Shown here piece after piece: positions 1 to 64,000 of a stretch of 64,000 nucleotides of DNA. Within the stretch, counting starts at the first letter, position 1. Every line of letters begins with the position of its first letter. The stretch comes from Tilletiopsis washingtonensis. Taxonomy: Eukaryota; Basidiomycota; Exobasidiomycetes; Entylomatales. The notes beneath the pieces are model-generated. The model was not told where the DNA came from. It did no database searches and was given only the letters and a program-made list of their open reading frames with translations. The position numbers were made by a program, and so were the translations under genes. Location of the stretch: contig NW_020312010.1 of NCBI RefSeq assembly GCF_003144115.1, positions 62,001 through 126,000 of the forward strand, read 5' to 3'.

Positions 1-1
1 A

Positions 2-841
<840 letters not shown>

Positions 842-1592
842 CGACGCCAGTCCGCTCGCTCATCAAGCGTATCTCACGCCCTTCCAGCACCGTGCTCGCC
901 ATCATTGCCTAGCACACGCCCATCATACGACTCTCTCGTCATGCCCCTCTTGATCCCCGCCGCTCTGCGCTCCTGTCCTTTTCCCTCGCACGATCGCGTC
1001 CCGTCTCCCTCACGCCCATTCATCGCCCAAGCCCACACGCTCACAGACATCGCTCCGCTCCTCCTCTCACACTCACACGTCTTTTCCTCCTCTGCCCGCC
1101 TCTTGTGCTCGCTCGCTCCTTCTCGGTCAATGCCAACTCATCCATCTTCATCGCCCATTGCGCCTCTGCCTGCTGCTCAGCCGGGGCGCGAGACACATAC
1201 TTCAAGAAGCGAGCAGTAGCGGCGCCACTTCTGTGACCTGGCGGGTCCTAGCGGTGGTCCCGCGACCTCGGCAAGAGCAGATCCTCCAGGGCTCGCGCAC
1301 TGGAGGGTGCTAAAAGGTGCTAGCGGACGCCGTCTAGGCGCGTGGCATGTGGCGTCCGCTCGCGCCGGCTAGGGTCGTGCGCGGCTGCTAGCGAGACAAC
1401 TTCAGGTGGACCCAGCGGCTCTGCTGCGAGCACAAACAGAAGAAGGAAGCATCGCATTTGGACACGACACGCGGCAGAGCCAGAGCGTGTCGTCTATGAC
1501 GAGGTACATTTCAAGGGCAGACAACGAAGGAGAAGCAAGGAATCGAGGGCCTCCCGCTCGGGTCGACGTACGATGACATGGTGGCGCGCCGC
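842..1592. other. Convergent intergenic region with inverted repeat
   Basis: No gene is recognised between the kinase stop and the MET10 stop. The first half is pyrimidine-rich, as expected for 3' UTR. A perfect 10-bp inverted repeat (1322-1331 and 1351-1360, AGCGGACGCC and its complement, 19-nt loop) lies in the middle, in a patch where CTAGCG recurs. Confidence 0.5.
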
Positions 1593-4500
1593 TTAGTAGA
1601 CCTCGAGCACGTAGCGCTCCTCCTCCTTGAGGTGCTCGATCTTCTCCTCTGCCTGCTCAGTGCTCATGCCCTGGTCGACGAAGCCGTCGATGAGCGCCTG
1701 CGTCACATCCGGCACGGGCTGCGTAGCAATGGAGGCGTCAGGATGTGTGCTGCGGCAGAGAGAGAGACACACGGCAAAGACGCACCCAGGTGGGACCGCA
1801 CAGGCACGCGTAGCCCTTGTGCTCCTCCTCCGTCGCCGAGAGGAGCTTGGTGATGGTGCCGGCGTGCTCGCGGATGCGGTCCTGGATGTAGCTGAAGAAG
1901 AAGCAATACGGTCAGTCCCCGGCAGCATGGCGCACGCTCCGCACCGGACTCACATCTTGTTCTTCTGGTCACGCGAGAAGGCGGTGAGCAGCGTGATGAG
2001 GCCGTCGCGCTCGTACGCCTTGAGCTCCTCGCCGTAGAGGAACTCGCTGGCCTCGTGGCGCGAGCCGAAGCAGTAGATGAGCGGGCCGACGGGCTTGCCC
2101 TGGGCCTTCTGCACGGCGCGTGCCTGGATGTAGGCGCGGAAGGGCGCGGCGCCCGTGCCGAGGCCGGCCATGATGATGGGCTGGCTCGTGATGGGCGGCA
2201 GCTTCATGATGCTCGGCTTCAGCGACACGGTCACCTCGTCGCCCGGCTTGAGCGCGGCCAGGTAGCGCGTGCACTGGCCGAAGCGCGCCGAGCCCGACGG
2301 CGTCTGCCAGTCGACGGTGACGATGAGCAGGTGCACCGAGTCGCCGACGGCGCTCTGCGCACTGGCGATCGAGTAGTGGCGCGGCTCGATGGGCTGCACC
2401 TCGGCCATGAGCTGGTCGAGCGGCAGGCGCGCCGAGGGGAACATGCGCAGCACATCGGCATACGTCACCGTCTCGACCTCGCTCAGCTTCTTGAACGTCG
2501 CCGAGCCCTCGGCGGCGGCAATGAAGCGCAGCCAGCGCGCCTCGTCGCGGTTCGTCGCCACGCCCGAGAGCGCCTCGTAGAAGCGCTTCGGCGGCTTGCC
2601 GAAGATGTCGAGGCGCTGCTGCAGCAGCTGGAAGACACTGCGGCTCTCCCAGCGGCCGGGCGCCACGATCGACGGCACGCTCACCACCTCGTTGCCGTCC
2701 ATGCCGTACCACTCGAGGAACTCGCGCACCTCGTCGGCGTCGTTCCAGCCGTGCACGCCGAGCGCCTCGCCGACCTCGTACTTGAGGCCCGTGCCGGCCG
2801 TCGAGAGCTCAAGGTGGAAGACGTTGCGGTCGTAGTCCGTCGGCGTCAGGCGGCGGTTCTCCGTGCACTTGACGAGCCACGTCTGCTCGTGCAGGTCGGG
2901 GCGCAAGGCACGCTCGTCGAGCGCGTACGCCTCGGAGAAGAGGAACTGCCACGCCGGCAGCGCCCACGTGGCGCGCGACGACGCCGCCGTGCCCTCGGCC
3001 GCGGCGAACACGGCCGTGTCGGCGTTGGGCGCAAAGGCGTTGTACGTGCCCGAGACGGCGCGCGAGGCCGCAGCGTCGTCCTCGGCCGCACGCCAGGCGG
3101 CGGCGTCGAAGGCGACAGTCTGCAGCGCCTTGATGCTGGCAGCCACGAGCTGCGGCACGCCACCAGGACCCAGCGGCGCAGTGCCGAGCGTCTTGCGCAC
3201 CACGGCCTCGCCAGCCGAGGCGTCACCGCCGGTGTGGGCGTGCACGAAGGCGGCGAGCAGCACGGCGCTGGCGACCTCGCGCGGCAGGGCGGCCTTCTTC
3301 TCGCCACCAGCCAGCTGCTCGGCGACGCTGGCAGCGTCGATGAGGAGCAGACGAGCATTGGCAGCCGCGAGGGCGCGGCGGTCGGCAGCGCTGAGCTTGG
3401 CCTCGACCTCGGCCACCTCCCAGCCCGACGCGTTGAGCACGACGGAGGCGCCCTGTGCCAGGTTGTCGAAAGCCGCGACGCCCTTGAGCAGAGCGGCCTC
3501 GGCGACGACGAGGGTGCTGGAGCCGGTCTGTGCGGCAAGCGCCACGGGCAGCTCCTCGGCCTGCGCGGCAGCAGCACCGAGGACGATGTCGGCGCGCAGC
3601 ACGCCGCCCTGCGTGTAGTTGTCGAAGCGGGTGAGGCCGCGGGCGGAGTCCGAGGCGCGCAGGGCACGCGAGACGAGGGCGCCGAGGCCGCTGGTGGGCG
3701 ACGAGTCGCCGTCGAGGAACGTGGCGAGACGCTGGGCGCCCAGAAGGCCGGCGCTGAGCGCCTCGTCAACCTCGAGCGTGGCGATGTTGATGGCGTCCGA
3801 GGCGTGGGCGGCGGTGCGGAGCAGGGCGGCCCACTGCGCCGCCGTCAGGCTCTGGCCCGCGGCGAGAGCCAGCGGGAGCACGGCACGCGGCGCGGCCGTG
3901 AAGTCGCTGAGGAGCGCGGCCTGGACATCGTCGAACAGCAGGCCGGAGCTGCCGGCGCGCACCTCGTCGAGCACGTGGATGCGGCGCACGCTGGACGGCA
4001 GCGCCGCAAGCAGCGCGGCGTCGTCCCAGGGACGCAGCACGCGCACGCCCAGCACGCCGACGGACGTGTCGGCGGCGCGCGCCAGCATGCTCTTGGCCGC
4101 GAGGAAGTGCGGGCCGTTGGGCACCACGAGCACCGTCGTGGCATTGTCGGCGCCGGCGTAGTCGAAGTGCGACAGGCCACGGGCGGCGAGCGCCTGCGTG
4201 AGCGTGGGCGCGATCTGCGCCTCGGCGCGCGCCAGCGGCGCCACCTCGCGCGCGGCAAAGGCGCCGTCGAAGACGTGCACGACGTTGTTGCCCTGCGCGC
4301 CGGCGTCGTAGGCAGCCGCCGCGACGGCGACGGCCTCGGAGCGCGAGCCGGAGAGCACGACGGCAAACGGCTGCGTCGCCTCGCTGAGCGCCGCCGTGGC
4401 GGCGGCGACGCTGGCGTAGTCGTTGTGCACGCTCAGCGAGCCCGTGCCGTCGGCGTCGATGGCCTGCGCGGCGGAGCTGACGTGCAGCACGAGGCGCGCG

Positions 4501-5435
4501 TCACTCACGGGCATGGCGGCGAGCGCCGGCGCCATGCCGACAAGCGCCTGGGCGTTGGCGAGCACGCTGACGACCTTCTTGAGGGCGCCGGCCGTGACGG
4601 GCTGGGTGCTGCTGGAGCCGCGCTCGGCGACGTAGCCGGCGATGGCGGTGCCGGCGCCGGTGCGCGTCTGCATGCTGATGACCTTGGTGCGGCTGTGGAA
4701 GCCCTTGCTGACGGCGCGCTGCGCCTCGGCCTCGGCCCAGGCGCCGAGGCCGCCGTTGGCGGCGCTCTCGTAGACGAAGAGCGCGGTGGAGCTGCTGTAC
4801 GCCAGCTCCTCGATCTGGCCGGCGGCGGTGAGGCGGCGCTCGGCGTCGGGCACGCCCGAGACCCACACGGGCACCGTCGGCGGCGCCGTCTGGTCGGCGG
4901 GCGCGTCGAGCGGCCCGCTGAGGTTCATGCTCGTCTGCGCCACGTGCGCCGGCGCCTGCAGCTCCTTGGGCGTCGGCGGCGTGGCGGCGTCGACGAAGGG
5001 CTTCTTGATATCGGCGCTGCTGCCGTCCTGCGCGTCGAGCTTCTTCTTCTCCTCGAGCGCGCGCGCGGTGATGGCGTGCACCGAGGCGCCGACGGGCTGC
5101 GTCTTGGCCTCGACGGCCGTCTTTGCGCCGGCGAGCTGCGCCTTGGTCTCGTCGGCGGCCTTTGCGCCGGCGCCGGCGAGCTTCTGGGCTGCCGCGCTCT
5201 CGGCGACGGCACGCACGGGCGCGCTCTCGGCGACGGCGTCGACGGCCTTCTTGGCGGCCGCCTTGGGCTGCTCGACAGCCTCGCTGACGGCGCGCTGAGC
5301 CTTTGCGCGGTCGTTGCGCGAGACCTTTGTGCCGGGTGCGATCTGGCTGCGCGAGAGCAGCAGCGCGCCGCCGACGCCGACGGCGAGGCCGCCGGCGAAG
5401 ATGGCGGCGGTGGAGAGGGGCGTGGGAGGCGCCAT
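1593..5435 (-). CDS. MET10: Sulfite reductase [NADPH] flavoprotein (alpha) component
   Basis: Alpha subunit of assimilatory sulfite reductase. With the sirohaem beta subunit (Met5) it passes electrons from NADPH through FAD to reduce sulfite to sulfide. Exons on the minus strand: 5435..1954, 1891..1786, 1718..1593; 1237 aa. Seen: a central pyruvate-ferredoxin-oxidoreductase-like half, the FAD motif RHYSIAS, the NADPH motif GLGTGAAPFRAY, CLCGPTW and the terminal aromatic ERYVLEVY. The first 175 or so residues are unusual: a hydrophobic stretch at about residues 8-27, then an Ala/Lys/Glu-rich repeat-like segment. The start was chosen because it is the first Met after the upstream leader. A later Met (near 4927) would give a protein without this extension. 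A CACGTGAC element lies 140 bp upstream. Confidence 0.93.
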
Positions 5436-6075
5436 GGTGAGGGGTGATGGGGGAGAGAGGAGGGAGGTGCGCCAGGCGCGGGAAGAAGTGCCGTCGCCCG
5501 CCAGGGTTTCGCGCCGGCGGAGCGCGGCGGCTTTGTCACAGCTCGGCCACCGGCGCCCGCCGATGGCGCCATGCCACGTGACGCGCGCGTTAGACCCTGG
5601 CCGGCACGTCGCGGCCGCCGATTTCCGACGCGCTCGCGCCGCCGCTTGCACCACCTCAAGGCACAGCACGCAGCGCCCACAGGGGCATCGCAGCATGTGC
5701 GAGAGATGGCGACTGAGGGTGCACCAGTAGGAGCAGGAGCGCCGTCGCCTGCCTTCAGCGCTGTGGTCGGCGCCTGCCGCAGCACGGCGCCCTGCCCGCC
5801 TGCTCCCCTGCCGCAAGCGCACGGCAATCTCGCGCCTTTGGAAGTCGGCACCGGCGTACGGCCGCAACGTCAAAGTGGAGCGCGCGGCTGCGGGGAAGCC
5901 GATGCGGGCAGATGGGCAGTGTCGCGCTGGCGGAGGACCGCGGCGGTGCCCCGTGCGCCGTCTTCTGGCCCAAGCCCAACTCAAGCAGCAGCGTCGTCTT
6001 CTCTGCACACGCAGCTCACCCTCTCACCACCACCGACGCACCACCTCACCACCTCCCACACCACACACACCCAGC
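5436..6075. promoter_or_regulatory. Divergent promoter region MET10 / aldo-keto reductase
   Basis: Holds the CACGTGAC element at 5575-5582, 140 bp before the MET10 start. This core is the E-box recognised by Cbf1-type bHLH factors in fungal sulfur genes (known). Its use here is inferred. On the right side a CACC-rich leader runs to the aldo-keto reductase ATG at 6076. Confidence 0.45.
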
Positions 6076-7660
6076 ATGTCCAAGTCCTTTGTCCCCGCCG
6101 ACGCGGCCGTGTTTGACCCCAAGAACATGCTCTTCCAGCGCGTGCGTGGCTGCTGCGAGTGTGCGCATCGCTGCTCTGCTGGCTGACCCTGCCTCTTGCT
6201 CGCTGCACAGCTCGGCGACTCGGGCCTGCGCGTCTCGCGCCTCTCGCTCGGCAGCTGGCTGACGTACGGCGTGCGTGCGGCGGGTCTGCGACACTCTGTG
6301 CATGCGCAGCGGCGCTGACCTGCACCCGCACATGCAGGGCACCGTCGACGAGGAGGGCACGCAGGCGCTGCTCGACCAGGCCTTCAAGGCCGGCATCAAC
6401 ACCTTCGACACGGCCGAGACGTACAGCGGCGGCCTGGCCGAGAGTGCGTGTGGCCGGAGAGAGGGTCGATGAGGCCTGAGGCTGATGCCCACACCCTGCC
6501 TCCTCCTCGCCCGCAGTCGCCGTGGGCAAGGCCATCAAGAACCTCAAGTGGCGCCGCTCCGACGTCGTGCTCATCACCAAGATCTTCTTTGGCACGGCCA
6601 CGAGCAAGGAGCCAAACGCGCGCGGCCTCAGCCGCAAGCACATCATCGAGGGCACAAACGACTCGCTCGAGCGTGCCGGCCTGACGTACTGGGACGCCGT
6701 GTTTGGTGCGTCTGTGAGCGAGCGTGGCGGTGGCGTGACTGCTGCTGCTGCTGCTGAGCCGCCGCTGCTGTTGCCGCTGCCGTTGCGCACTCCATCTTCC
6801 GGCACACGCGGCTGATCACACGCCACAGCGCACCGTCCCGACCCGACGGTCCCGATGCACGAGATCGTGCGTGCCTTCAATCACCTCATCGACCAGGGCA
6901 AGGCGTTCTACTGGGGCACGAGCGAGTGGAGCGCGCAGCAGATCGAGGAGGCACACGGCGTGGCGCACCAGCTGGGCCTCATTGCGCCCATCTGTGACCA
7001 GGCACAGTGTGAGTCTGGCAGCCAGGCCCAATCATGCCGGCCGCTGTGCGTCGTGCTGAGGCATCTGCCGTTCAGACTCGGCTCTGCACCGCGAGCGCGT
7101 CGAGGTTGAGTACGCGCCGCTCTACAAGAAGTACGACTACGGCCTCACCATCTGGTCGCCGCTCAAGTCGGTGCGTCTTTTCCTTGGTCTCCTCCGTGTC
7201 CCTCGCGCTGATGTCTCCTCTGCGTAGGGTATCCTGACGGGCAAGTACAACGACGCCACCGTCCCCTCGGGCTCGCGCTTCGAGACCAACGCCGCCTTCT
7301 TCAAGGACAGCGTGGACAAGCTGAAGACGGAGGAGGGCAAGGCTGAGCTGGCCAAGGTCGCTCGCCTGGGCGAGATTGCCAAGAAGCTCGGCACGAGCAC
7401 CGGCACGCTCGCCATCGCGTGAGTCATCCCGACCCTCTTCTGATGCGCGCCAAGCTGACAGCGCGAGCGCCAGTTGGTGCCTGGCAAACCCGCACGTCTC
7501 GACGGTGCTGCTCGGCGCCACGAAGGCGAGCCAGCTGGAGGAGAATCTCAAGGCGATCGAGGTGCTGCCCAAGCTCACCAGCGAGGTGCTCAAGGAGATT
7601 GACGGCGCGCTGGAGAACGTGCCGGCGCACCCCAGCACCTTCGGCCGCACGCCGATCTAA
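6076..7660 (+). CDS. Aldo/keto reductase, voltage-gated K-channel beta-subunit-like
   Basis: NADPH-dependent aldo-keto reductase of the AKR6/KCAB-like group; the natural substrate cannot be read from sequence. Eight exons: 6076..6141, 6211..6270, 6338..6443, 6517..6705, 6829..7008, 7076..7170, 7228..7418, 7474..7660; 357 aa. The catalytic tetrad is visible as Asp66 and Tyr71 (NTFDTAETY), Lys99 (LITK) and His142 (FAHRPD). [23 protein letters not shown] and [15 protein letters not shown] are the group's signature blocks near the cofactor site. All joins keep frame and family alignment. Its 5' leader is CACC-rich. It converges on the acyl-CoA-binding protein gene 184 bp away. The fourth intron carries a CTG-type triplet run (about 6739-6780). 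Confidence 0.92.
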
Positions 7661-7826
7661 CTCAGAAAGCAAGATGCTGGGGCTGAGAGCAGAAAAGGGC
7701 TCGCAGAAGCCCAATCAAACGCTCTTTGCAGACTGTCAGGCCTCGCAGACCATCGTCAGCGGACGTTGGGAGGGATGATTCGCTATTGCAGCGTCGGTGC
7801 GAGTCGAGAAAGCCGTGGGGCTGAAA

Positions 7827-7839
7827 GGGGGGGGGGGGG
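7827..7839. repeat. Run of 13 guanines
   Basis: Uninterrupted G tract just beyond the ACBP stop codon, in its presumed 3' UTR, where it would read as C13 in the transcript. Confidence 0.7.
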
Positions 7840-7844
7840 ATGCT

Positions 7845-8478
7845 CTATAGCAGAGCACGCACTTCGGCCTCCCACTCCTTGCACGCCGGATGCTCTGTGC
7901 GGCGACGGGAGACCGCGAGAGTGAGCGAACGACCAGCGGACGTGCAGGTGTTGCACACGAAGGTCGGCGGCACTCACTGGGCGCGTACTTCTCGAGCGCC
8001 TGCGAGGTGCGAAGGGTGGGTTGGAGAAGAGGAGAGCGAGGGAGAGTCAGTCATGCGCCTCCCCGCACGTTCACATCTTCTCTGTCCTCCTGGCATGCCT
8101 CTTCCGTGAGCGCCTTCTCGCTGCTCACCTGCAGGAACATCTCGACGTAGCGCGTCTGCGCCTCCTCGGGCGCCACGCCCTTGTTCTTGGCGTGTGCGTC
8201 GTGCTTGAGGCGCGACTCGACGCGCACGATCGAGGGACGCTCGCCGGTGACGTCTCCCGTCAGGCCCTGCTCACTCTGGTTGCATGTGCAGCGCGTCAGC
8301 AAGAGGCGGGCGAAGGAAGGGTTAAGGCGGAGCAACGCACCATGCCCCAGAAGGCGAGCTTCTCAGAGATGCTCAGCCCAATGCTCAGGCCCTTGGCCGG
8401 GTCGTTGGCCAGCTCGACACTCTTGGTGAACGCGGGCGACTGCGGGATGGCGGGCGCGGCGGCCGAGGGACCGGACAT
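7845..8478 (-). CDS. ACB1: Acyl-CoA-binding protein, divergent
   Basis: Small cytosolic carrier of long-chain acyl-CoA esters by family. Exons on the minus strand: 8478..8341, 8275..8129, 7999..7978, 7894..7845; 118 aa. Aligned with classical ACBP it keeps GDVTGERPS, the RLK lysine and the RYVEMFLQALEKYAP helix. The block normally reading FYxLYKQ is FWGMSEQ here, so the ligand tyrosine and lysine of that helix are Trp44 and Glu48, and the two tryptophans of the WDAW box are histidines (KHDAH, 70-74). It also has about 14 extra residues at the start and a short tail ending EVRALL. The third exon is only 22 nt. A TATAAG box precedes the start. The fold is likely kept, but acyl-CoA affinity may differ. 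Confidence 0.85.
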
Positions 8479-8544
8479 GGCTGGCTGAGGATGCAAAGGG
8501 AGGAGAGATGCAGCGTAGAGGCGAACGGTGCGGCCTGCCCACAT

Positions 8545-8550
8545 CTTATA
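8545..8550 (-). promoter_or_regulatory. TATA box of the ACBP gene
   Basis: TATAAG on the minus strand, 67 bp before the ACBP start codon and followed by a G-rich then mixed leader. Clear TATA boxes are rare in this window, so this gene may be strongly or conditionally expressed (inference). Confidence 0.5.
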
Positions 8551-9224
8551 CACCCCCCTCTCCCCTCCTCATCGAGCGTGAGGCGGTGCGCCTCCTCGCG
8601 CGGCCCGTGCGCCGGAGCGGGCCGCAGCAATGAGAAGCGGCAGAAGGCGCCATGAGAAGCGGCAGAAGCCTTCTTGCCGCGCGGCATCTTGACGGCTGCG
8701 GCTGCGGCGCAGCGCTGGCGAGCGTCGCGTGATGAAGCCTGCGGCGTGGCGGCACCGAAGAAGCGGCAACGGCGAGCGGCGCCTTCGCGGGCGGCGGCGG
8801 CGCGAGCATGTGCCGCTGCAGCGGAGGCAGATCTGCCTCCATTCTCAGGGGTCGATGCGTCGCGCTGCGTCTCTCCGAAGCACGCCCCGGCCTGCATCGC
8901 TGGGCCGAGCTCGCCCGCTCTCTGACAGCGGCTCTCACCGCCGAGGGGCCGCGCCGCGCACCTGAGCTTCGCTCTTGCGGGGAGCTGAAGCCGGGCAAAG
9001 GCCCTCCACGCGTCTTCGGAGCGGGAGTCTCCATCGCGTCAGGGCGCTGATGCTTCCGTGCAGGCACAGCCTCCCTACGCAGATCCCGCTCTACAGCGCC
9101 CGCCGCTGAGCCCAGCTTCTCTCCTGTCTCTCATGGCACTCCTCGGCACTCTCCCTCCCAGCGACCGTCTCGAAGCTCCGGCTCCCGTAGTCATCACATT
9201 GCGCAGGCGAGAGCAGCTGATGAG
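8551..9224. other. Intergenic region, no gene recognised
   Basis: G+C-rich spacer between the ACBP start and the zeta-COP stop, both on the minus strand. Reading frames here have arginine/alanine-rich translations without family features. It presumably holds the ACBP promoter and the zeta-COP 3' UTR. Confidence 0.5.
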
Positions 9225-10474
9225 CTAGAGGCCGCCCTGCAGGATCCGCTGCGCCACGCGTTCCTTCAACTGTCCCGTCGGAGAGAGCGTCAGCTGCGTC
9301 CGCGCGGCTCCCCCAGCACGGCCCGACTCACGCTGCTGTAGGCACTCAGCAGGCTTTGCTCGTTGATCTGCACCACACTCTCGACGTCGGGCCGCGGGCG
9401 CGAGACGCGCGAGGCGATCGTCGTTGCGTCCATCTCGAGGATGATGCTGAAGAGGGACGGCATGCGTCAGTGATGTGGGATTCGATGCTTGACGGGCGGC
9501 GAGACAGACGAGGGGGAGGCGTCGAGGAGAGCGGTCTGCGGCTTGCGCCTGTCCCTTTGCCTCACTCGCTGCTCCAGAAAGCATGCGCCACTCACCCATC
9601 GTCCACCGCCTCGTCAATCGCAAGGGCCACGAGATCCAAGTTCTCGAGCAGTGCGCGCTTCTCAATGGCGCCGTGCGGCAGCAGCTGCGTAATGGCGTCG
9701 TGCAGCGTCGAGAGGAGGCTCGACAGCATCAGCTCGTTCTCGCCCGCGGGCGCCACGACGTAGAGCAGCACGTCGGGCAGCGTGCGGAAGAGGAGCAGGT
9801 GCGAGTCGTAGAGGATAATGTCGCCTAGAGAAGAGAGGTGAGCACAAGGGAGTGAGAAGCTTGATGCCGTGCGGATCCGTGGGTCTCCGGGCGCTGCAGA
9901 GTCTGTCCCAGTCGTCGAAACCTGAGCGGCCTCGCGACCATGTCGCATTGGCTCTCCTTTGCCCATGCGCATATCTACGGCTCGTTGGCTCTGACCGTCT
10001 GTCTTGCAGCCTGCCACATGGTGCGGCGTGCACAACGGGGCTGCCGCACCTTGGCCAGCAGGGCACCGCTCCGTGCACTCTACCGCCATCCACCTCAGCT
10101 TCGCCCATCGCGCTTGTTCCGCAAGCGCCTGGCACGACTCCTAGCGCCGCTCATGCCTTCCACGCACTGCCTCTCGCTTGCCACACTCTCACGGCTGCCA
10201 GCCGTGCGCCACACTCACCGCCGCCGCGCCGCGTCTTCTCCCACACGGCCTTCTCAAAGGCGCGCTGCTCCTTGAGCGTCGCCAGCGGCGCCGCGGCACC
10301 GGCGTCCTTGGACGGCGCGTGCGGCGGCGTGTAGTATCTGCCGATGGCTTGTCAGCGAGGCACACGGCGAGTCCGGGCGTTCATTGGCTCTGCGCACTTG
10401 CAGATGATGCGCCCGCCGTCGTTTGCGTCGAGCAGCAGCACGGCCGAGGTGCTGTAGAGCGTCAGGTTGACCAT
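9225..10474 (-). CDS. RET3: Coatomer zeta subunit (zeta-COP)
   Basis: Small subunit of the F-subcomplex of COPI, the coat for Golgi-to-ER retrograde vesicles. Exons on the minus strand: 10474..10398, 10337..10219, 9824..9596, 9446..9332, 9269..9225; 194 aa, near the family's usual length. Seen: MVNLTLYSTSAVLLLDANDG start, ICKYYTPPH, the LKEQRAFEKAVWEKT helix, the DIILYDSHLLLFR strand pair, LDLVALAIDEAVDDGIILE and the C-terminal LKERVAQRILQGGL helix. Together these form the longin-like fold of the zeta family. The second intron is long (394 nt) for this window. It is divergent from the TMS1 gene across a 501-bp shared promoter region. Confidence 0.92.
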
Positions 10475-10975
10475 CTCGCTGCTACTGCTTTGCGCCGCCA
10501 GTGGAGGGAGTTGCAGATGTGTCGAGAGATGAATGTCAAAGAACGTCTTTGCTGGCCGTGCTTCGATGTGGGCTCGGCGCCGGCCCAAGAAGGAGCTCAG
10601 GCGTGAGACAAGGCGGCCAGATGGAAGCGGAGAAGACGAGGGAGCGTGAGAAGCGTGGACGTGTGAATGAGAGCGCGGAAGTGGGCGGTGATCAGGACGA
10701 CTGAAGCAGGCTGTGCGCGGCAGTCGAGTGCAAGAGGTGTGCGTGCGCTGAGAGGTGAGGTGAGGGTGAGGTGTTGGTGTAGGAAGCCAGGTCCAAGGCG
10801 CGTTGCGCCCGTGCGCCAGCGCCGCCGCCGCACGGCTGGCCGTGGGAGGCGGGGCGTGGCACGTGACCGCGGGAGCGGCGCGGGGGCTGAGTGGCCCCAT
10901 GGCGCGGCGGCGGCGACTGCGCCCTCCATGACTCCACTCCACTCCACTCCACCACCCCCGCTCCTCGGCCCAGCC
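10475..10975. promoter_or_regulatory. Divergent promoter region zeta-COP / TMS1
   Basis: Shared upstream region of two secretory-membrane genes. A CACGTGAC element lies at 10860-10867. Four head-to-tail copies of ACTCC (10931-10950) sit in the TMS1 leader 25 bp before its ATG. Confidence 0.4.
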
Positions 10976-13254
10976 ATGGGCGCACTCCTCTCGCTGCCCC
11001 TCCTGGGGCTGCCCGTCTCGCTCGCCTCGTCCGCGCTCAGCGGCCTCGCCTTCTGCTTCGCCTCGACGGCCGCCTCGTCGCTGCTCAAGTCGTGCAACTG
11101 CCAGAGCAGCATGGCGACGCGCATCGGCTTTGCGCTCCTCTTCTGCCTCGACGCGTGCGTCGCGTGGCTGAGCCGCAGCGGCTACGCCGTCAAGCAGGTG
11201 GAGAAGTGGAGCTACGGCTGGCTCGCCATGGACTGCGAGGGCGACGGCGAGCGCTGCTACGGCGTGCTGGCGGTGAGTCGGACGTGGCGGTGCGCGACAT
11301 ACGGTGCGGGAACAGAACAGGGCAGCGTGGCGGCGAGAGAGGGAGCGGTCAGGTGCAACGCGGCATGCTGGCAGGCAGTGGAGAGCGCTACAGCTGTCAC
11401 GCCTTTCTGCCTCTGGACTCATTGGTCTTGGAGGCAAGTGGAGCACAATGGCTCAACAGCGACAGCGCCGCTGCCGGCACTTCGGAGCGCCAGTTGGCGA
11501 GCTGGAGGCCTTCGGCGGACGCTGTTCGCTCGAGTGATCCGTATTCCCCTCGCTGCGCGCGTACCAGTCTTCGGTCCCGGCGCAGCACCAAGCCTCATCT
11601 CCTCCCTGCCTGCGCGTGGCATCTCACTGACGCTCCGTGCTCGGTCTTCTAGGTGCACCGCATCACCTTTGCCCTCTCGCTCTTCCACTGCCTCCTCGGC
11701 CTGCTGCTGCTCGGCGTGCACGACACGCGCAACAAGCGCGCGGCGCTGCAGAACGGGTGAGTCGCCGCAAGGGACAGGGCAGCAGGTGCAGCACGGGTGG
11801 CACAGATGCGCTTGGCGTGGAGCACAGATGCGCATGGCGTGAGGCATACCGGCGTGGAGTACACATGCGCTTGACGTGGAGCACAGATGCGCCTTGCGTC
11901 GAGCAACTTGCCTCGCTTCGCCTGCCGACCATGCTCGTCACTGGCTCTTCGCCTGCTTTCAGGCTCTGCATCGCATCGCACTGACTCCTGCCCTGCAGCT
12001 GGTGGGGCCCCAAGGTGCTCGTGTGGATGCTGCTCGTCGTGCTCACCTTCTTCATGCCCAACGGCTTCTTCATGGTGTGGGCCAACTACTTTGCGCTGGC
12101 CTTCTCCTTTGTCTTCATCCTGCTCGGCCTCGTGCTGCTCATCGACTTTGCGCACACGTGGAGCGAGACGTGCCTGGACCGCTGGGAGGAGACGAATGCG
12201 CCGTTCTGGAAGTACACGCTCATCGGCTCGACGCTCGGCATGTACAGCTTCGTGCTCGTCATGACGGGCGTGCTCTACGGCTACTTTACCGGCACCGGCT
12301 GCGGTCTCAACACGACGTTCATCACCATCAACCTCTTCCTCGTGGCGTTCCTGACGGCGCTCTGCGTCTCGCCATCAGTGCAGGAGGCCAATCCGCGCTC
12401 GGGCCTGGCGCAGAGCAGCATGGTGGGCGCCTACTGCACCTATCTCATCACCTCGGCCATCCTGAACCACGACGACGTGGCGTGCAACCCCATCACGCGC
12501 GGGCGTGCCGGTGGCGTCAAGAACACGACGGTGGTGCTTGGCGCCCTCTTCACCTTCCTCGCCATTGCCTACTCGACGTCGCGCGCTGCCACGCAGAGCA
12601 AGGCGCTCGTCGGCCGCCGCCGTGCTGCCCTCGCCACCGCCGCGCCCAGCCACGGCGAGGAGCTGGCCGGCTATGGCGCCACGGACGTCGAGGCTCCCAC
12701 GACGACGCAGCCGAAGCGAAAGGAGTCGCTGCGCATCCAGGCGCTGCAGGCCGCCGTCGATGCCGGCTCGCTGCCGGCGTCTGCGCTCGAGGAGGCCGCG
12801 TCGGACGACGACGACGACGAGCTCGACTCGGCCAGCATGAAGGCGGCGCGCGACGAGAACGACGACGAGCGCAACGGCACGCGCTACAACTACGCCTTCT
12901 TCCACTTCATCTTTGCCATCGCCGCGTGCTACGTGGCCATGCTGCTGACCGACTGGTGAGGCTGACGTGGCGACCCCTCTCCTGCCTCTGCTAACACGTC
13001 TTGCCAGGCACATTGTCCGCGCCCTCGGCCCCTCGCCCGACGCAGACGAGCCCGGCACGCCCATCGTCGTCGTCGGCCGCTCGCCGGCGGCCATGTGGAT
13101 GCGTGTCACGAGCGCCTGGCTCTGCGCGGCGCTGTACGCCTGGAGCCTCGTGGCACCCGTGCTGCGTGAGTTGGCGCGCGCATGTCTGCGTGCGGGAGCG
13201 GAGCGCTGACACGATTCTTGCTGCACAGTGCCGGATCGCTTCAGCGTCGACTAG
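10976..13254 (+). CDS. TMS1: TMS1/SERINC family multipass membrane protein
   Basis: Serine-incorporator family protein, a polytopic membrane protein of the vacuole/endosome and plasma membrane; reported roles in serine-derived lipids and lipid scrambling are family knowledge. Exons 10976..11272, 11653..11756, 11999..12955, 13008..13165, 13229..13254; 513 aa. Seen: an N-terminal hydrophobic helix (MGALLSLPLLGLPVSL), the family cysteine box KSCNCQSSMATRIGFA, RITFALSLFHCLLGLLLLGV, repeated aromatic helices, the YLITSAILNHDDVACNP loop, and YNYAFFHFIFAIAACYVAMLLTDW. An acidic insert (EEAASDDDDDELDSA) lies before the last helices. The second intron holds a 22-bp minisatellite. The last exon is 26 nt. 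Confidence 0.92.
11799..11905. repeat. Degenerate 22-bp tandem repeat inside a TMS1 intron
   Basis: Four diverged copies of a unit reading about CACAGATGCGCTTGGCGTGGAG begin at 11801, 11823, 11860 and 11882, with one partial copy between the second and third. The array fills nearly half of the 242-nt intron 11757..11998. No other repeat family is apparent. Confidence 0.75.
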
Positions 13255-13754
13255 CCGTCGTGGCTCTGTGCGCTCCTCGCTGCCCGCTGTACATATACCT
13301 GCGCCTCTGCCTCCCCGCAATCGGACGTTTATCCTCGGCATCTGCTGGTGAAGGGAGGAGCGAGGCGTATAGCCAGCCGCTGTCTGCCTTGCTGAACGGG
13401 CACCTTCTGCTCGAGCGCGCTGCACATACGTCCGCTCAGAGGATCAGTACCGAGGTCACAGCGGCGCTCCGTTGCCAGGCTGCGTTGAGCCTGTGACACG
13501 TGTCTCAACGCATTGCATTTCCATCCTGAGTGCTGCTCTCCCACAAGGCTCTTCCATGGTGCAGACAGCCTCGCCGCCTCGACGAGTAAGGAAGATAACG
13601 CGGACGAGAGCAAGGCCGACGCCGCGCACTGGAGCTGGAAGTCTGATCGCGAAGGGGATGCAAGCGCGATCGCTCGCATGACTCCCGATATCAGACCTGC
13701 GCATCCACTCTCCCCGCATCATCTACTGCATGCATCTGGCGCCGAGATAAACAC
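13255..13754. other. Convergent intergenic region
   Basis: Between the TMS1 stop and the stop of the Pro/Ala-rich protein. It is less G+C-rich than the coding DNA and holds one CACGTG at 13497. No gene or structured element is recognised; it presumably contains two 3' UTRs. Confidence 0.45.
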
Positions 13755-15923
13755 CTAGCGAGTGTAGGCGCTGTAGTCGAAGCGCTTGCGCTGCGGCGGC
13801 GCTCCACCAGCTGCTCCTCCATGCGCAGGCGGCGGAGGTGCGTACGGTGCAGCTGCGGCAGGAGGCGCGCCGTAGTTGCCGTAGTGCTGCTGCTGCGGAA
13901 CCGGCGGAGGGGCGGCAGCCGCGGGGCTGTAGCCGTAAGGTGCATGCGCTGGCGGTGCTTGATGCGGCGGCGGCTGAGGCGCGTATCCCTGTGCGGGCGG
14001 CGGCGCTGCCGGAGCATACGCTGCTGGAGCAACGCCGTAGCCTCCGGCGGGCGGTGGTGCGTACGCGGCCTGAGTGGCGGGCGGCGCTGCGTAGCCGGAC
14101 GACGGCTGAGCGTTGTAGGCGTTGTATGCTGGCGCAGCTGGGGCAGCTGGGGCATAGCCTTGCGCGGCTGGTGGCGGCGCAGCATATGCCTGCGCCGCAG
14201 GAGCGTACGGCGAATGCTGCTGTGGAGGCGGCGCTGGTGAAGCATACGCCTGAGCATGTGCCGGCGGCGCGACGGGCGGAGCAGGGCGCGTGTACGAGTA
14301 AGGGTGCTCCTCGATGCGCTCCTTCGCTCGTTCCCTTCTCAAAGGTCTTCCAGCAGCGGGCACAGATGCGCTCGTAGACGTGGAATGCTGCGCCCGTTGC
14401 CATGCGAGCTGCGCGGCCGTCAGCTCAGGCTCGACGACCTTGGGACGCGAGCCTTTGCCGAGATATGGCCGTGGTGCACGGTGGAACGGGAAGGTCTGCG
14501 GCTTTGGTGGCGCAATGACGATGCCCGGCCCTGGACGCATATTCTCTGCTGGCGGCGACGCAGCTGAACGTGCGGGCGGCGGGCCAGGAGGTCGGAGCAT
14601 GCGTGAAAGGCCTTCGGCACGAAGAGCACGTCCGGGAGAGTGAGCTTCCCCAGCTGGAGGGCCTCGCCGTTCGCCAGGAGGAGGCCGCGGCGGAGGTGAA
14701 GCAGAAGCCGGAGGCGAAGCACTCGAGGCACCAGCACTGGAGGCACCCACGCTCGCACCGAGCGCGAGGAGCTTCTGCCGCGCAGCTTCGAGGCGTGCAA
14801 GCTGCTCTGGCGTCAGCTGCGCGGCAGCCGGGATAGCGGGAGCTGAGCTGCCAGAGCTAGAGGTCGAGGTCGTGGGCAGTGAAGAAGAGGCGTTGGCAGG
14901 CGCATCACTCGAGGGCTGTGCATCTCCACCCGCACCGCCAGCATCGGAGACAGGCGTCGCGTCGGCCGCAGCGCTGCCGTTCGTGTGCGCTGCCTCGCCG
15001 ATTGTAGCCGTCTCCTCAGTCAGCATCTTGCTGTCCTCGCTCTGCGCCTGCTCTGCCTGCGCCGTCTCCACGCCTGCCATCGTTCCCTCTGCTCCTTTCC
15101 ACCCGAGTGGCGGCACGAGCCCCGGGCTCTCCAATGGCGATGCAAAGCGCATCTTCTTCCTGCGATCTTCTCTCCTCTCCTCGTTGCGCTCCTTCTCGTC
15201 GAGAGCAGCTGCAGCTGCGCCCGTCTGTTGGCGCTCGTCGCCCGTGGTGCTGCGCGGACGCCGTAGAGCTGAGGGCCGCGCTTGCACGACGGGCGCAGCG
15301 ACAGCGGGGAGAGTGCTGCTCGATGCGACGGCAGATGCGGAAGCAGCCGCTGGAGCCGAGGCGGTGCCGTCGATTTGAGATGACCCAGACGACGAGGCAA
15401 TCACAGCCGGCATTTGCTCGACAGCTTCTGCAGTCGCGGGAGCACTTGCGGGTGACTCGATCTCTTCAGCAGGCGTTGCGGTCGGCTGCTGCTGTGCGGC
15501 CGAAGCGGATGCAGTGCCAGTGTCTGCCGCGGAAAGTTCCGGTGCGGCGCTCTCGATTGGCTGCTCGGAACGAGCTGGATATGCTGGTGCTTCCGTGTGC
15601 TCTGCTGCGCTCGCGACGGGCAGCACATGCTCAGCAGCTGGCTGAGCGAGCGACGACTCGAGCTCGGGCGGCTGCTGCTGCGACTGCGCCAGTGTCTGCT
15701 CCTGCGGCAAAGCGTCGAGGCCAGAGTCGGCAGTGTCCGCAGAGAGCGGCTGCGCTGGCTCGGGCTGCTCGCCAGCATGCGCAGGTAGCGGCGCCTCCGC
15801 CGCGGCAGGCTCCATCACGACGCCTGCTTCTGCTGCTGGTGCGGGTGTGTCGGGCGCCGGCGCTGACGACGTGCTCGCACCGTCGGCTGGCGGAGCTGCC
15901 AGGTGCGGCAGCTCGCTGAGCAT
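13755..15923 (-). CDS. Pro/Ala-rich low-complexity protein of unknown function
   Basis: Single-exon frame of 722 aa from the Met at 15923; a further Met at 16064 would add 47 residues. I do not recognise a family. Order of parts: an Ala/Ser/Glu/Gln-rich first third; a basic patch DEKERNEERREDRRKKMRF followed by SPLESPGLVPPLGWKGAEG; an acidic Ser/Ala stretch; the short helix LTPEQLARLEAARQKLLALG; a Pro-rich block with FPFHRAPRPYLGKGSRPKVV; then a C-terminal run of YAP/GYAPP repeats ending RKRFDYSAYTR. The composition predicts an intrinsically disordered, possibly condensate-forming protein. The RFASPLESPG and RKRFDYSAYTR motifs are the best handles for homology search. It is divergent from TOP1. 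The long clean frame supports coding; function is unknown. Confidence 0.65.
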   Translation of the reverse strand: MLSELPHLAAPPADGASTSSAPAPDTPAPAAEAGVVMEPAAAEAPLPAHAGEQPEPAQPLSADTADSGLDALPQEQTLAQSQQQPPELESSLAQPAAEHVLPVASAAEHTEAPAYPARSEQPIESAAPELSAADTGTASASAAQQQPTATPAEEIESPASAPATAEAVEQMPAVIASSSGSSQIDGTASAPAAASASAVASSSTLPAVAAPVVQARPSALRRPRSTTGDERQQTGAAAAALDEKERNEERREDRRKKMRFASPLESPGLVPPLGWKGAEGTMAGVETAQAEQAQSEDSKMLTEETATIGEAAHTNGSAAADATPVSDAGGAGGDAQPSSDAPANASSSLPTTSTSSSGSSAPAIPAAAQLTPEQLARLEAARQKLLALGASVGASSAGASSASPPASASPPPRPPPGERRGPPAGEAHSPGRALRAEGLSRMLRPPGPPPARSAASPPAENMRPGPGIVIAPPKPQTFPFHRAPRPYLGKGSRPKVVEPELTAAQLAWQRAQHSTSTSASVPAAGRPLRRERAKERIEEHPYSYTRPAPPVAPPAHAQAYASPAPPPQQHSPYAPAAQAYAAPPPAAQGYAPAAPAAPAYNAYNAQPSSGYAAPPATQAAYAPPPAGGYGVAPAAYAPAAPPPAQGYAPQPPPHQAPPAHAPYGYSPAAAAPPPVPQQQHYGNYGAPPAAAAPYAPPPPAHGGAAGGAPPQRKRFDYSAYTR

Positions 15924-16348
15924 GGCGGGCTGCGCGCACGCTGCCGGCAGAGCGCAATGCAGCGCGGGTGAGGGCGAGAGTGGATGTGGATGGAAGCGCA
16001 GCGGCTGCGAAGAGGCACCCCTCGGCACGCTGGTGCAGGTGGAGGGAGGTCGAGGCGGCATCACGTGCGGCGCAGTGCCGCTGCCAGCGGCGAAATCGGC
16101 AGAGGAGCGCAGCGGCGCGTGGCAGGCGGTGCCATGCCGCGGCGCGTGCCTTGTGCGAATTCAACGCCAAAACCTCGCCGCTCCTGCGCCGCCGCCTCCT
16201 GTCCGGCCACCACACCCCCCTCAGTCTGCCCTGCGCGCACAAAGGCAGCACACCTCACCTCATCTCATCGACGCGTCTCACCCATTGCGCTCCCAATCTC
16301 GCACCCTCCTCTCGCGCCAGCAGACACTGCCGAGCTTCGGCTGCCGCC
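15924..16348. promoter_or_regulatory. Divergent promoter region Pro/Ala-rich protein / TOP1
   Basis: 425 bp shared upstream region. CACGTG at 16062-16067 lies about midway. A pyrimidine-rich leader precedes the TOP1 ATG at 16349. Confidence 0.35.
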
Positions 16349-19300
16349 ATGAACCGCGACGCGTCGCGCGCCGGCGGCGCTGCGCCGGCCGCCAATGGCG
16401 CGCCTGCGCCCAAGAAGCCGGAGAACAAGCGGCCAGTCATCCCCGATAGCGACGAGAGCGAAGACGAGGCACCGCTCGTGAGTGCTGTGGTGATGTGGGC
16501 AGAGCTGTGCTGGCTCGCACCTGCCGCTTGGCACGAGGTGGAGGTCACCGCCAGCCTGGGCGAGCCAGGGGTGTCGCGCGCAAGTCGCTGCAGTCCTCGT
16601 GGAGACAGCACGGGAGAAGGACTCAGGCGGACAGTCGAGCTGGTCGCTGACCTGGTGTATACACAGGCAAAGCGTGTCAAGGCTGAGCCCTCGGCGTCTG
16701 CGGCTCCCGTTGCTGCGCCAGTCGCACAGCCGGACTCGCGCGCCAGCACGCCGTTGTCTTCGGACGAGGACGCGCCGCTTGCCAAGGTGGTCGCCGCGCC
16801 TAACGGCAAGGGCAAGAAGCGCAGCAGCGGCGACTCGGACTCGGACGAGCCGCTGAGCGTGCAGGCGGGCAGCAGCCGCAACGGTGCTGCTTCGAGCAAG
16901 CGCGCGCCTGCCAAGGGCCGCGCCTCGGAGCTTGCCAATGGCTCGCGTGCTCGCAAGGCCTCGACGCCGGCCAGCGCGGCAGGCACGGAGGGCAATGACG
17001 ATGACGACGAGGATGATGATGACGACGAGGATGATGACGGCGAGGACGACGGCGAGGACGAGGAGGAGGAGGAAGACGATGAGGACGACGACGCGAGCAG
17101 CAGCGGCAGCACGAAGTCGAAGGCCAAGGCCAAGGGCAAGAAGCCGGCGCAGAAGGGCCCCAAGGGCCGCGGCGAGAAGAAGTGGGACACGCTGTACCAC
17201 ACGGGCCCGCGCTTCCCGCCGCCGTACGAGCCCATTCTCGACTCGGTGAAGCTGAAGTACGACGGTGAGTGCGAACTGCGCTGCCGCTTGTATGCTCCGT
17301 GCTGACGCTGCGCCAGGCAAGCCCGTGCGTCTTGCGCCCGAGGCCGAGGAGGCCGCCATGTTCTACGCCGTCAAGCTCGAGACGCAGCACGCGCAGGACG
17401 CCGTGTTCAACAAGAACTTCTTCCAGGACTTCCAGAAGCTGCTGGCCAAGCACCCACCTGTGAGCCTGGCTGCAGCAGTGTGCGCCTGCCCGTCCGCTGA
17501 ACCTTCTTCCGCCTGCAGAAGGATGGCACCAAGATCACAAAGTTCGAGAAGCTCGACTTCCGCGCCATGTACGACTACGACCGCGGCGTCAAGGACGAGG
17601 CCAAGGCGGCCAAGGCCAAGATGGCGCCGTCGGCGCGCCGCCTGGCGCTCGAGGCCAAGAAGAAGGAGGAGGCGGCGATGAAGACGTGCGTCGTCGACGG
17701 CGTCGAGCAGCGCGTCGGCAATGTCATGGTCGAGCCGCCGGCGCTCTTTCTCGGCCGCGGCGAGCACCCCAAGAAGGGCAGGATCAAGGTGCGTCACCTC
17801 TGCTTCGCCTGTGCTGCCCTCGTTGACACCTGAGTCGCGCTCCCTGCAGCAACGCATCGCACCGGAGCAGATCACCATCAACCACACACTCAAGGACCCC
17901 AAGCACCCGCCGCCCGCGCCGCCGCCGGGCCACAAGTGGAAGGACATCAAGTGCGACAAGAAGAGCACGTGGCTCGCCTTCTGGAAGGAGAGCATTAATG
18001 GGCAGTACAAATACATGTACCTCGACGCCTCGAGCAACTTCAAGTCGAACTCGGACCGCGACAAGTTCGAGAAGGCGCGCCAGCTCGACGTGAGTCGGCC
18101 TCGGTGTGTGCGACGCCCAGCTATTGACCGCTCTCCCGTGCAGAAATGCGTCGTGAAGCTGCGCCGCCACATCGACGACATGCTCAGCTCGAAGCAGCGC
18201 TTCGACCGACAGCTCGGCACCGTTGTGTGGCTGATCGACAACTACAGCTTGCGTGCGGGCAACGAGAAGGGCGAGGACGAGGCGGCGACGTACGGCGTGT
18301 GCTCGCTGCTCGTCGAGCACGTCACGGGCCTGATCGAGGGCCAGGCCGGCTCCGACGTGTCGCAGGTAAAGCTCGAGTTCCTCGGCAAGGACTCGATGCG
18401 CTTCAAGGAGACGCTCACCGTGCCGACACGCATCTACAAGAACTTCAAGATGTTCACCCAGTCCACGCGCCTCGCCAATGGCGCCGTCGGCGCCAAGGAC
18501 GGCTCGGACGAGATCTTCGACCGCGTGGACGTGAGTGCACCGTCTACCGCTCATATGCTGCAGCGCTGAGCAGCAGCGCTGACACCCTGCTCCGCGCAGC
18601 CGTCGGCGGTGAACAAGTTCCTGCAGAACGAGGCAAACGGCGGCATGAAGGGCCTCTCGGCCAAGGTGTTCCGCACGTACAACGCGTCGACGACGTTCCA
18701 GGGCCTGCTCGACCAGACGGCCGAGAACCTCAAGGCGTCGGGCCTCGAGGCCACGCCGCAGACGCTCAAGGACCAGTACCACCAGGCGAACCGCCTCGTG
18801 GCCATCCTGTGCAACCATCAAAAGACGCTCAACCCCATCCTCAACCAGCGCGCGCAGGAACGCCACGAGCAGAAGGTGAGTCAGCTGGCGCTGCCCGGCG
18901 TGTCTGCCCTCACACCCGCCGCCAGCTGCTCTCGATCGCCTACGACCGCCACAAGGAGCGGCAGAAGGTGCTCAAGTGGGGCACGCCCGAGCAGATCCGC
19001 AAGGAGTACCCGGCCAAGACGCACGAGTGGGTGCGCGACCTAACGTCGCTCCTCAAGCCCGTCGCCATCACCAAGGAGCAGATCAAGGAGCACGAGGAGC
19101 GCACGGTCGAGGCGCGCAAGACGAAGATCCAGGCGGCCTTCGACCGCGCGCAGCTGGAGCGCGAGTTCCTCAAGGAGCTCAAGGAGGAGCAGAACTCGCA
19201 GGACGTCAAGCCCAAGGCCAAGAAGGGCCGCAAGCGCGGCAGCGACGATGAGGACGAGGACGAGGAGGACATCAAGGGCGGCTCGCGCTTCAAGACGCAG

Positions 19301-20429
19301 GCCGAGGTGGATGCCGAGAAGAAGCGCCTCGACGATGAGCTGAAGGTGCTGGCGCGCGAGCGCAGCGGCGGCAGCTCGCTCGAGGCCAGCGCGATCAACG
19401 TGCCGTCGTGCATCAAGAAGATCATCGGCAAGATTGCGCAGCACGAGAAGGTCGAGGCTGAGTTTGCCATCAAGAACAAGACGTCCGACGTCTCGCTCGG
19501 CACCTCGAAGCTGAACTACATTGTGCGTGTGCCGCATCACGCCTTTCTGACACGTGCTGACAGCTCGTGCAGGACCCGCGCATCACTGTCGCGTGGCTGA
19601 AGAAGTGGGACGCCTTCCTCGTCAAGCGCGACGGCGCGCCCAAGAAGACGGTGAAGAAAGAGGCCAAGGGCTCGCCGAGCAAGAAGGGCGGCGTCAAGAA
19701 GGAGGAGCCCGAGGACGTCAAGCCGGCGAAGAAGGGCGTGGGCAAGAAGCAGGCCATGGCGGCGGCACAGGCAAAGGAGGACGTCAAGCTCGACAAGCTC
19801 GACCGCGCCGCGGCCAAGGACGCCGACAAGATGCAGCTCGACCTCAAGATCCTGCCCATCTCGCAGTACTTCCCGCAGACGATGCTCAAGAAGTTCCGCG
19901 TGAGTTGCCGCCGCGTGGCTCTTTAGCGTGACACAACACCTACTGACATGCTCTTTCCGCAGTGGGCATCGTACGACGACAACAACGACGACCTGCCCGC
20001 CGACTGGACGTTTGTCAAGGACGCCAAGCTCAAGATCCGCACGAACAGTGAGTGGCGCAACGATTCGCCCAGCCTACCTCCGTCTGACCTCACTGCGCAG
20101 TGTCGAGCGCGAACCGCGACGGCGATGCCGTCGACGAGAAGGACGAGGCGCTGGCCGAGCAGGTCGTGGTGCAGACCAAGGTCGCACGCGCCACCACCGA
20201 CGCCAAGGGCAAGAATGGCGCCAGCAGCAGCAAGGTGCCGGGTCTCAACAGCACCTCGAGCGCCACGCGCAAGCGCCCCGCCGCGGCCGACGACGACTCG
20301 GACGACGAGCCGCTGGCGGCTGCGGCGCCCGCGCGCAAGAAGGTCGCCTCCAGCATGAAGGCCGCCGCGCCCAAGGCTGCCGCCTCCGACGACTCGGACG
20401 ACGATGCGCCGCTCGCGGCCGCCAAGTAG
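16349..20429 (+). CDS. TOP1: DNA topoisomerase I (type IB)
   Basis: Nuclear type IB topoisomerase relaxing supercoils by a 3'-phosphotyrosyl nick. Eleven exons: 16349..16477, 16667..17264, 17317..17459, 17519..17788, 17850..18089, 18144..18530, 18600..18875, 18926..19522, 19573..19899, 19963..20047, 20101..20429; 1126 aa. Parts: charged N-terminal domain with long Asp/Glu tract and Lys-rich NLS-like blocks; core starting KWDTLYHTGPRFPPPYEP; WKDIKCDKKSTWLAFWKESI; TVVWLIDNYSLRAGNEK; a Lys/Glu-rich linker; and the catalytic SKLNYIDPRIT with Tyr879 at an exon end. About 247 residues follow that Tyr, against roughly 40 in yeast or human: a Lys-rich insert, then QYFPQTMLKKFRWAS and an acidic Ser/Ala tail. 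Confidence 0.96.
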
Positions 20430-20620
20430 GCGTCCCACCTTCATCCCTCTACTGTCACACTCATTCCTGCACCCTGCGCCGCCTGCATCTGAACCTAGCT
20501 AATGACATCCGAGCCGCGTGACGAGTACACCGTAGTGGGAGAAGGGAGATGGAGAAGCTGCGACGGAGGCAGAGGAGGCAAGCAGTCCGTTGCGCGCGCG
20601 CGCGATGCAAGCAGAGCGGC

Positions 20621-23600
20621 TCAGCGGTTGAGCGCTTCGGCCAGCGCCGACGGCTCGGCGTGCGCAGGGCGCCGGTCGCCCTTCTTCCAGTCGCTGAAGC
20701 GGAAGGCGTGGTGGTGGAAGTTGCGCCGCACACTGGGATCGCGCCCCGTGCGGTCGTCGGGGCGCGGCAGCACACGCCGGAAGGACTGGGCAGCATCGAG
20801 CAGCGCCGCCGAGCCGTCGTCTGGACCCTGTGGGCGCGCATGCGGGCCGGCCATGAGTGGCAGCGAGGCCTGTGCCGTGACACCGATCGGGCTGCGCAGG
20901 TAGAAGCGCGTGCGGATCGGGTCGGTGTTGAGCACGGGCGCCGACTGCTGCCGCACGACCGCTGGCCGGCTGGGGCCCGGCGCAGTGGAGAGGCGCCGCA
21001 GCTGCGTCGTCAGGATGTTGCGCCATGCCCGGGCGCTCTCGATCGGCTCGCGCTCGCGCGCCACCTCTTCGAGCCGCGAGAGGTGGGCGTCGGTCTCGGC
21101 GTCGATGCCGTGCGCCAGCGTCTTGAGTGTCTCGTGCAGGTGCACGACGTCGGCGAAGACGGCAGAGAGCGTGGCGGTGAACGTGAGAGCCTGTGAGTGG
21201 GTCGGTTAGAGGGGGCGCTTCGCTCATCTAGGCTGCACCAGACTCACCTGCCGCAGCCAGTAGCTCGCCAGCGCGATGTTCGAGCCGTCGCCTTCCAGGC
21301 CCGCGGCGTGCGACACCAGCACGGAGCCGGCGGCAAAGATGACGTAGGTGTTGATGCTCGGCACGGCGCAGAGCCCAAAGCGGCCTGAGTAGGCAAGACG
21401 GTGAGCCACGGCCAGCCGGTACGCGAGAGCGAAGGCACTCACGATCGGCAACCTCCGTCTCTTCGAGAATCTCGACAGCAGCGCGGAAGGCGCGGCGCTC
21501 GGCGACCGAGTTGCCCGGGAAGGGCCGCTGCATCTGAATGACATAGACGCGCGTCCACTGCGACAGCATTCGTGAGAGAAGGAAGGACTGAGCCTCGCGC
21601 GTTGCCGACTCACCACATACTCGGCAAACGTGTGCGAGTAATCCGTCGGGTCCTCGGACTGCAGCAGCTCAAAGGGCGTGCCGGCCTCCCACTCGGCCAG
21701 CTGCGCCTCGATGCGCGCCGTGGCGCTCTCGCGCGTCTCGAGCCCGGGCCCGCCAAGCTTGCGGTTGAAGTGTTGCTGCGGGTGCGGAGCCAGGCGTCAG
21801 CACAAGATCAGATCAAGACTTGATCTTGTACGCACCTGGGTGAGCAGGCCCTCGAGAATGGGCGTGAGCGTCAGGCCGCGATGCAAGCGCTTCAGCAGCC
21901 GGTGGTGGCCATGCCAGCCTCCGATCTCCGGCGCAAAGGAGGCATCCGGCGGCCAGTCGCTCGTGAGGCCGTCGCCTGCCAGCGCGTCTTCCTCGGGCGA
22001 GTCGGGAAAGGGACAATCCTGCTCGACGTAGCGCAAGAACGGCGGGCGTCCGACAGCCATCGACACGTATTTGCTGGTGTCTCACTGTCAGCTCGACTCG
22101 TATCGCTCGCCAGTCCAGACTCTACTCACTCGCACGCAAACGTGACCCAAAACAGACGGTTGCCCATGCGGTCCTTGCCCACGGCCCCATCGCCGAGGAT
22201 GGCCGTATCAGAGCGGTGCCAGCCTCTCTCTAGCACGGCACGGATCGCGAGAGTGCCGTAGCGCTCGGCCTCGCGATGCCGCGAGGCACGCCACTCAATG
22301 TTCAGCAGATAGAGATACGCGGCGATCGTCTGCGGCGCCGTCTCGTCTGCGCCCTCGAGGTAGAGCCGTGCGCGCGCCGCCAGCACGTGGCTCAGCTGGC
22401 GCAGCGAGAGCGAGGCGCCAGACATGCTGGCCTGCACGGGATCCCAGAGGTGTGAGGGCTCGATGAACGGCTCGTCGGTGGGGCCCATCCATGTCGTGGC
22501 GATGAGCGCACAGATGGCGCTATGCAGAAGCGGCGTGCGCTCGGCCTGGGCGCGGTGCGAGCCGCCGCGCGGATCGAGGCCGACCCAGCACATGTACGGC
22601 CAGTGCTCGACAATGGCGACCGGGTACAATTCGCCCCACAGCTTGTCGAAGATGATCTGCGGAATCGCGGGCTCTTCGAGCGTGACGGGCCGGTGGAAGA
22701 AGTCGGTCGGGTCCGCGATCGGCCAGATGTCCTCCATCGTCGCCGGCGGCGAGCGCGTCGTGCTCAGCTTGCGCCCGCTGCGCAGCAGCTTGGCCTCGGT
22801 GATGGAGCTGTTGCGGCTGCCGCCGCTCAACGTGGATGCGTCTGAGGTGCGGTCACGCTGCAGCACGGCGTTGGCTGTGCCGGAGAGCTGCTCGTCGCGG
22901 CCAATGGTCGGGTGAGCCGAGGAGGAGCGGTGACCCTTCTGCACCCAGCCGCTCGTGGCACTGTTCGGCGGGAATGGGTATGCGCCGTTCATGCTGAAGT
23001 TCTGCCAGTTGGCCAAGCCCTGCAGGCTGCCGCGCTTGCGCTCGAGGTCAAAATTGCGGAAGCCAAAGTCGGATGGCGAGCTCGCAGAGGCAGGCGACTG
23101 CACGCGCGGCTCCAGCGCCGAGGCTGCTCCCATCGCGCCGCCAGCCGAGGAGCCAGGCATGCTCGGGCCGGTCCAGTGTGAAGGACTGCGTGGATAGCTC
23201 GGCAACGGGCCAGTCTCGAATGGAGACACGGCAGCGGGTGGCAATGGCGGCGCGTTGCTCGATGTGAAGCGCGGCATGCCGTCCTGCCCGTTGTACGACG
23301 TCTGTCGGCTGCTCGAGGGTGCCTCCAGCGGCATGCTGGCACTGAAGTCGAAGCGCTGCGCCTGTGCACCTCGTATGCTAGGCAGCGGAGGCGCCTGGTC
23401 GGACAGCGTCGCGGCAGGCGGCGATGGCCGGCGCATGCGGCTCGGCGGCGGCGCCATCCAGCCGCCTGGCGAGTTCTCGTAATGTGGCGTGAGCGCCGAC
23501 GGCGGCGGCCGCGGCACGCTCTCGTCGGACATGAACGAGTGCCCGCCGGGCGACTCTGCAGCAATGGCTCCTCTCCGCGGAAGGGCGGCGCCTGTCAGGC

Positions 23601-24172
23601 CGCTGCTCGAGCCCGCGATGCCAGACATCGGCGAGTCTGGCGCCGGCGAGTACGTCTCGGCATGGGTGGAGGCGGCAGGCGCAGCTGGCCGCAGCACACT
23701 TGGGCCCGCCTCGCTGGAGCTCTTCGTCATGGAGATGCTCTTCTGCCGCTGCGTCTCTTTCGGCGCCGGCAGCGACTTGCGCATGCGCACCGAGCCCTTT
23801 GGCGGACCACTGCAGCCGTGGCATCAGGCGCTGGCCACGCATGTGGAGACCGGCGAATGCTCACCGCTTCTTCGCCTGCCCGTACTCGCAATGCTCCTCG
23901 CTGTGCTGGCATGTGGTGCATGGGTTCTGACCATCGCACTAGCCAGAGCGGTCAGCGTCATGACGGGCGAAGCTTGGCCTCGTTGCACTGCCACGCAGCA
24001 CGCCGGCTACGCCATTCGGCACACGACGCCTGCTCACCTTGACGCGCTTGACGCTGCAGCTCTTGCACGCCTGCTGGATGCGGCGCTTCTTGGGCCGCGC
24101 GGCGGGCTCTTCGCCGGCCGACGGCGCGCGGCTGCTGCTGTCGCCCATGACGTCGCGGCTGCTGTCGCCCAT
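20621..24172 (-). CDS. Zn2Cys6 fungal transcription factor
   Basis: Predicted nuclear DNA-binding regulator. Exons on the minus strand: 24172..24038, 23938..23865, 23809..22130, 22073..21836, 21775..21614, 21557..21443, 21384..21248, 21190..20621; 1036 aa. The binuclear zinc cluster is C36, C39, C46, C52, C55, C62 (QQACKSCSVKRVK then CDGQNPCTTCQHSEEHCEYG). An intron falls inside it, right before C46, which supports the join. A Ser/Pro-rich linker of about 350 residues precedes the fungal-specific middle homology region (WGELYPVAIVEHWPYMCWVG, AAYLYLLNIEWRASRHREAERYGTLAIRAV, FWVTFACDKYVSMAVGRPPFL). Target genes cannot be inferred; position alone suggests no partner. MGDSSR recurs twice at the start. 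Confidence 0.88.
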
Positions 24173-26868
24173 GGCGTTGCGAGAGCGCAGCGGCGTGGCC
24201 AGGCGCCGTGCAGCCGGCCGATGCCGGAAGCGGGCGGAGTGGCAGGAGAGGCTGCAGCAGGCGAGACGATGCGCGGCGGAGAAGGAGCTGGGCGCGCAGA
24301 CGTGGGATCGCCAGTGGTGCGTGCAGCGGTGGTGGTGATGATGGTGGTGCGGGATGAGGAGCAGCGACGCCGCTGCTGCCGGTGCCGAGGCGGCGAGCTG
24401 CTCGAGGACGTAGGCAGCCGACAGCGGGTGCCTGCCGAGCTCCACTTCGCGCGTGCCAGGCACTTTGCGGCAGCAGCGCCGGACACCGACCGCCGACGCC
24501 GAGAGGATCAGCATGCAGATGCAGGTGCAGCGTCTGCGGGAGAATCGCAGCGGCAGCGGCAGCGGCGCGCGTCATGCACCTCCATTTGCCCAGCTCGCAG
24601 CGACAGGGCAGCCTGCAGGGCAAGGGCAGAGCAGCCGCCAGCTGCGGCGGCTGCGCTCTGACCGACCGCGATCAGCAGCATGTGTGCGCAGCGCAGCCCT
24701 TGCAGGAACTTGCCGTCGTGCCCTGCATCGTGCACGCTGCGGCACAAGGCGAGCGCAGTCGAGTGCGAGACGCAGACGCAGCGAAGGCAGACGCAGCGAG
24801 CCAGGCGGCAGGAGGCCGCGCGGCGCCGGGTTCTTCCTGCGGCGCACGGCTCCGCCCGCGAAATCAAGTACCAGATGCAGCCGACGGATGCGCAGCACAG
24901 CGGCCGCTCGCGACGTCGCCAGAAGGGTGTGCTGCAAGTGCAGGCTACCACAACATGCTATGCATTGTCAGCAGCGTGCACGCAAAGCAGCGCACCCCTG
25001 GGCGTGCGAGGTAAAGGCCGTGCTAGCGCCGGCCGGACGTCTCGCTCCGCCCTCTCACAAAGGTGCGCCGCGAAGGAAGGCCCACCCTTACCGTCCAAGC
25101 CTCACGTCGAGGCCGCTCTGCCGAGTCGACGGGCCGGAGTTATGCCTCGCTCGCCCTGCATTCGATTTTGCGTGCTGCGTGTGATGACGGCGCGCATGGG
25201 TCTAGCAGCACACGCTAGCGCAGGCGTCGGGCGTCGGGCGTCGGTGCTTCCAGGCGACCGAGAGGCCGCTCCGCCGGTGCGGGAGCGCTCGCGCATGCTG
25301 GGCCGCCGAGCCGCTGCATGCTGCATCCCGGGCCGCAGATGCCATGATGCAGAAGCAGGCTCTGCAGCGCCATGCTCGCAGAGGAGCTCCGGCCGCGAGC
25401 GGCGCAGGAGGCCAAAGCGCATCGCCGGCGCTGAAGCGGCGCCCTCGAGCATGCATCGCGGAAGCATGATCAGCGAGCATGACGAGAAGGAGGCAGCGCC
25501 AAACCGGAATTTCGCTGCCGGCTGCGCTCTCGTCTGCGGCTGGCGGCCCAAGCAAGCACCACGCACCAAGCGGAAGCACGGCGGCTGGGCGCAGTGCAGC
25601 TGCTCCTGCATATGCCCGCCTCCGAAGGTCCGAGGTCCATTGCTTCGTTTGTCCTCCGCGTGGCCGCTCGTCGTGCGGACGCGGCACCAGCATGCGACGC
25701 AGTGACCGTGCCAAGCTTGATGCTGCACGCGGCGCATGACGGAGAGGCCGCTGCAAGTCGATGATCCGCACGCCAGCACCCGCAGCCGTCGGGTCGGGGC
25801 AAGAAGCGTCGTTTCGACGGTCCATCCCGCTGGGTCTCCGCGGCTCCTCTCGCCCAAACGCCAGTCAGAGTGAGAGTCTCGGTGAAGTTCGCACGTCAGC
25901 CTTTCCCCGCACCCGCACATGCACGAAGCACGCAAGGTCGCTTCTTCGGCTCTGGTCTGCCATGCGTCCCACTGGACGCTGCACCCCTGCTAGCAGCTGT
26001 CTGCCAGCCGCACGAAGGACCCTTGCGCAGGTCCAAAGCAGCGGGCCTTCGTGATGCTGCGCCGGGGCGTGCTCGCGCGTGAGCGTGAGAAGGCAGCGCA
26101 GAGACGCCGACGTCCCGACGGGATCGTCAGAGTGCAGCGTCTTGCCTTGCCGTCGAAGGCCGTGCAAGATGCGAGTCGAGGCCTTCGACTTCGTCGGACG
26201 CCTAGCGTACGTTTGCTTGGCAGCGGGCTTCACTTCTCGTCCGAGTGCTCACATGTCAGCCGTACCATCTCGCTACGACGTCCAGCTCGCCTGAGCTTCG
26301 TGCCCTCGCGCTCAACGACGCGCTGACGCAACGATATGCAGCGCGACGTCCAGCTGCCGCGGCGGGTGACTAAAATGCACCGGGCTGTGGCTGCTCGGCG
26401 AGCTGGACGAACGCTACTGCGTCTCAACGTGCAGCATCGAGAGGCAGACTTGAGAATTGTGCGCGGTACAGCGAGGCGCAGCGGGTGCGGTGAGGGCGAC
26501 AGCGTAGGGAGCATGCTGGATGCCGGCTCGAGTAGCGGCACGTGAGGCGTGCAGCTGAAAGCGAGGCGGCAGCGTCACACGCCCCCACACCGCACGGGCG
26601 CCATGCAGCCATGCATGAGCGACGCAGCGCCCGATCACGCGTCAGCCATGCAGCATGAAGAACCGACAGCGACGACAGCGGCACACGACGGCGACGAACA
26701 GCCGGCAGCACGGGCAGCACACACGACGAGCAAGCAAAGGACGATGAATGACATTCATGACATGGTTGAGCGTGCAGTGCGTGAGATGGGAAGAGGGGTA
26801 TGGGTTGCGGGCAGGCAGGCCGCAGGCGCTAGGCAGCGGCGGCCTCGCGGGGCGCGGGGGCGAGCCGA
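24173..26868. other. 2.7-kb stretch without a recognisable gene
   Basis: Longest gene-free segment of the window, upstream of the Zn2Cys6 gene and downstream of the grg-1-like gene. The part next to 24172 is probably the leader of the regulator: on the minus strand it shows a CACC/CATC-rich run near 24340. A 13-bp direct repeat GCAGACGCAGCGA occurs twice near 24772-24800. Frames of 200-390 codons exist on both strands but their translations are Arg/Ala/Cys-rich with no motif. I found no tRNA-like or rRNA-like sequence. Confidence 0.5.
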
Positions 26869-27277
26869 CTAGGACTTGGCCTCGTGCTGGGAGGGGCGAG
26901 ATGGTGAGCAAGGGCGCGAGACGGTGTGCAGACGCAGCCAGGCTCACCTTCTGCTCGCTGGCCTTGTCGCTGGCAGCGTCCTTGGCGGCGCCGAGGCGGT
27001 CGCCGATGGAATTGTTGTTGTCCTTGGCCTGCTCCTTGTTGGCCCTGGCGGCGACGAGCGGTGGTCAGCGCCGAGCAGCGAGCGTGCCGAGTGCAGTGCA
27101 GAGTGCAGTGCAGCGCGACTCACTCCTTGGAAGCGGTGGCGCCGGCGCCCTGGATCGACTCCGACACGCTCTTGACAGCGTCCGAGGCCTTGTCGACGAT
27201 GCCTAGAGGAGAGGGCAGCGAGGTCAGCGAGGTGCAGGCGGGGCGAGGTGCAACGGCGAGGGCGACGCACCAGACAT
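26869..27277 (-). CDS. grg-1: Grg1/CCG-1-like small hydrophilic protein
   Basis: 66-residue protein related to Neurospora GRG-1/CCG-1, a glucose-repressible, clock- and stress-induced fungal protein of unknown biochemical role (known of the family). It is split into four very small exons on the minus strand: 27277..27271 (7 nt), 27202..27124, 27044..26948, 26886..26869 (18 nt). Translation reads MSGIVDKASDAVKSVSESIQ, then SKEANKEQAKDNNNSIGDR, LGAAKDAASDKASEQK, HEAKS. The block SKEANKExAKDxN...AAKDAxxDK...HEAK is the family hallmark. Each join restores frame. The 5' leader is rich in CACC repeats, with a TTAAG element about 95 bp upstream. If the family rule holds, expression should rise on glucose loss. 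Confidence 0.82.
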
Positions 27278-28620
27278 GATGAGAAGAGGTTGGTGGGTGG
27301 TGGGTGGTGGTGTGGTGCGGTTGGTGCTGAGGCGAGGTGGTGGTCGGGAGGCAAGAGCGGGCGGGGCGAGCGCCCCTCTTAAGGCATCGTGCGCAGGCGG
27401 CTCGAAGTGGGGTCGCGTGCGCAGCGCGGCGCCGTGACGTGCGCGCACCTCTCGCGGCGTGCCTTGCTGCGCCTCGCTGCTGGCACCTCTGAGCTCCTGC
27501 CGCGGGATGTCACCTCCGCTGCTGCAGTGCCTGGCGAGCCCAAAGCAGCCGCGGCTGAGCCGTGTTGCTCTGCAGTGCTGGGCCCGGCGGCGGAGCACGC
27601 CGAAGCGAAGGCGCAGCGAAGGTGACGCGCAGGTGGAGGGGACCCTGCCGCGAGTGATCGGGCACGGGGCCAGTGTCCCGCGCGCCGCCGTCCGTGCGCG
27701 GCGAAGCCGGCACCCGGAGAGCGGTGCAGCCGCTCCCGCTCCCGCACCGCTCGCTTCTTCCCGCCGCCAGCCCGTCCCAGCGCTGCTGCCCCTCAGCGTC
27801 TCTCGCTCCTGACGGAGCGCTCGAGGACTGGGACTCTGGCAGCGTCTGCGAGCTGCGAGGCGAGCGCCATGCTCTCTAGCAGCGCGGAGGAGAGGGACGT
27901 GCAGTGAGCGGCGTCACGCGCGATGGACCACCTGACTGATGCTGCGCCTGATCGGGTCACCCGCGCTCAGGCACGGCTGCGGCAGCGTCTATTTGCAGCA
28001 CGAAGACGCACGGCGCATGACGACAGAGAGGAGAGCCCTCACGCCGGCGGCCGCCGAGGAAGCGCGAAGCGTCCCGGCCGAGCTTTCAGCGGGCGTGCGC
28101 CTTGCGGCCGAGGATGGCGCTTCATGCCTGTTCCCACGCCTGCTGAGCTTGGCTCGCTCCGGCAGCAGGGCTCGCACCCGCACCCCCACAGCGACGGAGC
28201 CACCTCGCCGCTCCGGCAACGCGCTACGCAGCGCATGCCTGAGCCGCACGAAGAGAAGCGAGCCGAAGGGCGCAGAGCGAGAGGACGTCCTTCATATGCA
28301 TCACGCATGCCGATCGAGCTTGCGGCCGCTTCGGCGTGATGCGCGGCGCAGCAGCCCCTCTCGGGTGACAAGTGACTTGAGCGAGTGCACTTTGCGCTGC
28401 CTAGTGCTGCGCCTGTGATGCTGCGCTGCTGCTGCCTCGCAAAGACGCCGACGGCCACCTCGGAGCTCACGGCCGTCTTGATCCCGTGCGAGATCGGAGC
28501 TCGGCCAACAGGCTCACTACTCAGGGGCCTGCCCGGCCACCACCCTTTAGCAGCCCCCTCGCACACAACAGCAGGCGAGGCAGAGTGACAAGTTGGTATT
28601 CGGAGCATCCCAGCAATGCA
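27278..28620. other. Intergenic region, upstream of the grg-1-like gene
   Basis: 1.34 kb with no supported gene. On the minus strand it begins with a CACC-rich leader (27285-27335), then a TTAAG motif near 27378. The rest is G+C-rich. A 139-codon frame at 27923 on the plus strand is Arg/Pro-rich without motif and is not called. The length suits the complex promoter expected of a nutrient- and stress-controlled gene (inference). Confidence 0.45.
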
Positions 28621-30940
28621 TCAGAGCTCGCTGTGGCGCACGCTGCCCGCGTCTGCTGCGCCAGCGGCCGCGGCGGGGGAAGAGGTGAGAGGCATGCAGA
28701 CTGCCGGCGTCGAGACCTGCGAGTGGGAGCGAGATGAGCATTCTGCCAACGGTGTGGCAAGGCGACGGCGGCGGCGACACACCTTCATGGCGTAGATGCA
28801 TTTCTGAGCGCACCGAGCGTCAGCCTAGAGATCAGCAGCAGAGCGCTCGAGCAGCTCACCTCGGCCTCGAAGACATCGAGCAGCGCATTCTCCGTGGCGC
28901 AGGTGAGGTCGACCTGCAGCGTGAATGAGCGAATGCATCAAGCACGGCCAGGCCAGCGCGACACGCACCAGCGACGAGCGAGCGGGACCGTTCCAGCAGC
29001 GAGCGCCATTGTCGTACAGCTGGCGCAGGTAGAACGCATCGTCGGCCGGCGTGGCATTCTTGTCGCGCGGCTCAAAGCGTGCAAAGGAGCTGCGACAGAG
29101 GTCAGCAAAGGACAGGCCTTCCGCACGCAGCGGCTCGACACTCACCCCAGCCCCACCGTCGGCCCGCCCTTGTTGGGCTTCTGCTTCGTGCTGCCGAAGA
29201 AGCAGAACTCGTACGTGTACTCGCCCATGTTCTTGCTCACGCACTTGCCCTCGAGGGCGCGGAACTCATTCTCCCGCCCCCACTTCTCGTCGGGCGCCAG
29301 ATCGGCGCGCTTCTTCTCCAGATCCCGCTGCAGCGCGTGCACGGCGTCGTCTGCTTTTTGGTGCGCCGCGCGGGCGGTCGACACGTCTGTGGGGGGTCAA
29401 GTGGTCAGCAAAGGCGTGGTATACTCCGTCTGGGCGCGTCGCAACGCCACGCACTCTCGGGCTCGCCCTCCTCGGCCGCACGCCGTGTCCGCTTGACGTC
29501 GTAGATGACGTTGGCCTTGATGAGCAGGTCGAGCAGCGTGTCGACGCCCGCCTCAAAGTACGGCACGACGGCGTCGGGCAGGTACTCGTGGATGCGATAC
29601 ACTGCCGAGCCGAGCATGAGTGTGTGCATCGAGCGGTGGGACCATCGGCGCACTCACGGATGCCCGAGTCCTTCGGGTCTGCGGGGTAGTCTGCATCGTC
29701 CATCAACTCAAGCGGATCTCTGTCCGAGAGCTCCTGCACACTGCTGGCCGGCCAGGCGCCCTCGTCCAGCAAGCTATCGAGCTGCACGTTACGCTCCACC
29801 TTTGCCGCCTCATCATCTGCCACGTCCGACGTGTCGCCGCCGGCACGCCGCCACTTGCGGTAGTCCATGACGACGCCCTTGACCGCCATGTCCTGGTTGT
29901 TGGGGTTGTACCCGTTCGACAGATCGTCGAGCAGCTCCGTCAGGCGCTGCAGCTCGCTCGTGAGCCGCGAGGAGCGCTCCAGCAGCGCACTCATGGCCTC
30001 CTGGTGCTTCCGCAGCGTCGCGTACAACGCTGTCCGATCTCAGTCAGCCCCATTCCGGCGACGGCCGCTCCAGCACTCACGACTGGCCTTCTTCTTCTCA
30101 ATCACGCCGCGGTCCGCCCGCTCCGCCAGCTCCAGGGAGGCGCGCAGCCGGCTCTCCTTCTCCTTGGCCACCTCGAGCTCCACCTCCAGCTTGGCAATCT
30201 CGGCACTCGTGCTCTCCAGGTGCTTCTTCGAGTCCGAGATGTAGCGGTCGCGGATCTTGCTGCCCTGGCCATCGCGCGTGCGCCCGTCAGGTGTGCTCTC
30301 GTTGCTCTGGGCTGCTCCACACTCACTGCCCGCTGGATGTTCTGCGCCTCGGCTAGCTTCTTGCGGTACTGCTTGCCAATCTTGGCACAGCGGTTCGGGC
30401 ACGCAGCCGTGCCGTTCGTCTCGTCGCTGCCGTCGCAGCACGCCTCGTCGCAGATGCCGTCGTTGACGCGCGATGAGGGGATGAAGGCCGGCAGATGGCC
30501 CTCGTTGATGCAGTAGAAGCGCGAGTTGGGGCACGCCGAGGTGCCTGTGCGGGATGACCATGAGCGCGAAGCCAGGATGCGGCTGTGAGCGGAATAGACG
30601 CTGCCTTACCTGGCTCGTCGCTGCCGTCGGCACAGTCGCAGTAGTCGTCATTGACGGCGCTCCAGGGAATGCTCTCGCCGCTTGTCAGACAGCGCCACGA
30701 TGCGCCGTGCGCGGGCTGCGCGTAGAGGGCAGCGTCTGCGGCACAGCGTCAGCAGAGGTACCCTCGTGCCCACGCTGCCTGCCACGCACCCTCGGGAGCG
30801 ACGCCGCGGGGCCGCCCCGCGCTGCTCGCCGCCGCGCTGCCAGCGAGCGAGGCGGCCGCGACGGCGCACGAGACAAAGGCGACGAGCTGCGCCTTGCTGC
30901 TGCGCGAGCCTCGTGGCGCCCGCGAGGAGGAACGGCGCAT
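28621..30940 (-). CDS. GTB1: Glucosidase II beta subunit
   Basis: Non-catalytic ER-lumen subunit of glucosidase II, which trims glucose from N-glycans; the beta subunit supplies the mannose-binding MRH domain and ER retention. Eleven exons on the minus strand: 30940..30790, 30735..30610, 30544..30327, 30264..30081, 30029..29658, 29601..29455, 29386..29146, 29089..28969, 28913..28860, 28803..28783, 28716..28621; 576 aa. Seen: a basic then hydrophobic signal sequence ([18 protein letters not shown]); GVAPED; two Cys-rich LDL-receptor-like repeats ([33 protein letters not shown]); a Lys/Glu-rich coiled coil; an acidic middle; the MRH region [46 protein letters not shown]; and a C-terminal HSEL, a variant of H/KDEL. 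Confidence 0.93.
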
Positions 30941-31476
30941 GGTCGAGTGCGCGGCGAGGGAGCACAGGTGCGGAAGGGAGCGCGAGGCTGAGGAGGTCGT
31001 AGCGGTGGGCGCAGCGGGAAGCCACGCCGCCGCACTGACCGCCCAAGCCATGCTCGGCTGGCGCGGCGCGCACCACGGCGCGGGTGCAGCGGCGCCGCGC
31101 CACGTGTCGGCGTCGCGCCGCGCTGCCCTCCCGGTGCGCCCGCCTGAACCCCTGCGATGACGCCTCAGCTCGCACTCACAGACGACACGCAAGGGCTAGT
31201 CAAGACAGCTGGCGCACGAGCAGTGCATGCGCCGAGCCCAATGGGTTTTGCCGCGCCCCTCCCCGGCAAGGAGGGGCCGCGGTGGTGTGGTGTGTGTAGT
31301 GTGTGCGTGTGAGTACAAGCTCGCGTGCCCGAGGGGGAGCACGGGGCGTTGAATGACCAGAGACATGAGGGTGTGGAGAGCGCGTGATGGTGAGGAGTGC
31401 AGCAAGCAGTCGAGGCGGGACAGAAACGAAACGCAAGGAGGGGGCACGAGTGGTGGGCCCCCCGGCGGCGAGACGT
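30941..31476. promoter_or_regulatory. GTB1 promoter and RPL27 3' region
   Basis: Both flanking genes lie on the minus strand, so the right part is RPL27 3' UTR and the left part GTB1 promoter. CACGTG at 31101-31106 sits 161 bp before the GTB1 start in a run of CG-rich sequence. Nothing else is recognised. Confidence 0.35.
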
Positions 31477-32160
31477 TTAGAAGCGCAGCGGCTGGAAGAA
31501 CCAACGGCTCTTGCCGCTGGCGTAGCGCTCCTCGAAGAGCTTCTTGACGACCTTCTTGGCGTCCTCCTTCTGCGACACCTCGCGCAGCGTCTCGGGCGTC
31601 ACGGCGCCCTTGAGGCCCTCGAGCTCGAGGGCGTAGCGCGTCGGGAGCAGGTGCGAGTAGTTGATCGCCTGGCAACGGACGCGTCAGCACGCGACAGGCA
31701 CGGGCCGAGTCAGCAGCGCATGCTCACCTTGACGAACGGCTTGACCTTGCTCCGCTTGGCGAGCTTGGCAGCTCCCATGCGCTTCGTCACCTTGAGCGGC
31801 GCACGCTCAACACCGGCCACGACGGCATGCGGGAACGGGTGCTCGCGCGTGCCCTCGTCGTACTGCTTGATCACAACGACCTACAGGCAGGGAGCGAGAG
31901 TCAGTCGACTGAGAGGGAGGAGGGCCATTGACTGTGGCGCATGCGCGAGCGTGCATCGAACGGCGGCCTGCTGCTCTCAGACGAGTGCGCTGGCGCAACG
32001 CCTCGCCCTGCACAACGGTCCACCGCCAACTGGCCGCCAGCCGAGTACTGCGCCTATGACAACCTCGTCGCTGCATCTCAGCGAGCGCACGCACCTTGCG
32101 GCCCGCGAAGCGGCCCTGCAGCACCACGGCGACCTTTCCTGGCTTGTAGATCTTCGGCAT
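31477..32160 (-). CDS. RPL27: 60S ribosomal protein L27 (eL27)
   Basis: Component of the large cytosolic ribosomal subunit. Exons on the minus strand: 32160..32095, 31880..31728, 31668..31477; 136 aa, exactly the usual length of eL27. Seen: [20 protein letters not shown] (KOW-like start), [43 protein letters not shown] and the terminal [18 protein letters not shown] further intron probably interrupts the 5' leader (see the leader-intron entry). The gene is divergent from RPS23 and likely co-regulated with it. Confidence 0.97.
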
Positions 32161-32168
32161 GTTGAGGA

Positions 32169-32917
32169 CTGAGCAGGTGTTGGGATCAGCGAATGATCAA
32201 GAGGAGTGATCAAGGGAGAGCGGAGCGAAGCTGGAAGCCAAAGCAGAAAGCAGAGCGATGCACCGCACGCGCAACTCAGCGGCCCTCTCGCACCCTGCCG
32301 CGCCGCCGTCTCGCGGCCCGCGCCTGCAGCCTGCAGCACGGACAGAGCAGCTGTGCCGCCGTCGCAAGTTCCCATGCCTGCCGAGCTACGTGCAAGCAAG
32401 GGACCGCTGCGCATGCGTCTCTCCACCGGTCCGCGCGCCTGCCCGCCAGGGGCTCACTGCCCAGTCGCGTGCAATGTCGCAAGCTGGATGGGCACAAAGC
32501 GCCTGCCGTGCGATGCGGCACAGGTCGGAGGCGTCACGCCGGCGGGAGGCCATGATACAGGCCTGTCCTACAGCCGCGGCCAGGCCCTATGCTGCGACTG
32601 CCGCCTGCGTGCCTCTGAGGAGGCACAATCCAGGTCTGGGGAACGTCTAGCGAGGGCGGCGGAGAGCCTGGACGACGAGCAGCGTCGCAGCACCGTGGAG
32701 AGCGTGCCGCAGTTGCCGAGCAGGCAGTGCTCAGGCGGCAGGCCTGCCGCTGTTGCCTGAGCCTTGGACCCAGCCGGGCGAGGAGGCCGCGCCGTCCTGG
32801 CAGCCGCACATAGCGGCAAGAGCAGCAGGTGCAGCGCACATGCGAAAATGCGACGCAGCGGTGCGATACAGCGAGGAGAGGGAGCGGGGCGGAATGTGCT
32901 GGGCGCGGCACACTTAC
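32169..32917 (-). other. Probable 5'-leader intron of RPL27
   Basis: On the minus strand a strong donor CTCAAC/GTAAGTGTG (intron begins 32917) is paired with GCTGATC and the acceptor CTGCTCAG, ending at 32169, eight bases before the ATG. The presumed first exon is pyrimidine-rich and contains CTCCCCACCCTC (32940..32929), shared with RPS23. RP genes often carry such first introns (known). No snoRNA-like boxes could be confirmed inside. Confidence 0.5.
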
Positions 32918-33303
32918 GTTGAGGGAGCGAGGGTGGGGAGACAAGAAGCGAGGGCGGGCGCCGCGAGCAGGCGCATGGCGAGCCGCAGGGCGCGCTCAGG
33001 CTGCCGCCGCGCTCGAGAAGGAGCCGCGCCGGCGCTGCTACCGTGCGGCGGCGGCGGGCAGCGCTGCAGCCCGGGCGCGGCAGCAGCAGCGCCGGCGCGC
33101 TGCGGCACCGCAGCGGGAGCGACTGCGGCGCGCGTGCCTTGCCTCCTCCCGCGAAAAATGGCTGGCGGCGCGCCACGTGGACGCACGGCGCCGCTGCTGC
33201 CGCCGCTGCCCGCCGCTGCCTGCGCTTCGCACGCCCGGCGCAGTGCCATGGCCGAGGCGGCCGCGCCGTCCCTTCTCAGCTCCCCACCCTCTACCCCCCG
33301 AAA
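32918..33303. promoter_or_regulatory. Core bidirectional promoter RPL27 / RPS23
   Basis: If both leader introns are real, transcription of the two RP genes starts inside this 386-bp segment. Near each edge lies the same 12-mer CTCCCCACCCTC in the sense of its own gene (32929-32940 minus, 33280-33291 plus), and CACGTG sits between them at 33174-33179. The layout is symmetric, as expected for a co-regulated RP pair (inference). Confidence 0.5.
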
Positions 33304-33734
33304 GTACGTAGCACACGCACGCTGCTCGCGCCGTTCTCGCACCGCGCATCCGTCATGCACACTCGCCGCACACACGGCTCGCATGCAGCGCCATCGCCCG
33401 CGGCTGGGCTCGCCGTGCCGGCAGACGCCGCGCCCGGATGAAGTGGGAGGGAGGCAAGGCTCGCCCGCCCAGGGCAGAAGCACTGCACGCCGCGGCATCG
33501 ACGCATGGACGATGCAGGCATGATCTGCGAGCCAGAAGCAGGTCGTCGGCGGCATCAGACATGCTTGGGGTGCACGAGAAGGCGCGCCTCTGCGACGATC
33601 AGAGAAAGGCCGATCTCTACCTAGGCGCTGCACGCGTGTCGAACGTGGCAGCGGGCACGCGCTCTCGTTCGCGGCGTGCTTCGGCTCCACCAAACTCTTG
33701 AGTAGCAGAGCTGATCGTCTTTCGTCTTTCACAG
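33304..33734 (+). other. Probable 5'-leader intron of RPS23
   Basis: Donor CCCGAAA/GTACGT at 33304, branch-like GCTGATC near 33711 and acceptor CTTTCACAG ending 33734, ten bases before the ATG. The upstream exon is pyrimidine-rich. The branch and acceptor arrangement mirrors the RPL27 leader intron. Confidence 0.45.
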
Positions 33735-33744
33735 CTCCTTCAAG

Positions 33745-34565
<821 letters not shown>

Positions 34566-34733
34566 AGGACACAAAAAGGCCCACCACGTCCTTGCGCTGC
34601 CGGGCGGAGGCGAGGGGACGGTCGCATGCTCCCACATTCCATCACCATCCTGTACGATCTTCCCACCCACGCTCCATCGCAAGCTCATAGCGGTATTTCT
34701 CATTGCCTCATCGTGCGTCGACTGTTGCGCCCG

Positions 34734-36220
34734 TCAGCGCTCGCCAAAGTGGAAGCGGTGCGCGCTCACGACGCCGGGCGGAAGCGCATAGAGGTCGCCG
34801 CTGAAGGCGTGGTTCTCTGCGCCCGTCTCGCGCAGCGAGGCGATGTCCAACGGGTTCTTCTCGTCCGAGGCTGGGCTGGACGCAGGCATGATGTTGGCGT
34901 GCGAGTCTAGCGTGCAGGCAGGCAGTCAGCTCGAGGATGAGACGCAGCTCGGTCAGGCTCACCAACGAGCACGGAGAGATCATCGATGCTTGCTTGCTTG
35001 CTGAGGTTGCGCGCCAGGAACATGGCGTACGTGGCGAGCACTGCAATGGCCGACCACGCAGGGATGAGAAAGGCCCAGTGCCTGTCGCTGGCCGTCAGCA
35101 TTGCGCGCTCGAGCTGGCAGTCCGGCCCGGGGCGACGCACCGTGCAGGATACCAGCCCACTCCGAGTGCGCGCAAAGCACGATCGGGCAGCAGCGCCCAC
35201 AGCAGCCAGAGCAGTGCCAGCAGCGTCATGAGCAGGTAGAGCGTGAAGCCGCATGCCTCGGTGCGCAGCCGAGCGGCAGACTCGGCGTCCTGCAGCGGCA
35301 GGACGGAGCGAGGCGGCGAGGAGGAATAGAGCGAGGCGGCCTTCTCGCCGGTGGCAGAACTGCGATGGCTCGCTTGGCTGGCGCTGGCTTCGGACGAGAC
35401 CAAAGACACCTGCTCAGCGACATGCATCGCCGCCGGCTTCTCCTCCTTGAGCGGTAGAGTTGCCAGCTCCACCAGCCGCAGCGCAAAGTCGCCCGACTGG
35501 CTCTGTGGAGACAGGTCCGCGTGTCAGCAACGCACCTGCGGCAGGAGATCGGTCGCATCACGCACGCCAAAGTCGCTGCGTGCCATGAAGCTGCAAGCCT
35601 TCACATCCTGCGGCCTCAGAGGCGGAGCGTCGGGCTTTGGGCGACCGCGATAGTGCGGCTCGAAGGCATGCCATGGCGCGTGCAGCACGAGCGGCGCGTC
35701 CGCCTCCGCCGGCAGCTCGAAGCGGAACTCGTACGCAATGACCGACTCGCGTCGCCCGTCGGGCCGCATCGCCGGCTCCTCGGTGCGCAGCGTCAGCACA
35801 AAGGCCGAGACGGGCGCCCGGCCGCCGCCTGGCTGCTGCTGCTGCTGATTCGGCAGCGGCGAGTTGGATGCGCCAGCTGCCGGTGCTGCGCGGCGCACGG
35901 TCAGACAGAGCCCGGCGTGCTTGGCGGCCGAGAGCGGCACGGGCAGCGGCTGCTGGTAAGCCTGCGATGCAAAGCCGGCACCGCCGAGTGTCGTCGTGTC
36001 TGTCTGCAGTGTGAGCCGAGCATCGCGGCGCGAGGCGCAGCGGGCTGCCAGACGCACCGAGGAAGCCCGAGAAGAGCGCGGCGCCGTCGTCGAGGATGCG
36101 CAGGGCACTCGAGCTCGAGCCGCCGCGCAGCGTGTCGTTGACGGCGTGCCAGTGCGGCAGCGAGGCCTGCCAGCTCTGGCCCGGCGGTGCTGCGTTGCTG
36201 GCGAAGATGGGCTGCGACAT
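34734..36220 (-). CDS. Predicted CIA30-domain / PIG-P fusion protein
   Basis: Exons on the minus strand: 36220..36058, 35999..35566, 35502..35141, 35087..34963, 34906..34734; 418 aa. Residues about 13-215 match the CIA30 (NDUFAF1-type) beta-sandwich: WHAVNDTLRGGSSSSALRIL, FSGFL, GGAGFAS, FEPHYRGRPKPDAPPLRPQD, ARSDFG then SQSGDFALRL. After a Ser/Ala linker, residues about 280-405 match PIG-P, a subunit of the GPI-GlcNAc transferase that starts GPI-anchor synthesis in the ER: GFTLYLLMTLLALLWLLWAL (membrane helix 1), LLPDRALRALGVGWYPARDR, HWAFLIPAWSAIAVLATYAM (helix 2). The CIA30 end, linker and first PIG-P helix lie in one exon and frame, with no stop between. Met225 (35427) could start a PIG-P-only product. 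Confidence 0.82.
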
Positions 36221-36365
36221 TTGCGGGATCGCTGGCTGGGTGTGGAGGAGGAGAGCGAAGCAGCGGCGCCGCGCGCACGTACCACGCGTTGCGGCACGCG
36301 CAGCGCCCGCCTCTCGGTCCGCGCTCTTGCCTCCCGCCCACCACAAGCACATCGCAGCCACACCC

Positions 36366-37800
36366 ATGCACGGCGTCCGCCGCCCGCTGCGAGCGCCAAG
36401 CGCCGCACAGAAGCTCGCAAAGGCCGCCGCTGAGCAGGAGCGGCTTCGCTCCTACCTGGCCCTCGAGGAGGCCTTCTTTGCCCTGGTGCGCCAGAGCAGC
36501 GGTGCGCCCGCGCCCGCGCCGCCAACCTCACCCCCTTGCCTTGCAGAAGAAAGGCGGCACGCACACGCACGAGGCCCTCGAGACGTGCGGCAAGCTGCTG
36601 GCGCAAAACCCAGAGCTGTACACGGCATGGAACTTCCGGCGCAGCGTGCTCGGCGCCCTCTTTGCGGCGGGCGCGCGCGAGGAGCAGCGCGCGCTGCTGC
36701 TCGACGAGCTGCAGCTGACGCGGGCCGCGCTCACGGCACATCCCAAGGTGTACTGGATCTGGAACCACAGGGCCTGGTGCGTGGGCCAGCTGGCCGGCAC
36801 CGAGCAGGAGGAAGGGGTGGCCGAGGGCGACGCCGGCGCGTGGGCGCAGGAGCTGCGCCTCGTCGATGAGATGCTGCGCCGGGACGGGCGCAACTGTGAG
36901 TGGTGTCGCTGGCGTGGCGGACAGCGCAGCGCCGACATGTCCTCTCTGCAGTCCACGGCTGGAACCATCGACGCTTCGTGCTCTCCCAGACGCCGCCCTT
37001 GGCGTCCACCTCGTCATCGTCGTCGCCGCAGGCCTCCTTTCCGCACTCGCTCCTCGCACCAGAGCATCTGTCGCCCGGCGCACTCGAGGCGCACCTGGCG
37101 CGCGCGGCCGCTGAGCTGGCATACACGCTGCGCCACATTGAGCGCGACTTCTCCAACTTCAGCGCCTGGCACCAGCGTGCTGTCGTGCTGCCGTGCTACT
37201 GGCACGGCAAGGGCTTCGGAGCAGAGGAGCGCGAGCGAGAACGGGACGTCGGTACGTGAGGCCAAGTCGCTGCAGGCCACCAGCGGGCTGACGACGGTGC
37301 TCCGCCTCTCGCAGAGTTTGACCTCATCAAGCAAGCGATGTACACCGATCCGGAGGACGAGTCCATCTGGCGCTACCACGCCTGGCTCGTCGAGCTGGGT
37401 GCGTGACGCCCGGGCGTGCCGTACGCTTCACCCCGCACTGACGACCAGCGGCGCTTCAGCACCTTCCGCTGCCGTGCTTGAGCGCGAGATTGCCCTCATC
37501 GACGAGCTGCTCGAGCTCGAGCCAGCGAGCAAGTGTGCGTCGCTCACGCTGCTCTCACGCCGCGCTCTTAGCTGACAGCCGCCTGCCTATGACGCCCGCC
37601 TCGACGCTTCAGGGTGCATGCAGGCGCTGGCGACGTACAGCGAGCAGCTGGCAAGCCTCTTGGCCAGCGCCGATGAAGAGCAGTCTGCAGCGGCCGCACA
37701 GCATTCGGCACGGGCGCAAGCCCTGCTGCAGCGCCTCGCCAGTGTCGATCCGGATCGAGCAGCGCGGTATCGAGAGCAGGCCGCCGTTTCCGGGCAATGA
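36366..37800 (+). CDS. BET4: Rab geranylgeranyltransferase (type II) alpha subunit
   Basis: Alpha subunit of the Rab prenyl transferase, which with the beta subunit (Bet2) and Rab escort protein adds geranylgeranyl groups to Rab GTPases. Exons 36366..36485, 36547..36895, 36952..37251, 37315..37398, 37460..37534, 37613..37800; 371 aa. Seen: the MHGVRR start typical of this type rather than farnesyltransferase, and the prenyltransferase-alpha repeats TAWNFRRSVL, WIWNHRAWCV, HGWNHRRFVL, FSAWHQRAVV and IWRYHAWLVEL. A Ser-rich loop (STSSSSSPQ) interrupts the third repeat region. It is divergent from the CIA30/PIG-P gene with only 145 bp between starts, and converges on the carnitine acetyltransferase gene with 86 bp between stops. 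Confidence 0.93.
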
Positions 37801-37886
37801 CACGCGTCTGCAACGCCGACTCGGCACACGGAGCTGTGACATTACGCGGCCGTGGTCGACATTCCTCGTTCGCTTGCTGTCTGCCC

Positions 37887-40630
37887 TCACTCGTCTCCCA
37901 ACAGTCGCCGGCCCACGTGTGCGATGCGCGACCGCCGTGAGTTGGCGCGTGGGCGCGTCGCCTTCACGCTCGTGTCCTCGTAGAATGAGTATCTGCGGCC
38001 CGGCCGTCTCGTCAGCGGCGCTGGCAGGAAGCAGCACGCAAGCAAGGACGCACCCTGCTCCCTCCTCGCCGTCGTTCTCGTCGTAGTCGTCAGCATAGCC
38101 GTTGCCCTTCTTGGCCTGTCCGCTGCCGATGGGCTTGCCTGTGCGCACGTCGCACTCGCGGCCCTGGTGGTCGATGAACGTGGCCTTGGTGTGCACGTTG
38201 GCGGCGCGGTACGACTCCATGATGACGCTCTCGATGCGCGCAAGGTAGCGCGAGAGCTCGTCCATGAAGCGCACCGTCTGCAGGTGCTTCGAGGAGGCGC
38301 ACACCGACAGCGCGTCGTCCTGGTAGGGCAGTGTGAGCCTGCAGTCAAGATGGGCGCGCGCGGCAGCAGCTCACCTTGATGATGTAGCCGAGACTGCGGG
38401 CGAGGACAGCGTCAGCCTCTTTTCATCATGACATCGTTCCCGCCGATACTCGCCCGAACCCATCAGGCGCGACCGGGCCGAAGCCGAAGAGCCGCAGGCA
38501 TGGGTTGCCGCAGTTGCTCGTCGAGATGACGGTGTGGTTGAGCGTGGCGTAGCCGGCGTCCTCGAAGAGCTTGGGCATGCCCTGGTCCCACTTGCCCTGC
38601 GCCTCGAGCTGGCCCACGAGGCACTTCATGGCGTACAGGTGCCGGTCGTGGCCCTGGCCGCTGGCGCACTCCTTGGACAGCTTGGCGTGGGCGCCGCACG
38701 CGGCACGCAGCAGCTCGAGCTTCTTGGCGCCGGGCGTCTCGGCGTCGTCGAACGCCGTGACGAAGGCATGCGTCGCCGGCTGCACGGTGCGGATCGCCTC
38801 GGTGCGCCCGTGCAGGAAGGCCTTGGTCATCGCCGGCTCGTACGTCGTCTCCGAGCGGCCGTACAGCTTGTAGTAAGCCGCCTGGAACGCCATCTGCACA
38901 AAGGCGTCGGGCGAGAACTTGTGCCGCGTGATGAAGTTCTTGCCCCAGCGGCTGAACTCGAGCACCTGCACGTCGTGCTGGTGGATCAGGTCGCTGAGGC
39001 GCGTCTCGCCGAAGCGGATCGCATCGAGCACGCTCTTCTCAAAGTGCCACTCGAGCTTCTTCGGCGCCGTGGCGGCCTGGGCGTCCGCGAAGCGCTCCTG
39101 CTGCTCCTTCTCCTTCTCCGACGGCTTGCCGCCGGCGCCGCGCGCCCACGGCGACGTCTTTGCCTCGAAGAGCGACTTCGTCGCGCTGTTGATCGACTTT
39201 GCAAAGCGCATGATGAGCTCCGTGTAGATGTCGGCGACGAAGCGCAGCACCGTGTGGCCATCGGCGGCGCTGTGCTCAAAGTTGATGCCGGCGGCGCCGT
39301 TCTTGCACACGATGATCTGCAGCTTCTCGTACCAGCGGTTCGAGCACGTGCCGATCTGCGCGCCGTCGGCGTCGAGCTGCACCGTGCCGCTGAGCATGTT
39401 GGCGCACAGCTGTGCCGGGTCCTGCGGCTCCGAGTCGTCCATGCACACGACAAAGAGCGCGCTGTCGATGATCTCGAGGCAGCGCGCGTTGTGCGAGTGC
39501 TCCATGAGCGTGTTGCGCACGCCGGCCCACGTTGCGCGCTTCTCCGTCGTCATGATGCCCAGCGCGCCCCTGGCCACGTCGCCCGGCTTGGTCTGGTCGG
39601 CGTCCTTGCAGATGGCCTCCAGATTGGCGAGCAGCGCGCGCTCCGTGAACAGCGGCCGGTGCTCCTCGTCGAGCGCCTCGAACCAGTAGATCTGGCCGCG
39701 GCGCATCACGACGACGTGCCGGCTGTCTGCGTCGTGCTCCAGGTGGCAGCCCTCGCTCTCCGTCGGGATGCGCGACGTGCCGAACAGCTTGGCGTACTGG
39801 GACATGCACAGCGGCGCTGTGCAGCTTCGGCGTCAGAGGCGCTCCGCAAGTCAGGCACAGTCTGCTACTCACTGCCGCGCACTGAGTCTGGCTGCAGCAC
39901 GCCTTTCCGCAGGTCGTGCACGAAGCAGAGCGAGGCGAGAATCAGACTTGCGGTGCGCATCAGCTGGTTGCCGCGCGCCGGGGTCGGGTCGTCCCTGCAG
40001 GCGAGTCAGCACCGCTCAGCATCAGACACCGCCGCGGGCCGGCTCACTCGAGAATGAAGAAGGGGTTGAGGTTGAGCACGACCGAGTCGGAAGCTGTGAG
40101 GTACGACTCGTCCCAGAACTGCGTGCGGCAGTCAGCTAGGTGCTCTGCGGTCAGGCTGCTACAAGACGGATGCGACTCACCTCTTCGATGTACGAAGCGC
40201 GCGTGCCGGCGTACTTCTCCAGCGCAGCGTGCAGCTCGGGACCCTCGTTCTGGAGGAGCTCAGTGTCAGCCTGGCGCTGTGGCGCGTGGCAGCCCGGCAC
40301 ACACCTTGAGGAAGTCCTCGACGACCTGCTTCGTCTTTGCGTGTGTCTTCTCAGACTGAGCGGGGAGCATGTCAGCGACCCGCGCTCCTCGTCTGAGGCC
40401 GCCGCTGTGCCGGCACTCACCTGCAGCGCCTGCAGGCTGGCGAGGTAGCGGCGCGCCGTGTCCTCGAGCTTGGGCAGCGGCAGCTTGGGCAAGTCGCCCT
40501 GCGCCGCAAACGTCTTGCCGCCGGCGGCCGCCTCGGCCTTGCCGTCGCCGAGCGCGGCGATGAGCTTGTGCTGCGCATTGGGAATGGCGGCGCCCGCGTC
40601 GGCACCGTTGCCGCTGGGAGAGGACGACAT
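37887..40630 (-). CDS. Carnitine O-acetyltransferase
   Basis: Choline/carnitine acyltransferase moving acetyl groups between CoA and carnitine for shuttling of acetyl units. Nine exons on the minus strand: 40630..40421, 40355..40305, 40249..40181, 40118..40048, 39994..39873, 39816..38454, 38393..38375, 38319..38054, 37992..37887; 758 aa. Seen: LPKLPLPKLEDTARRYLASL, FWDESYL, TPLCMSQYAKLFGTSRIP, catalytic His356 in GINFEHSAADGHTVLRF, and TLNHTVISTSNCGNP followed by GFGPVAPDGFGLGYIIKD. The long tail and absence of a peroxisomal SKL or clear mitochondrial presequence resemble cytosolic Yat-type enzymes (inference). One intron (38394..38453) uses a GC donor, and the exon after it is only 19 nt. 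Confidence 0.92.
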
Positions 40631-41231
40631 GGTTGCGGGATGCGCAGGAGTAGGTGGTGGAGAGAAGCCAAGCTGCGTGCACCGGCCGCGATGCGCAGGA
40701 AGAGCGGCGAGTGTGGGGCAGCGCACCGCCCAGGGCAGCAGGCAGCGCCTAGCCTTGGCTTGGCCGGCGACCGGACCTCGGACCGTCGTGGCTGGGCAAC
40801 GAAGCAGCGGCGGCGCAGCGTTGGCCGCGGCGCCGCCGTGTGGAGGCGGGGAGGGCGCGACTCTCTGGCGCTGGTGCGGCGCACCGGAGTTGGCGGGCGG
40901 CACCGCCGCGCGGCGGCGGCACGGCACGGTCACCGACGTGTTGGAGACGCCGATGCCGTGTGGCTTGCCTTCACGCTGCATCGCTGGCCTTCGCAAGCCC
41001 GCTCATCATGCAGCACACGAGGACCGCAGTGCGACCTTCTCAAGAGGCTGGCCTCGCGACGGCACGCATCTGGATGGTCACGGGACCAACAGCTGCCCCT
41101 CACAGGCATCGCAAGAGCTACGCGGCACAGCGCCGCGCCCGTCGCCGCAGGAAGAGTCTCCGCTGAGCAGCGTCGCATCACATCGTGTCATTACGCCCAC
41201 CCCAACGCAGTTCAGGCCAGGCAGCACGATC
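40631..41231. other. Intergenic region, carnitine acetyltransferase promoter / RAD23 3' region
   Basis: Both neighbours are on the minus strand. 601 bp, G+C-rich, with no gene, TATA box or repeat that I can support. Confidence 0.45.
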
Positions 41232-45801
<4,570 letters not shown>

Positions 45802-46592
45802 ATTGTGCAAATGATAGAGCGTCTATTTCCGTGCCCGAAGGGAGCGCGTGTGCTCGGCGGCATCATCACCACCCGCGCAGGGCGCGTGCTCACGGCGCTC
45901 GTACTCAGCGCTCAGCACAAGAGATATTGCACCCAACGAGCGACTGCAGCGCTTGTGCCCAGCACATGCCGTTGCGGAGCAGTCGACCAGGGGCAGGAGT
46001 CCAGTGCTGTGGCGCTGGCGGCCTTGAGGGCTGGTCGCGTCCTTGCCCCTAAGTCGAGTGCTGCATGAGTGCGCGTGTCGCAGCACCACCTGCTGCACCC
46101 GCATGCGCACCGGCACTCTGACCGCCGAGAGGGCGGCGCACTGCATGCGTTCGCTCGAGAGGAACCGCATCTGTGATGCCGCATGCCATGCCGCGCTGAC
46201 TCTTGCTTGTTGCAACTTGCTCGGCGGCCGCTCTGACTGAGCCGCAGAGGGCGCACGATGAGGTTGCCAACGGATCGGGCAGAAGCGCAGCGCGGCGCGC
46301 GCGCCACTCCCTCTTCAGGTCCACGCGCCGCGGCGCCGCCTTCCTTGCGCACCACCACCACCACCGCCACCACCTTCCTCCTTCGCCTGGCCGCTGGCAG
46401 CAGCCGCAGCCGCAGCAGCCGGCCTGCTCCTCCATCATACCACCGTCGCCGCCGCCCAGTGCCATCTTCGTCGTCTCTCCCCCGCAGCAGCGCTCTTCGA
46501 TGTCGGTTCTGCACACATTGGTGGTGCGCGTGACGGACAATGCGCGCAACTCGCCGGACCTCGCCGCTCGCCGCCGTCTGAATTTTGAGCAG
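45802..46592. other. Region between MET3 and the HNH-domain gene
   Basis: The left part is MET3 3' UTR. The right part holds the unresolved 5' end of the next gene. An ATG at 46501 opens a frame reading SVLHTLVVRVTDNARNSPD that looks protein-like but is not in frame with the downstream HNH frame. No consensus intron was found that joins them in phase. Confidence 0.4.
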
Positions 46593-48532
46593 GCTCGTGT
46601 GATTTCTGGAAATTCTCCTTCCTGCACCTCACCGACGAATGCGTTGAGAACAGCGCCGTCTGGCGCGACTACGCAACGGGCAATGCCGCGGGCGACAGCG
46701 ACGCTCAGAGAGCGTCCCGCCAGGCGCTGCAGCAGCTCCACTCTGCACCAACAAAGGGCCACTCGGTTTCGCACCTCGAGGACCAGCTCGAACTCACGGC
46801 CTCGGCGTTCAAACACACGCTCATGGCAACGGCCGCTGCCAGCTGGACCGTGGCCGACGTCGCCCTCGTTCCCGTGGCGATGCTGCTGGGCCTGATTCCG
46901 GCCGAGGCCATGGACAACGACGTGCAGCTAAGGCTTGGATCCGTGCCGCCTTTCGCTCTGCGTAGCCGCGCGTCGGCACTGGACCTGAGCTGCTGGACGA
47001 TGCGCATCGGCAGCAGCCTCGAGCAACGCGACATCGCGGTCGATCTGCCGCGCATGTCTCTGTCCGCGATGGCGCGCCACGTCCGGACACTCGTGCAGCC
47101 TGTCGCACCTGCAGCGCAGCCCCTCGCAACTTGCCGCTCGACGTTCACAGTGTGCCTGACGGAGGACCAGCTGCGCAACTTCGAGAGGGCCGCCACGCGC
47201 GCAGAGGGCTGGTACGTCTGCTCACACCTGTACGATGCGCTGGCTCCTCCCAGCACGGAGCGCGGCAAAGATCCCCGCGAAACTTTCCGCGAAGCTCTGA
47301 AGGTCGCGTACGATAGCGGCAGCGCAGCCGTCACGCCAAGTGACCGGCACTGGCACAACAAGGCATGCATCGCGAGCTCAGCCAAGATCGACGCGTGCGA
47401 TGCCGCGCACCTCGTGCCTCGCAGCGTCGGGAAGGAGGCATACGAGGCGGCAGAGACCGCCATCCAGCGCACCGAGAGCACTGTGCCGTGCGCCGACACG
47501 GATCTCGACACGCTCGCATTGCTCGACGTGCGTCTCGGCTCGCTGCTGCCGCCGGCAGCGGAGACAGCCAAATCCATTCCCCTCGACTCGTCCCGCAACG
47601 GCGTGTTCCTGAACTTGCTTCTGCATCGGGCGTACGACGACTTCGCCTTCCTCTTCACGCCGTCCCTCAACTTCGTACACGTCACGAGGCCCACACACGG
47701 CGCTCTGTGCCAGAGCGTAGTCGCGGACTCGGTCGGCGAGCACGAGCGCCCCTTGGAGCAGCCTGGCTGGCACACCTCCGTGCTCCGCGACGTTACCGGC
47801 ACGGGTGAGCCCAACGCGCTCAAGTCAAAGGTCGCGGCACTGCACCTCTCCTCGTTCGTGTCGATGTGCGCACTCTTCCTCGTCGCAGAGATCAAGATGA
47901 AGGGTGGACGACAAGCCGCTCCGATCCAGGTCAGCGCCGCCCAGCCCTGCGGAAGCACGCAGCAGGCCGGAGGCAGTGCGCAAACAGCCGGAGCGCAAGA
48001 GACTGCTACGCACGAGACCGGCGAGGCTTCTGAGCCGTCACCGAAGCGCCCGCGCACGAATGTGACCGATTCTGATGTGCAAGTGCGCTCTGCAGGACGC
48101 ATCTCGACGGCATCGCGCTCCTCCGACCTTGGGTCTGACCCAGTCTCCGAGTCCTCGAACCCGACGAGCACGAGCTCAGGCTCGGGCCCGAGTGGCTCAG
48201 GCTCCGGCTCAAAGCTCGGGATGGCCGCAGTGAGCACCAAGTCCAGCCCGCACTCGGACCTTGGGCACTTTCCGAACACGTCGTCCGCACGTGCGAAGAT
48301 CGAACAGCCGCCGGTGCTTCGCTCGCGCGCATCAGGCGACACTGAGTGCAGTGATGACGAGGAGGAGGAGGAGCGTCGAGCCGCCGAGGAGTCTGAGGAG
48401 GAGGAGCGTCGCGCCGCCGAGGAGGCTGAGGAGGTGGAGCGTCGCTCTTCGGGAGAGACTGAGCTGGCTTGCTTCCTGGCGGTCGCCCTCTTCGCCGCGC
48501 ATCGTCTCGAAGCAGCGGAGGCACGGGCATAG
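46593..48532 (+). CDS. HNH-nuclease-domain protein with acidic repeat tail (5' end unresolved)
   Basis: Continuous frame from an AG at 46591-46592 to the stop at 48532; the first in-frame Met is at 46823, but protein-like sequence starts earlier (DFWKFSFLHLTDECVENSAV), so the true start lies upstream. HNH fold residues are visible: CDAAHLVPRS (first His), NGVFLNLLLHRAYDD (Asn, then His), FAFLFTPSLNFVHV. The family resembles the HNH domain proteins expanded in many basidiomycetes (from memory, not searched). The tail is low complexity: SPKRPRTN (NLS-like), a Ser/Gly run and tandem EEERRAAEE repeats (about 48355-48450). Function unknown; DNA cleavage is only implied by the motif. Confidence 0.7.
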
Positions 48533-49381
48533 AGGCGCTAGCAAGAGATGACCGCCATACTTGATACCCCCAGCAATAGCATACCATCGCAGGGAACTGG
48601 TGTGAGGCTGGCGACGTGCAGCATCAGCAGCACAACGTGGCAGGACGGGGGATGCTCGTTCGAGGCAGCGCGCAACCGTGGGAACAGCGGCGAGGCGCGT
48701 GCCGACGCGGCGTCTCTGCCGGCACCGGGTGCGGCTGCTCGCATCCGGCCTCAGGGCGCAAAGGCAGCTCGAGCCATGGGGGCGCTGCATCTGACGTTGG
48801 AGCGGGGAGGCAAGAGGCATGGTGCATCCACATGGTCCGCTGCTCATGCTCATTGCTGCCCACATGGCACGGCTATGCGGCGGGCGCCGTGCCGTCATCT
48901 CGGAGCGGCTGTCTCGCCCGTCCCGCCGCGCCGCGCGCGGCTGCGCTGCCGCTGCGTCTGCGGCTGCGTGCCGGCGCCTTCGCCGCCCTCCACGCGCGGC
49001 GTGCGCGGCGCGGTGTGCTGTGCCGGCGGGCCGGAGCTCCGCCGCCCAAAGGGGCTAGCGCCGGCGGCCCGAGTGCCCACAAATGTCCGCCCGCCTCATC
49101 ATCACTCCTCTCACTCCTCGCCGAGCCGGCGCCGACGAGATGGGCCTCTCACATCACTTCACGCTTGCTGCGTCTGCTGGAGGCGGGCCGCAGGCATCTC
49201 CAGACACAGCCATCCGTGCCTGACGCCGAGTGGGATATAAGGGTGGAGCGGCTTTCGCACTGAGCTCCCCTCACCACCCCTCCAGTCTTCTCACACCTCG
49301 CACGCGCACCTCTCGAGCATCTACACACCTCCAGCAACCGCATCGCATCAAGAGCCACCGCGTCACCACTCTCCACGCACC
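48533..49381. promoter_or_regulatory. Upstream region of the FAD oxidase gene
   Basis: 849 bp without a gene. The last 150 bp form a promoter-like unit: TATAAG at 49236-49241, then a pyrimidine- and CACC-rich leader to the ATG at 49382. Confidence 0.5.
49236..49241 (+). promoter_or_regulatory. TATA box of the FAD oxidase gene
   Basis: TATAAG within GGGATATAAGGG, 146 bp before the start codon. It suits an inducible secreted-enzyme gene (inference). Confidence 0.55.
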
Positions 49382-51158
49382 ATGCGCCTCTCCAGCGCGC
49401 TCCTCCTCGGCGCCGCCGCCGGCGCCGCCTCGTCGGTGCAGGCCGCGCCGCTGGGCTTCGCCGACTTCGAGGCCCGCGGCAGTGCCGCGCTCGACGCCGG
49501 CTTTGTAGCCGTGGCGCGCGACCTCAGCGCTGTGGCGCGCTCGTGCCTCGAAGCCTCGGGCGTGGCCGTGACCTACCCCGGTGACTCGGCCTTCAGCACG
49601 CAGAGCCAGCCGGAGAACTCCGTCTTGCCGTACACGCCCGCCGCCATCGCGGCGCCTGCGAGCGCCGACGAGGTGGCGAGCGTGACACGCTGCGTGGCAG
49701 CGCAGAACGGCGACGTGAAGGTCGTGCCCAAGTCCGGCGGGCACAGCTACACTTCTGCGTCGCTCGGCGGGCAAAACGGCTCGGTAGTGATCGACCTGAA
49801 GCAGCACCTGACGGCGATCACCATCGACGCAGACGCCAAGACGGCGACGGTGCAGGCGGGCGCCACGCTCGGCCCGCTGGCGCAGGCGCTGGGCGAGAAG
49901 GGCTTCGCCTTGCCGCACGGCACCTGCCCAACTGTCGGCGTGGGCGGCCACTCGCTCGGCGGCGGCTGGGGCTTCACGAGCCGCAGCTGGGGCTGGCTGC
50001 TCGACCACATCGTCAGCATGCAGCTCGTGACGCCCGACGGCAGCATCAAGAGCGTCAATGCCACCTCGGAGCCGGATCTCTTTTGGGCGCTGCGTGGCGC
50101 CGGAGCGAGCAACTTTGGCACCGTCACCGAGTTCACGTATAGTCTCGAGGACGCGCCCGAGTCGGTTGTCAACTACTCCTTCACCTACCCCTCCAACGAC
50201 GACTGCGTCCAGCTCATCCTCGCGGTCCAGTGAGTCTGTGTGGCAGCGCCTCGCAGACTGTCACTGACGCATGTGCGCAGAGATCTCGCGACTCGGAGCG
50301 ATGGCCGTCTGGACTTGGGCATGGGCGGCGAGATCGTGAGCGGCCGGAGCGCTCCGTAGGCTGACAGCGGAGCTGATGCGTTGCGCCTGCCAGCTGCTCT
50401 ACGGCGAGAACAGCGGCAATGACGGCGCCTGCAGCTTTGCCGGCCAGTTCAAGGGCGCCGCCTCGACGTTCGAGGCACAGGCCGGCATGCTCAGCGACGC
50501 CATGCAATCGCGCGGCGCCAGCACAGGCACGCCGGCAAACACGACTTTCACTGGCGCAGCGACGGGCAGCGACAGTGCCTGGCTGCGTGCGCTCACGGAC
50601 CTCATGGGCGACCTCAACGCGGCGGCGATCTCGGAGCCGTGAGTGCCAGACCATCGCGGACGGGCGCATCAGCTGATCATGTCGTCTAGCTACTACGCCA
50701 AGTCGCTGATGGATGATGGCTCGCCCAATTACACGGCCGACTCTGCCAAGGCCATCATCGACACGATCCAGAAGCACGTGCTTGTGGAAGGCACGGGCAT
50801 CTCGCTCTCGCTGGACCTCAACGGGCCGGGCTCTGCCACCAACGCCAACCTGACGACGGCGAGCGCGTTCGACGTGCACCGCACGAGCCTCTTCTTTTCG
50901 CAGCTTTACGTCTACGGCCAGCCGACCGACGCGACGGCGCAGCAGAACGTGTTTGCTGCCACGGACGAGATCATCGAGTCGGTCAAGGCGGCCAAGCCCA
51001 ACGGCAACTGGCTGCTCTACGTCAACTACATCGATGCGCAGATCAAGGACTTTGGCACGCAGTACTACAGCACGGCGCTCGAGCGCCTCAAGAGCATCAA
51101 GGCCGCCGTCGACCCGCTGACGCTGTTCGACTTCCCCCAGGGGCTGGCGCACGCATAG
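49382..51158 (+). CDS. Secreted FAD-linked oxidase, berberine-bridge / glucooligosaccharide-oxidase type
   Basis: Predicted extracellular flavoprotein oxidase of carbohydrates or related alcohols, giving H2O2 (family knowledge; substrate not determined). Exons 49382..50229, 50281..50335, 50394..50638, 50690..51158; 538 aa. Seen: signal peptide MRLSSALLLGAAAGAASSVQ; PCMH-type FAD domain; both residues for bicovalent FAD, His121 in PKSGGHSYTS and Cys182 in LPHGTCPTVGVGGHSLGGGW; SNFGTVTEFTY; and the C-terminal BBE domain NYIDAQIKDFGTQYYSTALE ending TLFDFPQGLAHA, in which the tyrosine pair near the flavin is kept. Several N-x-S/T sites fit secretion. It has few introns and a TATA promoter, unlike the housekeeping neighbours. 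Confidence 0.92.
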
Positions 51159-51961
51159 TGCGCCCGCCCGCGAGCGAGCGCCTCCGCTGCAACAGCGTCT
51201 GAGAGCAGCCCTCCGCACACTGACGAAACCAGACGAACCGTAATGATTATACTTCTCGCGTGCTGCTGCTCGTGATGTCGTGGTCGCCGCTGCAATGTCG
51301 TGGCTGCTGACGTGGTGTTGGTGCTACGCCCACATGCCTTGGTCCTTTGCGTCGCACTCAGGCACGGTGCTTCCTTCCTGGGACAAAGTGACGCCCTGAG
51401 CCCCGCTCGGGAGCCTCCTGACACGCAGAGTGTGCGCCACGGCGTGTCCAGGTGATCGACGAGGAGGAATAAGGAAAAGCGGCCACCCTGCCCTGCTACG
51501 CCGAGAGAAGCGCTGGATGCACGTCTTTTGGTGCCAGCGCGTGCGCCAGCAGAGGCGGTGCTCTGAACGCTGGGGCTTGCGCTGCTGGCGTGCGCGCCGC
51601 GCGGTGACGCGCTGCTCTTCTGCCGGCTGGGGCACGCTGGCGCGGGCACTGCGCCTGTCTCTTGCCTTGGCGCGCCGTTGTGCACGCGCGCGCGGCGGCC
51701 GAAGCGCGAAGCGAGATGCACGCCGCGCGCGGTGCACTTTCCGTTTCTCTCGCAGCGGCGCCGCCTCGAGCTTCTTCCTTTGCTCGCTGCCTCTCGCCCC
51801 ACGTCGCTGCTGCCGTTCGTCTCGTGTGCGCTCGTCCATCTCTCGCCAGTGTCGTCCTCGCTACTCGCTCACCCAACCCGGACTCTCCCTTGCGCTTCGT
51901 GCGCTCACACGGATCCTCGCCGGCTGCGCTTCTCGCAGCTCACCTTGCTCGCCGGAGCACC
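51159..51961. other. Region between FAD oxidase and ceramide synthase genes
   Basis: 803 bp. The left part is probably 3' UTR. The right part becomes strongly pyrimidine-rich (about 51780-51955) before the ceramide synthase ATG. No gene is supported; frames here are Arg/Ser-rich. Confidence 0.45.
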
Positions 51962-54067
51962 ATGGCCGCGGCAAAGAGCGCGCGTGCCCGTGGGCGCCGC
52001 AGCTCGGCCGCCGCCGCAGCGTCCGCCGTGGTGCCAGCTCCAGCCGCGGCACGCAAGCCGCCAAGCGCACGCCCAGGCAAGCTGCGCTCCGGCAAGCTCG
52101 GCGCCACGCAGAAGGAGATGCAGGCCGACTGGCTGCTCGACCGGCAGATCGGTGAGTGGGGCCTGAGCGCGGCGGCGGCGACGGCGAAGCATGGCTGGAT
52201 GCACAGACGCAACGCTGCGGCGGAGGAGCATGCGACGACAGACGGCATACCTGCTTCGCGCTGGCTGCCCCGCACTTCGACGTCCAGGAGTCGCAGCGCC
52301 TGCAGAGACTTGAGGCGCAACACTTTTGCAGAGGCTCATGCTGCATCCCACCAGACCTGCCGCTCTACGGCATCGCCTCGCTGCTCATCATGCATGCGCT
52401 CTCGGGCACGTCGTCGCTATCGCTGGCGCACCTGACGACGCACCTGCCGCACTCGCTGCAGGTGCTCATCCCCGCGTGGGCGCGGCACCTGCCGTCGCTG
52501 GCGCCGTTTGCCAGCGACGTGCCCAACGCCTCGCACAACTCCAAGATGCGCGCCGGCGGCGCGGCCGGGCTCAACTCCATCTGGGAGGCCACGACGGGCG
52601 CGGCGGGCCCGTTCCGCAGCGACGCCGCCGGCTTTGGACACCCGCTCAGCGCGCTGCACTCCTTCACGCGCGCCTGTCTGGGCCTCTCGTACGCCGTGCC
52701 AGACGCGCGCAAGTCGCCCGTCTCGGCGGCGGCACACGCGGCCGGCCTGCCGCTGCCGCAGTCGCACCGCAGCGCCAACTCGGAGCCGTGGGCGTGGCTG
52801 GTGGGCGGGCCGGGCGTCATGTACGACAAGGGCATCAAGGATGCGCTCTTTGTGCTGACGGGCATCCTCGTCTTCACGACGCTGCGTGCCGCCACAATCA
52901 AGCACGTCCTCGCGCCGCTGGGCGAGCACGTCACCTGCCCGCCCGACGCGCCCGCAAGCGCCGGCTCGGGCGCTCGCGCCGTGCAGAAGCGCAAGGAGAA
53001 GGCGGCGCGCCAGAAGCGTGCCACGGTGCAGCGCTTTGCCGAGCAGGGGTGGAACGTCATCTACTATAGTGCCAGCCTGTCGTTTGGCCTGGTGAGTGCG
53101 CGCTGCCCGAGGTGGGTGCGAGCTGCGCTGACGCGCTCGCGCAGTACCTGGCGTACAACTCTTCCTACTGGCTCAACACCAAGGGCATCTGGGAAGACTG
53201 GCCAGTGCGGCAGCTCGACCGCTGGACGAAGGTGAGCGCCGGGCGAACCATGGCGGCACGTCCACTGCATGGCTGACGCAGTCTCGCCAGTTCTACTACC
53301 TCGCGCAGTGCGCCTTCTGGTTCCAGCAGCTCTTCGTTCTCAACGTCGAGGCGCGGCGCAAGGACCACCTGCAGATGTTCAGCCACCACATCATCACCAT
53401 CCTGCTCATGCTCGGCTCGTACTGCTCGCACTTTACGCGCGTCGGCAATGCCGTGCTGGTGCTCATGGATCCGAGCGACATTATGCTCTCGGGCGCAAAG
53501 TGCCTGCGCTACATGGGCTTCACGACGGGCTGCGACGTGGCATTTGGCCTCTTCATGCTCTCGTGGATCGTCACGCGCCAAGTGCTCTACCCGATGCTCA
53601 TCTGGTCGTGCATCGAGCCGGCGAACCGCATGCAGCCCGGCCTGCTCTCGCGCCTCGACTTCGACCCGCCGTTCCTGGGCTTCCGCGATCCGGTGCGCGG
53701 CAGCCTCGTGTATCTGCTCATTGCGCTGCAGGGCATCCTGCTCGTCTGGTTCGGCATGATTGTGCGCGTCGCATGGCGCGTCGTCTCGGGCAACGGCGCC
53801 GAAGACACGCGCAGCGACGCCGAGGAGGAGGAGGAGGAGGAGAGCGAGGGCCAGGAGAAGAGTGCGGCAGGCGCGTCGACACAACAGGCTGTCCCCTCGC
53901 GGCCACTGCTGGCGCAGAGCGATGCGGCACAGCCAAGGATACCCGAGTGAGTTTCCCGTGGCTGCGTTCCGGCCTGCAAGGTGTGCATCACTGACGCCAG
54001 TGCCCCTCTCAGAGCCTCGTCTTCAGCGCGGCCCAGCAGCTCGCAAGGACGTCGGCGCGCACGGTGA
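51962..54067 (+). CDS. LAG1: Ceramide synthase (Lag1/Lac1 type, TLC domain)
   Basis: ER acyl-CoA-dependent ceramide synthase. Exons 51962..52151, 52355..53091, 53145..53231, 53291..53946, 54001..54067; 578 aa. Seen: Ala/Arg-rich cytosolic start, first membrane helix LYGIASLLIMHALSG, a long lumenal loop, KGIKDALFVLTGILVFTTLR, then the TLC core SSYWLNTKGIWEDWP, FYYLAQCAFWFQQLFVLNVE, and the Lag1 motif HHIITILLMLGSYCSHFTRV followed by GNAVLVLMDPSDIMLSGAKC, with the catalytic His-His and the Asp pair. The tail is acidic. If the last intron (GTGAGT donor at 53947, ACTGACGCCAG acceptor at 54000) is retained, translation stops at 53948..53950 instead and the tail is 21 residues shorter. Confidence 0.93.
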
Positions 54068-54233
54068 TGCGCAATGCCCGCCGTCGCTTCGCATCTCATT
54101 GCTCCTGGCCACACCCGCATCCTCGCGCCCTGCTGCCCGTGCCCTGAACCCACTCCTTTCATGCTATATTGACGATTCTTTCAATCATTGCGCTTCTGAC
54201 TGCCACATGCACTCTCCTTTGAGCAGTCGCGAC

Positions 54234-55451
54234 TTATCGGGCGGATGGTACCTGCGCCGGCTCAGCAGCCGGACCTAGCACTCCCGCAGGGCCAAGGCCC
54301 ACTGCGACCTCATGGCCGCCTCGCAAGGCTCTCAGCGCCGCCGCGATGCGCGAGTGTGCGTCAGGCTGCGCAGACGCGGCGTCGGCATGGTGCGCCTGGG
54401 CGTCCAGCAGCACATCCCAGCCCGAGCTGCGCACGCGCTCGTGGAACGGCGGCAAGCGTGGCGGCGGCGCAGCCTTGCGACGCTGCTGGTGTGCGCTCCT
54501 CCGCTTGTCGGCCTGCTGTGGTGCCGCAGCTGCGGCAGCTTCTCGCGCTGCGTGCACCTGGTGTGCGCGACGAGAGCGTGCTGCGCGTTTCTTTTGCTTG
54601 GCGCTGCCTGGCGGCGGCTGTGCCTTAGAGGAGGACGCTTGCTCTTCCGAGGATGCCATGGCCGCAGTCTCTCCTTTATTGTCGGAGCGAATGCGGGCAG
54701 CACGCCGCCGGGCTCGCTGCGAGAGCTTGACTGGTTGCTGGTGCGGTGCGCTCTTCGGCTGTTGCATGTCCGCATCCGTATCCGTAGCGAGGGCGGGCTT
54801 CGTACTATCTGCTACCGCATCGCCCATTTGCACGTCGTCCGCTGGCTCTTCAGATTGCAGCGTCGCTGCCTGCGGGTCTTGCGTCACTGCGGCAGCACCG
54901 GCGTCGAGGCGGCGAGGACGCGCAAGAGATGCACTGGCGGCGCCGAGCTGCGTCGGTGCCGGCAGCCGGCGCACGAGGCCGCAGGCATGACACTGCGTGC
55001 GCATGAGGTGCTCGTGAGAAGCAGACGCTGTCGCAGACTCAGCGTCAGTGCTGGCCCAGCGACGGCGGCACGGCAGAACTCACGCAACACGCGCGTCGTG
55101 GCCGTGAGGCCGGGCAGCAGTGGCGTTGCGCAGCGCTTGCAGAAGGAGCGCTTGAACGATGGATCGCTGGAAGCGATATGCTGTCAGCTTGCGTATGCGT
55201 AGGCGCTGCCCAGGGCCGGCAACTCACAGGCGCACCGTCGCCTTGGCCGCCAGCGCACGCGCCGTGCGGGCCGTGGCGCGTGCCTGTGCCAGCTGCGCAG
55301 TGGCTCGCTCGTCGTGGCCACTCGCCAGGGCGGCACGGGCGGCGAGGAAGAGAGCGCGCTGGCACAGATGCGTGAGCGTGTGCAGGATGTCCCACTGCGG
55401 CACACGCGTGGGCGGGGCTGGAGCTTTCGAGGTTGTAGCAGCCGCTGGCAT
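54234..55451 (-). CDS. RPR2: RNase P/MRP protein subunit, Rpr2/Rpp21/Snm1 family
   Basis: Protein subunit of the ribonucleoprotein that matures tRNA 5' ends (RNase P) or, for Snm1, of RNase MRP; the family call does not separate these two. Exons on the minus strand: 55451..55228, 55166..55084, 55027..54234; 366 aa. Seen: helical N-part [40 protein letters not shown], and the zinc ribbon C84-K-R-C87 (FCKRCATPLLPGLTATTRVL) with C115-H-A-C118 (MRTQCHACGLVRRLPAP). The remaining 240 residues are a Lys/Arg/Ala-rich tail ending near LPPFHERVRSSGWDVLLDA, much longer than in yeast Rpr2. Divergent from the C2H2 gene. Confidence 0.85.
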
Positions 55452-56634
55452 GTTGCGGATCGCCGTACGACGGCAGCGCTTCTCAGGACCACCTCGTTAC
55501 GGCGCTTGCTGAGGCAAATCAATGTCGGCACCTGCTGCCGCCGGCTCCGTCTGTGCTGCGCCACTGCAGATTTTGAGGCCAGTCCCGCACGCCTTCTTGG
55601 CCGGCGAGCCGGTGCAATCTTGATGCGATGACGGAAATGAGGGCGTGTGAGGGCGGCGCCGCAGAGGCTGAGAGGCCGTTGTGCCGCCGTCGCACGCGCG
55701 CCGATCGCCGGGCCGGCTGATGATGCTGCCACAAGCGCACGCACGGCAGCGAGCCGCCTCTTCCTTCGCGCGCGGCGGCGGCGCTTGACCGCTTGTGCCT
55801 GACGCTGCCCGACGGCGCTGCGGGGCGCGCTCACGCCGCGCGAGCCGCCGGGCCGCCGCCGCTCTCGCAGCGATTTTGCACCGCCACAGGCCTTCGCTCC
55901 TGCCGCCCAGCACCGCCTCATCTGCCACTGCCGCTGCACCAGCGCGCTCCCCGCCCCTCCGAGCGCCTCGCCGCCGCTGGCTGCTGCCTGCTGCCCGTGC
56001 ACCCCGCAGCCGCTGCTGCAGCTGCGCTCGCCACACTCGCACTCCGCACCCTGGCGCCTTCCGCTGCGCCCGCCGTCTCCTCTCCTGCGCTCGGCGCCGG
56101 CCGGTGTGCCGTGCCAAGCCCAGCTGCGAGCCGTGATCGGCCTCGTCGCCGTGCAAGGCAGCTGCCAGCATCCGTCCAGGTCTCACACCGCCCGCGGCAC
56201 TACTCTCTTGCTGCACCAGCGAGCGCCACAGCGGCCGCACGGCCCATCGTCGAGCGACGCACACCCGTTTTTGGCTCTCCGCATCGAGCGCGCCGTCGTG
56301 CCTTGCTGAAAAGTGCAGCGCACCTCCAGGGTACGGCACCGCCTCATCCTCAAAGCTGCAGCAGCGTCGACCGCCGGCCCGGAGCTGCTCCCACCGCATC
56401 GCCCGTCCCTCGCGCACCGCTCGCATCCTCCTTGCCAAGCCCATCTTCGTCTCCTCCGCATCTCTTCGTCCTGTCACTCCTCCCGGTCTGCTCACACAGC
56501 TCGGCGTGTGACTGCTGCGTGATTCACTTGGTCCAGGAGCCGCTGCGCAGCTCCCACTGCCCCGGCCCGAGGTCTGCGTGACGCTCGCGGTCCGTCTTCC
56601 AGCCGTCTTTGCACTCCCTCTCGTCGGCGCGTCC
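55452..56634. promoter_or_regulatory. Divergent region RPR2 / C2H2 factor
   Basis: 1.18 kb between two start codons. The right half is strongly pyrimidine-rich on the plus strand (56390-56510), as expected for a long leader of the regulator. A minus-strand frame ending at 55497 has a short protein-like end (GLKICSGAAQTEP) but no start or splice structure that I can support. Confidence 0.4.
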
Positions 56635-59600
56635 ATGGACCCACTGGCGCACCTCCAGCAGCCGCATTCTGCACCGTCCTCCTCCGCTTCCGCCTCTTTC
56701 GCCGCGCCTGCATCTGCCGCGTCTTCCAGCGCACCAGCTCAGACACTTGCAGGTGCCCCAAGTCTCGTCGTCTCGCACGAGGCCTCACAGCAGCAGCAGC
56801 TAGACGCCGACCACTTCGGCATCCCGTACGGCTTTGACCCCTCGTCCAGCTCGCTGGGGCCTGAACAGCAGCAGCACTTTCCGTCGCTCAGCCCGGGCGT
56901 CGACAGCACAGGTGAGTGACAAGATGGCCGAGAGAGCGGCTCTGCCAAACAATGATTGGGCGTGTCACGCTTGTACGGTCCTCGTGTGGCTCTTCACTGA
57001 CACGCGACTGTGCTGCAGACGCGCGCTCGTCTAGCTTCTCGTCGGCTCCTGCACTCACGCTGTCAAGGTCAGTCGTGCTACGGCAAGGCCTTGCGCGGGC
57101 ATGCTGACCATGAGTCCTTCCAGTGACCCCGAGCTGGACTTCTTCGACACGACTGAACAGGCCTACACGCCGTCGTACGCCAACTCGCTCGCAGACTACT
57201 CCTCTGCTGCGTCTGCCGCCGGCGACGACCCGTTCGACGACCTGTCCGCAGCTGGTAAGCCGGCGTCGTTCTACGATCCGACCCAGACGGACGACTACAC
57301 GCAGTTCAGCGCCTCGATACCGCAAGACGGCAGCTACCCACTTCCAGCGCCTGTAGCGGAGAGCGCGCCCGAGGACGACGGCTTCACCGCATTTCTGCAG
57401 CAGCAGCACGCGCAGCACCTGGCACAGCAGCAGCTGGCTCAGTACGCGCAGTTCCAGGAGCCGCACAACTCTCTGTCTGCACAGCAGCAGGCGCTCTCGC
57501 CTTTTGCTTCGCCGCTCCTCGGTGCCTCCTCTCCTGCGAGCTTCCACGGACGTGCCAGCAGCTTCGGATCGCAATCAGACGCCGGCTTCGACCTCTCGCA
57601 GCACAATCTGCAGCAGCACCAACAGCAGCAGCAGGCGCAAGGTTCGGGTCTTTCTGCAGAGGAAGAAGCCTGGATGCAAAGTCTGGGCCAGCGCATCACC
57701 CTCGACGACCAGCCGCCGCACGCACCAGCGGCAGAGAACAAAGAGTTCCGCTTCCCGCCAGTGTTTGAAGGCGAGCAAGGCAGCAACACCGCGCAGCAGC
57801 AGCAGTCGCAGCGGCCACACCAGCACCAGCACACGCCCTCTGTGCCGGTGCTCAGCCTGAACGACACCGCCATGGACACCTCGTCGCATAACGCGGGCCC
57901 CTCACACGGCCACGGCCATGCTCATGGGCATGGCCGCGCGCTGTCGGCCGACGCTGCAGCGGGCGGCTTCCACTCTCTCCCGCAGTCTGCGCCGCCCACT
58001 CAGCCCTCGTGGCCCATGGAAGGCATCAGCGGCGGCCACGACCGGCGTGCGGCGTCCTCGAGCGACCTGCCTTCGACCGGTCAGGACGACGCCGCGTTCT
58101 CTTCCACGCCCGCTCCGTCGTCCATGGCGCCGCCCTCTGCGCACGTCTCGAGCGGCGCTGGCGAGGAGCCCGCACGGCAAGACTCTTACGAGAAGATCCG
58201 CAAGTTCCTCAAGCTCGACGTCGACATCGGCTTCCTGACGTCGCCCAAGAACTCTGCCGGCGGCTTCCTCGAGTCGCCAACGGGCAGCGGCCTGTCGGCG
58301 TGGCGCAAGCGCTCCAACTCGGACGTCGGGCCGCGATCGCCAGTCGACGGCCCCGTTCGAGCGGGCTCTGGCCTGTGGAACATCATCCCTGGCGGCGTGA
58401 CGGACAAGACGCCGACAGCCACGACCGCAGGCATTGACTGGGCGTTCGAGACGGCCAAGATTCGGCAGGCCAAGCTTCAGGGCGTCAGCGTGCCGCAGAG
58501 CCAGTCGCCGCTCGTCGTGTCTGCCATGCAGACCGACACGCTCAACCCGAACCACCTGGCGCAGAACGAGGCGCTAAGCGACGTGCAGATGGAGCAGATG
58601 CCCAAGGCGGAGCATTTCCCCTCACCTGCTCCTGCGCTCTCGCCGGCGCCGGCACAGCACTTCGGCATGACGGACGCCGCCGCGTCGCCCATGCATGCGA
58701 GCTCGGAGGATCTGTCGGGCAGGTCGAGCCCCTCAGGTAGTCTGGGTCCTGTGCGCCGCGAGCACGGCAGCGCCAGCGGCCGCCCAAGTGGCATGCCGTA
58801 CCACGTGCGCGCCAGCAGCCACAACAGCAGCGGCTCATCGTCACGGCCCAGTGCGCTCGCCGCTCTCTCGCCGCACCTCGGTGGCCCGACGCCGTTCGCC
58901 TGGCAGAGCAAGCCAGCCTCGCCGCTGGACAACACGAGTGCGCTGCGTCGCTCGCAGACATCGGCGCGCGAGGCTCGACACTCGCCTCGCCACCGCTCCG
59001 CGCAGAGCGAGGACCTATCGAACATGGCACGCGCGGCGGACCCCGCCGACTACCTGGCTCGCGTCACCGCTCCGGACGGTTCTCTCGCGCCGCCAGGAGG
59101 CATCGGCGGCCCCATGCCGCCCGGCAGCAACGGCGGCCCGCCCGGCGCGGCAGGCTTCTACGCGGGCGTGGGCTCGCGCGGCGGCCATCCGTACCGCGTC
59201 AGCCACGACCGCCACCACTCGTGGGGCTCGAACACGAGCAACTCCAGCGCGGGCAGTCCGGGACCAGATGGAAGTGCGAGCCACCCCGGCGGCTCTCCCA
59301 TGGTGGCGCCCTACCATCCGATGCACAACATGCAGCCGCCGCTACCGCCGCCGCCGCCCTTCCGCCCCATGCAGCCAGAGTATGCTCAGCAGCCGCCGAT
59401 GCCCGGACTCAGCCGGCATCACAGCACTCAGTACTCGCAGACGGCTGCGCCCACGTACGGCGCCCTCTCGCCGCCCGTGCCCTCGGCGCCGTCCGCCAGC
59501 GCCGCCGTGCACGCCGTCATTCCGCCGCCGCGCCTGCCGCTGGACGGCGAGATGGTGCCTGTTGCGACGGTGACGACGAGCGCGACGCAGGCAGCGAGCG

Positions 59601-60222
59601 CCAGCCGGCGCACCAATGCGGCTGTCCACTACTGCCCGTGAGTGCTGCACGCTTTTGCAGCGGAGCACTGGCTGACACAGTTCCGCCTCGCAGCATCCCA
59701 GGTTGCAACTCGTCCTTCACCAGGTGCGCCGCACTGTCGCATGTCTTTCTCGCTCTGTGCTGACCTCTCTCGCGCCGCCAGGAAGTTCAACCTCAACGGA
59801 CATCTCCGCTCGCACACGGGCGACAAGCCGTTCGAGTGCGGCGAGTGCGGCAAGAAGTTCGCCAGGCGAGTCACTGCATTGTCGCTGAAGGGCGGACCGC
59901 CAAGCTCACACGAATTCTCAGGCACTTTGATCTGTCGCGCCACGAGCGCCTGCACTCGGGCATCAAGGCGCACACGTGCGAGACGTGCGTACTGCGCCTT
60001 ACACTGCCCATGCCCATCTTTTCGCTGACGCCTCTATCCTCCAGCTGCGGCAAGAACTTTGCGCGCATCGACGCGCTGCGGCGCCACCTGCGCACCGACG
60101 GCGGCAACGGCGTCGGCTGTGCTGCTCGCGCCGGCTCGACGGCTGCAGGCGGCTCGTCGCCCGGCGAGGGCAGCGATGCGGCGCCGTCGCCCAACGGCCG
60201 CTTCGTCGGCGCGGCCATGTAG
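56635..60222 (+). CDS. Large Q/S/P-rich C2H2 zinc-finger transcription factor
   Basis: Predicted nuclear regulator. Exons 56635..56911, 57019..57067, 57124..59637, 59694..59723, 59782..59865, 59922..59984, 60045..60222; 1064 aa. The N-terminal 900 residues are low complexity: poly-Gln runs, Ser/Pro blocks, a His/Gly stretch ([12 protein letters not shown]) and one conserved-looking island, [20 protein letters not shown]. Fingers at the C-terminus: [20 protein letters not shown] (C2H2), [20 protein letters not shown] (C2H2) and [20 protein letters not shown], which lacks the usual last His. The arrangement resembles Crz1/Ace1-like fungal factors, but I see no certain calcineurin-docking site. 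Each finger is split by an intron, and intron 59866..59921 has a GC donor. Confidence 0.88.
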
Positions 60223-60708
60223 TCGTCTCCCTCTCAGTCTGCTTCTGACAAGCGAGGCACCGCTGCTCCTCTGGCTGGCCCGGAAGACCAGCGGGCCTCA
60301 TCACTCTTCCGCCTGCACCTGCCCCTTGCGCGTGTACCATTAGACCGTGGCGCACTTCCTGTACCGTACCGCCAATGCCGCGAAAGAGATCAGTAGCTCG
60401 TTCCCAGCGCCGCTGCAAGGCGAGACAGAGAGGCAGGGCTCGAGGTGTGAAAGCTGCTAGATTTCGGCCGGAGGCGCATGCAAAACCCACGCTGGCCCCT
60501 GTGACCCTCTCCCCACTTGCGCTTCGCTTCTTCTCTATTCACACGCGCCTGCTCCCGTCGCACGCAAGCAGGCCCAAGGCCATGCCCTGACCCTCCCCTT
60601 CCTTCTTCTCTCCCTCCTGCAGAAGCGCCGCCCTCTGCGACGTCTTGCCTTCCAAGGTTGCGCCAGCCTACTCGCTGAGCGCGGAGGCGACACCAGTGGA
60701 GGCGCCGC
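60223..60708. other. Convergent intergenic region
   Basis: 486 bp between the C2H2 factor stop and the SEC61 stop, pyrimidine-rich on the plus strand toward 60640. No gene recognised. Confidence 0.45.
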
Positions 60709-63047
60709 TTAGCCGATCAGGTCGCCCATGGCGCCCATCTCGGCGCCGCCCATCTCGCGGATGCCGAGCTCGAAGTAGGACTGTGGGCGGGTGCGAAGAC
60801 AGGGCAGACGTGGGTTCAGTGTGCGATGCCTACGAAAGGCCTTGCTCGCGCGCGATGCTCACGAAGATGGTCGTGCTGGCGAGGAGCACGCCGGTGCCGG
60901 AGCCGAAGGCGCCGATCAGGTCAGCCGTGACGCTGCGCGTGCAAGCGGATGTCAGCGCATGCCATGGGTATGGCCACTTCAAAGGCAAAACGCACGAGAG
61001 AGCACCGATGGTGGCGCCGCCAAGCATCGCGGCGGCAGGGATGACGCGCTTGAGCTCCTTGTACATGCTGCCCTCGCGGTGACCGGCCATGACCATCTGG
61101 TTGTCCTTGAGCTGCTTTGCGACCTCGCGCGGGCCAGAGCCCGAGACCTCGATCCACGTCTTGCTGAAGAGCGCGCAGGCCGAGAGCGTAAAGGCAATGT
61201 ACACGGCCGTGTGGATGGGGTCGCCGAGCACCTCGCGGAACGTGTGCGGCGGCGACATGTAGTAGGCAATGCCCGAGATGGCATGCAGCTGCGGCGAGTC
61301 CTCCATGGGCTCCCACACGCCCAGCAGGCGCACGGCCAGGTTCGAGGGGAAGCGCGAGGCGAGCATCTGCGAGATGATGAACACGTTGCTCGTCAGGGCC
61401 GACTCGAGCATGATGGGCATGTTGCTCGTGTAGAAGAGCTTGACGGGGTACGTGCCGCGCTGTCCGCGGAAGCGGTTCGACTTGACGGGAATCTCGATGC
61501 GGAAGCCCTGCAGGTAGATGACGACGAGGAAGACGAGCAGCGTGGCCACGAGGTTCATCACGTTGGGCAGCCGCTCGCGGAAGAAGGCCTCCTTGAGCGC
61601 GCGCGTCTTGTCGTTCCACGTAAAGAGCAAGTGGAAGAGGGCCACGAGGGCACCCTCAAACTCGGGGCCGCGGCCCGTGTTGATCGTCGTGGGCGAGAAG
61701 GCCTTCCACACGATGCTCTCGCAGATGTTCGTGGCGATGAAGAGCGAGATGCCCGAGCCAAGGCCGTAGCCCTTCTGCAGCAGCTCGTCGAGCAGAATGA
61801 CGATGAGGCCGGCAACGACGAGCTGCAGGATGAGCAGCAGGCAGACTCCGGCACCCAGGTCCGAAGGCTGGCCGTACAGGCCAGTAAGCACGTAGACGGT
61901 CGCCTGGCCGAGCGAGATGATGATGGCAAAGACTGCGGCAGGGCGTGAGCAATAGCACATCACAAAGGGAAGCGCGCAGCACCGCAGCGCATCGTGAAGT
62001 GCGGCGCGGCGGACGCGTCGGAGCGAAGGCACGCTCCCGCAAGAGCGACGACCTGCGCCCTGCCTCTGAAGAGCAACGACGTGCGCCCTCTCTCTGTAGA
62101 GCAACAAAGTGCTTCACCACTCGCAAAGGCGGCGCCATGCTCTCCCGCACTCAGGCCCATCCTTCGTCTACGGCACTCCAGTCTTTCCACATTGCGCGCA
62201 CTCACGCTTCTGTGCGCCGCCAAACAGCGCGCGGTCCTCCTTGAGCGAAAAGTCGACCTCGACGAGGTTGGCGCCGGCGAGGAGCTGCATGATCATGCCG
62301 CTCGTGACGATGGGCGAGATGCCGAGCTCCATGAGCGTGCCGCGGTTCGACGCCAGAATGACGCGCATCCAGTAGAGCGGGTCCGACGAGTCGCTCGACA
62401 TGATGCCGTACAGCGGAATCTGCGACGAGACGAGGAAGATGGCAAGCACGATGGCCGTCCAGGCCATGCGCGACTGGAACGGCACTGCAGAGGCGGGTCA
62501 GTGTGTGGTGCGCAAGGGCTGGCGAGCGCCGGCGATGCGTGTGACGGCGTGCTTGGCAGCGGCAGGAGCCTTGGTCCCCGACGGGCGGCAGCGGCAGCGG
62601 CACGGCCGCGAGCACACGTCGCCGCCGCCGCCAGCGTGCCGGCGCAGGCGTGCATCGCGATCGTCTGCCATGGCCGCAGCGCCTGGCAATGCGGCAGGCT
62701 TGGTGGCCACCGTAGACGGCCATGCTTTCGCTGCCCCTTGCCCCACCTGCTGTGCCAGCGCATACATGCCGCACTCGGCCTGCGCCCCGCACCCGTCGCA
62801 GTCTGACGCAGCCCGGCGCATGCGCGCACACCACGGCCGCTCGCTCGCATGCTGCGCCCACTCACCCTTGCGTTCCGGCGCCGAGACCTCGGGCAGGACG
62901 CTCATGAAGGGGCGCACGAGGGAGAGGAAGCGGACTGGGCGGGCATTGGGGGTCAGCGAGGGGGGAGCGCCGGGTGCTGACGTGCTGCAAGCAGCAGCAG
63001 CAGCTGCACCGGCCACTGCACGTGCGGCAGCACTCACAGCCACTCAT
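60709..63047 (-). CDS. SEC61: Protein translocon subunit Sec61 alpha
   Basis: Pore-forming subunit of the ER protein-conducting channel, with ten membrane helices. Exons on the minus strand: 63047..63038 (10 nt), 62934..62866, 62484..62206, 61932..60996, 60932..60863, 60780..60709; 478 aa. Seen: [40 protein letters not shown], plug region [120 protein letters not shown] and [20 protein letters not shown]. The 10-nt first exon is needed to obtain the family start [10 protein letters not shown]. The third intron (61933..62205, 273 nt) holds a 28-bp tandem repeat. Confidence 0.96.
62042..62112. repeat. 28-bp tandem repeat in a SEC61 intron, 2.5 copies
   Basis: Units begin at 62042, 62070 and 62098, each starting AGAGC(A/G)AC and containing GTGCGCCCT or CTGCGCCCT in the two full copies. 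The array lies inside the longest SEC61 intron. Confidence 0.65.
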
Positions 63048-63565
63048 GCTGGGCGGTCCGGTGGGGGGTGCGAGGTGGGGTGTGACGGTGGGAGTGTGAG
63101 GTGCGAGTGCGGGGCACGCTCACGCCGCCGCCGCGCGAAGAAGCGCCCGCCCGCGCGCGCGCCGAGGCCGAGCGACGTGGCGCGCGCACGGCGCCGGCTC
63201 GTGCGAGGCGCGCGCCGCGGCGTGGCGCATGCGGCATGCCAGCGCGGGAGCGGGCGGCGTCTCGCTGGGCGCGCCACGTGGGGAGCCGCCGACTCTACAA
63301 CAATGCAGCCCCGTGGGAGCAGCGCGCCTGTATTGCGGCCTGGCGCGCATTTCTGAAGTGCCGTCGAGCTCGAGGCAGCTGCGAAGAAGCGGCGCGCGGC
63401 CGGGCCACTCGACTCGACTCCACCTCGAGCTTCTCTTCTCGCCCTGCCCTCCATCCGCCCACAGCGCTGCCTCTCTACAGCTACAGCATCGCACTCAGCT
63501 CCAGCGCAACCACCACCCTCATCCACCTTCGCCTTTCTTCGCGCACGCGCACCGTCTCGCCCGCC
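63048..63565. promoter_or_regulatory. Divergent promoter region SEC61 / nucleoporin
   Basis: 518 bp between two start codons. CACGTG at 63275-63280 in GCGCGCCACGTGG, close to the wording at the RP promoter (GCGCGCCACGTGG at 33167-33179). CACC-rich leader on the SEC61 side, pyrimidine-rich leader on the other. Confidence 0.45.
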
Positions 63566-63986
63566 ATGAAGCGCGGCGCCGCCAACCAGATCCACAAGGA
63601 CGCGCCCAGCGACGACGAGGGCGACGAGGGCGCCGGCAACGAGAGCAGCAGCGGCAGCGCAGCGGGGCCGCCGCCGGAGCGCCGCGCGTGAGTGCACGGC
63701 ATGCGAGGCGTGGCGCTTGTGAGAGGCGGCAGAGCGGGCCGCGGGGCATGCGGCGGTGCGGGCAGCGTGGCCTGCCGCGCCCTCGCTGCCCAGCGCAGAG
63801 CGTCGTCGGGCGCCTTCGCTCTCTCTGCTGCACAGCACCTTGTCGCTGACCTCACTCGTCTCCGCTCGCAGCATCCGCGGCCTGCCCAAGCGCAAGGGCC
63901 TCACGCCCTCCGCCGCTCCCGCCGCAGCGGCGCCAGCCACAACACCCAGCTTCTCCTTCGCACAGCCGGCAGCTTCGCCTGCCTTT
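63566..63986 (+). CDS. Nup2/Nup50-like nucleoporin (5' part, cut by window end)
   Basis: First 79 codons of a protein whose start resembles Nup2/Nup50 (MKRGAANQIHKDAPSDDEGD, then IRGLPKRKG), nuclear-pore proteins that bind importin alpha and Ran and aid cargo release (family knowledge). Exons 63566..63687 and 63872..63986. A GTAAGT donor at 63987 begins an intron that leaves the window. The end reads TPSFSFAQPAASPAF, the start of an F-rich, FG-repeat-like region. The call rests on the short N-terminus only. Other F/P-rich nuclear proteins are possible. Confidence 0.6.
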
Positions 63987-64000
63987 GTAAGTTGGTGGCC

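Follow-up and report, generated by a model that had tools for sequence, protein, structure and literature searches.

The stretch of Tilletiopsis washingtonensis DNA analysed here (the window, 64,000 nucleotides) contains, at positions 36220-34734 on the minus strand, a gene of five in-phase exons encoding a protein of 416 amino acids, in which a CIA30-like domain is joined through a Ser/Ala-rich linker to PIG-P. PIG-P is a small subunit with two helices in GPI-GlcNAc transferase, which catalyses the first step of GPI-anchor synthesis. Judged by sequence, the CIA30-PIG-P fusion is real as a gene: at least 39 other database proteins have both domains, and because the same two-domain protein occurs in so many other entries a chance fusion is unlikely. 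The original prediction that one gene joins the two domains is thereby borne out, and the conservation of the fusion suggests that the fused domains act together at the membrane of the endoplasmic reticulum (ER). We consider it somewhat probable that a single protein is made, in which a jelly roll, joined by a flexible linker to the N-terminus of PIG-P, is held at the cytosolic face of the ER and helps to assemble or regulate the transferase. The features of the gene are as follows.

36058..36220, minus strand: exon 1, with the start codon and the N-terminal part of the CIA30 domain (in-phase splice model, CIA30 match)
36000..36057, minus strand: intron 1, 58 nt, GT-AG (splice model)
35566..35999, minus strand: exon 2, with the bulk of the CIA30 domain (end set by the homolog motif MARS[ND]F-x-QSG)
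35503..35565, minus strand: intron 2, 63 nt, GT-AG (splice model)
35141..35502, minus strand: exon 3, with the last CIA30 strand, the linker and PIG-P helix 1 (open frame)
35082..35140, minus strand: intron 3, 59 nt, GT-AG (splice model)
34963..35081, minus strand: exon 4, with PIG-P helix 2 at about 35015-35071 (splice model, hydropathy, PF08510)
34907..34962, minus strand: intron 4, 56 nt, GT-AG (splice model)
34734..34906, minus strand: exon 5, with the PIG-P tail and the stop codon (splice model)
35464..36172, introns within the span, minus strand: CIA30-like jelly-roll domain, residues 17-212 (Pfam, family signature, fold of P0115)
35251..35463, minus strand: Ser/Ala-rich linker, residues 213-283 (71 residues; splice model)
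35188..35244, minus strand: PIG-P transmembrane helix 1, residues 286-304 (hydropathy of the 416-residue protein, PF08510)
34764..34799, minus strand: tail motif GDLYALPPGVVS (tail comparison)

The putative splice model rests on phase and homology, and all four introns have GT-AG ends and lengths of 56-63 nt. As originally read, exon 35502-35141 runs open in one frame from the last CIA30 strand (SQSGDFALRL) through the Ser/Ala linker into the first helix of PIG-P; the joins on either side of it are in phase and give the 416-residue product, with a Met at 225. A model of 426 residues, in which exon 2 runs to 35536 and intron 2 is 33 nt long, places ten extra residues before QSG and was dropped because in homologs QSG follows MARS[ND]F after only one or two residues; the 426-residue form was used in the fusion search, the tail profile, BLASTP, the PDB search, the PIG-P and CIA30 trees and the Ceraceosorus helix alignment. 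An 81-codon linker stretch stays open in 17.7% of shuffles and is not remarkable alone; since the open linker by itself could be due to chance, it is the conservation of the fusion that bears the argument. Close upstream of the fusion gene lies a divergent neighbour (36142-37575, plus strand) with protein prenyltransferase alpha-subunit repeats (PPTA), and a ribosomal protein S12/S23 exon of a convergent neighbour (34289-34690, plus strand) lies just past the fusion-gene stop.

The 39 or more fused proteins comprise 31 from the search with the fusion sequence (61 matches) and eight added by profile searches (P0109, P0115-P0119, P0121 and P0122); one profile search covered the best 120 of 342 matches, and the candidate sets were bounded by shared words and length. 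Eighteen fused proteins in 14 genera are species-named among the matches listed: Testicularia cyperi, Moesziomyces antarcticus, Parajaminaea phylloscopi, Kalmanozyma brasiliensis, Ustilago trichophora, Ustilago hordei, Tilletiaria anomala, Exobasidium rhododendri, Melanopsichium pennsylvanicum, Sporisorium scitamineum, Sporisorium graminicola, Sporisorium reilianum, Pseudozyma hubeiensis, Pseudozyma flocculosa, Jaminaea rosea, Sympodiomycopsis kandeliae, Mycosarcoma maydis (UMAG_05197) and Microstroma glucosiphilum. The taxonomy, checked for 15 of the 18 with at least one per genus, is Ustilaginomycotina throughout, so that a search of related genomes, proposed along with the original prediction, finds the same fusion recurring in named members of this group; among the matches listed there is no fusion beyond Ustilaginomycotina, and none from Malassezia. 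The Exobasidium rhododendri record P0011 (542 aa) has a third domain, PF06201, possibly from a merged neighbouring gene. A metagenome protein, P0135 (174 aa, JGI, five members), ends in KACSFMARSDFGVRDATDLLPQVRC, which is exon 2 read into intron 2; T. washingtonensis or a close relative is therefore present in public metagenomes.

In the PIG-P half of the 416-residue protein, Pfam places the PIG-P domain (PF08510) at residues 280-371 with 89.4 bits against a gathering cut-off of 39.3, and hydropathy gives two hydrophobic helices, 286-304 and 324-342, with a conserved short loop; in the predicted structure of the ortholog P0115 the helices span 300-322 and 339-367, with pLDDT 78-89 by block. 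The likeness extends beyond the helices, as GDLYALPPGVVS matches DIYDLPPxxVSR of other fused proteins and YDxPxxxVNRVLY of stand-alone basidiomycete PIG-P. With a helix-free profile of the fused tails (n = 18), 21 of 34 separate PIG-P tails outscore all 10,200 shuffles and 13 do not (37 separate PIG-P proteins were tried, three of them without a usable tail); the 21 include P0097 and P0098, which probably derive from fragments of fused genes, and P0064 with the Tilletia proteins (three together), and the remaining 16 are mushroom-type or unnamed proteins. In a PIG-P tree the fused rows group with P0064 and the Tilletia PIG-Ps in a single clade (100/99), set off from 13 others; forcing the fused rows into a clade of their own, with the unfused Tilletia and P0064 proteins outside it, gave p-AU 0.024, in a post hoc test with long branches. 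Searched with the family model and with a stand-alone PIG-P, the 18.7-Mb, 32-contig T. washingtonensis genome gave this locus only, and no second PIG-P; PIG-A, PIG-H and Gpi1 are present in it. A family search for PIG-C (GPI2) gave no match, but with the controls equally silent this does not speak for its absence.

The CIA30 half scores 67.8 bits in Pfam (cut-off 24, 416-residue protein). The link to complex I that the original prediction mentioned for this half is not supported: T. washingtonensis has a second CIA30 gene on contig C26 (71.6 bits) with NDUFAF1-type exons, which to judge by its motifs is probably NDUFAF1 itself, and the fused domain has no BLASTP match to the C26 protein at E up to 10, while it does match stand-alone proteins of Rhodotorula, Cantharellus, Geosiphon, Fusarium and Taphrina (E 5e-43 to 1e-19). 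Forty-five columns are conserved in both the fused (n = 18) and the chosen stand-alone sequences (n = 22), and at 25 of these the C26 protein differs or is gapped; the family signature in the fused domain reads RGG.S.S, LD..TLGGAGFASQ, R.DGR, YRG and M.RS.F..Q.G.F. By these sequence criteria the fused domain is a well-kept representative of a second CIA30 family in fungi, and not NDUFAF1. Stand-alone members of the family commonly carry the annotation 'NADH:ubiquinone oxidoreductase intermediate-associated protein 30'; Rhodotorula P0047 and P0061 are listed with a cyclin domain (PF00134), either as a fusion or through a merged gene model, and a fungal-type CIA30-like protein recorded for the tree Corymbia citriodora (P0060) lies on a 1.8-kb contig, possibly a contamination. 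A fold search with the predicted structure of P0115 gave NDUFAF1 as closest and CBM11 next; the first few rows were used, the lower ones being common jelly rolls. Sequence searches of the PDB gave either no match or two weak, unrelated-looking ones (E 0.74 and 2.2).

Many stand-alone relatives, after the domain and a linker of variable length, have anchor-like ends of their own, as read from their sequences. Among 40 named stand-alone records (a set that excludes unnamed ones and P0037, P0047, P0061 and P0125), Cys is found at position -4 in 12 of 17 ascomycetes, two of four others and one of 19 basidiomycetes, and among all CIA30-only proteins, many of them truncated ORFs, in 30 of 86; these counts are not independent, because the sequences are related. 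The ascomycete ends include CAIL, CSMM, CGLL and CGCI, and the less canonical CLGR and CFGF; such ends may be prenylated, to judge from the motif, although several of the 12 depart from the CaaX consensus and a CaaX-type end alone does not point to the ER. The Naganishia onofrii protein has a hydrophobic tail, Rhodotorula and its relatives have Trp-rich ends with a high amphipathic moment (moments computed for nine C-termini, no control), and the proteins of Cantharellus, Melampsora and two chytrids stop at or soon after the CIA30 domain. We propose a C-terminal anchor after the domain as a feature of the family, which in the fusion would be the PIG-P helices.

Taken together, we suggest that a CIA30-type domain, self-anchored in other fungi, is tethered to GPI-GlcNAc transferase, with PIG-P serving as the anchor in smut-related fungi. 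Both ends of PIG-P are in the cytosol, and the domain is predicted to stay at the cytosolic face of the ER, the side on which the transferase works, because no evident targeting signal precedes it and it is placed before helix 1. On a possible mitochondrial presequence, the first 30 residues have no Lys or Arg in the T. washingtonensis fusion protein and 0-5 in seven other fused proteins, and in the P0115 model a strand starts at residue 7. In NDUFAF1 the cleft takes up a membrane-subunit loop during assembly. By analogy, the jelly roll may act as a clamp that grips a cytosolic loop of a partner in the transferase and so aids its assembly or regulation; alternatively it could bind a sugar or sugar-lipid substrate, and of the two uses the clamp is favoured. 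Carbohydrate binding by the fused domain is possible from the modelled fold. A wider version, in which the fungal CIA30-like family is an unrecognised clamp or regulator of the transferase throughout fungi, kept on the cytosolic side of the ER by a prenyl group or a helix in most lineages and, in the smut-related ones, by its fusion to PIG-P, is a tentative idea that we rather doubt. A pull-down of the Trypanosoma brucei transferase recovered Arv1 and an E2-like protein, the main text containing no mention of CIA30 (PMC7971885); this counts against our proposal, though trypanosomes need not have the fungal CIA30-like family.

The main rival to a joint function holds that PIG-P neutrally replaced a lost CaaX or tail anchor of the CIA30 protein, and that the fusion has nothing to do with GPI synthesis. 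The very different anchor-like ends of the stand-alone relatives speak for such an exchange, and so does the Ceraceosorus guamensis protein P0037, which keeps a degenerate PIG-P helix 1 in a model without the rest of PIG-P: its hydrophobic end aligns to that helix with a mean score of 59.5, reached by none of 2000 shuffles (best 51.2), while the PIG-P motifs are lost and Pfam does not call the domain. The P0037 gene model may stop early at an intron. In a quick CIA30 tree with modest supports Ceraceosorus falls within the fused group, as does Cantharellus P0132, on a long branch. The anchor is, however, the only PIG-P found in the T. washingtonensis genome, and the fusion persists over 14 named genera; we therefore regard a neutral exchange of anchors as unlikely, if worth keeping in view.

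The two halves can live apart, as the Tilletia proteins P0067 and P0070 and the unnamed P0064 have PIG-P without CIA30; the separate P0064 groups with the T. washingtonensis protein inside the fused rows (92/86, long branches). Of the separate PIG-P and CIA30 genes that the original prediction proposed to look for in related genomes, PIG-P free of CIA30 is thus seen in Tilletia and P0064; in this genome no other PIG-P was found. In U. hordei-like sequences P0041 ends in the CIA30 frame and P0063 begins in another frame ahead of PIG-P, and the NCBI model of U. hordei (P0026) omits most of PIG-P helix 1; the linker of U. hordei may thus have a frame break. P0037, P0064 and the U. hordei-like ORFs suggest that the CIA30 and PIG-P halves can part.

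We infer a single product from the locus. On a two-product reading, an internal start or a second transcript would yield free PIG-P, alongside the long form or in place of it, and the long form would be minor or regulatory. Met225, from which the original prediction let a second product start, is indeed present in the T. washingtonensis linker, and 18 of 38 measurable linkers have a Met, at varying places and including that of U. maydis, but 20 of the 38 have none, so an internal AUG is not conserved and the Met225 start is weakened (40 linkers were tried, T. washingtonensis included, of which those of P0026 and P0122 could not be measured; the linkers that lack a Met come largely from close relatives). 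In U. hordei the two halves would have to be made as separate products if the linker frame is indeed broken. A transcript that kept intron 2 would encode a truncated CIA30 product ending in VRC-stop, which, however, lacks the last CIA30 strand. The linkers of fused proteins span 37 to 79 residues from the last CIA30 strand to the PIG-P motif, and the corresponding region of the U. maydis ortholog is predicted to be disordered. On this evidence we think two products improbable.

To judge from its accession numbering, XP_761344.1 is probably the U. maydis fusion protein. A paper from 2010, whose main text names no organism, calls XP_761344.1 a 'certainly false-positive' PIG-P hit, arguing there that the two helices alone match and that the CIA30 part looks mitochondrial (PMC2912341). 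That a mitochondrial CIA30 protein should mimic PIG-P through its pair of hydrophobic helices is, in our view, scarcely credible: the homology in the tail, outside the helices, argues against the false-positive verdict, as do the T. washingtonensis genome without any other detected PIG-P, the separate NDUFAF1-type gene, and the clade (100/99) that fused PIG-Ps share with separate Tilletia PIG-Ps. A merger of two adjacent genes by annotation, for which the further domain of P0011 might be quoted, is equally remote, since the junction lies within a single exon in T. washingtonensis, and P0001, P0003 and P0008 have both domains in one protein on short unannotated contigs, probably as one ORF; some unnamed fused members lie on 2-3 kb contigs, again probably as single ORFs.

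In the literature searched, outside which most subscription journals lay, no account treats a CIA30-PIG-P fusion as real, and the present data argue against the printed dismissal, in PMC2912341, of what is apparently the same architecture as a false positive. The fused CIA30 domain may be an additional component of the enzyme that opens GPI biosynthesis; the cross-talk of this enzyme with signalling varies between fungi (PMC11294708). The fusion also points to a partner, open to testing, for a fungal protein family that bears a complex I name in databases although it is not NDUFAF1.

Among known systems, PIG-P/Gpi19 shares with the fusion protein the two-helix hairpin, the short conserved loop and the basidiomycete YDxP...V tail motif; the fusion protein has about 280 more N-terminal residues, including the CIA30 domain, whereas named separate PIG-Ps are 108-206 aa long, in a search that admitted lengths near 80-254 only. 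The complex I assembly factor NDUFAF1 (CIA30, PF08547) has the same fold as P0115, but differs in being encoded by the separate C26 gene, in the missing BLASTP match, and in the 25 of 45 signature columns that are unlike or gapped. CBM11, a bacterial carbohydrate-binding module, has about 11% identity to the domain, and the likeness is in fold only. The stand-alone fungal CIA30-like proteins have 32-43% domain identity in five comparisons, 45 shared conserved columns and, in many of them, a membrane-anchor-like C-terminus; this anchor-like end is a CaaX-type box, a tail helix or an amphipathic stretch, in contrast to PIG-P in the fusion.
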